Shown here: piece by piece, positions 1-64,000 of the stretch
How the letters are laid out: the number at the start of each line of letters is the position of its first letter
Position numbering within the stretch: the first letter of the stretch is position 1
NCBI GenBank assembly: GCA_938023035.1
Contig: CALIDI010000009.1
Span: 1-64,000 of the forward strand
Length of the DNA stretch: 64,000 nucleotides
Direction of reading: 5' to 3'
Source of the DNA: an uncultured Leptolyngbyaceae cyanobacterium
Lineage (GTDB): Bacteria; Cyanobacteriota; Cyanobacteriia; Leptolyngbyales; Leptolyngbyaceae
Made by a program: the position numbers and the translations under genes
Notes under the pieces: generated by a model
The model's input: the letters and a program-made list of their open reading frames with translations, nothing else
The model's database searches: none
Told to the model about the DNA's origin: nothing

Positions 1-354
1 TTCATCGCGCTTTTCTAAAATAACAACCCCCCACCCACCCTGTCAACCCCTATCCTCATCAATTTTCTCGCAATACGTGAGTTCACCTCTTCTTCGCGAT
101 TAGAGGAGGGTGTGCAACTCAGGGTAAGGAGTTTAGGATGCCATTCTTGGGTAGATGATCTAGTTTCTAACGGAATCATGCTGGAATTTTTGATGGATTG
201 ATGCTGAGACTTTCTGTGTTTTAGGTGAGAATGATGGGGCGCAGAAACAGAAAATTCTGCAACTTGGATTTTTTGGCTACTTGTGCAAGCTTTGTGTTGC
301 CGAGGCTGCAAGAATCGAACGAGGCTTGTGAATTTTGAAGGAGAAGGGATCGGA
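1..354. other. Gap upstream of glyQ
   Basis: No credible gene is visible. Bases 25-55 are rich in C runs and weakly resemble the CACCCCC-type dispersed repeat found elsewhere in the window. The 3' end supplies the ribosome-binding site of glyQ (AAGGAG near 338). Confidence 0.6.
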
Positions 355-1260
355 GTGAATTTTCAATCGGTGATTGCTACATTGCAGCAGTTTTGGGCAG
401 AGCAGGGCTGTTTAATTGTGCAGCCCTATGACACTGAAAAGGGTGCAGGGACTAAAAGCCCACATACCTTTTTACGCGCTATTGGCCCTGAGCCATGGGC
501 TGTCGCTTATGTGGAGCCGTGCCGACGTCCAGGGGATGGGCGCTATGGAGAAAACCCTAACCGAGTGCAGCATTATTATCAATTTCAGGTTTTGATTAAG
601 CCCTCACCCTCGGATATTCAGGAGATTTACTTAGATTCTCTTAGGGCGTTGGGTATTCAGCCTGAGGATCATGATGTTCGTTTTGTGGAAGATAACTGGG
701 AGGATGCAGCGGTCGGGGCTTGGGGGGTTGGTTGGGAAGTTTGGCTAGACGGGATGGAGGTGACTCAGTTTACCTATTTCCAGCAGTGTGGTGGGCTGGA
801 CTGCTATCCTGTCTCGATTGAGATCACCTACGGACTAGAACGCCTGACTATGTATTTGCAGGGGGTTGATTCAATTTTTGAGATTCGTTGGAACGACAAG
901 ATTACTTATGGAGATATTTATCTTCAGGGGGAAATTGAAGGATCAGCCTATAACTTTGAGGCATCCAGTCCAGATTTGCTGCTCACCTTGTTCAAGCTTT
1001 ATGAGCAAGAAGCTTTGCATTTACTTGAAAGATCTTTGGTACTTCCAGCTTTTGACCAGGTACTGAAGTGTTCTCATACGTTTAACCTGCTGGATGCGCG
1101 AGGCGTGATTTCTGTGACTGAGCGCACTCGCTACATTAGTAAAATTCGTCAGATGGCACGCCAGGTGGCTCAAATTTACTTGAAACAGCGGGAGGATTTG
1201 GGATTTCCCCTTTTAGGGTACGTTGATGACTCTGTCTCCGCAAACTTATCTGTTTTGTAG
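355..1260 (+). CDS. glyQ: Glycyl-tRNA synthetase alpha subunit
   Basis: This cytoplasmic enzyme subunit charges tRNA-Gly with glycine, working with a separate beta subunit (GlyS) that is not in this window. The protein is 301 aa, the usual length for bacterial GlyQ. The start [13 protein letters not shown], the [13 protein letters not shown] segment and the [14 protein letters not shown] motif are typical of the family. I chose the GTG at 355 because AAGGAG lies about 12 bases upstream and the known N-terminus (M/V-NFQS) begins there; the frame stays open further upstream but with no family similarity. It appears to be transcribed alone. glyS is often unlinked in cyanobacteria, so its absence here is not surprising. 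Confidence 0.96.
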
Positions 1261-1406
1261 GGAGATTTCTGTTTTGCTTAGAATTTCAATAGATACCTTG
1301 TCAAAAAGGGTTTCCAGGTAGGTTTTACCCTGGCTAGGGGTAGCCTGTTACCGGTGGAAAACCTATGGGGTTCTGGACTGGAGTTGGTCTGGCTTTGGTT
1401 TTCACT

Positions 1407-2054
1407 ATGGCTCGTTCTTCTGCGCCTGATCCTGCTTTACAACTCCGAGCTTTGATGGAGCGGGTAGGTCTTTTCAGTTTTAAAGCGCTCCAGCGGCAGT
1501 CAGGGGTGTCAAGGACTGCGATTGCCCATGTGCGATCGGGAAATATTGCTCGTCTCCGTCTGGAAACGCTGGAGAAAATGAGCCAGGTTTTACAGGTTTC
1601 TGTTGTAGATCTAATGCAACTGGGAAATCGTTCTCTTCTGGGTGAAATCCAAGAGGGGTTAGCGCTAAGGCAGGAGTATGAGCGACTAGAGCAGCGCTTG
1701 GCTCAGCAACGGCAGGTGCTTTTGCAGGAGATTCAGGAAGAGAGTGTGCAGGTTCTCGAGTCTTTACTCTTGTCCTTACCATCTGCCATGTATCAAGCGG
1801 AGCAAGATCCTACTTTTCCAGCCGTGAAGTTATTGCCGCTCTTGCGCCCCTTAAATCGATTGCTGGACAGTTGGGGAATTACAGCGATCGCCCAAGTGGG
1901 TGAAGAGGTGCCCTATGACCCACAACAGCACCAGTTGCTCCAGGGAGATGCAAGCCCTGGTGAATTGGTGCGGGTACGTTATGTCGGCTATCGCCAGGGT
2001 ACGCGGCTATTGTATCGAGCCAAGGTAAGTTTGCTTAAAGCAGAGCCAACGTAA
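1407..2054 (+). CDS. Helix-turn-helix (XRE-like) cyanobacterial protein
   Basis: A protein of about 215 aa with an N-terminal helix-turn-helix at residues 10-60 (LRALMERVG, FKALQRQSGVSR, IAHVRSGN, LETLEKMSQVL), a pattern resembling XRE/Cro DNA-binding domains. A Gln/Glu-rich probable coiled coil follows (QEYERLEQRLAQQRQ), then a C-terminal region that resembles a nucleotide-exchange or GrpE-like fold only loosely. The DNA target and function are unknown. An in-frame ATG at 1365 with a GGTGG upstream would add 14 residues that do not look like a domain, so the start is uncertain. It lies 146 bp after glyQ on the same strand. Transcriptional regulation is an inference from the HTH alone. Confidence 0.8.
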   Translation: MARSSAPDPALQLRALMERVGLFSFKALQRQSGVSRTAIAHVRSGNIARLRLETLEKMSQVLQVSVVDLMQLGNRSLLGEIQEGLALRQEYERLEQRLAQQRQVLLQEIQEESVQVLESLLLSLPSAMYQAEQDPTFPAVKLLPLLRPLNRLLDSWGITAIAQVGEEVPYDPQQHQLLQGDASPGELVRVRYVGYRQGTRLLYRAKVSLLKAEPT

Positions 2055-2391
2055 CGAAGCCAAGTGCATCCTAGTTTCGTGACCCACCCTGCGGGAAGTA
2101 AGCTAGATCCTAAATCTCTCTCCTTTTGGGGAGAGAGACTCTGAATCCGGCTCTTCTTCGACCATTTTGAGAAAGGGGGGTGGAGGATGTAACGCTATGC
2201 TCTCCTCGTGGTTGTTTGTAAATCGGATGAGGGAACGTCAAGGCATCTCGGAGTCAAGGGGAAGATAAGGAGAGAAAGCAGCGGGATGATGGGGGCAATT
2301 GTTGAGGTTGCACTGCGTCTAGCAGACCGAAATGGAGCCTGAGACAGCATAATCGACAGAGAACCTAGCATTGTTTCGTTAGCCCCTATCT
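2055..2391. other. Gap with dispersed repeats
   Basis: No gene is visible. It holds an inverted copy of the CTTCCCGCAG repeat (2064-2114), followed by a CTCTCTCC...GGAGAGAG imperfect hairpin (about 2112-2140) of the kind repeated in other gaps of this window. Confidence 0.6.
2064..2114 (-). repeat. Dispersed repeat, family 1 (short copy)
   Basis: On the minus strand it reads ATTTAGGATCTAGCTTACTT then CCCGCAGGGTGGGTCACGAA. It matches 15591-15641 and 52971-53021 with few mismatches over about 50 bases. Confidence 0.75.
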
Positions 2392-4044
2392 ATGACAATA
2401 CTCACTCCGAACCAACGCCAGGCTATCTATCGACAGGCGGCTGAACGAGCGGGTATTCATTACCCGATTCTGGCGGCCCTGCATCAGACCCATGGCAACC
2501 CACAATTAGAGCAGGGCGAGACAGGTTTGGGGATTTCACCTGCTCATTCGGTTACTTTGGCACAGGTTAGTACTTTTATTGATCAGGTAGAGATTGCAGC
2601 GAATACGATTCGGTGTTTAACCAATCAATTGACGGTTACTGGGTGGAAGGGCAAAGAACTCTGGGATGTAGCGATAGGGCGCTATACCATTGGCTTTTTG
2701 CAGGCTGTTGCTGATGGTTTTTTAGCGCCTGCTAGTGACCCAACAGCTGCTCGCTTAGAAGCTTGTGATGGTGCAGCATTGACCCAAACCTATCAGCAAC
2801 TTTGCGATAGGTTAGAGGTTCCAACGGATCAAAGCTTTTTGCCCAAAGCTTTACTTCAGTTTGTGCGTCAAGTGCCAACCTACTATTTCTCTCTGCCCTA
2901 TCAACAAGCCGCGTTGCTGGAAGCGGCACGCATTTGGCAAAAGCAGGATACGGTGGCAGCGGCGATCGCCCAGTTAGTGCCTGATTCCCCCTCAATCGAG
3001 CGGTTTGAACTGGATCAGGCTCTGCTTCAAGCCCTTTACACTTGGCTTGAAACCAATGCCAACTACCCCCATCAATGGCAGGCGCTACTCACGTTGGTGC
3101 AACGGTGGCGGCGACTAACCTCCCAAGAGGCCGCGATCGCTGATTTACACGGCGATTCTTCTCCAACCTTCGATCTCGCCAGCCTTGACCCGGCTCTGCT
3201 GGCCATGGTGCAGCGGATTCCTCAACACTATCTCCGTAGTAGCGAGCAACGAGCCGCCCTCTTAGAGGGATTTCAGCAATGGCAACAACTTCCCAATCGG
3301 GCCGACGCTACGATTGCTTTAGGAGTCAACCCCGCAATTCTCACCAGTCGTTCTCCTAGCTCAGAAGACCTGGTCGCTGCCGCCGCTCTGATTGACCGGG
3401 CACTGCTGGATTTCTATCGGCAGTTGCCTCTGGCTTATCGAGGCCGGCCTCAGCAACGACAAGCACTGCTCCATCTGGCTCAGCGCTGGTATGGGGTTGC
3501 TGATCAGGAGCAAGCCCAATGGGCATTAGCGGCGGACTTGAGGCAACTGGCTACCGATGACCATCGGGTGGCAACCATCCCCATTTCGCCCTTAACTGTG
3601 TCGACCGCTGACTTTCCTAAATGGACGACTGACAACTTACAACTTTTTGCACCGATTGTGCCTCGAGGAGACTTTCTCTGGGTCGATGCCACGCGGGGGG
3701 GTGTTTTTTGGCCACCCAATCAGGCTACTGTTGACCAAATTGTTGAAATGGCCGCAGCGATTCAACTTATTCGCGATCGCCTCAATCAACCTATCACCAT
3801 TGTCTGCTGGTATTGCCCCGTGGGTGAAGAACTGGGGGGCGAAACCGCTGATCGCTTTGCCCTAGGTGACGCGATCGCCTTCTACAGTCTTGGTTATACG
3901 GCTCAGCAGCTTTACTGGTTGCTCGATCCCTGGTGGCGCGGGGGCTTGGGCTACTACGCCCAGTTTCCCTATCTCTGTATCGTAGACATTCGACATCCCT
4001 ATGCCCGTTGGCAACCGCAAGAGCATCAAACAGGGGAAGCGTAG
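2392..4044 (+). CDS. Peptidase M15A-like protein lacking zinc ligands
   Basis: A 550-aa protein. Residues 1-100 (AGIHYPILAALHQTHGNP, ETGLGISP) and a central stretch of roughly 85-residue repeats (RQVPTYYFSLPYQQAALLEAA, QRIPQHYLRSSEQRAALLEG, RQLPLAYRGRPQQRQALLHLA) precede a C-terminal M15A (D-Ala-D-Ala carboxypeptidase-like) domain at about 400-540. In active members this domain carries SRH..GDAxDF and a later FxHxD that bind zinc. Here the matching residues are F489, A496 and I530, so all three ligands are gone and peptidase activity is unlikely. The fold probably survives, because GGLG, LDPWW and ARW are kept. A role in binding the cell wall is inference. The alanine codon at 496 begins inside a HIP1 octamer (3871-3878). 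Confidence 0.8.
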   Translation: MTILTPNQRQAIYRQAAERAGIHYPILAALHQTHGNPQLEQGETGLGISPAHSVTLAQVSTFIDQVEIAANTIRCLTNQLTVTGWKGKELWDVAIGRYTIGFLQAVADGFLAPASDPTAARLEACDGAALTQTYQQLCDRLEVPTDQSFLPKALLQFVRQVPTYYFSLPYQQAALLEAARIWQKQDTVAAAIAQLVPDSPSIERFELDQALLQALYTWLETNANYPHQWQALLTLVQRWRRLTSQEAAIADLHGDSSPTFDLASLDPALLAMVQRIPQHYLRSSEQRAALLEGFQQWQQLPNRADATIALGVNPAILTSRSPSSEDLVAAAALIDRALLDFYRQLPLAYRGRPQQRQALLHLAQRWYGVADQEQAQWALAADLRQLATDDHRVATIPISPLTVSTADFPKWTTDNLQLFAPIVPRGDFLWVDATRGGVFWPPNQATVDQIVEMAAAIQLIRDRLNQPITIVCWYCPVGEELGGETADRFALGDAIAFYSLGYTAQQLYWLLDPWWRGGLGYYAQFPYLCIVDIRHPYARWQPQEHQTGEA

Positions 4045-4283
4045 AAGCGTAGAGGGAAAAGGGCGGGGCTGCGCCGCAACTGATCGCCTTAGGCAAAAAG
4101 CTTCGGAATGAGGCTCTGACTAACTGAAGCTTCACCATAAAGACACCCAGGATGCACAGGAATTGCTCTGTGTTTCCTGGGCTTTTGCGGTAAAGCCCTA
4201 AGGCCTTCAGTGGATTGACCCACATTCCTCAGGACAGTGTGCAACTCTTTGGCACGAAGTTTGCGGTGATCAAACGGCCTTTC

Positions 4284-5819
4284 TTAGGAAAGTATTGACT
4301 GTAACTGGGGAGCAATGAGTTGGGTGGTATCCACGCGAGTAACGTAGGGTTGTTCGCTGTCGGTGAATGGCTCCATCACTTGTTTAGGCAACAAATCAGC
4401 CGTGGCATCAGCAATATCGCCAGTTCGCTGGGTCAGCCGCTGCTGTAAAACTTCTAGTGGGGCGTCGCAATGGAGAATTTGTAAAGGAATTTGGTGGGCT
4501 GCGGCTTGAGTGATCGCAGTTTGCCGCAGGTTCTGACGGTCATACTTGGCATCTAACAGCACTGTATAGCCTTCTTGGGCTAGGGTTAGACCCAGTTTTA
4601 GCAGGCGATCGTAGGTTTTTTGCGTCATTTCAGGGGTGTAGAGGTCACTCCCGCCCCGGTGCTCCAGCGGAATGCCGCCTAAGTGCTTGCGCACGGCATC
4701 CGAGCGAATTTGAATCGCCCCTATCTTGCTGGCTAGATAACGAGCAGTGGTACTTTTGCCAGCCCCCGACAGTCCGGCCATGAGCCACAATTGCCCAGAA
4801 CGAGGACGGGTATAGTCCCAGGCAAGGCGGTAGTAGCGCGCAGCAGTTTGGACTGCTTCCTGTTTTACCATGGCGGGAATGATGGGATCATCCAGCAAAA
4901 AGGAGGTGACTTTGGCCCGTACGTAGGATTGCCGACTCAGGTATAGAGGTAAAACCTGCAATCCTTCCCAGTCGCCGCTCTGTTCCAGGTAGGCGTTGAG
5001 AAAGCGATTACTCAAATCGGGGCGATCGCGGGCATCTAGATCCATCACGATATAGGCAATGTCGAACATCACATCGACAAACCGAAACGACTCGTTAAAC
5101 TCAATGCAGTCAAATAACCAGAGCCGCTGATTCCAGTAAGCAATATTGCGCAGATGGACATCACCATGGCATTCGCGGATGCGGTCAGCCACAACCCGCT
5201 GGGTAAAAATCTCTGGCCGCTCAGCAAAGAGGCGGTTCGTATAGGCGCGAGTTTGCTCCAGTTGCTCCTGGGTTTGAGGCCCGCCCACATACTTCTCGGT
5301 TTGCGCATAGTTTTCGTCGATCGCCTGACGAATTTGGGCTACCTCCCCAAAGCTACGAATGTACTCATTTGTGGCCGCAGTGCGATGAAAGTCAGCTAGT
5401 ACCTTTGCCAGTTTTTCGAGAAGGGCTTCAGTTAACTCCCCCCGATCATAGAGCGCGGTGAGCAAGGTTTCTTGGGGAAACTGGCGCATTTTGACTACAT
5501 ACTCTACCGGGGTGCCACTGCCACCTAACTGGAAGCGATCGCCGACCAGCGTTATCGGCAACACCTCCAGATAAATTTCAGCCGCTCCTCGTTGGTTAAG
5601 CCGTAGCTCCTCTTGGCAAAAGTGCTGCCGCTTTGCCAGCGTCGAGTAATCGAGAAAGCCAAAATTGAGCGGCTTTTTCACCTTGTAGGCATACTCCCCC
5701 GTCAAAAACACATAGGAAATATGAGTTTGGAGGAGTTGAATCGGTGCCTGTACCGAGTGGGGATAAAACCCCGGCTGCTGCATTTGCTGAATCAAGGGAG
5801 GCAGATTGGCGTCAAGCAT
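4284..5819 (-). CDS. Aminoglycoside-phosphotransferase-like / P-loop kinase fusion
   Basis: A 511-aa two-domain protein. Residues 1-330 form an APH/choline-kinase-like domain with the catalytic HGDVHLRN motif and LFDCIEFN metal-binding segment. Residues 340-511 form an AAA/gluconate-kinase-like P-loop domain (Walker A GLSGAGKST, followed by IRSDAVRKHLGG). This is the COG2187-COG0645 combination that is widespread in bacteria, where the substrate is not established; it need not confer drug resistance. An apparently complete gene, transcribed alone and convergent with the M15-like gene. Its N-terminus (MLDANLPPLIQQMQQPGFYPH) is typical of the family, which supports this start. Confidence 0.9.
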   Translation of the reverse strand: MLDANLPPLIQQMQQPGFYPHSVQAPIQLLQTHISYVFLTGEYAYKVKKPLNFGFLDYSTLAKRQHFCQEELRLNQRGAAEIYLEVLPITLVGDRFQLGGSGTPVEYVVKMRQFPQETLLTALYDRGELTEALLEKLAKVLADFHRTAATNEYIRSFGEVAQIRQAIDENYAQTEKYVGGPQTQEQLEQTRAYTNRLFAERPEIFTQRVVADRIRECHGDVHLRNIAYWNQRLWLFDCIEFNESFRFVDVMFDIAYIVMDLDARDRPDLSNRFLNAYLEQSGDWEGLQVLPLYLSRQSYVRAKVTSFLLDDPIIPAMVKQEAVQTAARYYRLAWDYTRPRSGQLWLMAGLSGAGKSTTARYLASKIGAIQIRSDAVRKHLGGIPLEHRGGSDLYTPEMTQKTYDRLLKLGLTLAQEGYTVLLDAKYDRQNLRQTAITQAAAHQIPLQILHCDAPLEVLQQRLTQRTGDIADATADLLPKQVMEPFTDSEQPYVTRVDTTQLIAPQLQSILS

Positions 5820-6130
5820 TACAAAAATTTAGCGAAGAGCACCCTTCAGGATACTAGAACGCGGTCGTAGAAGGGTCACAGCTTTGATAACTTTTCAGGG
5901 AGAAACAGCCTCTTTACTTGATGACCAACATTGACTTGCTCCCAATCGCCTGCTGTGTCTGTCCTCAAATGGCAAATTGGATGATTCCAATCTAGATTCA
6001 GCAGTATTTAATAGTAATGCAGATGCCATTGAAGGAGCGTGAGGTTGACTCGATGAACCACCTCGATGAATCCGATAGAGCCTAGATTTTTTGGGTAATG
6101 ACCAGAAGGTCAAAAGCTTCTGGCCGGGTT
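5820..6130. other. Gap with a short dispersed repeat
   Basis: No gene is supported. Bases 5971-6003 match 44154-44186 closely (GGCAAATTGG-TGATTCC-ATC-AGAT-CAGCA), a short intergenic repeat that recurs at 17921-17946. Confidence 0.6.
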
Positions 6131-6970
6131 TTAGCCCTTTATCGGCGTGAGTTCAAGGCGATAGCGGTAAAGGGCGACCGGGCGATCGCCCGACAGATAA
6201 GCTTTCGGATGAGGGGGTGTCAAGTAAACCGCCGTAATCTGGTCAGCCGTGATTTGGCCATTGGGGTGGTAAGTGTAGGATGTCGTTGTTTCCACCTCAT
6301 TTTTTACTGGCCTTTGGGGATTTTGCAAGAATTGCTGAAACAACTCGGAGGCTAAAAAGTGGCTATCATCGGGCTGCTCTGTGGTTTGACTGATCACCGT
6401 AGAGAACAGTTTGCGATTGTCGCGAAATTTGGTAATCAGACGGGTGGCATCTCGCGGGTCAACCCAAACGCGCCAAACTTGGTCACCTAGATAAGCCTGG
6501 GCCAAGTTCAACCCGTTATAGGCCCGATCCGCCACAATGTGTACCTTCACTAAGGATTGTGTCGGCAAGGACAAAACCGGCAATAGCGATCGCCGCCGGT
6601 TGAGGGCATTTTGGGCCACAAACCTGACCTGGCAACGAATCGGGCGATTTAGGAACTGCCGATTCGTTTCATAGCCAGGGGTTGTCACTTCAGGAGCCAG
6701 GGGAGCCTGTAAGTCTACCAGCGTGCTGGTTAGCATCCAATTACCAGCAAACCATTCTGGATAGAGGATCTCACCCGTCGCCGTAGTAACGGCAGGCTTC
6801 GTCTGCCAGTCAGGGAATTGCGCCAACCGTTGCGCCAGGGGACTCGCACTAGCGCTGCCCCAACTCAACCAGCCAATCAGCAAAATCAGCCAGCTTACCG
6901 CGATGAGAAGCCGGTGCCAAGGACAAATTTTTTCCTGGTTTTTGCCCCAAGTTGGGTGAAGACGTGACAT
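6131..6970 (-). CDS. Secreted DUF6816-like conserved cyanobacterial protein
   Basis: A 279-aa protein with an N-terminal hydrophobic segment at about residues 20-44 (LLIAVSWLILLIGWLSW, then SASASPLAQ), most likely a signal peptide. The body contains YPEWFAGNWMLTSTLVDLQAPLAPEV, a pattern shared by a cyanobacterial and plastid-lineage family (DUF6816) of unknown function, thought to enter the thylakoid lumen in plants. I chose the ATG at 6970; the frame is open to 7126 but that extension would overlap the divergent serpin gene. The two start codons are only 27 bp apart. No catalytic motif was recognised. Confidence 0.8.
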   Translation of the reverse strand: MSRLHPTWGKNQEKICPWHRLLIAVSWLILLIGWLSWGSASASPLAQRLAQFPDWQTKPAVTTATGEILYPEWFAGNWMLTSTLVDLQAPLAPEVTTPGYETNRQFLNRPIRCQVRFVAQNALNRRRSLLPVLSLPTQSLVKVHIVADRAYNGLNLAQAYLGDQVWRVWVDPRDATRLITKFRDNRKLFSTVISQTTEQPDDSHFLASELFQQFLQNPQRPVKNEVETTTSYTYHPNGQITADQITAVYLTPPHPKAYLSGDRPVALYRYRLELTPIKG

Positions 6971-6997
6971 ATTGGGTGGGTTAGGTGAGGTTAGAGA

Positions 6998-8287
6998 ATG
7001 AAAGCGCGATCGCAGCTTAGCACTATCGCACTGCTTTGTTTTATTGTCCTGGGTTTGGTCGGTTGTTGGAAGGCTCCTGACAAATTGGCTCAAGCCAGCC
7101 CCCAACCAACGGCCTCCAGCATCCAAACCCCTTCTACTCCTAGCGCTCGGAGGGCCGCCGTGGATCGTCGCCTAATTGATGCCAGTAACCGCTTTAGCCT
7201 TAACCTGTTTCGCAAACTGCGGCAACAAGCGATTGGTGAAAATATCTTTCTTTCGCCCGCCAGTGTGGCCTTTGCTTTGTCGATGACCTATAACGGAGCA
7301 ACTGGCGACACCCAAAAGGCCATGGCCGAGGCCCTGTCATTGAAAGACATGAGTGTTGCCGAGTTGAATCAGGCAAATGCGGCCCTCAAGGCTTCTCTAG
7401 AAAATCCCGATAAAACCGTTGAGTTAGCGATCGCCAATTCCCTTTGGGCCAGACAGGGTATTCCCTTTCAGCCAGAGTTTCTCAAAACCAACCAAGAATT
7501 TTACGGGGCAAAAGTGGCCACGCTAGATTTTGGCGATCGGCAAGCACCTAACACCATCAATGACTGGGTGAATGAAAATACACGAGGCAAAATTAAGCAA
7601 ATTATTGACCAGCTCAACCCCGATGAAGTCATGGTGTTAATCAATACGCTGTACTTCAAAGGTGCCTGGACAGATCCATTCCCGCCTGAGGCAACCCAAG
7701 AAGTCCCGTTTTATGTGACTCCGGGCAAAGCGAAAAAGCATGCGCTGATGTCTCGGGGTGGGCGCTACCCCTATCTAGAAACCGCTGAATTCCAGGCCAT
7801 TAGTCTGCCCTACGGCAACAATGCCCGCCTGAGTATGCTAGTTTTTTTACCCAAGCCCAATCAAACTTTGGCCGCGTTTGAACAGCGCCTCACCCCCGAA
7901 AATTGGCAACAGTGGACAGAGCAATTGCGACCGCGACAGGGATCCATTACCCTACCCCGATTTAAGCAACAGTATAGTACCGAGTTAAAAACAGCCCTCT
8001 CTGCCCTGGGCATGGGAATTGCCTTTGACGCGAACCGGGCCACTTTTGGTCAACTCAGCCCCGTCTCAACCAAAATCGACCAAGTACAGCATGTCGCCGT
8101 CATCGCTGTGGATGAGGCCGGTACAGAAGCTGCCGCTGCCACCGCTGTGCGCATTGGTGTGACCTCCGCTCCACCCCCCTCAGAACCTTTTGAAATGATC
8201 GTGAACCGCCCCTTCTGGTTTGCCATTCGAGATAACCAGACAAAAGTAGTGCTCTTTCTAGGAGCGATTTCTGATCCTCAGTCTTAA
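6998..8287 (+). CDS. Serpin-family protease inhibitor, lipoprotein
   Basis: A 429-aa serpin. Residues 1-23 form a lipoprotein signal ending in LVGC, so the protein is predicted to be anchored outside the cytoplasmic membrane. The serpin core is complete: NRFSLNLFRKL, NIFLSPASVAFALSMTYNGA, VLINTLYFKGAW, and the C-terminal NRPFWFAIRDNQTKVVLFLG. The hinge of the reactive loop reads E373-A-G-T-E-A-A-A-A-T-A, which fits the small-residue pattern of inhibitory serpins. Counting 17 residues from E373 puts the scissile bond near T389-S390, so the target protease would not be trypsin-like. The loop is about five residues longer than in alpha-1-antitrypsin, after the predicted cleavage site. Inhibitory action is inference from the hinge. 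Confidence 0.93.
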   Translation: MKARSQLSTIALLCFIVLGLVGCWKAPDKLAQASPQPTASSIQTPSTPSARRAAVDRRLIDASNRFSLNLFRKLRQQAIGENIFLSPASVAFALSMTYNGATGDTQKAMAEALSLKDMSVAELNQANAALKASLENPDKTVELAIANSLWARQGIPFQPEFLKTNQEFYGAKVATLDFGDRQAPNTINDWVNENTRGKIKQIIDQLNPDEVMVLINTLYFKGAWTDPFPPEATQEVPFYVTPGKAKKHALMSRGGRYPYLETAEFQAISLPYGNNARLSMLVFLPKPNQTLAAFEQRLTPENWQQWTEQLRPRQGSITLPRFKQQYSTELKTALSALGMGIAFDANRATFGQLSPVSTKIDQVQHVAVIAVDEAGTEAAAATAVRIGVTSAPPPSEPFEMIVNRPFWFAIRDNQTKVVLFLGAISDPQS

Positions 8288-8339
8288 CTCGCTAGGAACA
8301 TCCGCGCTTCGAGCAGGTCGCGAATCCAGGAAACTCGCT

Positions 8340-8693
8340 TTACCCAAACGTTGAACCGTTCCACCCCCACATTGCTCCTTTCGCATCCGCAAACTCAATG
8401 TAGATGCGGTTCGCAGGTACATCCAAAGCTTGACTTAATTGTTGGCAAAAATCTGCGCTCATGGTTTTGGTCTGAGTCGGGGTAAAGCTGCCTATGCTTT
8501 TAACTTCTACATAACAGGCAGGGTCAGAACTACCACCAAAAGTCATCGGCACATTCGCCTCAAAAGCCGTCATCACATAGGATTCTGGCTTGCCCGTATG
8601 CTTTGCTAAGCGGCTCGAAAGCTGTTTGAGCAGCGCTTGCACCTCCTGCTCAGCGGGCTGGGCAACCGACGTTTGCACCTTGATTAAAGGCAT
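8340..8693 (-). CDS. MIF-like tautomerase (phenylpyruvate tautomerase family)
   Basis: A 117-aa protein of the macrophage migration inhibitory factor family. The ATG at 8693 is followed directly by Pro, the catalytic N-terminal residue after methionine removal, and AGGAGG lies 7 bases upstream, so the start is well supported. MPLIKVQTS, YVMTAFEANVPMTFGGS, PACYVEVKSIG and RIYIEFADAKGAMWGWNGSTFG are family hallmarks. Members tautomerise keto-enol substrates such as phenylpyruvate; the natural substrate in cyanobacteria is unknown. It is convergent with the serpin, with 52 bp between the stops. Confidence 0.92.
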   Translation of the reverse strand: MPLIKVQTSVAQPAEQEVQALLKQLSSRLAKHTGKPESYVMTAFEANVPMTFGGSSDPACYVEVKSIGSFTPTQTKTMSADFCQQLSQALDVPANRIYIEFADAKGAMWGWNGSTFG

Positions 8694-8730
8694 TTTCAAA
8701 CCTCCTAAAATCCTGCAGGTGCATTATATA

Positions 8731-8750
8731 GCGATCGCCCAGTTGCTAAG
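8731..8750 (+). repeat. Partial dispersed repeat, family 3
   Basis: GCGATCGCCCAGTTGCTAAG matches the first 20 bases of the longer repeat at 53259 and 19139 (GCGATCGCCCGGTTGC). Part of this is the HIP1 octamer. Confidence 0.4.
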
Positions 8751-8963
8751 GTCATTAATGGGTAAGAGGGCATGCCCACGCCCTAGCTTTAGTTTCTACA
8801 GCGATCACCTGATGAACAGACTAGCCAGTTTCAGGCGATCTCGACAGGTCTACCGATCTTTTTTGCGGGGGTGAGGTCTGGGATCGATGAATAAGGTGGG
8901 ATGCACAAAGGAGGATTCGTCGGTAAACTGATGGGCATCTAGACCTTTAACTATTGCTAAGCT

Positions 8964-9713
8964 GTGCAGCCGTTTTTACTAATCACCGACCTTGACAATA
9001 CCTTGGTTGGGCTAGACTCTGCCCTCGAAGAGCTAAACCAATACATCCATGACCATCGCCAGCAGTATGGCACTCGTCTGATTTATTCAACGGGGCGATC
9101 GCCGACCCTCTATCGCCAGCTTGCCGAAGAAAAAAATCTGCTAGAGCCAGACGTGTTGATTGTCTCCGTCGGAACTGAGATTTACTATCAGGGTAAGGCT
9201 GAACCTGATGCCAGATGGGCGGCTCAGTTGGGAGAACACTGGGATCGGGAAGTCATTCGGGCAGTGGCTTCTCACTTTGCCGATTTGGTGCCCCAACCAG
9301 AGTCAGAACAACGCCCCTACAAAATCAGCTATTTTCTGGCCGCCCCTGCCGCTAAAGAAGTCTTGCCGCGCCTGGAAGTCGCTCTGAGCAATCGCGGGCT
9401 AGATGTGCAACTCATCTACAGCGGGGGTAAAGACCTAGATATATTGCCGCGTTTGGCCAATAAGGGCAATGCCATGGGGTTTGTCCGTCAAGATTTGGAG
9501 ATTCCACCAGAACACACTATTGCCTGCGGTGATTCGGGAAACGACCTCTCCATGTTTGTTGAACGCCCTGAACGTGGCATTATTGTTGGAAACGCCATGC
9601 CAGAGCTACTAGAGTGGCATTACCTCAACCCTAGCTCCAATCGCTATCTAGCCAAGGGGCATTGCGCTGCGGGTATTTTAGAAGGCTTACAGTACTTTGG
9701 TTTTCTGGCATGA
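8964..9713 (+). CDS. spp: Sucrose-phosphate phosphatase
   Basis: A 249-aa HAD-superfamily enzyme that removes phosphate from sucrose-6-phosphate, the last step of sucrose synthesis, used by cyanobacteria for osmotic protection and carbon export. Motif I is DLDNTLVG (nucleophile Asp at residue 9) and the C-terminal acidic motif is GDSGNDLSMF. STGRSP and the cap segment RPYKISYF are typical of the SPP family. The start is a GTG at 8964 immediately before QPFLLITDLDNT. Sucrose-phosphate synthase is not adjacent. Related mannosylglycerate phosphatases are an alternative, but the family motifs favour SPP. Confidence 0.92.
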   Translation: MQPFLLITDLDNTLVGLDSALEELNQYIHDHRQQYGTRLIYSTGRSPTLYRQLAEEKNLLEPDVLIVSVGTEIYYQGKAEPDARWAAQLGEHWDREVIRAVASHFADLVPQPESEQRPYKISYFLAAPAAKEVLPRLEVALSNRGLDVQLIYSGGKDLDILPRLANKGNAMGFVRQDLEIPPEHTIACGDSGNDLSMFVERPERGIIVGNAMPELLEWHYLNPSSNRYLAKGHCAAGILEGLQYFGFLA

Positions 9714-9767
9714 CTGAGCAGGATCGAGACGCAACCCGTTTCATGTCGCGCTGTGAAACAACTACGC

Positions 9768-10232
9768 TTAGCCCTCAACAGCCTTGGGGTCATCATTCAC
9801 ATGCAGATGCCTGAGTCCATCTAAATAGGCTTCTAATTGTGCCCCAAACATGCCATTCCATGTGCCAAGAGTTACCTGACGCTGCCGTCGTGACTCTCTT
9901 TCTAAAGCTAATTGCAGCGCCGGATTGCCAGCTTGAAACGAGAGCATCTTACCCAGAGCGATCGCCGTTCGTAATCCCTGGATAATCGCCGTCATTCCAT
10001 CAGAGTCAATTGAGTTTACCCAGAGTAGATCCACTACGACTGCTTCCTTAACCTGTTTTAGGCAAGCTTCTAACGCCGTTTGAAACGCCAAGCTATTGTG
10101 ACGGTTTAAGTCTCCGCTAGGCTGAAGCACCAGCATTACAGGGCGCTCTGCGGTTGGGAAGGCGGGTAAATCAGTGACTGGGCGATCGACTGTACTGACG
10201 TTTGGTACGGTAGAGCAAGCAATCATGTTCAT
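9768..10232 (-). CDS. STAS-domain protein (anti-sigma-factor antagonist-like)
   Basis: A 154-aa protein with a single STAS-like domain at about residues 30-125: VMLVLQPSGDLNRHNSLAFQTALEACL, VVVDLLWVNSIDSDGMTAIIQGLRTAIALGK. The serine in VNSIDSDG sits where SpoIIAA-type proteins are phosphorylated. The ATG at 10232 has TGGAG about 8 bases upstream, so I prefer it to the upstream in-frame codons. A role in a partner-switching signal system is family knowledge; no partner kinase or phosphatase is nearby. Confidence 0.85.
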   Translation of the reverse strand: MNMIACSTVPNVSTVDRPVTDLPAFPTAERPVMLVLQPSGDLNRHNSLAFQTALEACLKQVKEAVVVDLLWVNSIDSDGMTAIIQGLRTAIALGKMLSFQAGNPALQLALERESRRQRQVTLGTWNGMFGAQLEAYLDGLRHLHVNDDPKAVEG

Positions 10233-11184
10233 AACAAAAACTCCAGACATCGGCATCGAGGGGGAGATGCAGAGGGGTTGCAACCCAACCCGCAAATCCA
10301 CAAAACAGCAAGGCCGTGGCATCAATCAGGCAACTGCCAACAACGATAGGTAAGGCTCCTAACAACTCTTGCAGCGGCTAAACAGCGAGGAAAGCTAAAC
10401 CGTTTAGAGCGTTTTAACCAAGGTTGCTAATAGTTCTTTCATTTGGTGAAGGTCAAGTTATGCAGAGACGCTGTGAAATTTTTCAATCAGGTGATGCTCT
10501 CCAGCAGCGACTTAGCGCTGGAGTCGTTACCCTCACTGTGATTCAGCTTGTTCATCAAAATATTGCGAAGACCTCGATGACCAAACTAAACGGAAGGATG
10601 AACCCATGCTAGATCTCGATCCAAGCAGCATGAACTAGCCGCAATCTGATGGCTTGTATGAATCTAGGAGCTATTTGGGAAGCAGCTTGGCTTGCTGGCG
10701 TCATTGCCAGCGCAGCCGTGGCTCACGTTGGTGACAACTGCGTCCCATCGATTAAATGTCACATTGACCGATCATTGACTGATATAGTTGCTTTCCAGGG
10801 AACACTGGTGACAAGTTGTTTGCTGGTTAAACTGAATAAGGCACTACAACATCAAAAAGTTGATGGGAACCAAATTTTGATGGGCTGTAGACCCTTCAGA
10901 GTTGTTCTGATGGAACATAAGTAAGCAGGGAACCGCAATGGCAGAGAGATCTCAAGCAATAGATCACCCTATGATTAGCTTGTGCGATTCTGCCTTAAAG
11001 TGCTTTGCCCCAAGTCACTGAAAAGCTGTGACCTCGCCTGTGTGCAGGGGCGATCGCTATCACCTCAGAGAATGCCTGAGATCACTGGGGTGAGTTTTCA
11101 GCAAGGCCACGGATGTCGCCGCAATGCATCAGATTAGCGAGATTTCCCAGTACAATATAGCCTGTCCTTTCGATTAGCCTTGTT
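10233..11184. other. Long gap between the STAS gene and purL
   Basis: Two small plus-strand frames (10424-10612, 10649-10924) are open but have no ribosome site, family motif or compositional support, and I do not call them genes. Near the end, TACAAT (11151) could be a -10 element for purL. A CCTCAG...CTGAG inverted repeat lies near 11064-11080. Confidence 0.5.
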
Positions 11185-13614
11185 ATGTCTGCCCTCGCGT
11201 CTGCCCCGTTTTCTGCCGAAGAGATTGCGTCGGAAGGCATTAAACCCGAAGAATATGAAGCGATTGTGCAACGGCTGGGTCGCCATCCGAATAAAGCAGA
11301 GCTAGGGATGTTTGGGGTGATGTGGTCGGAACATTGCTGCTACAAAAATTCCCGCCCCTTACTCAAGCAGTTTCCCACCAAGGGCGATCGCATCATTGTC
11401 GGCCCCGGTGAGAATGCGGGGGTCATTGACCTGGGGGATGGGCACCGGCTGGCTTTTAAGATCGAGTCTCATAACCATCCTTCTGCGGTCGAGCCGTTTC
11501 AAGGAGCGGCCACGGGTGTAGGGGGCATTTTGCGCGATATTTTCACCATGGGAGCGCGCCCCATCGCCCTACTCAATTCTTTGCGGTTTGGCTCCCTTGA
11601 GGAGGCACGCACTCGCCGCTTATTTTCGGGAGTAGTGGCCGGCATTGCCCATTACGGTAACTGCGTTGGCGTACCCACCATTGGCGGTGAAGTCTATTTT
11701 GATCCAGCCTATGGGGGCAATCCCCTCGTCAATGTGATGGCCCTAGGGTTGCTGGAGACTGCCACAATTGTTAAATCAGGCGCTCAGGGTATCGGCAACC
11801 CGGTTCTATATGTCGGTTCTACGACTGGTCGTGATGGCATGGGCGGGGCTAGTTTTGCCAGTGCGGAGCTGAGTGATGCTTCCATTGACGATCGTCCCGC
11901 CGTCCAAGTAGGAGATCCCTTCCTAGAAAAGTCTCTGATTGAAGCCTGCCTGGAAGCCTTCAAAACCGGAGCCGTTGTCGCGGCCCAAGATATGGGTGCA
12001 GCGGGCATTACCTGCTCTACCGCAGAGATGGCGGCCAAGGGTGGAGTTGGGATTGAATTTGATCTAGACAAGGTTCCTGTGCGGGAAACAGGGATGCTGC
12101 CCTATGAATACTTGTTGTCAGAATCCCAAGAGCGCATGCTGTTTGTGGCAGTAAAAGGGCGTGAGCAGGAGTTAATCCAGATCTTTGAGCGGTGGGGCTT
12201 GCATGCGGTCATTGCAGGTCAGGTGATTGCAGAACCAGTTGTGCGCATCCTATTTCAAGGTGAAGTGGCGGCGAATGTGCCCGCCACCGCTCTGGCTGAT
12301 AATACGCCCCTCTATCAGCGCGAGCTACTAAAGGAACCCCCTGCCTATGCCCAGCAAGCCTGGCAATGGCAAGAGTCTAGTCTGCCTCCCTGCTCAGTGG
12401 CCGGCATTCAAATCAATAATGAGACCAAAAGTTGGACAGAAATCCTGTTACAACTCCTGGATAGCCCAAACATTGCCTCAAAACAGTGGGTTTATCGCCA
12501 GTATGACCACCAGGTACAAAATAATACTGTGCTGTTACCGGGGTGCGGGGATGCGGCGATCGTGCGTATTCGCCCCCAACTGGCAAATCATGGGGCGGGA
12601 ACTTATACGACCGGAGTTGCCGCTACGGTGGATTGTAATGCTCGCTATGTTTACCTCAACCCCTACGAGGGTGCTAAAGCAACGGTCGCCGAGGCAGCAC
12701 GGAACCTCAGTTGTGTCGGTGCCGACCCGGTAGCCGTTACGGATAATTTGAACTTTGGCAGCCCGGAAAAACCAGTGGGTTACTGGCAACTGGCCGAAGC
12801 CTGCCGTGGTCTGGCCGAAGCTTGCCGCGAGTTGAAGACTCCTGTGACTGGGGGAAACGTCTCGCTATATAACGAAACGGTAGATACAGAGGGCAACCCC
12901 CAGCCTATTTACCCAACTCCGGTGGTCGGCATGGTGGGTATTGTGCCAGATCTGGCAAAAACCTGCGGCCTGGCCTGGCAGAATCCTGGAGATATGATTT
13001 ATCTGCTAGGGCTAAGGCTGGATTCCCACCGCGATCATCTCAACGAAACCCTGGTCACCCTGGGTGGCTCCGAGTATCTCGCTGTGATTCACGGCTTGGT
13101 AGCGGGTAGGCCGCCAGTTGTTAATTTTGATCTAGAGCGGCGAGTACAGGCGGTTTGCCGCGAGGGTATTCGCCAGGGGTGGATTCATTCGGCCCATGAT
13201 TGTTCAGAGGGAGGGGTGGCGCTGGCGCTAGCTGAAAGTTGCCTTGCCAGTGGCTGGGGAGCGCAAGTGCAGTTGCCGATCGCTCAGCCGACGGCAGCTG
13301 CCATTGAAACTCATGGTGCGATCGCCTTTACCCGCTGGGATCATCATCTGTTTGCCGAGGGAGGGGCACGCATCTTAGTTTCCGTTTCGGCAAATCGGCA
13401 GGATGTTTGGGAAAACTTTTTACAACACCATCTGGGGCAAGACTGGCAAAAGCTAGGACTGGTTGACTCCACAACCAATCGACTACAGATTACGACGGCT
13501 GACGGGCAGGTTTTAGTAAGCGTTAGGATAGCAGATATGAAAGAGCGCTGGCAGGAGGCGATTCCCCGCCGGCTAGCGGCTGAGTCTGATCGAACCGAAT
13601 CATTCCCCAGCTAA
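11185..13614 (+). CDS. purL: Phosphoribosylformylglycinamidine synthase subunit PurL
   Basis: An 809-aa small-type PurL that, with PurQ and PurS, converts FGAR, glutamine and ATP to FGAM in purine synthesis. The family features are clear: [26 protein letters not shown] at the start, [10 protein letters not shown], the ATP-binding [23 protein letters not shown], and the mid-protein repeat with [11 protein letters not shown] and [15 protein letters not shown]. It is somewhat longer than the usual 740-780 aa because of insertions in its second half. It is followed 150 bp downstream by purF on the same strand, so the two may be co-transcribed. purQ and purS are not in this window. Confidence 0.97.
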
Positions 13615-13764
13615 ATCAGACGGTTACCCCCCTGTTTGTACCGAATAGATAATGAGAAGATTAAGCCATGCTTAAGCTGAGGATATCGTCCTAGGCTTGC
13701 TTCAGTATCGCTTTTGCTGAATCTGTCTGCTCACCTACCCCTTTTTCAGGAGCCGATCTCACCC

Positions 13765-15291
13765 ATGTTTTCCCGAACTGCTGCGACCATAGACCCCGCT
13801 GCTGCCCAGCCCAGCGCTTCAGCCAGTGAGGATGCCGACTATTTCCCTGCCGACAAACCGGAAGAAGCCTGTGGAGTTTTTGGAGTATATGCACCGGGCG
13901 AGATTGTCGCCAAGTTAGCCTACTTTGGTCTCTATGCACTGCAGCATCGTGGTCAAGAATCAGCCGGAATTGCCACCTTTGATGGCGATCAGGTTCATCT
14001 CTACAAGGAAATGGGGTTAGTCTCCCAGGTGTTTAATGAAGCCATTCTGGCGAAACTAACAGGAGACTTAGCCGTTGGGCACACACGCTACTCGACAACT
14101 GGTTCAAGCCGGGTAGTCAATGCTCAGCCCGCCCTTGCCGAGTCCCGACTGGGGACTCTGGCCTTGGCCCACAATGGCAATCTGGTCAATACGCCAGACC
14201 TGCGGGCAGAACTGCAAGAAACCAACCATCAGTTTTCCAGCACAACAGACTCGGAGTTAATTGCCCTAGCGATCGCCGAAGAGGTCAACCGGGGTAAAAG
14301 CTGGTTAGAAGGTACCATTAGTGCCCTCAATCGTTGTCAGGGGGCCTTTAGCCTGGTAATCGGGACTCCCGATGGCATGATGGGGGTGCGCGACCCTAAC
14401 GGCATTCGTCCCCTCGTGATTGGAACTTTATCCCGCTCTAACCCCAACACCCCGATTCAATATGTACTGGCCTCTGAGACCTGCGGGTTAGATATTATCG
14501 GTGCAGAGTATTTGCGCGATGTTGAACCTGGAGAACTAGTCTGGGTGACGTCGGAAGGTCTGGCCTCCTTTCACTGGACCGACCGCCCCCAGCCTAAGCT
14601 CTGCATCTTTGAAATGATTTATTTTGCTCGCCCTGATAGCGTTATGGACAGTGAAAGTCTTTACAGCTATCGCCTGCGGATTGGTCGTCGCCTAGCCGCA
14701 GAAGCCCCAGCTGATGCCGATTTAGTCATTCCAGTTCCCGACTCTGGCATTCCTGCGGCGATTGGCTACTCCCAGGCTTCTGGCATCCCCTATGCAGAAG
14801 GCCTGATCAAAAACCGGTATGTGGGGCGCACCTTCATCCAACCCACTCAAACCATGCGCGAATCGGGCATTCGCATGAAGTTAAACCCCCTGAAAGATGT
14901 CTTAGCCGGTAAGCGCATCGTCATTGTGGATGACTCGATTGTGCGTGGCACTACCAGCCGCAAGATCGTCAAGGCTTTACGGGATGCTGGAGCGATCGAA
15001 GTTCATATGAGAATTTCCTCGCCACCGGTCACCCATCCCTGCTTTTATGGAATCGACACCGACAATCAGGAACAACTGATTGCGGCGACTAAGTCAGTAG
15101 AAGAAATTGCCGTTCAAATTGAGGTTGATTCTCTGCAATATCTAAGCTGGAGTGGCATGTTAGAAACAACCCACAATGATCCTAATCATTTCTGCTCTGC
15201 CTGTTTTACAGGTAACTACCCTGTGCCCGTACCTGAAATGATCAAACGCTCCAAATTACTGCTTGAAAAGGTGCCAACCAGTGCCAAATAG
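13765..15291 (+). CDS. purF: Amidophosphoribosyltransferase
   Basis: A 508-aa enzyme catalysing the first committed step of purine synthesis: PRPP plus glutamine to phosphoribosylamine. After a propeptide the N-terminal nucleophile Cys is seen in EEACGVFGVYAPGE. The glutaminase domain shows LQHRGQESAGIA and GHTRYSTTG. The PRPP-binding loop is IVIVDDSIVRGTT. C-terminal cysteines (CFYGID, CSACF) fit the 4Fe-4S-containing Bacillus-type enzyme. The ATG at 13765 with CAGGAG 12 bases upstream was chosen over a TTG at 13714. The purL-purF order is common in cyanobacteria. Confidence 0.96.
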   Translation: MFSRTAATIDPAAAQPSASASEDADYFPADKPEEACGVFGVYAPGEIVAKLAYFGLYALQHRGQESAGIATFDGDQVHLYKEMGLVSQVFNEAILAKLTGDLAVGHTRYSTTGSSRVVNAQPALAESRLGTLALAHNGNLVNTPDLRAELQETNHQFSSTTDSELIALAIAEEVNRGKSWLEGTISALNRCQGAFSLVIGTPDGMMGVRDPNGIRPLVIGTLSRSNPNTPIQYVLASETCGLDIIGAEYLRDVEPGELVWVTSEGLASFHWTDRPQPKLCIFEMIYFARPDSVMDSESLYSYRLRIGRRLAAEAPADADLVIPVPDSGIPAAIGYSQASGIPYAEGLIKNRYVGRTFIQPTQTMRESGIRMKLNPLKDVLAGKRIVIVDDSIVRGTTSRKIVKALRDAGAIEVHMRISSPPVTHPCFYGIDTDNQEQLIAATKSVEEIAVQIEVDSLQYLSWSGMLETTHNDPNHFCSACFTGNYPVPVPEMIKRSKLLLEKVPTSAK

Positions 15292-16066
15292 CCATAATCA
15301 ACGAGATACATATTCGCAATTAATAGAGAGCGACTAAAAACACCCCTTTCATTGGCCTATTTGGATCTAGCACCCAGCCGATGCCATGGGCATCAGCAAC
15401 CATTGCATTCCCAATAAAGCCTCTGAGGCTCGTGGATTGGGTGCATCTCACTTTTGCAAGCTGCTCCACCCTGCGGCAAGCACCCAGATCTTCATCTTTA
15501 ACCCCTTCTTCCAAACTGGGCAAAGGGGAGCCGGCTTCAACGTAACTCTCCCTACCCCCTGGCCCCTGTTTGCGGGGGTGAGGGAAAGGAATTGAGGATG
15601 TAGCTTGCTTCCCGCAGAGTGGGCTACGAAACTGGAATGCACCTAATTTCGTCTTTCGTCTTATGTGCTCTGATCAAAGCTAGATCTGTAGAAGCCAACA
15701 GTTACACTCTAGACTGCTTTAGTCTTTATTCAAAAAATTATCTAAGCTGTTCATGGCCCAATCCACATTGGCCATCGATGCATCCTATGAAGGCGTAGCG
15801 AACGCATTCTTTCGTTCATCAAGCCATAAAATTGGCTCTAACTTAATCTTGAAACATTGATGAAATAAGACTTCTAGCTCGTTTATATGAGACGTAATTG
15901 TTAAACAATTAGATTCATCCAAAAGGGATGTTAAGATACGCTATGGCTAACTTCAAGTTAAACCCTGTCAAGCCCAGATATAAAGTTTTACAGATGGGAA
16001 ATGCTTGGTTTAAGGCTGGTATAGTGTAGCCACATTTTCCCTTTCAAAAATGCAACCTCTAGCCCT
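15292..16066. other. Gap with a composite dispersed repeat
   Basis: No gene is supported. It holds the roughly 210-bp family 1 repeat (15437-15646). Further on is a hairpin at 15753-15775 (ATGGCCCAAT / ATTGGCCAT, one bulged C), then AT-rich sequence leading to the next gene. Confidence 0.6.
15437..15646 (+). repeat. Composite dispersed repeat, family 1 (long copy)
   Basis: Starts GGTGCATCTCACTTTTGCAA and ends with TAGCTTGCTTCCCGCAGAGT then GGGCTACGAAACTGGAATG. Both ends match 52799-53025 in the same order and orientation; the middle diverges and includes a CTCTCCCT/GGGTGAGGG segment. CGGCAAGC near the start and GCTTGCTTCCCG near the end are partly complementary, so the element could fold. 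Confidence 0.75.
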
Positions 16067-16687
16067 ATGAAACCTTTCAGTTTTTCTCATCCTGTTTACA
16101 TTGCTAGTGTAATTGCGGCTTCATTGCTGGTTGGGGCTTCAGCCATTTTGCAGCCAGTTCGTGCCCAAGCTCAGAGTGTGAGTCCTAGGGGAGGGCAGGG
16201 GCAACCGATTAGCCCAGATGATCCGAGTATCGTTCGCCCGATGTCGCAGGATGCGAGTTTACTGAGTATGCAGGGCGGGCAGCGACTGTTAGAAGAAGCG
16301 AGTAGAGCCGTTTCGGCTCAAAATTATGCCCTAGCGGCGAAAAAGTTACAGGAAGCCCGTCAGGTTTTCAACCAGCTTTCTAACTTTTATCAGGAGTTAG
16401 CAGGTAGCTTTTCAGGCATTGATAATCGCATTGCTGATGGCCATCGCCGTAAGGCTTTGGAAGCCGCCCAGATGCGGGATGAATCCACTTACCAATTGGC
16501 TTTGGTGCATCGGGCTCAAAATCAGCCAGAGTTAGCCGTTCCTTTACTCGTACAAATTATTCGGAGTCAACAGCCAACTCGTGAACTGGGTCAAAAGGCC
16601 TATCAGCAGTTGTTTGAAATGGGCTTTGTTGATTCTCCGTTTCCCCGGACAGGCCAGTCGAATTCGTCCCCAGCGGCTTTGCGCTGA
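16067..16687 (+). CDS. Exported conserved cyanobacterial protein with helical repeats
   Basis: A 206-aa protein. Residues 1-34 look like a signal peptide (ASVIAASLLVGASAI, then PVRAQAQS). A Pro/Gly/Ser-rich linker follows (SPRGGQGQPISPDDPS), then a helical region at 70-190 with TPR-like spacing: GGQRLLEEASRAVSAQNYALAAKKLQEARQVFNQLSNFYQELAG, QLALVHRAQNQPELAVPLLVQII. The family is known in cyanobacteria but has no assigned function that I can recall. A periplasmic or thylakoid-lumen location is inferred from the signal peptide. It is transcribed alone. Confidence 0.8.
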   Translation: MKPFSFSHPVYIASVIAASLLVGASAILQPVRAQAQSVSPRGGQGQPISPDDPSIVRPMSQDASLLSMQGGQRLLEEASRAVSAQNYALAAKKLQEARQVFNQLSNFYQELAGSFSGIDNRIADGHRRKALEAAQMRDESTYQLALVHRAQNQPELAVPLLVQIIRSQQPTRELGQKAYQQLFEMGFVDSPFPRTGQSNSSPAALR

Positions 16688-17009
16688 TGGTTACTCGCCG
16701 AGTTCGGCTAAGTTGAAGATGGATCGATTTGTCGAAAAGGCGATGCCTCCGGCAAAGACTACACCCGATGCCCGATCGCTCAACGTATTGAGTCTGCTAA
16801 AGTCTCATTGCTTGAACGACTCTTTCAGGTCTAATGGTCGAGCTTTGGGCCTTAGGCAGAGCTTTTAATTCTGCGGCGGCTCACGCAGCAGAGCGCTCTA
16901 CCTATTAGGAATAATCAATTATTGACTGGTGAATCGATTGATTTTGGATTTTGGGTGAAAGCGTTAGACTATTAACGAATTCGTAAGCTTTCGTGGTTAA
17001 GGAGGATGA
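16688..17009. other. Gap upstream of bolA
   Basis: No gene is seen. The last 100 bases are AT-rich and probably hold the bolA promoter (TAGACT near 16970); AAGGAGG lies 4 bases before the bolA ATG. Confidence 0.5.
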
Positions 17010-17267
17010 ATGGTCAGTCCGCAACAGGTTGAGACGATGATTCGGGAGTCTCTTCCAGATGCCCAGGTGCAGGTACAAGACCTGACGGGGGGAGGAGACC
17101 ATTATCAGGTAACGGTGATTTCTTCCCAGTTTGAGGGTAAAGGACTGGTGCAGCAGCATCAGCTTGTTTATTCGGCTGTGCGCCAAGCGATGAGTAGCGA
17201 AGCTATCCATGCTTTGGCACTCAAGACTTATACCCCAAAGGCCTGGGAGACCGCCCAGGGTGTTTAG
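17010..17267 (+). CDS. bolA: BolA family protein
   Basis: An 85-aa BolA-fold protein (VETMIRESLPDAQVQVQDLTGGGDHYQVTVIS, FEGKGLVQQHQLVYSAVRQAM, IHALALKTYTP). The conserved His in LVQQHQLVY is the residue that in BolA-glutaredoxin complexes helps hold a shared 2Fe-2S cluster. AAGGAGG gives a strong ribosome site. The monothiol glutaredoxin gene follows at once, and this pairing is widely conserved and functionally linked to Fe-S cluster sensing or transfer. Confidence 0.94.
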   Translation: MVSPQQVETMIRESLPDAQVQVQDLTGGGDHYQVTVISSQFEGKGLVQQHQLVYSAVRQAMSSEAIHALALKTYTPKAWETAQGV

Positions 17268-17318
17268 GCTGGCTGGTATCTTTGAGCGATCGCAAGTTTG
17301 TTAATGGACGGTAAAACT

Positions 17319-17642
17319 ATGACACCAGAAGTAAAAGAGCGGATTGATAGCCTGGTTCAGGGCAGCAAGGTAATGGTTTTTATGAAAGGCAACAAGTTGA
17401 TGCCCCAGTGCGGCTTTTCAAACAATGTCGTACAGATTCTCAATGCGTTGGGAGTCCCCTATGAAACCTTCGATGTTCTGGAAGATTACGAAATTCGCCA
17501 GGGCATTAAGGAATACTCGAATTGGCCAACGATTCCTCAGGTGTATATTAACGGCGAATTTATTGGTGGATCGGATATTTTAATTGAGCTTTACCAGAAG
17601 GGCGAATTGCAGCAAATGGTTGAAGTTGCTCTGGCTTCCTGA
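17319..17642 (+). CDS. grxD: Monothiol glutaredoxin, Grx4 type
   Basis: A 107-aa CGFS-type glutaredoxin. The active site is [32 protein letters not shown] supplies the glutathione-binding TIP and GGSD elements. Such proteins bind a 2Fe-2S cluster with glutathione and pass it to client proteins, often together with BolA, whose gene lies 51 bp upstream on the same strand. In-frame TTG (17298) and ATG (17304) codons precede the chosen [12 protein letters not shown] is the usual family start. Confidence 0.95.
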
Positions 17643-18242
17643 ATACCGTTGCGTAGAATTTAGTTGGCAACATCCCCCGTGGGGATGTGCAAGTTTCTAC
17701 CTAAAAAGCACGAATAGGTGCAAGATTCCTAGGGTATCTAAGGGGGCGGACTTCACACGTTCTACTCTATTGGCTTGCTTGTTGTTGCTTAGCGACGGAA
17801 CGAATCGCCTTCATTCCCTTTTCTTGAATGCCCGTCAGAACTATGCCCTTCTTCTAAGTAGGAGCGAGAAGGGCAAGATTTGGTTCTCTCTCCCTTGGGG
17901 AGAGGGTAAGGGTTAATCAGGTAATTCCCATCTAGATTCAGCAACGTTGCTTGCTTCTATGGGGAAAAGCTCATTCGTTGGGTGAGGGTTAGTACAGAGT
18001 CGATCTTGCTTGGGAAATCTCTCCATCCCGTTTTGAATTTTGGCCGTAGAAACTCCACTTCAGAAAGCGTTTGGTTGGGCATTTGTCTTGGCCTCTATTT
18101 TAGTCAGTCATCTAAGTCAGTACAAGAGGCGCGCGATCGCCGCCAAGAAATTAATCAAAAATGAGCTTGCCTATCTTTTTCACAGCGAGAACTGTGCTAG
18201 CGTTTCAAACAACGACATGCTGTGAGGGAGAAATCTAGCCCT
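17643..18242. other. Gap with CTCTCCC-type repeat
   Basis: No gene is supported. Bases 17815-17946 carry a dispersed repeat also present, inverted, at 56884-56990; its tail recurs at 5971 and 44154. Confidence 0.6.
17815..17946 (+). repeat. Dispersed repeat, family 4
   Basis: CCTTTTCTTGAATGCCCGTC, CTATGCCCTTCTTCTA and CTCTCTCCCTTGGGGAGAGG, followed by AATTCCCATCTAGATTCAGC. The first part matches the minus strand of 56884-56990. Confidence 0.65.
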
Positions 18243-19115
18243 ATGTTTCAACGATTGCTGATTTGCACAGATTTTGCTGATGCCAACCATCGGTTGATTC
18301 ACTTTGTGCCAAATTTGATTGCAGCGGGCGTCAAACAGGTGACTTTTCTGCATGTCGTCGCTTTGGAGCAGGCGTCTGTTCCTACTCCTAATGTGAAGAA
18401 AATTAAGGAGGCTCAAGAGCAACTACAACCGGCGTTAGCCCATGAGGGCGAGCACATGCATGTGGAGGTGCGGGTTGAATCGGGTGATAAGCCCAGTGAG
18501 GTGATTGCTCGTATTGCCCATAAGGAAAATGTGGACTTGGTGGTTTTAGGTACGCCAACGCGGAATCTATTGACGGAGAAGCTGTTTGGCAGCACGGCAA
18601 TGAACGTGTTTCAGAAAGTCTCGATTCCTATTATGGTTTTGCGTCCGCAACTGATTGCGACCTACTCCTCAGAAGAGCTGGCTTTGCGCTGTCAACATCT
18701 ATTTCGCTGCTTTTTGATTCCCTACGATCATAGTGAAACGGCTCAGTTATTTATTGAGCGGATTAAAAATCTGGTGACCCAAGATAGCCATTCTCCTCTT
18801 AAGCGTTTGCATCTCTGCTGGGTGGTTGATATGACTCGGGGCGTACCTGTAGAGTTTCGGGTGCAAGAGGCTTATCGTGTTTTAGAGCAGGTACGTCAGG
18901 ATCTTAGCCCCCTTAACTTGATGGTGGATCCCGTAGAGGTGCGGCAAGGCGACCCAATTACAGAAATTTTGAATGCCGCCCAGATGGCAGATGTGAGTGC
19001 GATTGTGACTTCTTCGGGGGAGTTAACCAAAAAATTTCCCTTGCTAGGGCCTAGCTTTGCTGCAGAGTTGCTACGCCGCAGTTGGCATCCCTTGATTTTG
19101 TTCCCCAGCCGTTAA
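18243..19115 (+). CDS. Tandem universal stress protein (UspA family)
   Basis: A 290-aa protein made of two Usp domains, at about residues 1-140 (MFQRLLICTDFADANHRLIHFVPNLI ... VDLVVLGTPTR, GSTAMNVFQKVSIPIMVLRP) and 155-290 (RCFLIPYDHSETAQLF ... ADVSAIVTSSGE, SWHPLILFP). The nucleotide-binding pattern G-2x-G-9x-G-S/T is incomplete: the first domain keeps G and GST but has T where the second Gly is expected, so ATP binding is uncertain. GAGGGAG upstream supports the ATG at 18243. It is transcribed alone; the stress cue is unknown. Confidence 0.9.
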   Translation: MFQRLLICTDFADANHRLIHFVPNLIAAGVKQVTFLHVVALEQASVPTPNVKKIKEAQEQLQPALAHEGEHMHVEVRVESGDKPSEVIARIAHKENVDLVVLGTPTRNLLTEKLFGSTAMNVFQKVSIPIMVLRPQLIATYSSEELALRCQHLFRCFLIPYDHSETAQLFIERIKNLVTQDSHSPLKRLHLCWVVDMTRGVPVEFRVQEAYRVLEQVRQDLSPLNLMVDPVEVRQGDPITEILNAAQMADVSAIVTSSGELTKKFPLLGPSFAAELLRRSWHPLILFPSR

Positions 19116-19137
19116 TGGTTCACGGATTTTCTTCTAT

Positions 19138-19208
19138 GAGATCGCCCGGTTGCTGAGTCTATTGGGATCCACACCTGTACCCCGTCTTCAATCAGGTGGC
19201 TAGGCGGT
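19138..19208 (+). repeat. Dispersed repeat, family 3 (short form)
   Basis: Begins ATCGCCCGGTTGCTGAGTC and ends CTTCAATCAGGTGGCTAGG. It corresponds to the two ends of the longer copy at 53259-53360, with the central GGGCGCTGCCC hairpin missing. Confidence 0.6.
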
Positions 19209-19230
19209 AAGCCGCATCAGATCCTAAGCA

Positions 19231-19386
19231 GGCGTTTGAGACATATCCGGTGGTGAAAACCGCAGCGATAGAAGTTTAGTGCCGACGCGGACTTTACCCA
19301 ACTGGCGCCTTCTGTAACCTGCGGAGGCAAGTTTTTTTCTGTATTGCCACGACCTGAGTCGTCAGAGCGACTGGCAGATAGGCTTT
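19231..19386 (+). repeat. Dispersed repeat, family 2
   Basis: Blocks GCGTTTGAGACATATCCGG, GTGAAAACCGCAGCGATA, GCGCCTTCTGTAACCTGCGG and GAGTCGTCAGAGCGACTGGC occur in the same order at 40796-40956, and the second half at 26735-26815. AGTCG TCAGAG CGACT is a small hairpin. Confidence 0.75.
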
Positions 19387-19449
19387 TCAAACAGCTGCTA
19401 AGGTTGACCTGTGGCTAAATCACCGGTTTTTGAGCTGGACTAGGCTTGG

Positions 19450-20772
19450 CTATAAATCTCGATGGGTAAAAGGGCGAGCGGCTTCGCCCGTATAGGTAGC
19501 TACAATTTGCCCGTTACCCACCAGGTGATATTTGTAGGTGATTAACCCTTCCAGACCCACAGGGCCACGGGGAGGAAGCTTTTGGGTGCTAATCCCTACT
19601 TCTGCGCCAAACCCATAGCGAAACCCGTCGGCGAAGCGAGTAGAGCAATTGTGGTAAACTCCAGCGGCATCTACCTGTGCCATAAAAGTGGCGGCAGCGG
19701 TAGCGTCTTCGCTGACGATCGCCTCTGTATGACGAGAACCGTAAGTATTAATGTGAGTGATCGCAGCCGTTAAGGAATCAACCACCTTAATCGCTAAGAT
19801 CAGATCGCTATATTCCGTAGCCCAATCGGCTTCCGTTGCCGCTGCAATATTGAGTTGTTCACAACTGGCCGCGTCTCCCCGCAGTTCAACACCTCTGGCT
19901 TGCAGAGCCGAGGCTACGAGGGGCAAAAAATCTGACGCGATCGCGCGATGCACCAGCAGCGTTTCAATGGCATTGCAGGCAGCGGGGTATTGGGTCTTTG
20001 CATCCACCGCAATCTTGACGGCTTTTTCTAAATCGGCGGCAGCATCTACATAGAGATGACAAATGCCCTCAGCGTGGCCCAGCACAGGAATCCGCGTATT
20101 TTCTTGAACAAACCGCACAAAGGAATTAGAACCCCGCGGAATTATCAAATCGACCCATTGGTCAATCCGGAGCAACGCCATGGTCTCTGCCCGAGTGGTG
20201 AGCAACTGTACGACCGCTGGGCTAATGTCTAACTGAGCCAGCCCCTGGTGAATGGCTTGCACAATCGCCTCACAAGATCGGCGCGCTTCTTTTCCCCCTT
20301 TGAGAATCACCCCATTGCCCGACTTAATCGCCAAACTAGCAATTTGGACAACGGCATCGGGGCGCGCTTCAAAAATCACCCCAAGAACCCCGAGGGGGCA
20401 GGTAACACGAGTTAGCACTAGCCCTTCATCCAGCGCTCGATGTAACTGCACAGCACCAAGGGGATCGGGCAATTGCATCAGGTCACGCACTCCAGCAATC
20501 ACACCGCTCAGCTTGCTAGAATCAAGCCGCAGGCGGGCCAGTAATGCAGGGGAGAGGCCTTCTGCCCGGGCTGTTTCGCAGTCAGCCTGATTCGCTGCCA
20601 GAATTGCATCGTTGGCGGTTTCTAGTGCAACCGCGATCGCAGCTAATGCCTGATTTCTCACGTCTCCTGATAAACCCGCCAATTGTTGGGCGGCGGTGCG
20701 GGTTTGTTGGGCTAGGTGAATGATCATGTCGGTTTGCCTCGTTGTTGTGTGGGGTTCGAGGGATGAAGTCAT
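19450..20772 (-). CDS. proA: Gamma-glutamyl phosphate reductase
   Basis: A 440-aa enzyme that reduces gamma-glutamyl phosphate with NADPH to glutamate semialdehyde in proline synthesis. The aldehyde-dehydrogenase fold is evident: [34 protein letters not shown], the catalytic Cys in [14 protein letters not shown], and the C-terminal [36 protein letters not shown]. An alternative start ATG at 20727 ([13 protein letters not shown]) has GAGG nearby and also fits. proB is not adjacent. The dense antisense open frames here are codon-bias shadows. Confidence 0.96.
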
Positions 20773-21049
20773 CGGTATCGCCCAGGTGCAATTAAGTCCA
20801 GCTAGTTATTGTAACCTTTCCTGTGAATCACAGTGTTATGACCTCTGACCTACTTCCAATTCAGCAGGGAACTGCTCTACTCTATAAATAGAAGAGGGCG
20901 AAACAAAGATTTTAAGCCCGCTTGATGATCCCTTACTGGTCTCTTCACAGAAAAGGGATGGCAGTCGCCGAATAAACAGCCATCTTAGGGAAAGCTGGCA
21001 CAAATGCTTGCAATTGCTGATTGTGACTCCTTGCCCCCTTGGAACGATA

Positions 21050-21544
21050 ATGACGTCTTCTTTAGATTTTTACCTACCCTACGAATTGGCCGTTGCCCCT
21101 AACCCCTACGGTCTGGCCCACAATCTGAAGCTAACGACTGTTGTTGCTTCTGGCTTTTGTTTTGAGTTGTGGCAGCCGCGGCTGGGGCAACTGCTTCTGC
21201 CGAAAGAAGCCATGCTGTTAAAGGGCGATTGCCCACGGGTGGAAGAAATTTGCGCCCTATTGGTCGAAGCTTTAGGGGCCAATCTGACAGCACCGAACTC
21301 AACATCGGTCACTGGGCTTTCTCACTGGTGGCAAGTTCGAGCTGCTCTGGGCAGCGCCTTTGACGCGATCGCCTTGCAGACTCATCTGCGTCAGACACCA
21401 GCCGATCAGAGCGCGATTTGGCGAGTAAAAACAGCGCTTGATAGGCCAGGGCAACAGCTTGTCTTCTTAAAAATCCTGCCTTGGGGAGCTGGCTACCAGC
21501 TCGAGGTATTGCCCCAACGACTCCAATTGCAGGCTAAGGGCTAG
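21050..21544 (+). CDS. Conserved cyanobacterial hypothetical protein
   Basis: A protein of about 164 aa that I do not recognise beyond a likely cyanobacterial conserved family. It has no signal peptide or membrane segment. Visible segments include DFYLPYELAVAPNPYGLAHNLKLTTVVASGFCFELWQ at the start and a basic, hydrophobic end (QQLVFLKILPWGAGYQLEVLPQRLQLQ). An upstream in-frame start at 21008 would add 14 residues. It lies 55 bp before the nucleoside hydrolase gene on the same strand and may share its transcript. Confidence 0.65.
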   Translation: MTSSLDFYLPYELAVAPNPYGLAHNLKLTTVVASGFCFELWQPRLGQLLLPKEAMLLKGDCPRVEEICALLVEALGANLTAPNSTSVTGLSHWWQVRAALGSAFDAIALQTHLRQTPADQSAIWRVKTALDRPGQQLVFLKILPWGAGYQLEVLPQRLQLQAKG

Positions 21545-21599
21545 CAATGGCGGTCTGAGCGAGGGATGATTCGCGGTGTTTCCTGCCAGGTAATTATGC

Positions 21600-22541
21600 A
21601 TGATGGCTCAAAAGCTAATAATTGACTGTGACCCCGGTACCGATGATGCGATCGCCCTCCTAATGGCGCTGGCCCCTTTTACTCAGGTTCAGGTTCTAGG
21701 AATTACAACAGTGGCAGGTAATGTTTCCCTGGATTTGACCACGGCCAATGCCCGCCGCATTTGTGAACTGGCAGGTCAAACCCAGGCAGGGGTTTATGCC
21801 GGTTGCCCGCGCCCATTACTACGGCCCCTGATCACCGCCGAAACCGTGCATGGTAAAACAGGCTTGGATGGGGTGACGTTACCCTATCCGCAGATGCCTC
21901 TGCAATCGCCCCATGCGGTGCCCTTTTTAATCGATACTTTAATGCAATCTGCGGGCGACATTAGGATTGCGGCCCTAGCTCCGTTAACTAATCTCGCTGT
22001 GGCCTTGATTCAACAACCTGCGATTGCACAAAAAATTTCTCAGCTTGTGATTATGGGGGGAGCCATTACTCAGGGAAATATTACACCCTCGGCAGAGTTT
22101 AACTTTTATGTGGACCCCCATGCGGCTCATGTTGTTTTACATGCGGGGATTCCGATCACACTTGTGACCCTAGACATCACTCACCAGGCGATCGCCACCC
22201 CAGAGCGGCTAGCCCCAATTCGCCAGCAGAATACAGCCGTGAGCCAAGTCGTGATTGATTTGCTGACCCACTACAGCCGCCATGACATGGCGATTTATGG
22301 CTTTGCCGGCGCGCCTCTGCACGATCCCTGTGTGATCGCTTACCTGATGGAACCTAGCTTGTTTACAACCCAACCAGTAGCTGTGACAGTGGAGACAACT
22401 TCTGAACTCACCCTAGGACGTAGCGTGGTCGATCGTTGGCAGGTGATGGGGGCGGCCCCCAATCTCAATCTAGTTGAAACCATTGATGTAGAAGGGTTTT
22501 ATCACCTGTTGACGCGGGCGATCGCTAGCTATGCTAGCTAA
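21600..22541 (+). CDS. Inosine/uridine-preferring nucleoside hydrolase
   Basis: A 313-aa hydrolase that cleaves the N-glycosidic bond of ribonucleosides, releasing base and ribose. The calcium-binding signature DCDPGTDDAIALLMAL opens the protein, AEFNFYVDPHAAHVVL and GAPLHDPCVIAYL supply further ligands (second Asp, His-Asp). Substrate preference (purine, pyrimidine or both) cannot be read off. A purine or pyrimidine salvage role is inferred. The start is the first of two adjacent ATGs (21600, 21603). Confidence 0.93.
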   Translation: MMAQKLIIDCDPGTDDAIALLMALAPFTQVQVLGITTVAGNVSLDLTTANARRICELAGQTQAGVYAGCPRPLLRPLITAETVHGKTGLDGVTLPYPQMPLQSPHAVPFLIDTLMQSAGDIRIAALAPLTNLAVALIQQPAIAQKISQLVIMGGAITQGNITPSAEFNFYVDPHAAHVVLHAGIPITLVTLDITHQAIATPERLAPIRQQNTAVSQVVIDLLTHYSRHDMAIYGFAGAPLHDPCVIAYLMEPSLFTTQPVAVTVETTSELTLGRSVVDRWQVMGAAPNLNLVETIDVEGFYHLLTRAIASYAS

Positions 22542-22728
22542 TTTCAACCAGGGCCAGAGTGCAACCAGTTCCTTTTCCGCAGAACCATCAACCTGGCCCT
22601 AGCCAAGGCTGAATCCTTCCAGCCACACCCTAGGCAAAGCTGCCAAACCCATACCTCTACCTAGGGGTGATTGACCGGCTCCCTGAAACCTGACACCCTT
22701 TGAGTGCAGTTGTTTGCAAATTGGAGTC

Positions 22729-24084
22729 ATGAGTCATCTAGAAGGTAGCCGTCTCGTCAATCCAGCGATAAATGAAACCGTGGCGGCTCCTCGCCCGACA
22801 TTGTCTTTAGTCGATGCGATCGCCATTATTGTAGGGATTGTCATCGGTGCCGGTATCTTTGAAACCCCTGCCTTAGTTGCTGGCAATGTTGATAGCAGTA
22901 GGACTGCAATAATAGCGTGGCTACTCGGCGGTGGAATCTCACTGGTAGGAGCGCTCTGTTATGCCGAATTAGCAACCACCTATCCCCATCCCGGTGGAAA
23001 TTATTACTATCTCAAACGGGCATTTGGTGAATTTACCGCCTTTTTATTTGCCTGGGCACGTATGGCAGTGATCCAAACCGGTTCGATTGCGCTCCTTGCC
23101 TTTGTATTTGGTGATTACGCCAGCCAAATTTTAAACCTAGGCCCCGCTTCCACATCCCTATACGCAGCCACAGCCATCATTTTATTCACAACCCTCAATG
23201 TTATCGGATTGCAGCAAAGCAAATGGACTCAAAATTGGCTGACCGCTGCTAAGATTGTAGGCTTGTTGTTGGTGATTGGGATGGGGCTATTTCTGGCGGG
23301 GGCAGGCCCGGCAGTAGCAGCAGCACCGACCAAGCATTCCTTTGGGCTGGCTATGGTGTTTGTTTTACTCTCCTATGGCGGTTGGAATGAGGCTGCTTAC
23401 ATTTCCGCTGAGATTCGCCATGGGGAACGCAATATTGTGCGATCGCTGCTCTGGAGCATCGGTATCATTACCGCTACTTACCTACTCATTAACCTTGCCT
23501 ATCTCAAAGGTTTAGGGCTAGCAGGAATGGCAAGCTCGCAAGCGGTTGCCGCCGATTTAATGCGGCAAGTCTTGGGAGCACCGGGAGCCTGGCTCATTAG
23601 TCTGCTGGTAGCGGTGTCCGCCCTCGGCGCAGTCAATGCCACCATCTTTACTGGAGCACGAACCAACTACGCTTTTGGCCAGGACGTGCCACTCTTTCAA
23701 TTTATGGGCAATTGGCGATCGCACTCAAATGCACCGATGGCTGCCCTGCTATTGCAGGGGGCGATCGCTCTAGCATTAGTTTTTCTGGGCACCCTGACCC
23801 GCAAAGGGTTCAGCACCATGGTCGATTACACAGCACCCGTTTTCTGGTTTTTCTTTCTCCTCAGTGGCCTCGCCCTATTCATCTTTCGACTACGCGAGCC
23901 AAATCGTTCCCGGCCCTTTGCTGTGCCCCTTTACCCCCTCGTCCCCCTGTTATTTTGTACCGCCTGTGGCTACTTGCTCTACTCCAGCCTGGACTACACC
24001 AAAATTGGAGCCTTGCTAGGCGTTGCCGTCGTCGTTGCAGGCATCCCCGTCTTACTAGCAAGCCGCAAACAACCCCCAAAATAA
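22729..24084 (+). CDS. APC-superfamily amino acid permease
   Basis: A protein of about 451 aa with around 12 hydrophobic membrane segments. The first contains the substrate-binding GIVIGAGIFETPALVAGN typical of the APC (amino acid-polyamine-organocation) superfamily, followed by CYAELATTYPHPGGNYYYLKRAFG. The transported substrate is unknown; family members move amino acids by H+ symport or exchange. I start at the ATG at 22729 because the frame upstream opens with a TTG. GGAG lies only 3 bases before the ATG. It is transcribed alone. Confidence 0.9.
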   Translation: MSHLEGSRLVNPAINETVAAPRPTLSLVDAIAIIVGIVIGAGIFETPALVAGNVDSSRTAIIAWLLGGGISLVGALCYAELATTYPHPGGNYYYLKRAFGEFTAFLFAWARMAVIQTGSIALLAFVFGDYASQILNLGPASTSLYAATAIILFTTLNVIGLQQSKWTQNWLTAAKIVGLLLVIGMGLFLAGAGPAVAAAPTKHSFGLAMVFVLLSYGGWNEAAYISAEIRHGERNIVRSLLWSIGIITATYLLINLAYLKGLGLAGMASSQAVAADLMRQVLGAPGAWLISLLVAVSALGAVNATIFTGARTNYAFGQDVPLFQFMGNWRSHSNAPMAALLLQGAIALALVFLGTLTRKGFSTMVDYTAPVFWFFFLLSGLALFIFRLREPNRSRPFAVPLYPLVPLLFCTACGYLLYSSLDYTKIGALLGVAVVVAGIPVLLASRKQPPK

Positions 24085-24889
24085 GGGGCTTTGCTGAATT
24101 GCGAATAGCCCTAGGCTTTAGCCAAATCCTAATCAAGCTTTTAGGGCTAGGAACCACCCCCTGCATCCCGTCCTGACTTTAGTTTCCCTCGCTGTAATAG
24201 AAGAAATACTCGATTCAAACTCCCTTTCCTAGAGCAAAAGATCGACTTAGGATGTAGACAAGCCGCCTCTCTTTAAGTAAGGTACAAAATTGGGAGACAC
24301 CCGAAAGATGCGCAAAAAGCTTAATCAGCGAATCCTCTGAAGATAGCCTTGCTGATTAGCCCAATCACAAGCATGAGTTACCTAGCCGCTCCTAGAACCT
24401 GAGTTAAACCCTGGGCTGCATTCGCACTACTTTTAATGCTTTTAGTAGATGAAGTCTACCCGCTCATTCATTCAAACTATAGGTTAATAGTCATCAGAAC
24501 TTAGGTGCAATCTATTCGCAAAGCCTCTGAACCCGCGTCTGCGATTTCATCATGCCTAAGTTCTTTAACCTCCTTGCACACCGTTGGCAATAACCCCAAA
24601 ATTTACTCGCAGTCCTGCGAATCATGCTTAAGGGTTTGTTGCCCTATTCTACTGAGCACTCATCGCAACCCACTGAAACAGCGAAACATTAAGACAATTT
24701 ACAGGGAAGATATGAGAGCGGTTTTGGGCCAAATCAGGCCCGCCCTCTGGTGAGCCAAGTACCAAGTACAAGGATATTAACTCGACTCATTCAAGCTGTA
24801 TTTGTTAGCTCAGTGGTTGCACAGTTCAAGGTGAGTGAGCTTAGTCCCCAGCTAAATTGACCAATAACATCATGAAGGAAAAATCTGAT
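24085..24889. other. Long gap without a supported gene
   Basis: A small frame at 24505-24753 has no family signal. An inverted repeat AGCCCTA (24107) / TAGGGCT (24142) just after the permease stop could form a hairpin but lacks a U run. A TTAGCTCAGTGGTT string at 24806 resembles a tRNA D-arm but no T-arm or acceptor stem follows. Confidence 0.5.
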
Positions 24890-25555
24890 ATGCAACCCAA
24901 GAAACTCTTGATGCTTGCCCTTATAGGAGTCGGCCTAACCACCATAGGAACGTCTGGCTGCTCACAAGCCGTCAGCTCTGGAAATAAGGGCACAGCCTCG
25001 ACAGAGTCCCCTGTAGCAGAAACGGCTCCAACTGTTGCGGAATCTCCCTTAGACCTGACCACAACCGCGCAGGCGACTGATCTAGATGTGCCCTATGTTC
25101 CAACTCCGCCCGCAGTCGTGGATAAAATGCTGGAGTTAGCCAATGTCGGCAAGGACGATATTCTGTATGACTTGGGCAGTGGAGATGGCCGGATTGTAAT
25201 TACGGCTGCACAAAAGTTTGGGACGCGGGGCGTTGGGATTGATATTGACCCAGAGCGGATTCGAGAAGCCAATGCAAATGCCAAAAAAGCCGGGGTCGAA
25301 GATCGCGTCCGATTTATTGAGCAAGATCTGTTTCAAGCAGATTTTAGCGAAGCGACGGTTGTCACTCTTTATTTGTTAGAAAGCTTGAACCTCCGCTTGC
25401 GTCCACAGCTTTTGAAACGACTTAAACCCGGAACGCGCATTGTCTCTCATGCCTTTAGCATGGGAGATTGGGAGCCTGAGAAAGTTGTGGAAGTTTCTGG
25501 CAGAACAGTTTATTACTGGGTGGTACCAGAGAAAATTCCTGAAAACTTGAAGTAG
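24890..25555 (+). CDS. Exported (lipoprotein-like) class I SAM-dependent methyltransferase
   Basis: A 221-aa protein. Residues 1-24 form a signal peptide with a lipobox-like TSGC (C24), then a Ser/Thr/Pro/Ala-rich linker to about 60. From 70 on comes a class I methyltransferase fold: VPYVPTPPAVVDKMLELANVG, motif I DILYDLGSGDGRIVI, motif II GVGIDIDPERI, motif III RVRFIEQDLFQADFSEATVVTLYLL. Homologues with this VPTP start occur across bacteria with unknown substrates. An enzyme needing cytoplasmic SAM behind a signal peptide is odd. AAGGA 10 bases upstream supports the ATG at 24890; longer in-frame starts at 24857 (TTG) and 24872 (ATG) exist. Confidence 0.85.
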   Translation: MQPKKLLMLALIGVGLTTIGTSGCSQAVSSGNKGTASTESPVAETAPTVAESPLDLTTTAQATDLDVPYVPTPPAVVDKMLELANVGKDDILYDLGSGDGRIVITAAQKFGTRGVGIDIDPERIREANANAKKAGVEDRVRFIEQDLFQADFSEATVVTLYLLESLNLRLRPQLLKRLKPGTRIVSHAFSMGDWEPEKVVEVSGRTVYYWVVPEKIPENLK

Positions 25556-26659
25556 CTAGGAGAGAGTAAAAGTCAGTGCGGTAAGGGGGGAGTGTAGCTG
25601 CTATACTTTTACCCTTCTCGAACTGCCCTCAGCGAAGTGGTGAGTTGCCTGATTGGATTCTGGTGGAAGAGCGTAAGATTTTCTTAAGATTGCAATCAGT
25701 TGTGGATCAAACCTAGAATGGCCAAGTGGAACCGTACAACGAGCACTCAAGCATTTTATGAAGGGAGAGCGTTGGTTTTAATCGCAGATAGCCTTCACTT
25801 GGCTACCTTGCTGACACCGCTAGAATGCAGCAGGTATAATCCTACCCGATTGGTATAGATACTGTTGATTTTCTACTTTTTGCTTAAAAGAAGCTACTTA
25901 GAACAATACGACTGGAAGATCAGCATAGCGAGTCCCCCCCCCCTGCCGTCTGCCGGGTAAATCGCCTTGGTTGGCAAGTGCAGCACTGTTAAACTCAAGC
26001 ACAATCAGCAAAACGGGTAACATCACAGCTCTAGCTGACATGATAGGCACCCCTTAAAAATGAACTGTGACCTAATTCTATCCCTAAGGCTGGGTAACCT
26101 TAATAAGTAAATGTGCCAATTGTTGTGGCAAGGTAAAACGCAACGATAGGAATGCTTACGAAATATCACTGAGTTAACCTAACTGAAAGATATGGCAGTT
26201 ATTTGGCTGACTGAGATGACTAGAAAGTCTTTTCTTCTAGTCAAATAAAATTATTTAATCAATTAAAACCGCAGGCAGGCACGCAAGATCCATCTTCGCA
26301 GGCTAGGAAAAACTCTGATATACCGATGCCTTAGAAGTGGACTTTGGTTATCCGGGTACAACTTTAGTTGCCTGCTTAACGGGTGGAGGGTCGGAGGTTG
26401 CAGTTAGTTTGTCGCTAATCAGGGAAAATACACACCTGCAAAAATAAAGAAAAATAAGGTTGGATAGGTTGTAGCCCTGTTGGAAAACCTTTCCAATATT
26501 CTTAAAAAGAGAAAACTCTACGTATAGTTTAGTTGACTTTTAATTAACTTTAGTTAAGTCCAGGTTGGGTTAGTTGTTTTAACTGTTAGCTAAACACCCG
26601 ATGGAGACTTCGACTAGTTGCTATCTGAAGCTTCGCGACAAAGATATAGGGAATGCCAG

Positions 26660-26815
26660 GAGGCCGGTTAACCGCGCCTGGCAAAAAACACGGCGAGAGC
26701 AGCCATGTCTGCCGCGGCGAATTTCACTCAATCGGAACCTTCCATCACCTGCGGAGGCAAGATTTTGTCCAGATAGCTGCGTTGAGTCGTCAGAACTGAC
26801 AGGAGATCGGCTTTT
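26660..26815 (+). repeat. Dispersed repeat, family 2 (diverged copy)
   Basis: CACCTGCGGAGGCAAGATTT and GTTGAGTCGTCAGAACTGAC match the 3' half of the copies at 19231 and 40796. The 5' half is only weakly similar. Confidence 0.6.
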
Positions 26816-26837
26816 ACTTAAGATCGGCTTTTATTTA
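26804..26837 (+). repeat. 17-bp tandem duplication
   Basis: AGATCGGCTTTTACTTA is followed at once by AGATCGGCTTTTATTTA, at the 3' end of the family 2 repeat. Confidence 0.85.
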
Positions 26838-26989
26838 AAGGCTAAAGTAGCCTCTAGAACTGGCTCATGTCCATGTTGCCTTTGTGGTAAAACTCTCAGG
26901 ATCAGGGAATGTAATAATCTGTCAAACTCACCACGAAGACGCAAATGATAAGTACTTAGCCCGAATTCGCGGTAAGTAGGGGAGAGTGA

Positions 26990-27051
26990 GACTGCGCCTC
27001 CAGGTAAGAGGTTCCACCCCCTCTACCCCCGAAATCAGTTGCAATTGAGTT
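26990..27051 (+). repeat. Dispersed repeat, family 3 (partial)
   Basis: GAGGTTCCACCCCCTCTACC and CCCGAAATCAGTTGCAATTG parallel GGGGTTCCACTCCCTCCAAC and CCCGAAATCATCTTCAATTG at 43511-43551. Confidence 0.6.
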
Positions 27052-27126
27052 GCGCCCAGCGACTTACCAGTTTTGAGGCTCTGTCTCTAGAGAGGCGATT
27101 TAACTGGGCTGTTTCTCATTATTCAG

Positions 27127-29043
27127 TCAGTAGGCACGGCTGGGAGTGGCAGCGATCGCTGCATTCTGGATGGTTTGCAAAATCCGCTCTGCTATTTGAG
27201 GTGGGGTCAAGCCCAAATCCGCTTTCGACTCATCGGGCTTTGCATGATCGACAAGACGATCGGGAACACCAATGCGGTAGACCGGCACACTGATATTTGC
27301 ATCTATTAAGGCTTCGGCGATCGCCGAGCCAAAGCCGCCGGGTAGACAACCTTCTTCTAGGGTAACGACGCGACCAATCTGTTGAGCAAGCGGCAGAATC
27401 AAATCGGTGTCAAGGGGTTTGGCAAAGCGAGCGTTGACCACCGTGGCTTCGAGACTGTGCTCATGCAAGATCTCTGCCACTTGTAAAGCCGGGTAAACCA
27501 TGGAGCCATAGGCCACCAGTAGAATGTCGTCTCCCTGCCGAAGGACTTCCCCTTTCCCAATTTCTAACGGCTCCCAGCCTTCTTCCATGAGGGGCGCACC
27601 ATAGCCGTTTCCTCTGGGGTAGCGCATGGCAATCGGACCATTGTGCTGAATGCCGGTTACTAGCATGCGCTGGAGTTCGGCTTCATCCTTGGGAGCCATT
27701 AGCACCATATTGGGGATGCAGCGGAGATAGGCAATGTCATACATGCCCTGGTGAGTCGGGCCATCGGCTCCGACGATGCCAGCGCGATCAAGGCAGAAAA
27801 ACACTGGCAAGTTTTGAATACAGACATCATGGACAATCTGGTCAAAGGCTCGCTGTAAAAAGGTGGAGTAAATCGCTGCAACCGGGCGCATGCCTTCGCA
27901 GGCCAACCCTGCTGCCAGGGTGACAGCATGTTGCTCGGCAATGCCCACGTCAATATATTGATTCGGGACTCTCTTTTGCAAAATGTCGAGGCCGGTGCCA
28001 GTGGCCATCGCAGCGGTAATACCAATCACCCGTGGGTTATTTTCGGCAAGGGTTGAGAGGGTCTCGCCAAACACTTTTGAGTAGCTGGGGGGCTTGGGTT
28101 TGCTGGAGGGAATTGCTTTGCCTGTCGCTAGATTAAACGGCGATTGTGCATGGTAACCAACCTGGTCTTTTTCGGCGACTTCATAGCCTTTGCCCTTGAT
28201 CGTTGCCACATGCACTAAAACTGGCCCCGGTGTCTTATGAGCCTGCTGGAAGGTATGGATTAACTCCTCTAAATTGTGGCCATCCACCGGGCCGACGTAG
28301 GTAAAGCCTAGTTCTTCAAACACTGCCCCCACCTTGGGGACAGCCAACCGCTTCATCCCTTCCTTAATTCGACCCAGTTCAGGAGAGAAGGACTCGCCCA
28401 CAAAGGGCAGGTGCTTAATTTGCTCTTCGAGATTGTCAGAAAGGAATTGCATCGGAGGGCTAAGGCGCAGCTTGTTAAGGTAGCGAGGAATCGCGCCAAC
28501 ATTGGGTGAAATCGACATTTCGTTATCATTGAGCACGACCAGCAGATTGGTCTTGGGCAGGTGCCCTGCATGGTTGATCGCCTCCAGGGCCATGCCACCG
28601 GTGAGGGCACCATCTCCAATTACAGCGACAACTTTGTATTTTTCACCCTGGAGGTCGCGGGCGATCGCCATCCCTAACGCCGCCGAAATACTGGTGGATG
28701 CATGCCCTGCACCAAAATGGTCAAACTTACTTTCACACCGCTTGAGATAACCGGCCACTCCATCCTTCTGACGCAGAGTGTGGAATCGATCGTAACGACC
28801 TGTAATCAGCTTGTGAGGATAAGCCTGGTGTCCGACATCCCAAACTACCTTGTCGTGGTCTAAGTCAAGTGTCTGGTAAAGAGCGAGGGTTAACTCAACA
28901 ACCCCTAGACCGGGGCCAAGATGCCCGCCACTGGCAGCAACGGTCTCTAGATGCTTTTCGCGAATTTGGCGAGCAATCTGTTGAAGCTGGTAGATTGACA
29001 GGCCATGGAGTTGGTTCGGATGAGTAATTTCACTCAGGTGCAT
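27127..29043 (-). CDS. dxs: 1-deoxy-D-xylulose-5-phosphate synthase
   Basis: A 638-aa thiamine diphosphate enzyme joining pyruvate and glyceraldehyde-3-phosphate, the entry step of the MEP isoprenoid pathway that feeds carotenoid and chlorophyll phytol synthesis. Family signatures: [22 protein letters not shown], the [18 protein letters not shown] thiamine diphosphate motif with its downstream Asn ([11 protein letters not shown]), [17 protein letters not shown], and [20 protein letters not shown]. The start [16 protein letters not shown] at 29043 is the usual cyanobacterial N-terminus, with GAGG about 10 bases upstream. The frame stays open 48 bases further upstream without similarity. Confidence 0.97.
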
Positions 29044-29553
29044 ACGGGGGGTATCCTCTGCTGTTCGATCGGATAGTTGATACCTTTCCAATGTAGTGAA
29101 TTTCAGTCCTCAATATTTTTTAAGAACCATTGAGCAAATTAGAAAAATGGTGAGAATTCTTTACCCATCAAGCCTTCCAGATTTTCAGATTTTTTTGCAA
29201 GCGTTAGCGGCTCAAGCGTCTGCTCGGCGATGGGGCTTTGCCGTATGGGCAGATGAGGCTATCTCAGTCCCTGAGCAAAAGGGCGAGTACTGCTTGCGGA
29301 AGGCACCAGGCACCAGAAATACGGCTGAGTAGGTCTGTGTTTCAAGCAACCTAAACCATAGACTACTTGCCCCTGCGGTGTACTAGTATCAGGGCTGGTT
29401 TAAGGAGGAATGGGCGATCGCCATGTGCCAACCATGACACAAACCCCATCCCAATGGGATAATTGCAAAGAATCAAATCGCCACAGGGCATTCATGCCTT
29501 TTGTTAGCCTGAGTTTTTAACACCTCAGTCCAAAGAACCTGAAGGAGTCAACA
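29044..29553. other. Divergent gap between dxs and hemL
   Basis: It holds the promoters of both genes, which are read away from each other. A small plus frame (29096-29332) has no family signal. The hemL ribosome site AAGGAG is at 29542-29547. Confidence 0.5.
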
Positions 29554-30852
29554 TTGATTACTACTAGTTTAAAGACAACAAAATCAGAAGAAGTTTTTGC
29601 GGCTGCTCAAAAGCTGATGCCCGGTGGAGTGAGTTCCCCCGTGCGGGCCTTTAAGTCGGTAGGTGGGCAGCCAATTGTATTTGATCGGGTACAGGGTGCC
29701 TACGCCTGGGACATCGATGGCAACCAGTACATTGACTACATCGGCACCTGGGGGCCTGCCATTTGCGGTCATGCCCATCCTGAGGTGATTAAAGCGCTTC
29801 ACGAGGCCCTGGAAAAAGGCACGAGCTTTGGTGCTCCCTGCCAGTTAGAAAATGTGCTGGCCGAAATGGTGATTGATGCAGTTCCCAGCATTGAGATGGT
29901 TCGCTTTGTTAACTCCGGCACAGAAGCCTGTATGGCGGTGTTGCGTCTGATGCGGGCTTTTACCGGGCGGGAAAAGGTGATCAAGTTTGAGGGGTGCTAC
30001 CACGGCCATGCCGACATGTTTTTGGTCAAGGCCGGGTCTGGGGTAGCGACCCTGGGGTTACCCGATTCACCAGGAGTGCCTAAATCGGTTACGGCAAATA
30101 CGCTCACCGCTCCTTTTAATAATCTGGAGGCCGTGAAAGCATTGTTTGAAGAAAACCCAGCGCAAATTGCCGGCGTGATCTTAGAACCGATTGTGGGCAA
30201 TGCTGGGTTTATTCCTCCCGATGCGGGCTTTTTAGCAGGTTTGCGCGAGTTAACTCAAGAGCATGGCGCCTTGCTGGTGTTTGATGAAGTCATGACTGGC
30301 TTTCGGATTGCCTATGGGGGTGTTCAAGAAAAATTTGGGATCACCCCTGATTTGACCACCCTAGGTAAAATTATTGGCGGTGGTCTGCCAGTAGGAGCCT
30401 ACGGGGGGCGGCGCGACATTATGCAGATGGTCGCCCCGGCTGGCCCCATGTACCAGGCCGGGACGCTATCCGGCAATCCCCTGGCGATGACCGCCGGGAT
30501 CAAGACTTTAGAACTGCTGCGCCAACCCGGCACCTACGATTATCTGGAACGCATTACCCAGCGCTTGGCTCATGGCCTGTTGCAAATTGCTCAAGAAACG
30601 GGGCATCCAGCCTGCGGCGGCTCGATCAGCGGCATGTTTGGCTTTTTCTTTAATCCAGGGCCGGTGCATAACTACGAAGATGCGAAAAAGTCGGACTTGC
30701 AAAAATTCAGCCGCTTCCACCGGGGGATGTTAGAGCGGGGGGTTTATCTGGCACCCTCCCAGTTTGAGGCTGGTTTCACCTCCCTAGCCCATACAGATGC
30801 AGATATTGACAAGACTCTGGAAGCAGCCCGGGCGGTATTGTCTACCCTGTGA
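29554..30852 (+). CDS. hemL: Glutamate-1-semialdehyde 2,1-aminomutase
   Basis: A 432-aa PLP enzyme that turns glutamate-1-semialdehyde into 5-aminolevulinate, the precursor of haem, chlorophyll and bilins. Signatures: [28 protein letters not shown], the [16 protein letters not shown] segment, [10 protein letters not shown] and the PLP-lysine loop [19 protein letters not shown]. The start codon is TTG at 29554, with a strong AAGGAG 6 bases upstream and the known family N-terminus in frame; no ATG lies near enough to compete. A clear intrinsic terminator follows (30964-30999), so the gene seems to be a single-gene unit. Confidence 0.97.
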
Positions 30853-31479
30853 AGATAGTCTTTTGGGTGCCGTCGCGATCGCGGCGACCTCAGTTGTGCT
30901 CCGATCTCAGGGGCAATGCACCCTGAGGCTTCTCTCCCCGACATCTAGAATCTGCTTAGAGGCAAACTCCTAGTCTGAGCCGCAGACTGGGAGTTTTTTG
31001 CTATTTAGCCAGATGTAGCCAATGAAGTGCTAGACGTTCTTGAAGAACTCCAAGCAAAACCCAAAATATTAAGGAAATCTTCCAATTCCTCTGCTAACCT
31101 CGGCTGGTGCGCGTTAGAGTCCGCGCATGCCCTGCGATCGCTCCAGGGTAGCCGAGTCCTTCGTCTGTTTTGAGACTGAAAATCCCGTTTAGAGTGATGG
31201 AAGGTACATTGATGACTGAGTAAGACACGATACAGTCAACATAGCTATCGCCCTTACAATCAGAGCACACATCCATCCAATCCTGTGCGCATTCAGGCGA
31301 TTTCCCTTACCAATGGCAAGGAATTTGACTTTAAACCTTGTTATCGCCTGCGGCCAGATGTTTCTAGAAGTGCTCAAGAGTTAGGTATTTCCCTTGCTTG
31401 CTTCAACCCCCTCCCACAACGCAACCTCTACCCGTTTGAGTCATCACCTTACAGTCCCTCTACTGGATTTGGATTGCCT
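30853..31479. other. Gap between hemL and zwf
   Basis: It contains the hemL terminator. The zwf frame is open from 31285, but translation there does not resemble the family. Nothing else is recognised. Confidence 0.5.
30964..30999 (+). terminator. Rho-independent terminator after hemL
   Basis: AAACTCCTAGTCTG pairs with CAGACTGGGAGTTT (13 pairs and one T-G wobble) around a short AGCCG loop, followed by a run of T to 30999. Confidence 0.9.
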
Positions 31480-33009
31480 ATGGTTGCCCTGATCGAAAAC
31501 CCATTCCGCGTCGGTCTTCAACAAGACCGCATTCCAGAGCCTCAAATCCTCGTCATTTTTGGTGCTTCTGGTGATCTCACCCAACGCAAACTAGTGCCAG
31601 CGCTCTACCAGATGAAGCGAGAGCGTCGTTTGCCACCCGAAATTACGATTGTCGGCGTTGCTCGTCGTGATTGGAGCCACGACTACTTCCGTGAGCAAAT
31701 GCGCGAAGGGATTGAGCAATATGGCAGTGGTTTAGGGAATGAAGCAACCTGGAATGAGTTTGCAAAGGGGTTGTACTATTGCTCGGCAGATATGGATAAC
31801 CCCGACAGTTACCAAAGACTCAAAGGTTTTCTAGAGAACCTAGACGAGCAACGCCATACCCGTGGCAATCGAGTATTTTACCTCTCGGTCGCACCCCGCT
31901 TTTTTGCCGAAGCGATTCTGCAACTGGGAGCAGCAGGCATGATTGAAAATCCCAAAAAGCAACGCCTGGTGATTGAGAAACCCTTTGGCCGAGATTTGAA
32001 CTCGGCTCAGGCCCTAAATCGGGTTGTGCAAAGAGCCTGCGACGAAAAGCAGGTTTACCGGATTGACCACTATCTCGGCAAAGAAACCGTTCAAAACTTG
32101 ATGGTATTTCGATTTGCCAATGCGATCTTTGAACCCCTGTGGAATCGCCAGTTTGTCGATCATATTCAAATCACGGTGGCGGAAACCGTAGGCCTAGAGG
32201 GGCGTGCGGGTTACTATGAAACCTCTGGCGCGCTTCGGGATATGGTGCAAAACCATCTGATGCAGCTTTTTTGCCTGACTGCAATGGAACCCCCCATCTC
32301 CCTGGATGCCGATAGCATTCGTAGTGAAAAGGTTAAGGTACTACAGGCCACTCGCTTAGCCGATTTGGAGGATTTGCTCAACTCTGCGATTCGGGGACAA
32401 TATACGGCCGGTTGGATGAAAGGCAAGTCGATTCCAGGGTATCGGGAAGAGGAAGGAGCCGCTCCTGACTCCACCACACCAACCTATGCTGCCTTGAAGT
32501 TTTACATCGATAACTGGCGCTGGCAGGGAGTGCCGATCTATCTACGCACGGGCAAACGGATGCCTAAAAAGGTTTCAGAAATCGCTATTCAGTTTAAGGA
32601 TGTTCCTTTTCTGATGTTCCAATCAGCGGCTAAGCAGGTGAATCCAAATGTGTTAGCGCTACGGTTACAGCCTGATGAGGGGATCTCTCTGCGGTTTGAT
32701 GTGAAGACACCGGGTAGCTCACTTCGTACCCGCCCTGTGGATATGAATTTTGCCTATGAGACGGCCTTTGGCCAGCCCAATACTGATGCCTATGCGAGGT
32801 TGCTGGTGGATTGTATGTTGGGCGACCAGACCCTGTTTACCCGGGGAGATGAGGTAGAGGCATCCTGGCGAATCTTGACACCTCTGCTGCAAGTGTGGGA
32901 CGCCCCTACTCGCCCGGAGAGTATTCCTCTCTATGAGGCGGGTACTTGGGGGCCAGTGGAGGCCGAACTACTATTGAATCGCGATGGGCGAAAGTGGCGT
33001 CGGCTCTGA
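31480..33009 (+). CDS. zwf: Glucose-6-phosphate 1-dehydrogenase
   Basis: A 509-aa enzyme that oxidises glucose-6-phosphate with NADP+, opening the oxidative pentose phosphate pathway, the main source of NADPH for cyanobacteria at night. The dinucleotide motif is [16 protein letters not shown] and the substrate site [15 protein letters not shown] contains the conserved Lys and catalytic His. [15 protein letters not shown] at 31480 is the usual cyanobacterial start; the open frame upstream to 31285 lacks similarity. opcA, whose product activates this enzyme, follows 117 bp later on the same strand, as in many cyanobacteria. fbp and tal, often found before zwf, are absent. Confidence 0.97.
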
Positions 33010-33126
33010 GTCTCCCTAGTTAGAATCAAAATAACTCGGGTATAAACTTTGTGTCTGGATGCCAGCGATCGCCGGAAATGACCTGCATTTGTTATCTCAC
33101 TCACAACCACAGCACAGCATTGACCT

Positions 33127-34464
33127 ATGACCACGACACCCGTTGTTGCGCTCCAAAAGCCAAAGGATGTTTCGCTGCACGAAATTGAAGAAGAATTAAA
33201 TTCTATCTGGAATAGCCAAAGTGGCGACATGGCCAGTCTAGTGGCGACCCGTGCATCGACTTTTTGCATGGTTGTTTACGAACCAGAAGAATTTCAGCAG
33301 TTGCTCGCTATTTTGGGGTTTTACACTGGCCCGGTGGATGGCATCCATGGCCCGCTCACAAAGGCGGCTGTGAATGAGGCTCAACGCAAGTATGGGCTAC
33401 CTATTACTGGGCGGGTTGACCCAGAAACACTGGCCAAACTGCGGGAAGAGGTAGCAAAGCTACCGCCAGAAAGGATGAAGGTGACCAACCCAAACCTGCG
33501 CGGATTTAGCATTAATGACGCGATCGCCGCCCAAAACCCTCGACGAATTATTACCCTTTGCCCCTACTTAGGAGAAGACAAGGGCGTCACCGCAGAAGTA
33601 TCGGCCTATTGCCCCGTACAAAAGACCGTTGGAGATCACTTAATCTGCTCTGAATACATTACTTTGCGGGGCACCAAGGAAGCGCTCAACCGGGTGGGGG
33701 ATCTGGTTGTCTCGCTCTACATTCAGAATTTGCCCAAGTTTCTCTGGTGGAAGGCAACCCCTAACCCTGACCAAGAGCTGTTTAGCAAGGTCGTTGCGGC
33801 ATGCCAATGCCTAATCATGGACTCCTCCTACTTCAGCGATCCAGAATCAGAGTTTCTCAAAATCCAGGATTTGATTGACTCCGAAATTTCGGTAGCCGAC
33901 TTGAACTGGCATCGCTTACTGCCCTGGCAAGAGTTGACCGCAGAGACCTTTGATCCACCAGAGCGGCGCGTCGCCATTACTGAAATTGATCGCGTCACGA
34001 TTGACTATGAAAAGGGAAATGCGGCCCAGGCCCTCATGTTTCTGGGGTGGATTGCCAGTCGCTTAGGCTGGGAACCGGTTTCCTACACAGAAGAAAATGA
34101 TGTCTATGAACTCAAACACGTCCAATTTGTAAATTCTCATCAGCGCGAAATCAAAGCAGAGCTGGCGGCGATTCCAACGGCTGACTCTGGGGAAATTGTG
34201 GGCGACTTGATTGGGTTGCGCTTGGCCTCAACTAACACCGAGGCAAATTGTGGTACGATCCTGTGCTCTGAGACGACAGGTTGTATGCGAATGGAAGCCG
34301 GAGGTGCGGCCCAGGCAATTCGTACCGAAATGGTAACCGCAATCAATGACCAAAAGGCGGAGTTTCTGCTGAGTCAGCAGCTTCAACGCTATGGCCGTGA
34401 GGTATTGTACGAAGAGAGTCTGGCGGTTGCCGTCAAAATCCTTCGCCTACGGAAGTCGGCTTAA
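33127..34464 (+). CDS. opcA: Glucose-6-phosphate dehydrogenase assembly protein OpcA
   Basis: A 445-aa protein that promotes the assembly and activation of G6PDH and, in filamentous strains, links it to thioredoxin. The family start (VSLHEIEEELNSIWNSQ) and the core (NPRRIITLCPYLGEDKG, LPKFLWWKATPNPDQELF, LNWHRLLPWQELTAETFDPPERR) are clear. At residues 55-115 there is a peptidoglycan_binding_1-like helical insert (LLAILGFYTGPVDGIHGPLTKAAVNEAQRKYGLPITGRVDPETLAKL). The protein has no signal peptide, so this module probably works inside the cell as a protein-binding unit. It is adjacent to its partner gene zwf. Confidence 0.95.
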   Translation: MTTTPVVALQKPKDVSLHEIEEELNSIWNSQSGDMASLVATRASTFCMVVYEPEEFQQLLAILGFYTGPVDGIHGPLTKAAVNEAQRKYGLPITGRVDPETLAKLREEVAKLPPERMKVTNPNLRGFSINDAIAAQNPRRIITLCPYLGEDKGVTAEVSAYCPVQKTVGDHLICSEYITLRGTKEALNRVGDLVVSLYIQNLPKFLWWKATPNPDQELFSKVVAACQCLIMDSSYFSDPESEFLKIQDLIDSEISVADLNWHRLLPWQELTAETFDPPERRVAITEIDRVTIDYEKGNAAQALMFLGWIASRLGWEPVSYTEENDVYELKHVQFVNSHQREIKAELAAIPTADSGEIVGDLIGLRLASTNTEANCGTILCSETTGCMRMEAGGAAQAIRTEMVTAINDQKAEFLLSQQLQRYGREVLYEESLAVAVKILRLRKSA

Positions 34465-34683
34465 TTTCGGCTTCATTAGGGACGGGGCTGGCAGCATCTC
34501 CTAGGGTGCGTGTTACTTTTGCCCTCATCCTAAATCCCTCTCCCAAATTGGGAGAGAGACTTTGATCGGTCTTGGCTCCCCTTCTCTCAACCGGAGAGAA
34601 GGGCATTGCCATGACAGGCATTTAAGAACAGGCATTTAAGAAAGGGTGATGAGAACAGTTCATCCACTTGTTAGGCAACGCCT
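34465..34683. repeat. Dispersed repeat, family 4 (inverted copy)
   Basis: Between opcA and the next gene. On the minus strand, CTCTCTCCCAATTTGGGAGA and GGGATTTAGGATGAGGGCAA (34518-34559) plus a second CTTCTCTCCGG..GAGAGAAGG hairpin (34582-34608). Both are near-perfect inverted repeats that could also act as terminators for opcA. Confidence 0.55.
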
Positions 34684-36384
34684 ATGACTTTAATAATCGC
34701 CGGAGAACGCAGTGGAGTCGGCAAGACAACGTTGACTCTAGCGATTTTGGCTTACTTAAAAAAGCAGGGTTTAGCAGTTCAATCGTTTAAGGTAGGGCCA
34801 GACTATATTGATTCGATGTTTCATCGGGAGGTAACCGGACGCCCCTGCCGTAATCTCGATCCGATTCTGACCTCTGAGTCCTATGTCAGGCAGTGTTTTC
34901 ATCAGCATACTCAGACCGTTTCCTATGCCCTGGTGGAAGGCGTCATGGGGCTATTTGATGGGGCCGCGCCAGAGATTCAGCAAGCGAAGAAACAGACAAG
35001 CCCAAATGACTCGGTAATTTGGGGGAGCACGGCCCATGTGGCCGCCCTCTTGCAAATTCCAGTTGTGTTGGTAGTGGATTGCAGCCGCTTTTCATACTCG
35101 GTAGCAGCCTTGGTGCAGGGGTATCGTACCTTCGACCCTCGGCTCAAGCTGGCTGGAGTTTTGCTCAATCGGGTTGGGAGCGATCGCCATCGGGCCATGC
35201 TCAAGGCCGCTCTAGAACCGTTAGGTCTGCCAATTTTGGGGATTTTGGGGCGGCAAAGCCAGATTACGATTCCCGATCGTCATCTCGGTCTAGTGCCCAC
35301 CAATGAGTTCAGCCACTGGCCGAATCTTTTAGAGCGCTTGACAGACCTGGCTACCACCAGTTTTGACTGGGAACGCTTACTGCCACTACTCCAGGTAGAA
35401 GAGAGCCACTTAGAACAGAGCCACTCAAAATCACCAGCAGGTCAGAAGGGTTTCTCTTTTTCTCCGGGAGAGGAACCTTCCGCTTCCCCAGTGGGGCGGT
35501 GCGTTGCCCCAAGTCAGGCTGAGGATCGACGGGCTAGTCATGGGTCAACAGTAGATCGGGGGTTAAGGGGCTGTGAGCCTCAATCTGCCGATAGTTTATG
35601 CCCCTGCGAGGCTACTCAGGCGGTAGACCGATCTGGTGCCTCTGCGCCGGTGAAAGTGGCGATCGCCTGGGATGCAGCCTTCAGCTTCTACTATGCAGAC
35701 AATTTTGATCTGCTGCAAGAATTAGGGGCAACACTGGTATTTTGGAGCCCGTTGCAAGATGCCCAACTACCAGAGGGGATACAGGGTCTGTATTTAGGGG
35801 GTGGTTTTCCCGAAATGTTTGCCGCCCAACTGGGGGCTAACAGGGCCGCTCGACAGGCCGTAAAAGCCATGATTTTGGCTGGAATGCCAACCTATGCCGA
35901 GTGTGGTGGCCTGATGTATCTCTGTCAACAGATTACGACCTTTGAGGGGCAGTGCTTTCCCATGGTGGGCGTGCTACCCACCGAGGCCCGCATGGGGCAA
36001 AGACTGACCCTAGGTTATCGACGGGCGATCGCCCAACGCCATTCTCCCAGCGTCACACGCGGCCAGTCTGTCTGGGGTCATGAGTTTCATCGCTCCTACC
36101 TGACGCAGCCACCATCAACACCAGTGCTAACCTGGGAAGGAATTGGGATGGAAAACCAAGACGCTCTCAGCCTGCTTGATTCTGCCCCGGCTTCAGCCCT
36201 TCCAGGAGAGGCCGGTTTCTTCCCAAAAGTTACCCAACCCCCCTTAGACCAGGCTTGGCATTTGCCTAATCTCCATGCCTCCTACTTGCACTTACACTGG
36301 GGCGCAACCCCTGAAATTGCCCAACGGTTTCTCGATTGCTGTCGCCAGTTCCAAGTCACCAGTTCTAAGGGGAGTCGTTCTTGA
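34684..36384 (+). CDS. cbiA: Cobyrinate a,c-diamide synthase
   Basis: A 566-aa glutamine amidotransferase that amidates cobyrinate carboxyls in cobalamin synthesis. Residues 1-235 hold the dethiobiotin-synthase-like ATP domain (Walker A GERSGVGKTTLTLAIL, FKVGPDYIDSMFH, VEGVMGLFDG). Residues 323-566 hold the class I glutaminase-like domain (GLYLGGGFPEMFA, nucleophile Cys in PTYAECGGLMYL, WGHEFHRS, NLHASYLHLHWG). It is about 100 residues longer than usual because of an apparently disordered linker at 240-322, rich in Ser, Gly and Pro, with several Cys. The linker is in frame and stop-free. No other cobalamin gene is nearby. The hydrogenobyrinate enzyme CobB is the close alternative. Confidence 0.9.
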   Translation: MTLIIAGERSGVGKTTLTLAILAYLKKQGLAVQSFKVGPDYIDSMFHREVTGRPCRNLDPILTSESYVRQCFHQHTQTVSYALVEGVMGLFDGAAPEIQQAKKQTSPNDSVIWGSTAHVAALLQIPVVLVVDCSRFSYSVAALVQGYRTFDPRLKLAGVLLNRVGSDRHRAMLKAALEPLGLPILGILGRQSQITIPDRHLGLVPTNEFSHWPNLLERLTDLATTSFDWERLLPLLQVEESHLEQSHSKSPAGQKGFSFSPGEEPSASPVGRCVAPSQAEDRRASHGSTVDRGLRGCEPQSADSLCPCEATQAVDRSGASAPVKVAIAWDAAFSFYYADNFDLLQELGATLVFWSPLQDAQLPEGIQGLYLGGGFPEMFAAQLGANRAARQAVKAMILAGMPTYAECGGLMYLCQQITTFEGQCFPMVGVLPTEARMGQRLTLGYRRAIAQRHSPSVTRGQSVWGHEFHRSYLTQPPSTPVLTWEGIGMENQDALSLLDSAPASALPGEAGFFPKVTQPPLDQAWHLPNLHASYLHLHWGATPEIAQRFLDCCRQFQVTSSKGSRS

Positions 36385-36407
36385 GGTGATGCCCACTTTA
36401 TCACCTC
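36383..36407 (+). terminator. Hairpin at the cbiA stop, possible terminator
   Basis: GAGGTGAT (36383-36390) and ATCACCTC (36400-36407) form a perfect 8-bp stem with a 9-base loop, starting inside the stop codon. No U run follows, so the role is uncertain. Confidence 0.35.
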
Positions 36408-36563
36408 GGCTACTTGGGTTTTCATGCGTTTTGCACCTGCATTTTGCAGAAGTTAACTTTGGTTAAAAGCCTCGGGCAAAACCCGATGCCGGGCCAGCCT
36501 TTTGCCGCACTGTCTGCATGAGAAATATAGCGACAGCGATCGCCAAATGGCCACCAGGGTAGA

Positions 36564-37865
36564 TTAGCCCCAAACAAACTCCAACAGGCCAAAGATCAGC
36601 GCACCCAAAGCAGCGGCTAGTGGAATCGTCCCACTCCAGGCCAGGACAATGCTCGCCAGGGTTGCCCACTGGAGCGATTGACCGGTCAGTTGTGCTGGCC
36701 CAAATTGACCTGTTTGCACCAGACCGATCCCAACAACAGCCCCCACCAGCGCGTGGGAAGTCGATACGGGAAAGCCTAGACGAGAAGCCAGCAAAACCGT
36801 GATGGCAGTAGCTAACTCAGCACAGAAGCCGCTACTGGCTTGGAGCGATAATATTCCTTCCCCAATGGTGCGAATGACTCTGGCCCCACCAATAGCTAGC
36901 CCGGTAACAATGCCGGCCCCCCCTAATAGCAAAATCCAGAGGGGGACTTGCAAGTCCGTCAGGGGAACCCTGCCAGTCGTTTGAATCTGGATAATGACCG
37001 CTAGGGGAGCGACGGCATTGCCCACATCATTGGAGCCGTGGGCAAAAGCGACACCACAGGCACTTAACACTTGCCAACGGGCAAAGCTACGCTCTATCAG
37101 GGGGTGTTGCTCGGTGGGTGAAATCAGGTTTTGCTGCTGGGTAAGCCATTGTAGGGTGGTCAACGTCATCCCAATTGTGGCAGTACCCAACACAATCAGG
37201 GCAATGTTTTGAGAAGGTATCGGCCAGTGCAGGCGATCGCCAAAAAATTGGGTCATGGGTTGGCTGAGGGGGGGTAAAATCAACACACCAAATACAGTGC
37301 ATACCCCTGCGCTGAGCCAGGGAGTCCATTCTTCTAGGTACTGCAAAGCATTGGGTTGAGCCAAAATACCTTGATAAATCAGGTGATAAAAGAGTGCCGC
37401 GATCGCTCCACTGGCTACCGGCGTCAACACCCAGGTCAGGGAAATAAAACCGAGACTTGGCCAATGCACCGCCTGTCTGCCCGCTGCCAACGCACCAAAG
37501 CCTGCCAGCGCCCCCACAACAGCGTAGGACGAGGAAACCGGCAAGCCAAAAACAGTAGCTAGATTCAGCCAAGTGCCCACCGTCAGAAGAACAGCCAGCA
37601 TCCCCAGTAACAAAATTCGCGGATGTTCTATGAATAGCCCCAGATTCACCACTCCTGCTGCCAGCTTTTGAGCCACGTTTTGACCAAACCCAACGGCCCC
37701 TAAGAACTCCAACCCTCCAGCTATCACCAGCGCTTGCCGCAAACTAACAGCCCCTGAACCCACAGAAGTGCCCATGGAATTGGCGACATCGTTTGCACCG
37801 AGGTTTCCGGCTAGATAGAAAGCCAACAAGCAGACAAAGATAAAAAAACCAACTTCTGCTTCCAT
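36564..37865 (-). CDS. Inorganic phosphate transporter, Pit (PHO4) family
   Basis: A 433-aa membrane protein with about 10-11 hydrophobic segments. The two internally repeated PHO4 signatures are GNLGANDVANSMGTSVGSGAVS near the N-terminus and AHGSNDVGNAVAPLA in the second half, along with FPVSTSHALVGAVVG. Such proteins import phosphate, usually as a metal-phosphate complex with H+ or Na+. The gene starts 31 bp after the stop of the RNase R gene on the same strand and is likely in one transcript with it. Confidence 0.93.
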   Translation of the reverse strand: MEAEVGFFIFVCLLAFYLAGNLGANDVANSMGTSVGSGAVSLRQALVIAGGLEFLGAVGFGQNVAQKLAAGVVNLGLFIEHPRILLLGMLAVLLTVGTWLNLATVFGLPVSSSYAVVGALAGFGALAAGRQAVHWPSLGFISLTWVLTPVASGAIAALFYHLIYQGILAQPNALQYLEEWTPWLSAGVCTVFGVLILPPLSQPMTQFFGDRLHWPIPSQNIALIVLGTATIGMTLTTLQWLTQQQNLISPTEQHPLIERSFARWQVLSACGVAFAHGSNDVGNAVAPLAVIIQIQTTGRVPLTDLQVPLWILLLGGAGIVTGLAIGGARVIRTIGEGILSLQASSGFCAELATAITVLLASRLGFPVSTSHALVGAVVGIGLVQTGQFGPAQLTGQSLQWATLASIVLAWSGTIPLAAALGALIFGLLEFVWG

Positions 37866-37896
37866 AGTTTAACCATCTGTCAATTCAGAGCTGGAT

Positions 37897-40485
37897 TTAT
37901 TCATCTAGCTCGTCATCATCTAGCTCGTCGTCATCTAACTCATCGTCATCCAGACCTTCATCACTCAAGTCATTTAGTTCTTCATCATCCATGTCATCTT
38001 CATTGTCTAGATTATCTTCATCGTCCACGCCATCTTCATTGTCCAGGTTTCCTACAACCAGATCATCGCTTTCATCCAGCTCATCAGTATCCGACAATAT
38101 ATCCTCTAAGTCAGGTGCCATTTCGGTTTCATCCTCATCATTGAGAAGGAGAACTGGCCGTTCTTGGTGCTCATCCAGATTGATTTCTTCAGTTGCTTCA
38201 CTGCCGGCACTCAAAGCAACCAGATCAATTTGCTGACGATAATAATCGACTTCCTTTACCTGAACTTCGATGCGATCTCCAAGACGGTATTGTTTACGGT
38301 TTTTGCGCCCGACCAGCGTTTGTTGGCGCGAGCGATATTCATACCAATCATCCTTTAAAGAGCTGACATGCACCAGCCCCTCAACTAGCAATTCCTCCAA
38401 TTCCACAAACAACCCGTAGGATTGCACCCCAATAATCAGACCATGGAAAATTTCGCCCGTGCGTTCTCGCATTAATTGCACCTTGCGGAGTTCGTCTAGG
38501 TCATCCTCTGCTTCTTTGGCAACCTTTTCTCGCTCACTCAGATGAATCACCACAGAGCCAAAATACCGCTCAAGTTCCTGGTGAATTTCTGGCGGTAAAA
38601 CGTTCCAGGCAATGTTGCCATGGCAGGAACTATGGCAAAGATTGACCGATTCCTTAGAACGCACCGACTTGCGATCGCGGCCATGCTCAAACACCGCGTG
38701 GAGCACCCGTTGCACCAACAGATCGGGATAACGCCTGACTGGCGAGGTAAAGTGGGTATAACCCTGGTCTAGAGCCAAACCAAAATGCGCCTTGGGTTCC
38801 AGGCTGTAGGCCGCAGGTTTAAGCGTTTCGAGCAGCAGATAGGTTAACACTCGCTCGGCATCTGACTCGGCAAATTTCTGGGTAAAGCGGCGGTAGTCAC
38901 GGGGATGCACCCCTTCCGACTCATCCATGTGCAACTCAATGCCCATATTCAGCACGAGCTTGGTCAGTTCCTCAACGTCCTTAGGGTTGGGCGACGGGTG
39001 AACTCGATAAATGCAGGGCACCTCTAAAGCCCTAAGATGGGCAGCAACCAACTGATTGGCCAGCACCATCAACTCCACAATCATGGTGTGAATGGGTTCC
39101 GAGGGTAACTCGACAATGGCACTGAGCGCCCCTTCGTCGTCATAGTGAAACTTCGGACGAAAGCTCACCTGGCTTCCCTCAGAGTTGTTGGGAGAGGTGC
39201 TCAGGGAGCGATCAGGAAGGTTTAGCTCAAAAGCTCCGCGCTGGTGACGTTGCTCGCGCAAAGCCTGGCTCAGCCGTACCAACTGATCCAAGGTGGCGAA
39301 GATATCGGCAAAGGAGGCAATGGCGGCATCAGGCTTTTGGGTGTCTGGGCGCTCTAAAATAGCATGGGCTTGCTCGTAGCTCAACTGATAGTCAACGTTC
39401 ACCACCGTTGGGTGAATTTCGTACTCCAGCACCTGGCCTTCAGAATCTAGTAAAACCAGCACTGACACGGCAAGACGGTCTTTCCCAACTTGAAAAGAAC
39501 AAAGATCATTGGTGATCTCATCCGGCAACATTGGGATGACCAGATCCCCTAAATAAACAGAGGTGCCTCGTTTTCTGGCTTCTCGGTCAATCGATGAATC
39601 GGCAGTCACGTAATAGGCGACATCGGCAATATGAATGCCCAAACGCCAGTTGCCCTCTTCTGTCTGCTCTAGGGTGATGGCATCATCGAGACTATCGATA
39701 CCAGTGGCGTCTGGCTTTAATGTAAACGTCGGAATCTTGCGCAGGTCAAGCCGATTCTTAATTTCTGCTTTGCTGATTTTAGTGGGCAGCCCCTTAACCG
39801 CTTCCTGCACAGTGGCCGGAAAACCCTGGGGCAAGTCATACTTGCAGCAAACAATATCAATTTCTGAAATGGCGCTATCTTTACCTAATATTTTGGCAAT
39901 CCGGCCAATGGGGGGATTTTTACCCAGTGGATAGCGCAAAACCTCAATGTGGACAAGCTGATTCAGGGCCTGTGCTGGTTCAATGCCATTGGGTTGCAGA
40001 GCCAACTGAAACCGGAGTCGGTCATCCAGGGGCTTTGCAAAATACTCGCCTTTCTCAGTCGGCATCACTTTTGCCAGTACCGAAGGGTTTGAACGCTCCA
40101 GAATTAGCTTGACTTCTCCCTCAGGGCTACGTTTTTGGTTACCCTCCTTAGTGACCTTGACAAGAACGCGATCGCCATTCCAAGCATTGTTCAACTGACT
40201 TGGCGGGATATAAACGTCTTCGACCCCATCAGTATCTTGGATCGCAAAGCAAAACCCTTTACTAGAGCAGCGTAAACGCCCTTCCACCAGCCCTTCCTGC
40301 GGTATACGGCGATAGCGGCCTCGATCTTTTTCGAGAAGGCCAATCTTTTCTAGCGCGTCCAAGGCAATTTGCAGCCGTCTCAGACTCGCTTCGTCATTAC
40401 ATTCCAGTTTTTTCTCTAAAACTTTAGGAGCTAGCAGTTTGTCATCAATAAAATTAGTCAATAGTTCGGCAATCGAAAATTCCAT
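37897..40485 (-). CDS. rnr: Ribonuclease R / RNase II family exoribonuclease with acidic tail
   Basis: An 862-aa 3'-5' exoribonuclease. An N-terminal winged helix (MEFSIAELLTNFIDDKLL), cold-shock-type RNA-binding domains (GLVEGRLRCSSKGFCFAIQD, DGVEDVYIPPSQLNNAWNGDRVLVK) and the catalytic RNB domain follow in order: KPDATGIDSLDDAITLEQ carries the metal-binding Asp residues, then GIHIADVAYYV and ARKRGTSVYLGDLVIPMLP. A C-terminal S1 domain (EIFHGLIIGVQSYGLFVELEELLVEGLVHVSSL) is followed by about 80 residues almost entirely Asp, Glu, Leu and Asn, ending in DDDEL units. The matching DNA (37897-38135) is a degenerate tandem repeat. The usual basic tail of RNase R is replaced. Confidence 0.93.
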   Translation of the reverse strand: MEFSIAELLTNFIDDKLLAPKVLEKKLECNDEASLRRLQIALDALEKIGLLEKDRGRYRRIPQEGLVEGRLRCSSKGFCFAIQDTDGVEDVYIPPSQLNNAWNGDRVLVKVTKEGNQKRSPEGEVKLILERSNPSVLAKVMPTEKGEYFAKPLDDRLRFQLALQPNGIEPAQALNQLVHIEVLRYPLGKNPPIGRIAKILGKDSAISEIDIVCCKYDLPQGFPATVQEAVKGLPTKISKAEIKNRLDLRKIPTFTLKPDATGIDSLDDAITLEQTEEGNWRLGIHIADVAYYVTADSSIDREARKRGTSVYLGDLVIPMLPDEITNDLCSFQVGKDRLAVSVLVLLDSEGQVLEYEIHPTVVNVDYQLSYEQAHAILERPDTQKPDAAIASFADIFATLDQLVRLSQALREQRHQRGAFELNLPDRSLSTSPNNSEGSQVSFRPKFHYDDEGALSAIVELPSEPIHTMIVELMVLANQLVAAHLRALEVPCIYRVHPSPNPKDVEELTKLVLNMGIELHMDESEGVHPRDYRRFTQKFAESDAERVLTYLLLETLKPAAYSLEPKAHFGLALDQGYTHFTSPVRRYPDLLVQRVLHAVFEHGRDRKSVRSKESVNLCHSSCHGNIAWNVLPPEIHQELERYFGSVVIHLSEREKVAKEAEDDLDELRKVQLMRERTGEIFHGLIIGVQSYGLFVELEELLVEGLVHVSSLKDDWYEYRSRQQTLVGRKNRKQYRLGDRIEVQVKEVDYYRQQIDLVALSAGSEATEEINLDEHQERPVLLLNDEDETEMAPDLEDILSDTDELDESDDLVVGNLDNEDGVDDEDNLDNEDDMDDEELNDLSDEGLDDDELDDDELDDDELDE
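37900..38000 (-). repeat. Degenerate tandem repeat encoding DDDEL units
   Basis: Repeating units of about 15 bases (read on the minus strand as GATGACGAGCTAGAT) encode Asp-Asp-Asp-Glu-Leu near the C-terminus of RNase R. Confidence 0.7.
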
Positions 40486-41394
40486 GTAGCGCGTCTTCCT
40501 TTACCCTAAATTCTATTACTTAACCGTTAGCAGTCGCGATTCTCGAAGGTTTTACCAGCAGCGACACCTGCTCTAGCCGTACTTTAATAGCGAATAGTCA
40601 CCTAGGAGCGATCGCGCCTGCTAGTCTGCTGACTCTCCCGCAATTTGGGTACTCAAAAAGCCAATAGATGTACACCATTTTGTCATCACTCGTTGCGAAT
40701 AGCGTAAAACTCGGCGAAATTTTGTGTCTTCAGCCAAATCCAGACCGAAACCTGCCGGTTTTCCCCAGGCAAACCTTTCATTTCAGACTTAGAGAGCGTT
40801 TGAAAAATGTCCGACGGTTAAAACCGCAACGATACTACTCAGTCTTAGTCCATCTATGCAGACTTAACCCAACCAGAGCCTTCTGTAGCCTATGAAGGCA
40901 GGGTTTTGTCAATATCGCCGCAACTTGAGTCGTCAGAGCTACTAGGAGATGGGCTAAAACATCTTCTTAGACGAGCTTAACGCTGGTTTATCCAGGCGAA
41001 TTTTCTTTTGGGTTAGGCCAGATTGCCATCAATGGTTCTGACCGCACTGCAACGACTGTAAGAATCATTTTTGATTTTGCATCAGAGCGGGCTGTTAACC
41101 TGGTAATCAGACGCGCTAGTGGGGTATCGCTCAGTGTGGTGACCTAACCCTACTGACAAAACGAGAAAGCAGGGGTTGGTCGGAGCAAATTCAAAAGCGG
41201 GTTTCCCTTTTCCTAAATCTGAAATGACCGAAAATCTGACCCGCGCCCAAAAAATTCTTTCATCTGTGCAGAACAACTCAGGGGCTGATTCCGGTGTTGG
41301 TGGTTCAATCCAGCAACTAAAAGTTTTGTAGTCATCTCTGGGATGAGCGCTGTTTGTCTTGGAGTGCAGCTATGGCAAATGATTTGGTGAACTT
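40486..41394. other. Gap with a family 2 repeat
   Basis: No gene is supported. Bases 40796-40956 carry the family 2 dispersed repeat. The rest, including 41030-41390, shows nothing that I recognise. Confidence 0.55.
40796..40956 (+). repeat. Dispersed repeat, family 2
   Basis: GCGTTTGAAAAATGTCCGAC, GGTTAAAACCGCAACGATA, GAGCCTTCTGTAGCCTATGA and TTGAGTCGTCAGAGCTACTA align block by block with 19231-19386. Confidence 0.75.
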
Positions 41395-41943
41395 ATGACT
41401 TATTTTTTCCCTACTTCTAAAGTGCTTCTGGGTTTTGGTCTTGGCATGTTGCTAGCGGGTTGTGGCCCCAGTAAAGTAGCGCAATGTAACAAGTTGTCCC
41501 AGACCTTTCAAAAAGGTGTGCAATTAGGCAATAAGTTTCAGCAAGAGGGGCAAACCTTTCAAACCCGGATGCAGACTGCCAGCAAGGAGCAGGGGCTAAA
41601 GGGCTTTAAGAGTGCAATTGCAGATACCAGTAAAAATTTTAGAGGGTTAATTACAGAGTGGGATCAGCTGACTAAGGAAGTGAGGGATGTTTCTCTTCAG
41701 GATGAAAAGCTTGTTGGGATGCAGAAGCAATATGTGGCCGCCTTCGCCCAAAGCAGTGACAACCTGAAGAAAATGGTCGGTGCCCTGGAAAAGATGGGCA
41801 GTTTTGATGGTACCCGAGCGGGGGCTGAAAAGCTAAAAGGTAACCTGGATGAAATGCAAGGGGCTTACACCAGTCTGAACCAGCTCAGTACTGATATCAA
41901 GCAGGTGGATCAAGAGTTTAAGAGCTATTGCACTGGCAGTTAG
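41395..41943 (+). CDS. Small predicted lipoprotein with helical body
   Basis: A 182-aa protein. Residues 1-23 form a lipoprotein signal with a clean lipobox LLAGC (C23). The mature part is Gln/Lys-rich and predicted mostly helical, with heptad-like spacing (CNKLSQTFQKGVQLGNKFQQEGQTFQTRMQTA, KKMVGALEKMGSFDGTRAGAEKLKGNLDEMQGAYTSLNQLSTDIK). Two further cysteines (CNKL near the start, SYCTGS at the end) could form a disulphide. I do not recognise the family. It is transcribed alone, 250 bp before pyrB. Confidence 0.75.
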   Translation: MTYFFPTSKVLLGFGLGMLLAGCGPSKVAQCNKLSQTFQKGVQLGNKFQQEGQTFQTRMQTASKEQGLKGFKSAIADTSKNFRGLITEWDQLTKEVRDVSLQDEKLVGMQKQYVAAFAQSSDNLKKMVGALEKMGSFDGTRAGAEKLKGNLDEMQGAYTSLNQLSTDIKQVDQEFKSYCTGS

Positions 41944-42193
41944 GCACCTCTTCTGAATGGGCGTTTCGCAAAATGCTCTAGGCAACTCCCCTGTAGGAGG
42001 GGAGTTTCGCAAAGCGCCCGGATAGAATGGGGGCAGTGTGGCCGCAGGGGTTTCGGTGGAGCGTAATTTCTTTGTCAGGTTTGTCGGGGCACCCCCGTTT
42101 CTACGGTGATGGCCCGACAAATGTGGTTGCATCTGTCTCAGCCATAGCAAAAGTAGGTATAACAAGGTGGGCAGACCGTTGGTGACTTGACCT

Positions 42194-43252
42194 ATGGCAA
42201 TTTCTTGGACTCGTCGTCATATCCTATCGCTGGCAGATTTTACCCCTGCAGAATATAACGTGGTTCTGCAAACGGCTAATAGCTTTCGAGAGGTATTATC
42301 GCGACGCACTAAAAAGGTGCCGACCTTGCAGGGGCAGGTGGTGACAAACTTGTTTTTTGAGCCATCGACACGCACGCGCAGCAGCTTTGAACTGGCGGCT
42401 AAGCGGCTCTCTGCTGATATTTTGAACTTTGCGCCAGGTTCTTCTTCCCTAACGAAGGGAGAGACTATTTTAGACACGGCAAAAACCTATCTGGCCATGG
42501 GCACCGATATGATGGTGATTCGTCACCGAGAGGCCGGGGTACCGCAGGCGATCGCGGCAGAAATGGATCGGATGGGGGTGTCAGTGGGGGTGCTAAATGC
42601 GGGCGACGGGCAACACGAGCATCCTTCCCAGGCGCTGCTAGATCTGTTCACGATAACGACACTGTTAGATCAGGAGCATCCACGTTTAGAGCAGTTACAG
42701 GACAAAAAAATCGCGATTGTGGGGGATATTTTGCACTCGCGGGTGGCTCGTTCAAATATCTGGAGCCTAACGGCTAGCGGGGCGGAGGTGCATTTAGCAG
42801 CCCCTCCGACTCTTTTGCCCAAGTTATTTGCTGATTTTGTTACCCCAAGTGCTGCAATCCCCAGTGCGATTTCCGGGCCTATGGGCAGTGAGCCAGTTGC
42901 CGAGGCGCAGACGTTGACTCGTCGCCTATTTCTGCACTGGGCCTTAGAGCCAGCCCTAGAAAACGCCGACTTTGTTATGACGTTGCGCCTGCAAAAGGAA
43001 CGCATGACACACCATCTTCTTCCCAGCCTGCGGGAATATCATCAACAGTTTGGCATCACCCGCGATCGCCTGAAATACTGCCATCCTGATGTGAAAGTGT
43101 TACACCCTGGCCCAGTCAACCGCGGGGTAGAGATTAGCTCTGACTTGATGGATGACCCCCGCTTCAGCCTGATTTCCCAGCAGGTGACGAGTGGCGTGGC
43201 GGTGCGGATGGCATTGCTCTATTTAATGGGCAGTCGAACCGAGCAGGCATAG
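42194..43252 (+). CDS. pyrB: Aspartate carbamoyltransferase catalytic subunit
   Basis: A 352-aa enzyme joining carbamoyl phosphate and aspartate, an early step of pyrimidine synthesis. The carbamoyl-phosphate site is [27 protein letters not shown] and [21 protein letters not shown] supplies the 80s loop; [32 protein letters not shown] and [17 protein letters not shown] are further signatures. It is slightly longer than the usual 305-335 aa because of an insertion at about 215-250 ([28 protein letters not shown]). No regulatory subunit gene is adjacent. Confidence 0.97.
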
Positions 43253-43555
43253 TCCAGTGAACAAGGGCCTGTCACCTTTGCAGGCCTCATCCCCCAGCCC
43301 CTTCTTCAGCCTGGGAGAAGGGGAACCGAGCCATTTCAAAGTTCCTCTTCCCCCCCTTGCACCCCGAAAACGGGGGGTTGTAAGAGGGACTTAGGGTGAG
43401 GGCAAAAGTGCCATGCAACCCCAGTGATCGGTACCGACTGATTCCTAAGTAGGTAGCCTTAATTAACTGTAATTAGGAATTAGACCAGAGTGGGGCTGCG
43501 CACCTAGGCGGGGGGTTCCACTCCCTCCAACCCCGAAATCATCTTCAATTGACAT
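43253..43555. other. Gap made largely of repeats
   Basis: Bases 43275-43411 carry a family 4 type repeat (two C-rich/G-rich hairpins and GACTTAGGGTGAGGGCAAAA). Bases 43441-43480 are bounded by ATTCCTAA and TTAGGAAT. Bases 43491-43552 are family 3. No gene. Confidence 0.6.
43491..43552 (+). repeat. Dispersed repeat, family 3 (partial), abutting a gene start
   Basis: TGGGGCTGCGCACCTAGGCG, GGGGGTTCCACTCCCTCCAA and CCCCGAAATCATCTTCAATT. It ends 3 bases before the GTG start of the DUF4126 gene. Confidence 0.65.
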
Positions 43556-44101
43556 GTGGCGATTGGCTTAGGTTTAAGTGCTGCCGCAGGTTTTCGCATT
43601 CTGATTCCCTTTTTGGCGATGGCAATAGCTGCCAACTTAGGCAAGCTACAACTAGCTCCTGAAATGGCCTTGGGGTCACGGGATGCGATGGTTGCCTTTG
43701 CGATCGCTGCGGTGATAGAAGTGCTAGTCTACTTTGTGCCGGTGGTCGCTAACTTCATGGATATGATTGAGGTGCCTGCTGCGGCTATTGCTGGCACTAT
43801 CTTGACGGCAACGGTTACCAGCAACCTTGACCCATTGTTTCGTTGGAGCCTAGCCGCGATCGCGGGGGGTGGCATTGCTGCTGGGACAGAAGCCTTCATG
43901 GGGGTGAGAGGGGTGGCCTCTACCGTGGCAGCGGGGCCGGTTGGCAGTGTGGCTGTTTCCACTGGGAAGTTAGCTAGCTCTTCGATGCTGTCAATTGTGG
44001 CAATCTTGCTACTGATCCTAACTGCTGCCATCCTAGTGATCCTGCTGTTTTTGATCTTCCGGCGGCTACGCAAACGCCCTGGGAGACGTTATCGTTATTA
44101 A
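43556..44101 (+). CDS. DUF4126 membrane protein (shortened N-terminus)
   Basis: A 181-aa protein with about four or five hydrophobic segments and a basic C-terminus (FRRLRKRPGRRYRY). GLGLSAAAGFRILIPFLAMAIAA and GVRGVASTVAAGPVGSVAVSTGK are hallmarks of DUF4126, a membrane family of unknown function. The GTG at 43556 is the first possible start after an in-frame TGA at 43550, and the repeat at 43491-43552 lies directly upstream. Compared with its paralogue at 51200-51796 it lacks about four N-terminal residues and has no ribosome-binding site. Confidence 0.8.
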   Translation: MAIGLGLSAAAGFRILIPFLAMAIAANLGKLQLAPEMALGSRDAMVAFAIAAVIEVLVYFVPVVANFMDMIEVPAAAIAGTILTATVTSNLDPLFRWSLAAIAGGGIAAGTEAFMGVRGVASTVAAGPVGSVAVSTGKLASSSMLSIVAILLLILTAAILVILLFLIFRRLRKRPGRRYRY

Positions 44102-44286
44102 CACCGCCAAGCGGCAATCGGCAGCTTCACGAAGGAATGAGGGCTAAGGTGAGGGCAAATTGGGTGATTCCTATCCAGATGCAGCAACGTCGCGGAAATC
44201 CATGGTATGAATACAAGACGGAAAATGCACCCAAAGCAGTTCAAGATGTACTATGAAGGACGCACGGAAACCCGATTGCTCTCCTC

Positions 44287-47200
44287 CTAACCATTCACTG
44301 CGTTAGTAGACTGATTCGGTTTGCGGCGCAGCAGGCGATCGCGCCCACTGATAATCACAATGTAAAGAATTGGCACCACAAATAAGCTCAAAAACGTGGC
44401 AATCAACATACCACCAAAAACCGCAGTCCCTAGAGATTGGCGACTTCCTGCCCCAGCCCCCGTCGCCACTGTGAGCGGGTAAATTCCCAGCAGGGTAGAG
44501 AAGGCGGTCATCAAAATTGGGCGAAGTCGCTCTTGAGAAGCTTCTACCGCCGCCTTGGCAACAGGCAACCCTGTCGCCCGCAGTTGATTGGCAAACTCGA
44601 CAATCAAAATCGAGTTCTTACTCGCTAAACCAATCAACATCACTAACCCCACCTGGCAGTAAACATCATTGCTAAAACCACGCAGAAACTGGGCCAGTAA
44701 TGCGCCTAAGACCGCCAGGGGAACTGCCAGCAGAATAATCAGGGGGTCAATAAAGTTTTCATACTGGGCGGCAAGTACCAGAAATACAAAAACAATCCCC
44801 AAACCAAAAATAAAGGGAGCCTGACCACCCGATTCAATCTCCTCCAAAGCGGTACCCGCCCACTCATAGCTAAAGCCAGGGGGCAAAATGCGTTCCGCTA
44901 ATTGCTGCATCGTTTGCAGCGCCCGCCCCGAACTCACTCCTGGGGTAGGTGAGCCTGTAATTTCGATCGCCCGGAAGAGATTAAAATGATTAATCGTCTG
45001 GGCACCCACACTGGGAGTTAAAGTCACCAAATTGGTCAGGGGAATCATTTCGCCCAGTTCCGACCGGACATAGAGGCTGTCAATATCCTCCGGCTTTGAG
45101 CGATACTGCTTATCTGCCTGTACATAGACCCGGTAGCTGCGCTGTCCGAGGTTGAAGTCATTCACATATTGAGAACCAAGGGCTGTCTGGAGGGTATTGA
45201 AAATATCATCAACGGGCACTTGCAGGGCATTCGCCAGATCTCGATTCACCTCTACCGTAAATTGAGGAGTGCTGGCCGAGAACGTTGTAAACACCCGCAT
45301 TAACCCCGGCGTTTGGTTAGCAGCTCCGATAAACCGTCCAGAGGCTTCTAGAAGTGAGGGCAAATCATTAGTGCCCCGCCGATCCTGAAGCTGAAAGGTA
45401 AAGCCACCAAAGGTTCCTAACCCCTGAATGGCGGGGGGGTTCAGGGGCAAAACTCGGGCATCGGTGATGCCCATGACCTTACCAAAGGCTTTGCCAATAA
45501 TAGCCTGAGCCGATTGATCAGGACGTTTGCGTTCATCCCAGGGCTTGAGGGTCGTAAAGATCAACCCCTGATTGGCCGTACTGCCACTGAAGCTAAAGCC
45601 GCCCACAGCGAAGGTTGCGACCACTTCGGGAAACTCCTGCTGATTCAGCAAAATTTCCTCAACTTGGCCCATTACCCGACTTGTGTAGTTGAGCGAAACC
45701 CCTTCGGGGGCCTGGACAATCGTAATAAAGTAGCCCTGATCTTCATCCGGTAAAAACGCTTGGGGCACGAAGGTATAGAGGAAGCCCGTAGCCGCCAGAG
45801 CGACCACAAAGAAACCTAAAACCAACCACCTAAGGCGCGTCAGGATGCGCAAAAAACTTTGATATCTAAGCCGCATTCCATCTAAAAACCGGTTAAACCG
45901 GTTAAAGAAGGGGGCTAACCAGCGGGGGGGCTGTTGCTCTGGGCGAAACAGCATGGCACAGAGGGCGGGGGTGAGGGTGATGGCTAGAAACGTCGAAATC
46001 AGCACCGAGAAGGCAATAGTCAGGGCAAACTGCTGATACAGGGCACCAGTTGTACCTGGGAAAAAGGCCACTGGCACGAACACGGCCATTAACACAAGGG
46101 AGGTGGCAATCACCGCACCAAATAGCTCGCGCATGGAGGCGATCGCAGCCTGCACAGGATGCATCCCCTTATCTTGCATCAGGCGTGTCACATTCTCAAC
46201 AATGACGATCGCATCATCCACGACCAAGCCCGTGGCCAGAGTCAAGCCAAACAGAGTCAGGCTATTGATCGAAAATCCAAAAAGCCGGACAAAGGCAAAG
46301 GTGCCAATCAGCGCCAGCGGGATAGTCACCACAGGTACCAGGGTGGTGCGCCAGTCTTGCAAAAATAAGAAGATGACCAGTACGACCAGCAATACTGCCT
46401 GGATCAGGGTATTGACCACCTCCCGCATGGACTGCTCCACATAATTCGTGGTGTCAAAAGCCACCTGGTAGTTCATCCCTGGAGGGAAGCTGCGTGCCAG
46501 CCGCTGCATTTCCGCCTTGACCCCGCGAGCCGTATCCAGCGCATTACTGCCCGGCAATTGCACAATCCCCAAACCAACCGCATCCTTGCCACGAAAGCGC
46601 AGAAAGGTACTGTAGTTTTCAGCTCCCAATTCAGCTCGCCCTATATCCCGCAGCCGAATCAGAGCGCCGCCCGCCTCGGTTTTAATCACAATTTCTTCAA
46701 ACTCTGCAGGTTCTCTAAGCCGCCCAATCGCTTGCAAGTCAATCTGATACAGCTGATCCTCTGGCGAGGGCTGTTGTCCTAACCGCCCTGCTCCCACTTG
46801 CAAGTTTTGTGCTCGCAGCGCACTCGTCACATCCTGCACGGTCAGGTTACGGCTGGCCAGGCGACGAGGATCTAACCAGAGTCGCATCGAATAACGCCGT
46901 TCACCAAAAATTAAGACATTACCCACCCCTTTCACCCGCTTCAGGGCATCCGCAATGTAGAGGTCGGCGTAGTTACTCAGAAAGATACTGTCATACTCAC
47001 CATTCTCAGCGAACAGGCCCATCCCCAGCAAAATGCCCGTTGTCTGTTTAGAGACCTGTACTCCGGTGCGCTGTACCGGCTCTGGTAGCTGCGACTCTGC
47101 TGCCGAGACGCGATTTTGCACATCCACCGCGGCAATGTCTTTATTCCGGGAGGAGTCAAAGGTCACAGTGATGCTGGAAGTTCCATCATTACTGCTACTG

Positions 47201-47442
47201 GAGGTCATATAACGCAGCCCTTCACTGCCGTTAATCTGGCGCTCTAGGATGGTGGTAACGGTGTTCTCAACCACTTCTGCACTGGCACCCCTGTAGTTAG
47301 AGGTGACATTAATTTGGGTTGGGGCAATTTGAGGGAACTGGGCAATCGGCAGGGCTGGAATCGAAACTAAGCCTGCCAATAACACCACGATCGCCGCAAC
47401 AATCGAGAAAACCGGACGACGAATAAAAAATTCAGAGAACAT
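44287..47442 (-). CDS. RND efflux transporter, HAE1 (AcrB-like) family
   Basis: A 1051-aa inner-membrane proton antiporter with 12 membrane segments and two large periplasmic domains. The start MFSEFFIRRPVFSIVAAIVVLLAG is the family N-terminus; ERQINGSEGLRYMTSSSSNDGTSSITVTF, the proton-relay segment GLVVDDAIVIVENV (Asp-Asp) and VGLVMLIGLASKNSILIVEFA complete the picture. The upstream frame is open to 47691 but those residues do not match. The adaptor gene lies 184 bp upstream on the same strand and a PadR regulator beyond it; no outer-membrane TolC is nearby. Substrates are probably hydrophobic compounds or drugs, not determinable here. Confidence 0.95.
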   Translation of the reverse strand: MFSEFFIRRPVFSIVAAIVVLLAGLVSIPALPIAQFPQIAPTQINVTSNYRGASAEVVENTVTTILERQINGSEGLRYMTSSSSNDGTSSITVTFDSSRNKDIAAVDVQNRVSAAESQLPEPVQRTGVQVSKQTTGILLGMGLFAENGEYDSIFLSNYADLYIADALKRVKGVGNVLIFGERRYSMRLWLDPRRLASRNLTVQDVTSALRAQNLQVGAGRLGQQPSPEDQLYQIDLQAIGRLREPAEFEEIVIKTEAGGALIRLRDIGRAELGAENYSTFLRFRGKDAVGLGIVQLPGSNALDTARGVKAEMQRLARSFPPGMNYQVAFDTTNYVEQSMREVVNTLIQAVLLVVLVIFLFLQDWRTTLVPVVTIPLALIGTFAFVRLFGFSINSLTLFGLTLATGLVVDDAIVIVENVTRLMQDKGMHPVQAAIASMRELFGAVIATSLVLMAVFVPVAFFPGTTGALYQQFALTIAFSVLISTFLAITLTPALCAMLFRPEQQPPRWLAPFFNRFNRFLDGMRLRYQSFLRILTRLRWLVLGFFVVALAATGFLYTFVPQAFLPDEDQGYFITIVQAPEGVSLNYTSRVMGQVEEILLNQQEFPEVVATFAVGGFSFSGSTANQGLIFTTLKPWDERKRPDQSAQAIIGKAFGKVMGITDARVLPLNPPAIQGLGTFGGFTFQLQDRRGTNDLPSLLEASGRFIGAANQTPGLMRVFTTFSASTPQFTVEVNRDLANALQVPVDDIFNTLQTALGSQYVNDFNLGQRSYRVYVQADKQYRSKPEDIDSLYVRSELGEMIPLTNLVTLTPSVGAQTINHFNLFRAIEITGSPTPGVSSGRALQTMQQLAERILPPGFSYEWAGTALEEIESGGQAPFIFGLGIVFVFLVLAAQYENFIDPLIILLAVPLAVLGALLAQFLRGFSNDVYCQVGLVMLIGLASKNSILIVEFANQLRATGLPVAKAAVEASQERLRPILMTAFSTLLGIYPLTVATGAGAGSRQSLGTAVFGGMLIATFLSLFVVPILYIVIISGRDRLLRRKPNQSTNAVNG

Positions 47443-47626
47443 AGCAAAGAGGCAAAAAAAGGGCTGAATCAGACCGCAGGGTAATACCCCTAATGACAGG
47501 TAGTAAAAATCCCTAAATTTTTGAAAAATCTGGGGCGCTGGAAGCTTGATTCTGGCGATCGCAGCACCATTGATTGACCGGTGAGGTTTCAAAGAGATCC
47601 ATGCGAACAAATTGACATTCCTGCGC

Positions 47627-49093
47627 TTAACCCCCTGACTGCGGTAGTGGCCTACCAGCATTCGGAGCAGGATTTGGCAAAATCGCGGCACATTCAGACA
47701 AATTCAAAATGCCAGAAACAACAACCTTTTCTTCTGGCTTCAACCCCTCTAACACCTGATAGCGGTTATCTTGAATGCGACCCAGTTTCACCGGGCGTTG
47801 ACGAGCGACCAACTCTGGTGGCGGCGGGGCGGGCATCCCAGGTGGCCCCATGCGTGGCGCTTTGGCTAGGCGCTCTTTGCAGGTATCATCCAGCGGCTGA
47901 GCTACAAAAACGAAGGTCTCGCCGCCTAAGCGAGAAATCGAAGCAGTGGGAACTAGGACTCCTGGTTGCTCCTTCCAAATCACGCGCGCACGCACAAACT
48001 GCCCCGATCGCAGACGACCATCACGATTCTCAAACGTTGCCTTCGCTGTCACACTTTGGGCGCGCCTATCCACCTCTGGAGAAATAAAGGTAATGCGTCC
48101 AGCACTAAGGCGTTTGCCACTACGGTCTAGCAGTTCTACCCGCTGGCTCATGCGCAAATCGGTGGCCTGCTCTAAGGGCACAGAGATCCGCAAATCTAAA
48201 AAGTCATTTTGGGTCAACGTTGTGAGCGTATCACTGCTGTTCACAACCTGCCCTAGCTTGACAGGGATATCCCCCACAACGCCATCAAAGGGGGCAACAA
48301 CTGTCGTTTCGCTGAGTTCTTCACTGGCCAGATTGGCATTTGCCTGCGCCCGGTTCAACTCAGACTCCGCACTGGCCAGACTGGCTGTGGCAGCATTAAT
48401 CCGTTCTTCAATTACCCGGAGCTGGGCCACCGCATTGCTGCGGGCACTTTCGACCTGATCGAGCTGCTGCTTGGGCAACGCTCCCTGAGATACCAGACTC
48501 GAAATGCGACGATATTCTTTATTCTGCAAATCTACATCAGCCGCGCGGGCAATCCGCTCCTGCCGGACGGCATCTAACTGAAACCGGGCATTATCCCGGG
48601 CTGATCGCGCCGACTGCACCCCTGCCTCAACACTTGCCAACTCCGCCAGCCGCTTCTCTGGGCGCAGTTGAATGATGGGTGTACCTGCTGTTACGCGATC
48701 GCCCGCCTGCACATAGATATTACTGATCCGACCGGCCAACTCTGGGCGCAGTGGGGCTGACAAGCGCGACTCTAACGAACCGACAAAGTCAGAAAACTCT
48801 AAAACTGGCTGGGTTCTTGTAGTCTCAAGGGAGACGGGGATTCCGGGCGGCATGTCCCCCATCATGCCCCCAGGCCCCCTCTGAGCATTCGCCCGACTAA
48901 CTAAAAACCAGCGCACGCCAAAACCTAAACCAACTAGGGCTAAGAGGATGCCACCAAAGGCAACAAAGCGCCGAGGAGAGAACCCCAAACGCTGGGGACT
49001 AGGTGGATCACTGCGGGTTTCAAGCGGTGAAGCAAGCGACTGAGGCTGTTCTACATCACCCGAATCTGGAGAGGAAGGAAGGGAACCAGACAT
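47627..49093 (-). CDS. RND efflux periplasmic adaptor subunit (membrane fusion protein)
   Basis: A 488-aa adaptor. Residues 1-45 are cytoplasmic and Pro/Ser-rich; a membrane anchor follows at about 48-68 (FVAFGGILLALVGLGFGVRWFLV). Then come the biotinyl-lipoyl half-motifs (LRPELAGRISNIYVQAGDRVTAGTPIIQL and ETTVVAPFDGVVGDIPVKLGQVV) around a coiled-coil hairpin (about 150-240), and a beta-barrel domain. The C-terminal domain contains a proline-rich stretch (MGPPGMPAPPPPELV). AGGAAA supports the ATG at 49093. It pairs with the RND pump gene downstream and is read away from padR. Confidence 0.94.
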   Translation of the reverse strand: MSGSLPSSPDSGDVEQPQSLASPLETRSDPPSPQRLGFSPRRFVAFGGILLALVGLGFGVRWFLVSRANAQRGPGGMMGDMPPGIPVSLETTRTQPVLEFSDFVGSLESRLSAPLRPELAGRISNIYVQAGDRVTAGTPIIQLRPEKRLAELASVEAGVQSARSARDNARFQLDAVRQERIARAADVDLQNKEYRRISSLVSQGALPKQQLDQVESARSNAVAQLRVIEERINAATASLASAESELNRAQANANLASEELSETTVVAPFDGVVGDIPVKLGQVVNSSDTLTTLTQNDFLDLRISVPLEQATDLRMSQRVELLDRSGKRLSAGRITFISPEVDRRAQSVTAKATFENRDGRLRSGQFVRARVIWKEQPGVLVPTASISRLGGETFVFVAQPLDDTCKERLAKAPRMGPPGMPAPPPPELVARQRPVKLGRIQDNRYQVLEGLKPEEKVVVSGILNLSECAAILPNPAPNAGRPLPQSGG

Positions 49094-49219
49094 GAATGTT
49101 TCCTGAGGATGAGTGAGATGCAAACGAGCAAACTATTGGGGAAATTACGTAGCGGCTACTCCCCCCGACGACGGAGACAAAAATTAAAGATTTACTTCAT
49201 AATCATAACCGAATGGTAA

Positions 49220-49258
49220 GATTGATGCAATAGATTGATATATCAGATTGATATAAGT
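49220..49258 (+). promoter_or_regulatory. Three 13-bp iterons before padR (likely operator)
   Basis: GATTGATGCAATA, GATTGATATATCA and GATTGATATAAGT lie head to tail at 49220, 49233 and 49246. The GATTGAT core is identical in each, and the second includes the 10-bp palindrome TGATATATCA. The array ends 2 bases before the padR ATG. Confidence 0.7.
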
Positions 49259-49260
49259 AA

Positions 49261-49830
49261 ATGATAGAACTTGCTGCTCTCGGGTTGCTCCATCAGGAAC
49301 CCTTGCACGGCTACCGTCTCAAGCAACAACTTGAGAAGTTTATGGGTGGTTGTATTAGTGTCAATTTCGGTACGATTTATCCCCTACTGAGGCGGTTGGA
49401 GCAGCGGGGGCTGGTAGAGGCTTGCTCTATCGATGCAGGGGAGATCCCGTCTAGCCGCAAAATGTATCGTATTACCGCAGCGGGAAAATCCGCCTGGCGG
49501 CAGCGGATGATGGAGCACCCCCAAGAAAGCTGGGTGAATTCGCGATCGCGCTTTTTCATCAAGTTTTTTTTCTTTGGACAGCTAGAACCAGAAGAACGGA
49601 TTAAATTACTGCGCCACCGTCTCATGTTGAGCCAGTTGCGACTGCAAGAAAAAGAATGCGTTTACCCCGATTGTGCAGGGGTTTACCAGACGGAGGTATT
49701 GACCTATATCACCGCGCTACTACAGGGCGAAATTGAGTGGCTGCAAACCCAACTCAATCAGGAAGAAGCTCGGCTACTGGTCAACACTCAGCCAGAAACC
49801 TTGAATGCAGGTAAGCCAGCCAACATCTAG
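49261..49830 (+). CDS. PadR family transcriptional regulator
   Basis: A 189-aa protein with a PadR winged helix at residues 1-85 (IELAALGLLHQEPLHGYRLKQQLEKFMGG, NFGTIYPLLRRLEQRGLVEA, SRKMYRITAAGKSAWRQRM) and a C-terminal helical effector/dimer domain. PadR proteins usually repress nearby detoxification genes until a ligand binds. It is read away from the RND adaptor gene, with 167 bp between, which makes that pump its likely target. The ATG follows the iteron array directly with no clear ribosome site, so the transcript may be leaderless or the gene strongly autoregulated. Confidence 0.92.
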   Translation: MIELAALGLLHQEPLHGYRLKQQLEKFMGGCISVNFGTIYPLLRRLEQRGLVEACSIDAGEIPSSRKMYRITAAGKSAWRQRMMEHPQESWVNSRSRFFIKFFFFGQLEPEERIKLLRHRLMLSQLRLQEKECVYPDCAGVYQTEVLTYITALLQGEIEWLQTQLNQEEARLLVNTQPETLNAGKPANI

Positions 49831-49847
49831 TTAGGTCAAACGTCCTC

Positions 49848-51200
49848 TTAAAGTCGATTTCGCGCTTTGAGTAAGAGGTATCGATCCACAAGCAGTTGAC
49901 TGACTTGGTTTGCTGGGGCATCTAACACCAGAACCCCCTTTTGCTGTAACTGGCTAAGGGCCAGTTGGCGTTGCTCTAACAAATCCAGGGCAACGGCGCG
50001 AGTGTAGGCTAGGTCAATGTCGCAGGTTTCTATTTCGGCCTGCCGATCCACCTGTCGGTCTCGTAGGGTCACACAAAAGGGTAAATGCCGCGGAGCTAGC
50101 CGGCCCATGGCAGACAATAACTCGACCGACGCTGTAGTATCGATGACTTCAGTAATCAGCACAACCAACGCCCGCCGGGTTTGTTGCATTGCCGCTGTCG
50201 TTACAGCCCCCAGGTAGTCTGGCTCTAATAACTCCGGCTGCACTGGGGTGAGCCGTTCGATTAACTTTGTGAGGTGGGTCTGTCCTCGTTCGGGGGGCAC
50301 CCAACCGTACATCTGGCGGTCAAACACACCAAACCCGACGCGATCGCCCCGGCTGAGGGCAGTCAAAGCAAGTGCCAGACCTGCATTCAACCCCCAATCA
50401 AACCGGCTCAGGCCCTGCACCTGAGCTGTCATCAAGCGGCCCCGATCCAGCAGAATGACCAGGGTTTGCTCCTGCTCTGGCTCTAACACACGCACTAAAA
50501 GTCGGGTGGATTCCCCGCTTCCGGTGCTATCGCACCGGGCGGTCGCTTTCCAGTCAATGAGGCGGGGGTCGTCTCCCAGAGCGTAGTCTCTTAATTCAGC
50601 AAATTCAGTCCCCATGCCAAGCTGCCGCAGACGCTTGAGATTCCCACTGGTTTGCAATGTCAATTTAATCGAGAGTTCTCGCAGCCCAATCAAATCTGGG
50701 TAAACGGCGACCGTTTGCTGCGCAGGTATCTGCCAAGTGTGCCAAACTAGCCCCCATTGCCCAAGCTGGCGCACGTAGAGATTGCCCCAAGTATAGCTCC
50801 CTCGGCGATTGGGAAATACGGTGTAGGATAGGGTCTCGCTGTAATGCGCTAGGAGCGATCGCTGATGCTGTTCTGGGTGAATGCCAAAGCTAGCTGGGGC
50901 ATGATCTCGAATGTGGACGATCGCAGGCTGCGCTCCCGTTTTAACCATTAACTTGACCAGGTTCTCTCGCCCGATCGAAAGTCGTGGTTGTACTTCTCGC
51001 TCAACCACGACTTTGTAACGGCGAAGCTGCCACCCATCCAAAACGGCTAGGAAGAGCACGAGGGCATCGTACCCCAGCATCAGCCAGAGGGCGATTGTCA
51101 AAAACCGGGGAGAAACCAGGCTGCTCCCAACCGTGGCACCCCCTATCCCCACCACGGCACCCAACAACAGCAAAAAATAGACGCGCAGAGAAGGAGTCAT
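49848..51200 (-). CDS. DUF58 domain protein
   Basis: A 450-aa protein with two N-terminal membrane segments (VYFLLLLGAVVGIGGATV, FLTIALWLMLGYDALVLFLAV), an external-looking beta region, then the DUF58 signature GTEFAELRDYALGDDPRLIDWKATARC and a von Willebrand A-like domain (TLVILLDRGRLM, GDRVGFGVF). DUF58 proteins usually accompany MoxR AAA+ ATPases in complex-assembly systems; no moxR gene is here. Its ATG shares one base with the stop codon of the upstream DUF4126 gene (TAATG), so the two are translationally coupled. Confidence 0.92.
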   Translation of the reverse strand: MTPSLRVYFLLLLGAVVGIGGATVGSSLVSPRFLTIALWLMLGYDALVLFLAVLDGWQLRRYKVVVEREVQPRLSIGRENLVKLMVKTGAQPAIVHIRDHAPASFGIHPEQHQRSLLAHYSETLSYTVFPNRRGSYTWGNLYVRQLGQWGLVWHTWQIPAQQTVAVYPDLIGLRELSIKLTLQTSGNLKRLRQLGMGTEFAELRDYALGDDPRLIDWKATARCDSTGSGESTRLLVRVLEPEQEQTLVILLDRGRLMTAQVQGLSRFDWGLNAGLALALTALSRGDRVGFGVFDRQMYGWVPPERGQTHLTKLIERLTPVQPELLEPDYLGAVTTAAMQQTRRALVVLITEVIDTTASVELLSAMGRLAPRHLPFCVTLRDRQVDRQAEIETCDIDLAYTRAVALDLLEQRQLALSQLQQKGVLVLDAPANQVSQLLVDRYLLLKARNRL

Positions 51201-51796
51201 TAGTCGGGGTCTCGTTTATGGTGGCGGGGGTTGGAGCGATCGCCAGCCGTTGCCTGGGCCGCATACCAGCGGTGCCACTCCTTAGAACTGCGAATTGCCA
51301 GCCACAGCAGCACCAGAGCTATCAGTCCACCTTGGCTGGGCGCATCCAGGGCAAACAACACAAGCAAAACACAAAGCACATCCTGCAAAAAAATCACCCA
51401 GAGCGGGATATTTCGCAGGCGGAATAACCAACCCAATTGCACCAGTTGTAGCACTAATGCCAACAATCCCCCAATCGCTCCCAATAACCCCACTAACCAG
51501 TCTGGAATTCCGGTTGCCTGGGCAACAGCAATTCCCATAATGGCTCCAACAAAAGGACTAAAAACCAATTGCACCGTTTGTACAAACCGCCGCCCCAGGC
51601 GATCTTTGGAAAAAATCAACTCTCCCAAAGACCACGCTACTAGCACGCCCATCAGCAACGGTGGAGAAACATGGGAAAGCAGCGGCACCTTAGACCACAA
51701 GTCTTCGCCATAGAGCAACCCAATCACTAGCAAAGGCAGGGCAATTCGCATCCCAGCTGCCGCAGAGGCTGATAAAACAGCAAGCAGTTCAATCAT
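51200..51796 (-). CDS. DUF4126 membrane protein
   Basis: A 198-aa protein with five or six hydrophobic segments. The start MIELLAVLSASAAAGMRIALPLLVIGLL and the repeated small-residue helices (VGLLGAIGGLLALVLQLVQLGWLF) are typical of DUF4126. The C-terminus is hydrophilic and basic (SSKEWHRWYAAQATAGDRSNPRHHKRDPD). The ATG at 51796 was chosen over an open extension to 51916 with no similarity. It is the first gene of a two-gene unit with DUF58 and a paralogue of the gene at 43556. Confidence 0.85.
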   Translation of the reverse strand: MIELLAVLSASAAAGMRIALPLLVIGLLYGEDLWSKVPLLSHVSPPLLMGVLVAWSLGELIFSKDRLGRRFVQTVQLVFSPFVGAIMGIAVAQATGIPDWLVGLLGAIGGLLALVLQLVQLGWLFRLRNIPLWVIFLQDVLCVLLVLFALDAPSQGGLIALVLLWLAIRSSKEWHRWYAAQATAGDRSNPRHHKRDPD

Positions 51797-51964
51797 AGGG
51801 AACGATAACGCAGAGACTAAACCATCAGCAGTCAAAAGTAATGGATGCTTCAGGCATAGCAGAATAATGACAGGTAAATTCAGAAAAGTCTGCCTAGCCA
51901 CTACTTTGGTCAGCAAGCTTAGGACAAAACCCAGTGCTCAACCGCCCATATGGAGATTTGGCCC

Positions 51965-52225
51965 ATGCCACGCTATAACCCCTACACACTGCAAATGCAA
52001 ATTACCCGGATGTTTGAGCAAGGGCAGTCTTTTTTTGCCTTAACCAAAGTGCAGGAATGGTTGCGAGATCATTCTCAAGACCCGACAGACTACGAGATTT
52101 CGTTTCATCAAAAGCCTGCCCCCCCAGGCTCCGGCAAAGTTCTCGTAGTGGAGGTTGAGTTGCATCGTCGAGATGGCCAACCCGTCGATAAATGGCTTTT
52201 GCAGGAGGTCAGGCGGCAATCCTAA
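51965..52225 (+). CDS. Small conserved cyanobacterial protein
   Basis: An 86-aa soluble protein (MPRYNPYTLQMQITRMFEQGQSFF, FALTKVQEWLRDHSQDPTDYEISFHQ, GKVLVVEVELHRRDGQPVDKWLLQEVR). GGAG 9 bases upstream supports the ATG at 51965. The length and composition are those of a real gene and I believe homologues exist in cyanobacteria, but I know no function. It stops only 5 bp before the palindrome in front of petE. Confidence 0.65.
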   Translation: MPRYNPYTLQMQITRMFEQGQSFFALTKVQEWLRDHSQDPTDYEISFHQKPAPPGSGKVLVVEVELHRRDGQPVDKWLLQEVRRQS

Positions 52226-52230
52226 CCTGG

Positions 52231-52253
52231 AACTACGACATGATGTCGTAGTT
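52231..52253 (+). promoter_or_regulatory. Perfect 23-bp palindrome upstream of petE (candidate operator)
   Basis: Half-sites AACTACGACAT and ATGTCGTAGTT around a single G. It lies 50 bp before the petE start; TAAGAT at 52260 could be the -10, placing the palindrome over the -35 region. There is no U run and only a 1-base loop, so an operator is more likely than a terminator. A BlaI/CopY-type repressor (such as the copper-responsive PetR of other cyanobacteria) is a plausible ligand, by inference. Confidence 0.7.
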
Positions 52254-52303
52254 TGGTTGTAAGATCAAAGATGAAGCTGAATAGATGAGTCCATTAAACC
52301 ATC

Positions 52304-52723
52304 ATGAAACAGGTTAAGTCTTTGATCAAAAGCCTCCAACTAGCTGTGTTTGCTGTAGTGCTGGTCGTAGGTACGCTTTTTGCCGCTATGGCCCCCGCTG
52401 CTGCTGAAACCATCACGATCAAAATGGGTGCTGACAATGGCATGCTCCAGTTTGTGCCGGCTGAAGCAACCGTCAAGCCAGGTGACACCGTTAAGTTTGT
52501 GATAAATAAGGTGCCTCCTCATAACGTTGTATTTGATGATAAAGCCATTCCTGGCCAAGATAAAGCTCTGGCAAAGGCCCTCTCTCACCAACAGATGGAA
52601 ATGAGCCCTGGTCAAGGTTTTGAAGTTACCATTCCTAAGGATGCTCCTGCAGGGGAGTATACCTACTACTGTGCGCCTCACCGTACCGCTGGGATGGTGG
52701 GCAAGTTGAAGGTAGCGGCCTAG
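52304..52723 (+). CDS. petE: Plastocyanin precursor
   Basis: A 139-aa precursor of the copper protein that carries electrons from cytochrome b6f to photosystem I in the thylakoid lumen. Residues 1-34 are the signal peptide ([21 protein letters not shown], cleavage before ETITIKMG). The copper ligands are all present: His in [11 protein letters not shown], and Cys, His and Met in [13 protein letters not shown]. The mature length (about 105 aa) is normal. Plastocyanin expression depends on copper in many cyanobacteria, where it replaces cytochrome c6; the upstream palindrome fits such control. It is transcribed alone. Confidence 0.96.
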
Positions 52724-52798
52724 TGACACTTGTGAAACTCAAGGCCACTGTACCCTGCGGGAAACTCAAAGCGCTTGCAGTAAGGAAGTTCTGACGAC

Positions 52799-53025
52799 AG
52801 GGTGTATCTCACTTTTGTAAGTTGCCCAACGTTGCAGGAAGCGCGGAGCGCTTCATTCCTCTTGCTTAAATGCCCTTCAGGGAAATACCCCTGCTGTGTA
52901 CGCCCTGTGGTCTACTCCCAAAATGGACGGGGGACTGGATTCAAGGTTCCTCATCTTCCTTGGTAGCGGGATTGAGGGTGTAGCTTGCTTCCCGCAGGGT
53001 GGATTACGAAACTGGGATGTGCTCA
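52799..53025 (+). repeat. Composite dispersed repeat, family 1 (long copy)
   Basis: GGGTGTATCTCACTTTTGTA and GTAGCTTGCTTCCCGCAGGG / TGGATTACGAAACTGGGATG match the two ends of 15437-15646. Confidence 0.75.
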
Positions 53026-53136
53026 GTTCTGACTTCATTAGTGGATTAGTAGATTAGTGGATGTAATCTTTTTCCACCCTGTCCTGACGAGGTAAACTCC
53101 TAGCCTTGGGAATTTCCTAAAGTTGAATGGGCTTAG

Positions 53137-53163
53137 AGGGAGGTGATCACGCCTCCCTTTTTG
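53137..53163 (+). terminator. Intrinsic terminator with no gene directly before it
   Basis: AGGGAGG and CCTCCCT pair around TGATCACG, followed by TTTTTG. The nearest upstream gene, petE, ends over 400 bp earlier, so this may end a long petE transcript or an unannotated small RNA. Confidence 0.8.
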
Positions 53164-53258
53164 TTTGAGTACGCTATGCAAGCTCTTCGACTTTGGTGGG
53201 TTTGAAGGAATGTTTTGAAGGAATGTATTTAGGAATATTGAGTGTATTTAGGAATATC

Positions 53259-53360
53259 GCGATCGCCCGGTTGCTTAGAACCTGGGGGGAAGGGGTGTGT
53301 GAGGGCGCTGCCCTCAGTTAAGGAGCTCCACCTCCTGCACTCCATCCTCAATCAAGTGGG
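53259..53360 (+). repeat. Dispersed repeat, family 3 (full copy)
   Basis: GCGATCGCCCGGTTGCTTAG, GAGGGCGCTGCCCTCAG (a hairpin), CTCCACCTCCTGCACTCC and ATCCTCAATCAAGTGGGG. The minus strand of 57563-57664 has the same blocks in the same order. Confidence 0.75.
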
Positions 53361-53507
53361 GATGGCGGTCTAGCGGTAGATTAGGTAAGAGGCAAGACCG
53401 GAGGAGCTTGGTGCAGGGGCATGAAACAGGGATAATAATGGCCAACACTGGCCAGAATGACGGTTAGCCCATACCCTGTTCTTAAGGCGTTCTCTTCTTT
53501 TTCTTCT

Positions 53508-54191
53508 ATGCTGATCTGGCTTGCTTTCAATGGATTGATTCTTGTTGTTGCCTATTTACTTGGTTCATTGGCTCCAGGCTATTGGGCTGGCAAGCTCTTG
53601 CAGGGCATCGATATTCGCGAGCATGGGTCGGGTTCTACCGGAGCAACCAACGTCTTGCGTACCCTGGGCAAGGGGCCGGCGCTGGTGGTGCTGCTGGTCG
53701 ATATTCTCAAAGGGGTTGGGGCGATCGCGCTAACGCAGCTTCCGGGTAGCTTTGACGGTTTTCAAGCCTTGATTCCAGCCGGTGTGGATTTTTCCTCCTG
53801 GCAACCCTGGCTGACTGCTTTTGCTGGTATTGCAGTGTTGCTGGGGCACAGCAAGTCAATTTTTTTGAATTTTACCGGGGGCAAATCTGTTGCCACCAGT
53901 CTAGGAGTCTTACTAGCCATGAATTGGATCGTTGGACTAGGAACGCTGACAGTCTTTCTGGTGGTTTTGGCCCTGACGCGAATTGTTTCTGCTAGCTCGA
54001 TCACCGGGGCGATCGCGGTGTCGCTGCTGATGGTCGGCTTACAGCAACCGTTGCCCTATCTCCTGTTTGCGATCGCCGGAGGAACCTACGTGATTTGGCG
54101 ACATTGGGCAAATATTCAACGATTGCTAGCTGGCACCGAACCGCGCCTGGGCCAAAAGCTAGCCGATACTACACCCCCCGCCCAGCCCTAA
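53508..54191 (+). CDS. plsY: Glycerol-3-phosphate acyltransferase PlsY
   Basis: A 227-aa membrane enzyme that transfers an acyl group from acyl-phosphate to glycerol-3-phosphate, the first step of membrane lipid synthesis. Five hydrophobic segments surround the conserved loops REHGSGSTGATNVLRTLGKGPA, LLGHSKSIFLNFTGGKSVATSLG and the late Asn/Thr-rich end. The frame continues upstream to an ATG at 53457, adding 17 residues without similarity; neither start has a strong ribosome site. It lies 66 bp before the GIY-YIG gene on the same strand. Confidence 0.93.
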   Translation: MLIWLAFNGLILVVAYLLGSLAPGYWAGKLLQGIDIREHGSGSTGATNVLRTLGKGPALVVLLVDILKGVGAIALTQLPGSFDGFQALIPAGVDFSSWQPWLTAFAGIAVLLGHSKSIFLNFTGGKSVATSLGVLLAMNWIVGLGTLTVFLVVLALTRIVSASSITGAIAVSLLMVGLQQPLPYLLFAIAGGTYVIWRHWANIQRLLAGTEPRLGQKLADTTPPAQP

Positions 54192-54257
54192 ACTCAACCC
54201 AGCCCATTACAATAATCAGCCTACAATAGGGTTTCCTAAGACAAAGCTGGTATAACA

Positions 54258-54800
54258 ATGACTTCTGGTGCAGCAATTCCCCCCCTCCAGAGCCTGACGG
54301 CAATCCCCTACCTAGATGCCGCAGGCAAATTGCCGGGTACCCTCCAGGGTAAGGTCGGGGTCTACGCTATTTTTGATGGCACATCGACCCTCCAATATGT
54401 GGGCTATTCACGGGATGTGCTGCTCAGCCTGCGGCAGCATTTAGTGCGCCGACCTGCTGCCTGTCACTGGCTAAAGGTACAAACCATTGAGCGACCTGAC
54501 CGTAACCAACTGGAAGCCATTCGAGCCGCATGGATTGCTGAAAATGGCACCCTCCCAGCAGGCAATGGCACTGAAGCCAACCTTTGGAGCCAGCCGCTGG
54601 ATGTGAAGCAGCAAATGACACCAACGGAACAAACGGCTTACGCTGAGGCTGTAGACGAGCTAACCCAGAGCAAATTGCTAAAACAGGTGGCCCGCCGGGT
54701 TGAGGCGGATATTCTGGCGGTTCTCCAGGCCAGAGGTGTGCAAGAGGAGATTCGGTTTAACCCTAAGCTCAAAGAAGCTGGCCTCCTGGATCTGAAATGA
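54258..54800 (+). CDS. GIY-YIG nuclease-domain protein
   Basis: A 180-aa protein with an N-terminal GIY-YIG-type fold: GKVGVYAIFDGTSTLQYVGYSRDVLLSLRQHL holds the GVY and YVG strands and the conserved Arg. QLEAIRAAWIAENGTLPAGN contains the Glu-like region. The C-terminal half (about 110-180) is helical and ends in EIRFNPKLKEAGLLDL. Homologues are common in cyanobacteria and plastid-bearing plants, with unclear roles; nuclease activity is not certain. It is convergent with rsfS. Confidence 0.88.
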   Translation: MTSGAAIPPLQSLTAIPYLDAAGKLPGTLQGKVGVYAIFDGTSTLQYVGYSRDVLLSLRQHLVRRPAACHWLKVQTIERPDRNQLEAIRAAWIAENGTLPAGNGTEANLWSQPLDVKQQMTPTEQTAYAEAVDELTQSKLLKQVARRVEADILAVLQARGVQEEIRFNPKLKEAGLLDLK

Positions 54801-55087
54801 TTCAGAGTATTTAAAGGTTCATGGATGCCCAGAAGTTCCAGACGTTAAGTATAAAGCTATGCAAGTGCGTTAGGGCACTTGCGTGAAATGGGATGATGGG
54901 TGATTCTGGCTCCAGCTAGGAATGCCACTGCCGAATTTCGTCCTAACCTTAGCCCGTATTACTGGCAATGAAATCATTTAAAAGCCAGACGCGTAAGGTT
55001 TACGGGTAAGGTTTAGGTGGGTGGTTGCTGAAAACCCGACCCCTCATAGGTGCCCATGGCATTGCGCCTGGAGAGGTGTAGCCATGC

Positions 55088-55522
55088 CTAAACCAAAAAC
55101 AAATCAGCCGGTAAAGATTGGGCATGCCCCCAAAAGGCTTCCAGATTGTAAAACTCTCGTTCCTGGGGCATCTGGATATGAACCACCACGTCTTCATAGT
55201 CAATCAGCACCCAACTGCTCTCACTTAATCCTTCCAGCCGGCGAGGCCGACGCTGGAGGGTATCTTCAATCTGGTCTTCAATCGTGCGGGCGATCGCCCT
55301 GACCTGCACTCGCGAAAAGCCAGTAATCAGAACAAAGTAATCAGCCAGGGTCGAAACCTCCGCCACCCTGAGAACCACAATGTTTCCGCCCTTTCGCTCA
55401 TCTGCTGCGACGACGACCTGTTTCACCAATTGCACCGTTGGGTCTGCCCAATTCAGAATATCGGGTTCAATGGCCAGCCGACTGGTTGAAGTCAGAGTTG
55501 AAAGGTTGGATGTGTTGGTCAT
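55088..55522 (-). CDS. rsfS: Ribosomal silencing factor RsfS
   Basis: A 144-aa member of the RsfS/Iojap family that binds ribosomal protein L14 and blocks subunit joining when nutrients are scarce. The core spans residues 30-144: VVVAADERKGGNIVVLRVAEVSTLADYFVLITGFSRVQVRAIARTIEDQIE, SSWVLIDYEDVVVHIQMPQEREFYNLEAFWGHA. A variable Ser/Thr-rich 25-residue N-terminus precedes it. It follows yqeK by 51 bp on the same strand, a classic pairing in bacteria. Confidence 0.95.
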   Translation of the reverse strand: MTNTSNLSTLTSTSRLAIEPDILNWADPTVQLVKQVVVAADERKGGNIVVLRVAEVSTLADYFVLITGFSRVQVRAIARTIEDQIEDTLQRRPRRLEGLSESSWVLIDYEDVVVHIQMPQEREFYNLEAFWGHAQSLPADLFLV

Positions 55523-55573
55523 GCAGTTTTTGTTCCTTTAGAGATAAGAGCAGCCAGGGAGGATTTGAACAAA

Positions 55574-56305
55574 TCAAGCGTGATCTCCCTGGTAAGAGTC
55601 ACGGTTCACCTTTGGTTTTCGTTTCGCCATTTGAAGAAAAGCATTGCGAGTTGCAATCGCCTGAGGATGAATTAGCTGGTGCTTGGCCAAGAGATAACGC
55701 AGCGTATGATCACAGGTTTGCCAGACCGCCGTAGCCAGATCAACACGGCTGAGTGCCCGCAAGTGTTGCAGGTCAGCAGTATCGCCTCGACCCGGTTCCA
55801 GGCTATCCGCCAAAAACACAACACAACTAAGGGCATCCATCGTGGGATGCCCCAGCGTATGGTTACGAATCGCATTCAACACTTGCTCGTCGCGAACCCC
55901 AAACTGCTCCCGTGCCACAATCGCTCCTACCCTTGCATGGAGCAAATGAGGGTTAACCTGATCAACAGGGTCAAGCACCAGCCCTTCGCGACTGGCTATT
56001 TCCAGAAGCTTGTGAGGGGGAAAGTATTTGGCCAGATCGTGCATTAGACCCGCCTGGGCCGCCTTTGCCACAGGTAAGCCATGATGATCGGCTAGGGCGA
56101 TCGCCCATTCCTCAACTCGAAGAATATGCTCTAACCGAGATTGAGGCAGATTGTCAGCTAACCACGCCAGCACCTGAGAACGCAAGGCAGATTGGTCGTC
56201 AGAGAACCGATGAGCAAGGTCAGGATTTGAAGTCGGCTGAGCATTCGGCAAAGACACAACATTCTTCGAAATGTTTGCGTTCTCTGGACGTTCAGCCTGC
56301 TGCAT
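55574..56305 (-). CDS. yqeK: HD-domain phosphohydrolase YqeK (symmetrical Ap4A hydrolase)
   Basis: A 243-aa protein with an HD domain at about residues 50-225. The metal-binding pattern is present: EHILRVEEWAIALA (His), LMHDLAKYFPPHKLL (His-Asp), ARVGAIVAREQFGV, NHTLGHPTMDALSCVVFLADSLEPGR (His, His, Asp). YqeK enzymes split Ap4A symmetrically to ADP, keeping alarmone levels low. The 40-residue N-terminus is not part of the domain, so the real start could lie further in. It is in one unit with rsfS. Confidence 0.93.
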   Translation of the reverse strand: MQQAERPENANISKNVVSLPNAQPTSNPDLAHRFSDDQSALRSQVLAWLADNLPQSRLEHILRVEEWAIALADHHGLPVAKAAQAGLMHDLAKYFPPHKLLEIASREGLVLDPVDQVNPHLLHARVGAIVAREQFGVRDEQVLNAIRNHTLGHPTMDALSCVVFLADSLEPGRGDTADLQHLRALSRVDLATAVWQTCDHTLRYLLAKHQLIHPQAIATRNAFLQMAKRKPKVNRDSYQGDHA

Positions 56306-56763
56306 TAACGTTGCCCCCTGCTGAAATCACCACCGGTTCCCTGTTGCTGCATTAGCCCAAATACTCCTCAGCCGAATAACAAATATGATGAAATGAATGG
56401 CGCTCTATAAAGCAGGAAAGTGCTTGTGAACTGGCTACCCCTCTAATCTCAACTAAAAACCTCGGCCACCTCTGTACCCTTGCTGTGTATTCCTGACGGA
56501 AACTACGATAGCAGCTCACGCTTTTATCTTAGCTTATCTCTAAAAATACAAACGCTTTTGGAGAGTGTTGCTTTGGTCAATCAGCTTAGAATCCAACTAG
56601 GTGCTCAACCGCCACTGCTGGGTCGGCTTTTTGACTTGCCGTTGCGATGTTTTTCATGGCGACGACGGTCGTAAACCTTGTGCTGGAGCCGATGTCATCG
56701 CAGCGCGCGCCATGGAAGATTCTCGGTCTGGCTTTGCCCGTTGAGAGAGATGAAATGTAGCTG

Positions 56764-56862
56764 TAGCCAACTGATTGAGCGCAGGGTGGGGGGTGGAACC
56801 TCTGGCTGGGGTCAACCCCCCACAACCTCTTCCCCTAGGTGTATTAAACAACCTAGGTAGAC
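56764..56862 (-). repeat. Dispersed repeat, family 3 (inverted)
   Basis: On the minus strand: ACACCTAGGGGAAGAGGTTG, GGGGGGTTGACCCCAGCCAG, AGGTTCCACCCCCCACCCTG and CTCAATCAGTTGGCTAC, in the block order of 53259-53360. Confidence 0.65.
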
Positions 56863-56883
56863 GAAGCCATCGGTCGGTCTGCC

Positions 56884-56990
56884 CTCACCCCCACCCCTCT
56901 CCCAACGCAGGAGAAGGGCTTCGATCTTCCCTGCCACCTCGATAGAAGCAAGGGCATAGCCCTGGCGGGCATTCAAGAAAAGGGGATACG
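56884..56990 (-). repeat. Dispersed repeat, family 4 (inverted)
   Basis: On the minus strand: CCCCTTTTCTTGAATGCCCG, CTATGCCCTTGCTTCTATCG and TTGGGAGAGGGGTGGGGGTG, matching 17815-17905. Confidence 0.65.
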
Positions 56991-57213
56991 GGTGGCTTAG
57001 ACGAGTCCAGAAATTTCCGCCTTGCTGTACTAGCAATAGTGCTAGGAGGTTAAGGCAGAAGAGGGTTTAGCCAGCACATTGGCAGAGCGCCTTCTGGGAT
57101 TTGCGAAACCCTCTCCTCCAGTGGCTCGCTTCAATTCGGCAAAATTTTCCGGATGATATATCCGGAGCTTTGCCACGTTTTGGCAAAAGCAGCGCCTCTG
57201 CATCCTCTTGGGA

Positions 57214-57483
57214 TTATAGGATGCCCGCGTTGCCCAGGCCGAGAATGACTCCAGCCCCCAGGAGGTGCCCAAAACTAGCGGTTGCTAATAGTTCTGGTAG
57301 GCCAAACTCTCCACCAAAGGGGTCGGGAAGTTCAATGGGCAAGCTAGGGCCAACGCCCTTGTTTTTAATCGCAAAGCGACCGATCGCGATCGCAAATAAA
57401 TTGCAAAGCACCATGATTAACCCGACGCTGGGTGACCAACTGGCGGTTTTGGCAACGGTGAGTAAAAGGGTCGTATCTAACAC
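57214..57483 (-). CDS. psaK: Photosystem I reaction centre subunit PsaK
   Basis: An 89-aa thylakoid membrane protein with two hydrophobic helices (SVGLIMVLCNLFAIAIGRFAI and the C-terminal GHLLGAGVILGLGNAGIL) joined by the loop KNKGVGPSLPIELPDPFGGEFGLPELLATASF. It binds chlorophyll at the edge of photosystem I and takes part in antenna coupling. The start is a GTG at 57483 with AGGAG 7 bases upstream. FGLPELLATASFGH and LGAGVILGL are family hallmarks. It is transcribed alone. Confidence 0.95.
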   Translation of the reverse strand: MLDTTLLLTVAKTASWSPSVGLIMVLCNLFAIAIGRFAIKNKGVGPSLPIELPDPFGGEFGLPELLATASFGHLLGAGVILGLGNAGIL

Positions 57484-57861
57484 GTTTATCTCCTCTGTGA
57501 TTATTTGTTTTGTTAAGCAATTGGCTCTGCTCTGAAGCCATGGGCAATCTCTGATTGGTCGTCGCCAACTGATTGAGGATGAGGTGCAGCGGTGAAACCC
57601 CTGCCTGGGGGCAGCGCCCTACACACCCCCTACCCCCAAGAGTCTAGGCAACCGGGCGATCGCCTTGAGCCGATGACCCAGCAGAAACTGCATCAGGATT
57701 ATACGAAGGCTGAAAATCTTTCCTACGCAATACTCTAGATTTTGTTTTAAGAGTTAAAGGTCTTTGATTTTTTGATACAAAATAGGAACGCTAGCCAATC
57801 GCAACTGGCTGGCCGCCGTCCATCGTTTTATGTGGCGTATTGTTCATTGCGGCAACCATTC
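57484..57861. other. Divergent gap between psaK and trpF
   Basis: It holds an inverted family 3 repeat (57563-57664) and the promoters of the two genes. No other gene. Confidence 0.55.
57563..57664 (-). repeat. Dispersed repeat, family 3 (inverted, full copy)
   Basis: On the minus strand: GCGATCGCCCGGTTGCCTAG, GGGCGCTGCCCCCAGGCAGG, GGTTTCACCGCTGCACC and TCATCCTCAATCAGTTGGC, aligning with 53259-53360. Confidence 0.75.
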
Positions 57862-58542
57862 ATGGGGACAAGCCTACGAGTCAAAATTTGCGGGATTACC
57901 CGGCCACATCAGGCTCAGGCGATCGCGCGACTGGGTGCAACAGATTTGGGCTTTATCTGTGTTGAGTCATCCCCCCGATTTGTCACCCCTGAGCAAATTG
58001 GCGAGATGGCAACGGCTCTAGCTTCTGAGCCAGAGGCCCACTCAAAAGTGCAACGTATTGGGGTCTTTGTCAACGCGCCCCTTTCTGTGATTGCCCGAAC
58101 AATTCAGATGGGAAAGTTAAACGGCGTGCAACTCCATGGGGAAGAAACTCCTGAGTTTTGCCAACAATTACAGCAGCAGTTTCCCCATGTCGAGCGGATT
58201 AAAGCCCTACGCATTCGCAGTTTAGAGGCTCTATCCCAGGCTGCAATTTATGCATCCATTGTGGATACCCTATTGCTCGATGCGTATCACCCCCAGGTGG
58301 CTGGAGGTACTGGGCAAACTCTTGATTGGCCAGGCTTGAGGCGCTTTCAACCCCAATGTCCCTGGCTGTTAGCTGGTGGACTGACACCGGATAATGTATT
58401 GACGGCCTTAGCAGAGGTTCGGCCCCAGGGTATTGACCTCTCAAGTGGGGTGGAGCGCGCTCCTGGTGATAAAGATCTAGCCAAAGTAGCCCAGTTGTTT
58501 CAACGGTTGCGGGCTGGCCCTATCTCTCTGGCAGGGGGGTAA
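57862..58542 (+). CDS. trpF: Phosphoribosylanthranilate isomerase
   Basis: A 226-aa beta-alpha barrel enzyme catalysing the third step of tryptophan synthesis from chorismate. The family opening [40 protein letters not shown] contains the catalytic Cys; [57 protein letters not shown] (general acid Asp) and [18 protein letters not shown] complete it. The ATG at 57862 is the first after a non-matching TTG-started extension. The next gene begins 3 bp after the stop. Confidence 0.96.
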
Positions 58543-58545
58543 TCT

Positions 58546-59604
58546 ATGGGAGAGCTGTGGGGTCAGCCATTTCTACGAGTGTTTCTGGTGGCAGTCCTGA
58601 TGTTTGGCATCGGCTTCTACCCTTTGATGCATCAGATGGTGGTGCCTCCTGCCGCAGAATCCCAGTGTTTCTTTGGTCAAGTGGCAGGTTCCCGTTGTTT
58701 GCACCAATCTCGGTGGTTATTTCGGCAAGCAGTGACGGCGATCGCCATTAGCCCCGATGGCACCCTGCTGGCTAGCGCCTATCGCGACCAGATTCACCTG
58801 TGGGATTTGACTCAAGCGAGACGGATTCAGGTGTTACGAGGGCATCACCATTGGGTGTCGTCTTTGGCGTTTCACCCCAAGCGTGGATTGGCTCCGGAAC
58901 TGCCGAGCAAAGGAAACTCCCCAACACTAGCGAGTAGCAGTTTAGACCAAACGATTCGCCTGTGGGATCTGGAAACCAGTAAAACGATTGCGACCCTGCC
59001 ATCGGGGCGAATGACTCAGCTCAGCTTTAGTCCGGATGGGCGATCGCTGCTGAGTGCCAGCCGGTTTCTCCATTGGGCAGATGGCACAGTCAGTGTTGGA
59101 GGAGTACATGTTTGGGATCTGACGACGCAGCGGTTGCAACAAATTCAGGGGGAGGGGGCGATCCAGGCCTTTGCTCTCAGTTCTGATGGCCAATGGTTGG
59201 CGATCGCAGGCGATTCCCTACAACTCTGGCAAAAGACGAATCAGCAATGGATTGATCAACCGGAAAACCTGGCCCCGATTAGCCAACTGACCTTTACCCC
59301 TGACCATCAGTGGCTGGTCGGTGGCGGCCCTGCCCTCCAATGGTGGCAAGTGCCGACGGGGCAGCCCGTCCAGGTGATTCGTTCTCGCGTGACTACCCTG
59401 GCCCTTAGCCCTGATGGGCAAACCCTACTGACTACGAACGGCGGCACTCTTTACTTTTGGCAGATGCGTTCCCGGCGCTTTTTAGGAGGGATACGCGCCT
59501 CTGCGTATGGGCGGGTTCAGGGCGTTTTTGCCCTGGGCGGGCAGGCGGTGATCAGTGCCGGTAGCGACGGCATTCGTTTATGGTGGGAAGTGGCGGCGCC
59601 ATGA
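58546..59604 (+). CDS. WD40 repeat protein with an N-terminal membrane anchor
   Basis: A 352-aa protein. A hydrophobic segment at about residues 10-27 (LRVFLVAVLMFGIGFYPLM) probably anchors it to a membrane. It is followed by about six or seven WD40-type repeats: AVTAIAISPDGTLLASAYRDQIHLWDL, GHHHWVSSLAFHPKR...IRLWDL, MTQLSFSPDGRSLLSAS...VHVWDL, AIQAFALSSDGQWLAIAG, ISQLTFTPDHQWLVGG, VTTLALSPDGQTLLTTN. It probably forms a beta-propeller for protein binding. It begins 3 bp after trpF and is co-transcribed by position; the link to tryptophan synthesis is not obvious. Confidence 0.9.
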   Translation: MGELWGQPFLRVFLVAVLMFGIGFYPLMHQMVVPPAAESQCFFGQVAGSRCLHQSRWLFRQAVTAIAISPDGTLLASAYRDQIHLWDLTQARRIQVLRGHHHWVSSLAFHPKRGLAPELPSKGNSPTLASSSLDQTIRLWDLETSKTIATLPSGRMTQLSFSPDGRSLLSASRFLHWADGTVSVGGVHVWDLTTQRLQQIQGEGAIQAFALSSDGQWLAIAGDSLQLWQKTNQQWIDQPENLAPISQLTFTPDHQWLVGGGPALQWWQVPTGQPVQVIRSRVTTLALSPDGQTLLTTNGGTLYFWQMRSRRFLGGIRASAYGRVQGVFALGGQAVISAGSDGIRLWWEVAAP

Positions 59605-59692
59605 AATCTCCAGGATTCTGTGGCTTCGCTGGCTAAATCAGGTACATGACGCTGTTACACTGATTTCTGGCCTGTATTCTTTTGGAGTGGAG

Positions 59693-59884
59693 ATGGAAGT
59701 CGGTCAAACAGTACAAGTGCGACGTATTCGCGATCGCGTTTCTGAGTCAGTTGCCAAACGGTTAGGGCAAATCGGAGTGATTCAAGATTTTAAGATGACG
59801 GATGGCAGTGGTGTTGGCGTGCTGGTGCAGTTTGAAGACCAGGCGGCCATCTGGTTCTTTGCCGATGAAGTAGAGGTGGTCTAA
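59693..59884 (+). CDS. petP: Cytochrome b6f-associated subunit PetP (DUF2862)
   Basis: A 63-aa SH3-like small protein (VGQTVQVRRIRDRVSESVAKRLGQIGVIQDFKMTDGSGVGVLVQFEDQAAIWFFADEVEVV). This sequence fits the cyanobacterial PetP family, a peripheral subunit on the cytoplasmic side of cytochrome b6f that affects electron flow. The ATG at 59693 has TTGGAG close upstream; the frame is open further upstream with no similarity. It lies 40 bp before the Get3-like ATPase gene. Confidence 0.9.
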   Translation: MEVGQTVQVRRIRDRVSESVAKRLGQIGVIQDFKMTDGSGVGVLVQFEDQAAIWFFADEVEVV

Positions 59885-59924
59885 GCTATAGCCAATTGCC
59901 CAGACTCATGGAGAGACATTAGAA

Positions 59925-61025
59925 ATGGCGCTGATTTTGACCTTTTTAGGTAAGGGCGGGGTAGGGCGAACCACTCTTGCGATCGCCGCCGCCAAGCGCC
60001 TTGCGCATCAGGGCAAATCGGTCTTGTTGGTGAGTCAAGACAGTGGCCCAGGGTTTGCGATTTCCCTGGGTGAAGCCGTTTCAGCAGAGGTACGGGAAAT
60101 CGCTCCCAAACTTTGGGTCGTTCAACTCCAGACCGCAACTTTATTAGAGCGCAGTTGGGAAGAGCTGAAGCAACTTGAAGCTCAGTATCTCCGCACCCCC
60201 TTCTTCAAAGAAGTGTTTGGTCAGGAACTGGGGGTTCTACCGGGTATGGATGAAGCACTGGCTCTGAATGCCCTGCGGCAATATGATGCCAGTGGTCAGT
60301 ATGAGGTCATTATTCTGGACGGTCTTGGCGGGAAGGCTACCCTGCGGATGCTAGGGATGCCAGAAATCATGGGCTGGTACACGCGCCGTTTTCGGCAGGT
60401 GTTTGCAGACTCTGACCTGGGCAAAACTCTCTCGCCGTTTTTGCAACCGATCGCCAGTGCGGTCTTAAATGTCAGTTGGTCAGGTGATATTTTTAATCAG
60501 CCGATGACCCAACAGGCAACGAACTGGCTGGAGCAAGGGCGGCAGGCGATCGCCGACCCGGATCGGGTGGCGGCTTACCTAGTCACGACCCCTGATGCCG
60601 CAGCGATCGCCACTGCTCAGCATCTCTGGGGTAGTGCCCAGCAAGTTGGTGTCACCGTAGGCGGAGTGATTTTGAATCAGGCCAGCGATCCCGCTATCCT
60701 GGGCCAAACCTTTGCGCCTCTACCCCTGACACCTGTGCCAACGCAGGTTGTCAACGATTGGCAACCTCTGATAGACGCATTGCCTGACTTTAGTGCAGCG
60801 GCCCAAATGCCCCGACCCATTGCGGTGAATGTGGCGGAACAAAAGGTCAGCTTGTTTTTGCCGGGGTTTGATAAAAAGCAAGTCAAGCTGACCCAATACG
60901 GCCCTGAAATTACCATCGAGGCAGGAGATCAACGCCGCAATGTCTTTTTACCAGAGGCCTTGCGGGGTAAATCCGTGAAAGGGGCCAAATTTCAGGACGG
61001 TTTTCTGATCATTTCCTTTGAGTGA
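59925..61025 (+). CDS. ArsA/Get3-like ATPase with C-terminal HSP20-like domain
   Basis: A 366-aa protein. The N-terminus LTFLGKGGVGRTTLAIAAAKRLA is a deviant Walker A: the intradimer signature Lys is K10, but the usual P-loop Lys is R15. The switch II-like segment is VIILDGLGGKATLRMLGMPE, and the DPAHS motif of Get3 is replaced by QDSGPGFAISLG. Residues 285-366 form an HSP20-like module (PIAVNVAEQKVSLFLPGFDKKQVKLTQYGPEITIEAGDQRRNVFLPEAL), found in bacterial ArsA-like proteins. Get3 relatives guide tail-anchored membrane proteins. The stop overlaps the region of the chlG start (GAGTGAATCCTATG), and petP lies just upstream. Confidence 0.9.
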   Translation: MALILTFLGKGGVGRTTLAIAAAKRLAHQGKSVLLVSQDSGPGFAISLGEAVSAEVREIAPKLWVVQLQTATLLERSWEELKQLEAQYLRTPFFKEVFGQELGVLPGMDEALALNALRQYDASGQYEVIILDGLGGKATLRMLGMPEIMGWYTRRFRQVFADSDLGKTLSPFLQPIASAVLNVSWSGDIFNQPMTQQATNWLEQGRQAIADPDRVAAYLVTTPDAAAIATAQHLWGSAQQVGVTVGGVILNQASDPAILGQTFAPLPLTPVPTQVVNDWQPLIDALPDFSAAAQMPRPIAVNVAEQKVSLFLPGFDKKQVKLTQYGPEITIEAGDQRRNVFLPEALRGKSVKGAKFQDGFLIISFE

Positions 61026-61030
61026 ATCCT

Positions 61031-62059
61031 ATGGCTGATAATCTCTCCCCTGTTCCACCCGAATCAACGGCTCCGGCCTCAGCGGAGCCTCCTATCATAA
61101 CGGAGGAAAAGCGTTCTGCCCAATTACGCCAGGTTTTGGGGATGAAAGACGCGACCGCTGGTGGCAGCTCGATCTGGAAGATTCGCTTGCAGTTGATGAA
61201 GCCAATTACCTGGATTCCTCTGATTTGGGGGGTAGTTTGCGGGGCAGCTTCTTCTGGCAACTACACCTGGAGCTTGGAGAATGTCTTGATTGCCGCCGCC
61301 TGCATGTTGATGGCGGGGCCGCTCCTGACGGGCTACACCCAAACAGTGAATGAGTTGTACGACCGAGAAATTGATGCTATCAATGAACCCTATCGCCCGA
61401 TTCCTTCAGGGGCGATTTCCCTGCCCCAAGTAGTGACCCAGATTTTTGTATTGCTGGGGGCAGGGGTTGTCGTGGCGTATCTGCTAGATCGTTGGGCAGA
61501 GCATGCCTTTCCGACGCTGACGGCCTTAACCTTGGGCGGTTGTTTTCTGGCTTATATTTATTCTGCGCCGCCCTTGAAGCTCAAACAAAATGGCTGGCTA
61601 GGAAACTATGCCCTAGGTGCTAGCTACATCGCCTTGCCCTGGTGGGCAGGGCATGCCCTCTTTGGTGACTTAACCTGGCAAATTGTAGTGCTGACCCTGT
61701 TTTACAGTTTGGCCGGATTGGGCATTGCCATTGTGAATGACTTTAAAAGCGTCGAGGGCGATCGCCAGTTTGGCTTAAAATCCTTTCCCGTCATGTTTGG
61801 GATAACAGCCGCCGCCTGGCTGTGTGTGCTCATGATCGATGTCTTTCAAATTGGGGTGGCTGGTTACCTGATGGGAATTCGTCAAAACCTCTACGCCGCA
61901 ATCCTGCTGTTGCTTGTGATTCCTCAAATCACTTTTCAGGATATGTATTTTTTGCGCGATCCACTCAAAAATGATGTCAAGTATCAGGCGAGTGCCCAGC
62001 CCTTTCTAGTCTTGGGGATGCTGGTCACAGCCTTAGCGCTGGGGCATGCGGGAGGATGA
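61031..62059 (+). CDS. chlG: Chlorophyll synthase ChlG
   Basis: A 342-aa UbiA-superfamily prenyltransferase in the thylakoid membrane that attaches the geranylgeranyl or phytyl tail to chlorophyllide. The first Asp-rich motif is NELYDREIDAINEPYRPIPSG and the second NDFKSVEGDRQFGLKS; KIRLQLMKPITWIPLIWGVVCGA and YSAPPLKLKQNGWLGNYALGASYIALPWWAG are specific for chlorophyll synthase. A Pro/Ser/Glu-rich N-terminus of about 40 residues precedes the first membrane helix. The ATG at 61031 was preferred to a GTG at 61022. It is coupled to the Get3-like ATPase gene. Confidence 0.97.
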   Translation: MADNLSPVPPESTAPASAEPPIITEEKRSAQLRQVLGMKDATAGGSSIWKIRLQLMKPITWIPLIWGVVCGAASSGNYTWSLENVLIAAACMLMAGPLLTGYTQTVNELYDREIDAINEPYRPIPSGAISLPQVVTQIFVLLGAGVVVAYLLDRWAEHAFPTLTALTLGGCFLAYIYSAPPLKLKQNGWLGNYALGASYIALPWWAGHALFGDLTWQIVVLTLFYSLAGLGIAIVNDFKSVEGDRQFGLKSFPVMFGITAAAWLCVLMIDVFQIGVAGYLMGIRQNLYAAILLLLVIPQITFQDMYFLRDPLKNDVKYQASAQPFLVLGMLVTALALGHAGG

Positions 62060-62266
62060 GTGTGAGGCCGGTCGAAATGGTTGATTTCCTGCTAGCTAAA
62101 ATCTGCTTTTTGGCTGGCCTTGAGGTTTCCTTGCAAAAGCTTGCCAGTTTTGGCTGAAATGATGCTAGGTTATAGCGGAGTTCGCATTACTTTAATCTTT
62201 CGCAAGAGAGTACGCGATCGCACTTTACAATGTAGGACGTGGTCTTGGGTGGGGTGAGGCTCCAAA

Positions 62267-64000
62267 GTGGACAACTTTCTTTCGCGGCTGAAGAGTATTG
62301 CAGAGCAATCCCCAAAGGGCTTTTCTGAGCAACCCTTTGAGGTTAAGGATAAACCAACGCAGCCGTTAGGATCTAATGCCGAGTTTGGTACTGACGGAGG
62401 GGTACCCAACTTTAGCAACGGTCAGGGTCGGCCTCCTAAAAAACCGCGACCACGGAAAGCGTCGAAGGCCACTATACCTAGTGTCCTGAGAGGTTTTAGC
62501 CGGCTGATTACTCAGGCAAGTCGTACCTATCGGCAACAACCCCTCTACCGACAAGTGGCCTTTTGGCTGGCTTTTTTGGCAGCAGGGGCAGGCGCTGCCA
62601 CTGTCTATGGTTACCGCGAAATTGAGAAGACCCTGCCAGACACTTCTGATATTTTGACCTTTCGCCGCGATGGCACTTTGACGATTAAAGCAGTGGATGG
62701 CACGGTCTTATACCACAAAGGGCCAGCAACCCGTGAGCGCTTAGAGTACAAACAAATTCCGCAGCAAGTTATTCAAGCATTTATCGCCGCTGAAGATCGG
62801 CGCTTTTATCAACATCATGGAGTCGATTATCGTTCGATTGCTCGTGCCATTTGGACGAATTTGATTGCACGGCAAACAGTAGAGGGTGGCAGCACAATTA
62901 CCCAGCAGCTTTCACGAGTAGTGTATCTTGACCAAGAGCGCAGCCTCTGGCGTAAGCTTCGGGAGGCCGTTTTGGCCCAGACAATCGAAGAGAAGCTGAC
63001 CAAGGAACAAATTCTGGAGCAGTATTTAAATCTGGTTTTTCTTGGTTCGAATGCCTACGGTGTGGCTGATGCAGCTTGGGTTTACTTCGGCAAGACCGTG
63101 GAGCAACTCACTCTTTCCGAAGTGGCGACAATTGCGGGTTTACCCCCTGCACCCAGCACCTACTCGCCGCTTGTGAATCCAAAGGCGGCCCAGATGCGGC
63201 GAAACATTGTGCTGGAGCGCATGGAAGAGGCTGAATTTATCACCCCTGCGGAGGCGGCCAGAGCCAAAGTTGAGCCACTCCGACTGAATCCTAAGCTACC
63301 GCGCAAGTTCTACAGCGACACGCCCTACTTCACCAGTTACATCCTTAACCAGGAGCTAAACCAGCGGATTTCAGAGGAGGATATTCAGCGCGGGGGGTTA
63401 GTTATCGAAACCTCGTTAAATCCTAAGTGGCAGAAGCATGCAGAGCGAGCGATTCAAGACACTGTTCGGAATATTGGTATCTACGAAAACTTTAGCCAAG
63501 GATCCTTGGTGGCGATTGACCCTAAAACCGGTGAGATCCGGGCCATGGTTGGGGGAGCAGATAACAACACTCAATTTAATCGGGCAACGCAAGCTCAGCG
63601 GCAACCCGGTTCTGTATTTAAGGGAATTCTCTACACAGCGGCGATCGCCACTGGCAAATCCCCCCAATCTTCCTATTTAGACGCGCCCTACTATGTGGAT
63701 GGCTATAAACCCGAAAACTATAACCGTCGGAATAGTGGCTGGATGACCCTGAATCAGGCGCTGACGAATTCGGTCAATGTGGTCTCTGTTAAGCTGTTGA
63801 TTGACGTGGGTTTTGACCCGGTCGTCAAGCTCGCTAAAGAAATGGGGATTAAATCGAAGCTGGTGCCGGCCTATTCCTTGGCCCTGGGAGCTTCAGAAGT
63901 GAATTTACTGGAAATTACGTCGGCCTATGGCACCCTAGCCAATCAAGGCAAGTATATTGAACCCCATGGCGTTCTCCGGGTTGTGAATCGTAAGGGCGAA
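62267..64000 (+). CDS. Class A penicillin-binding protein (PBP1A-like), cut at the window end
   Basis: The first 578 codons of a bifunctional peptidoglycan synthase. A cytoplasmic N-terminus of about 95 residues, basic towards its end (RPPKKPRPRKASK), is followed by a membrane helix (VAFWLAFLAAGAGAATVYGY). The glycosyltransferase domain shows IAAEDRRFYQHHGVDYRSIARA (catalytic Glu) and VEGGSTITQQLSR. The transpeptidase domain starts with LVAIDPKTGEIRAMVGG and contains the SxxK motif in RQPGSVFKGILY; SVN appears later (NSVNVVSVKLL). The KTG box lies beyond the window. The GTG at 62267 has GAGG 7 bases upstream. Confidence 0.94.
   Translation, partial: MDNFLSRLKSIAEQSPKGFSEQPFEVKDKPTQPLGSNAEFGTDGGVPNFSNGQGRPPKKPRPRKASKATIPSVLRGFSRLITQASRTYRQQPLYRQVAFWLAFLAAGAGAATVYGYREIEKTLPDTSDILTFRRDGTLTIKAVDGTVLYHKGPATRERLEYKQIPQQVIQAFIAAEDRRFYQHHGVDYRSIARAIWTNLIARQTVEGGSTITQQLSRVVYLDQERSLWRKLREAVLAQTIEEKLTKEQILEQYLNLVFLGSNAYGVADAAWVYFGKTVEQLTLSEVATIAGLPPAPSTYSPLVNPKAAQMRRNIVLERMEEAEFITPAEAARAKVEPLRLNPKLPRKFYSDTPYFTSYILNQELNQRISEEDIQRGGLVIETSLNPKWQKHAERAIQDTVRNIGIYENFSQGSLVAIDPKTGEIRAMVGGADNNTQFNRATQAQRQPGSVFKGILYTAAIATGKSPQSSYLDAPYYVDGYKPENYNRRNSGWMTLNQALTNSVNVVSVKLLIDVGFDPVVKLAKEMGIKSKLVPAYSLALGASEVNLLEITSAYGTLANQGKYIEPHGVLRVVNRKGE

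Follow-up and report, generated by a model that had tools for sequence, protein, structure and literature searches.

A perfect palindrome before petE is a predicted PetR operator, and predicted PetR sites in cyanobacteria take two forms

The closest described system is PetR/PetP of Synechocystis PCC 6803, in which the BlaI-family protein PetR is paired with a neighbouring BlaR1-like protease (PMC7896320). PetR binds the petE and petJ promoters with opposite outcomes (PMC7896320), and the commentary in that source and reviews describe PetR as a repressor of petE and an activator of petJ, with gel-shift support. The copper-dependent removal of PetR by PetP is presented as established for this strain (PMC7896320, PMC13421787, PMC12292863, PMC10141476, PMC10278186), while the commentary treats it as an open question how PetR binding gives opposite outcomes (PMC7896320). 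The regulon is given there as four proteins, and as petE, petJ and slr0601-slr0602 in PMC12382314. Related repressors with solved structures (1okr/1sax, 1p6r, 2g9w) include MecI and BlaI, likewise controlled by proteolysis; the staphylococcal MecI/BlaI operators are described as having TACA/TGTA halves (PMC7253601). Their signal is a beta-lactam, whereas that of PetR is copper, and one PetR target is activated. The CopY/CopR repressors are also related to PetR and have a cop box described as TACANNTGTA, refined to RNYKACANNTGTMRNY (PMC7253601).

The window analysed here is the whole 64-kb stretch of DNA. Its petE gene (52304–52723, plus strand) encodes a plastocyanin precursor of 139 aa (PF00127, 88.3 bits; TIGR02656, 134.3 bits with a cut-off of 87.85). 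Upstream lies AACTACGACAT-G-ATGTCGTAGTT, a perfect 23-bp palindrome at 52231–52253 (no strand assigned) that we propose as a PetR operator of petE. It ends 50 bp before the petE ATG at 52304, exactly as a sequence-only reading of this DNA had claimed. Within it, a 17-bp operator core, TACGACA-N3-TGTCGTA (52234–52250, no strand assigned), corresponds to the dyads conserved at petE in the family. Unlike in PCC 6803, the proposed petE operator is here a perfect 23-bp palindrome, and the petRP genes described below are divergent from petJ.

The 23-mer has no other place with up to three mismatches in the 64-kb window (mean of 0 in shuffles), and its arms are the only perfect non-overlapping inverted arms of at least 11 bp within 40 bp there. 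The sequence-only reading had named recurrence at many unrelated loci as an outcome that would speak against an operator; with up to three mismatches, the 19-bp core CTACGACATNATGTCGTAG is matched nowhere else in the whole 4.75-Mb genome, where its reversed pattern likewise has one match. The symmetry by itself is only moderately unusual for 64 kb. In Markov simulations, perfect inverted repeats with 11-bp arms and a 0–3-bp spacer occurred in 4 of 60 runs, or 0.067 times a window, and since such repeats arise in about 1 in 15 windows, symmetry alone is weak evidence. The palindrome gains its significance from its position at petE and from conservation in relatives.

Among the petE regions of the family, 29 of 41 have a degenerate dyad, TAYGACA-N3-TGTCRTA, within 200 bp of petE, whereas the reversed pattern reaches 1 of 41 (both at ≥11 of 14 positions). 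The 12 regions without the dyad count against the operator reading. A single family member, G015, has only a weak best PetR match (23 bits), and the petE dyad is absent there. The same-genus relative G147 carries an imperfect dyad, AACTTCGACAAAGCGTCGTAGTT, at the same place, which implies that the dyad either predates the perfect symmetry or has decayed in G147. The specific half-site of the sequence-only reading thus survives in part: the dyad is conserved, but the conserved half is approximately TAYGACA around a 3-bp centre and not CTACGACAT. That the palindrome is a functionless product of chance or of dispersal is extremely unlikely; simulated windows do yield repeats of this size at the rate given above, but it is single-copy in the genome, and a dyad occupies the corresponding position in the same-genus genome as well as in most family petE regions.

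The palindrome could also act as RNA, either as a terminator hairpin of the upstream 91-aa ORF or as a hairpin in the petE leader. Its transcript can form a stem of 9–10 bp with a 3-nt loop, and it begins 5 bp past the stop codon of that ORF, which ends at 52225. No terminator-like hit was obtained at the palindrome, however, where a GC-containing stem followed by a T-run was lacking, and its folding is modest (z −1.95 against shuffles, of which 7 of 200 fold equally well). Relatives keep the petE dyad though their arms differ and pair incompletely, and the recurrence of the operator core at petJ is contrary to an RNA element, which we regard as very unlikely. The 91-aa ORF itself (51950–52225, plus strand), directly 5' of the palindrome, has no Pfam or NCBIfam match.

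No blaI-like gene had been seen in the window by the sequence-only reading, and a whole-genome search agrees: the single PF03965 (BlaI-family) match, at 104.7 bits with a cut-off of 22.6, lies on another contig, C11, so that the BlaI-like regulator on which the earlier reading depended does exist in the genome. A search with the PetR protein gave a second, weak match in this genome (23.1 bits, contig C33), a point against. At the C11 locus (L002), petR overlaps by 4 bp a gene for an HExxH protease (motif HEQAH). The protease scores 29.0 bits against PF05569 (M56), just below the cut-off of 31, which is another point against, and 23.1 bits against PF01435 (M48), above the cut-off of 20.3. Divergent from this pair is petJ, encoding cytochrome c6 (PetJ equivalog model, 146.5 with a cut-off of 135). 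A blaI-like gene paired with an M56-like protease gene, much as had been suggested as a search target, is thereby found next to petJ, and judged from its genes the locus is a petRP-petJ arrangement with a putative PetP-like protease.

The nearest solved structures to PetR are 2g9w, 2k4b, MecI (1okr/1sax) and BlaI (1p6r). Against TIGR02698 (CopY_TcrY) it scores 48.6 bits, under the cut-off of 121.95. CopY has a C-terminal Cys-X-Cys copper motif, whereas neither PetR nor 7 aligned orthologues contain one, as expected if copper acts via the protease and not on the repressor. Like the cop box, whose inverted halves are described as KACA...TGTM, the proposed operator here has a half, GACA, that fits the K (PMC7253601). 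The centre of the cop box is two bases, that of the operator here three (GACA-NNN-TGTC, reading ACA-TGA-TGT), and thus one base wider than in MecI/BlaI if their sites equal TACANNTGTA (PMC7253601). The palindrome lacks the ACANNTGT centre of a cop box in either form, and no TACANNTGTA occurs in the 64-kb window.

Conservation at petE was also followed in a class sample of 146 genomes, of which 124 have petE and 95 have PetR at ≥117 bits; an absent PetR may in some genomes reflect an assembly gap. We scanned 250 bp 5' of petE with TACGACANNNTGTCGTA, the core found here with its 14 defined bases, at a threshold of ≥11/14. The 130 regions comprise 95 from genomes with PetR, a count that agrees with the 95 PetR genomes by coincidence, and 35 from genomes without it; fragments and second copies in G090, G106, G081 and G058 and weak cupredoxin hits were omitted. 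The dyad was found in 21 of the 95 regions and in 0 of the 35 (Fisher p 0.0007, a value that ignores kinship), and the reversed pattern in 3 and 0, respectively. The remaining 74 PetR regions, which have no such dyad within 250 bp, are a point against, and the whole score distributions of the two groups show no significant shift (Mann-Whitney p 0.12). At ≥10/14 the counts are 25/95 and 1/35, with 11/95 and 7/35 for the reversed pattern. A further point against is that, across whole genomes, the reversed control yields far more places than the petE-type pattern itself, which has 22, 10 of them at petE.

PetR/PetP control in PCC 6803 was described by Garcia-Canas et al. in 2021, and the published PetR site is reportedly GACN5GTC; a printed PetR site was not found in the literature searched. 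This exact core occurs at petE in 27/95 regions with PetR and 4/35 without (reversed: 12 and 3), and alone it discriminates poorly.

A different form of the site is found at petJ. In the petJ promoter of the present genome the operator core is joined to a −35 box, giving TTCGACAGCCCGTCTTTTGAC; the expectation that the half-site would recur at petJ thus held for the core, with different flanks. At 15 of 30 PetR loci a dyad stands before petR, and its other strand mostly reads TTTGACA-NNN-TGTC and then TTTTGAC. These sites were picked by the core or by near matches to the symmetric pattern and are thus the less biased choice. From 15 genomes we drew the composite pattern TTYGACRNNNYGTCTTTTGAC, searched with at most one mismatch. 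It occurs at 180 places in 87 of the 146 genomes, against 18 places in 15 genomes for the reversed pattern. In at least 44 genomes it lies 54–274 nt (median 92) 5' of a PetJ match.

The composite is present in 86 of the 95 genomes with PetR vs 1 of the 51 without, and in 71 of 80 PetR genomes once the 15 source genomes are removed; the nine PetR genomes that lack it are a point against. The p-values for PetR and composite ignore kinship, for which the within-family count is the sole guard: in the eight families holding both PetR states, 32 of 36 genomes with PetR have the composite vs 1 of 25 without. The exception without PetR, G077, has two composite sites, one 5' of a gene for a DnaJ-domain protein and one at which no ORF was found.

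In the genome studied here the only composite match with up to one mismatch is a perfect one, C11:91429-91449, 60 bp before petJ; the reversed composite pattern also has one match. Looser scans give fewer places than their reversed controls (23 vs 28 for the composite with three mismatches, and 101 vs 169 for the core with two), so weak sites are indistinguishable from chance. Of all TWYGACANNNTGTCRWA places in the genome, the 17-bp core at 52234–52250 alone is free of mismatches. The recognisable PetR-type sites of this genome are those at petE and petJ.

Because the sole BlaI-family gene adjoins petJ, most petE genes of the family retain the dyad and the core recurs at petJ, the palindrome is in all likelihood the petE operator at which a PetR dimer would shut off petE at low copper. 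The operator of a dimeric repressor, PetR, was what the sequence-only reading had seen in it; the genomic predictions support this, and the many PetR genomes with no strong petE dyad are the part that fits less well. Binding of PetR at the palindrome is itself a prediction, and a PadR-family gene lies 2.4 kb away, so another dimeric regulator might use the site, such as one of the NtcA, LexA, Fur or PadR types. We consider this unlikely. In 52151–52320 there is no match to GTAN8TAC or AGTA-N4-6-GTTC, the NtcA and LexA motifs, and the composite site tracks the presence of PetR, also within families, and stands at petJ beside petR. The NtcA and LexA motifs were set aside on that interval, and the cop-box motif for want of matches in the 64-kb window. 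The PadR-family gene (PF03551; 49261–49830, plus strand) is divergent from a minus-strand gene at 47627–49123 that by eye resembles an efflux-pump adaptor.

The promoter elements of petE bear on how PetR, if it binds the palindrome, might repress. A probable −10 element, TAAGAT (52260–52265, plus strand), is separated from the 17-bp core by 9 nt; TAAGAT, TAGAAT or TAAAAT is present at this position in the nearest genera. Among 33 petE dyads, xAxxxT peaks at the same 9-nt distance downstream in 20, and a second class with an 18-nt gap accounts for 11. A probable weak −35-like element, ACGACA (52235–52240, plus strand), lies inside the left half of the operator, with a 19-nt spacer to the −10. 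The overlap with a −35 that had been suggested earlier is thus favoured indirectly, by TAAGAT and its counterparts in relatives, whereas a simple sigma-70 scan at petE called no promoter with a 16–18-bp spacer. With the transcription start placed from these elements, near 52272, the petE dyad would be centred at about −30, where it overlies both the −35 and the spacer, and at about −39 in the second class.

At 109 composite sites, the spacer between the closing TTGAC[AG] and xAxxxT is most often 17 bp (52 sites) or 18 bp (42 sites), over a background of about 8 per offset. The match to TATAAT averages 2.5/6 at the 17-bp and 2.2/6 at the 18-bp offset, each value being taken over both groups together. 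If the −10 occupies −12 to −7, the petJ dyad would be centred at about −43/−44 and reach just to the upstream boundary of the −35, which would be an activator position. TTTTGAC follows 0 of 21 petE dyads, sites that were chosen by the symmetric pattern. The petE and petJ sites also differ in symmetry (p 1e-7), a test that is partly built in because the former were chosen by the symmetric and the latter by the composite pattern. A dyad over the −35 at petE and at its edge at petJ is what one would expect if PetR represses the former and activates the latter.

The switch may work as follows. When copper is scarce, PetR would persist and bind both the petE palindrome and the petJ composite. At petE, the bound dimer would span about −38 to −22, covering both −35 and spacer, and would exclude RNA polymerase; at petJ, PetR would occupy about −51 to −35, next to a TTGACA −35 whose −10 is weak, and help the polymerase. 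When copper is present, PetP would destroy PetR, which would lift the repression of petE and deprive petJ of its activator. On balance we favour the broader proposal that PetR reads two architectures, with a symmetric dyad over the −35 giving repression and a dyad fused at its 3' edge to a TTGAC −35, which a 17–18-bp spacer separates from a weak −10, giving activation, the latter marking a wide cyanobacterial copper-starvation regulon. If this is true, moving the dyad or swapping the TTTTGAC edge should flip the sign of control, and the sequence rule for PetR sites would yield lists of candidate copper-starvation genes in many cyanobacteria. The palindrome is very probably a further PetR-type operator, whose value lies in the comparison of the two operator forms and in the sequence rule; it would also offer a compact operator for copper-regulated promoters.

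Overlapping tandem dyads, e.g., CTACGACGACCTGTCCTACGACAACCCGTC, stand upstream of petE in G146, G153 and G166 (L283, L284 and L287). They are ∼14–15 bp apart, which is the phasing of the two TTTGAC repeats in the petJ composite. The PetR frame seems to be interrupted in two of these genomes, by an internal stop in G146:C14 and by a split into two pieces in G153:C81. Both nonetheless have strong petE dyads, and the interruption may be a sequencing error or a recent loss.

Unlike the four regulated proteins of PCC 6803, the genes that follow composite sites in other cyanobacteria are of many more kinds. The first ORFs were tallied at 90 loci with 91 ORFs (L229-L258, L325-L384). For 60 of these loci, the choice of composite sites passed over those already at a PetJ match and about 20 others, which leaves petJ under-represented in the 91. 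The first ORFs include 17 TonB-receptor plug proteins, 12 DsbD_2 proteins (7 of which match a ferric-reductase transmembrane model), 10–11 PetJ, 9 PepSY_TM, 4 MbnP and 2 cytochrome bd subunit I proteins. The named families make up at most 55 of the 91, a count that covers composite sites only. The remaining ORFs are assorted or unnamed, and some surely follow chance one-mismatch sites. The named families suggest that composite sites mark a predicted copper-starvation regulon wider than the four PCC 6803 proteins. A literature search, with most subscription papers outside its scope, found no link between PetR and MbnP.

An unnamed family of His-rich, secreted-looking proteins may also belong to the proposed regulon. 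It has seven members, of which one lies 3' of petJ in the present genome and six follow composites (L085, L232, L234, L242, L253 and L325); one of the seven has a weak DUF2846 match. The member encoded directly 3' of petJ (L002:2796-3308, plus strand, contig C11) is 171 aa long, with the motifs EIPxGQPVPTV...GHAHLYINGxK...RLYGSWYYL, and has no Pfam or NCBIfam match. AlphaFold predicts an all-beta fold (pLDDT 77.6), for which a structure search found no PDB match at E ≤0.001. In L337 (G100) and L339 (G121), the composite lies 318–333 nt 5' of the gene for cytochrome bd oxidase subunit I, which would fit a copper-free oxidase taking the place of a copper-containing one. Small proteins with GLTT repeats (PF01744) follow the composite sites of L237, L245 and L344.
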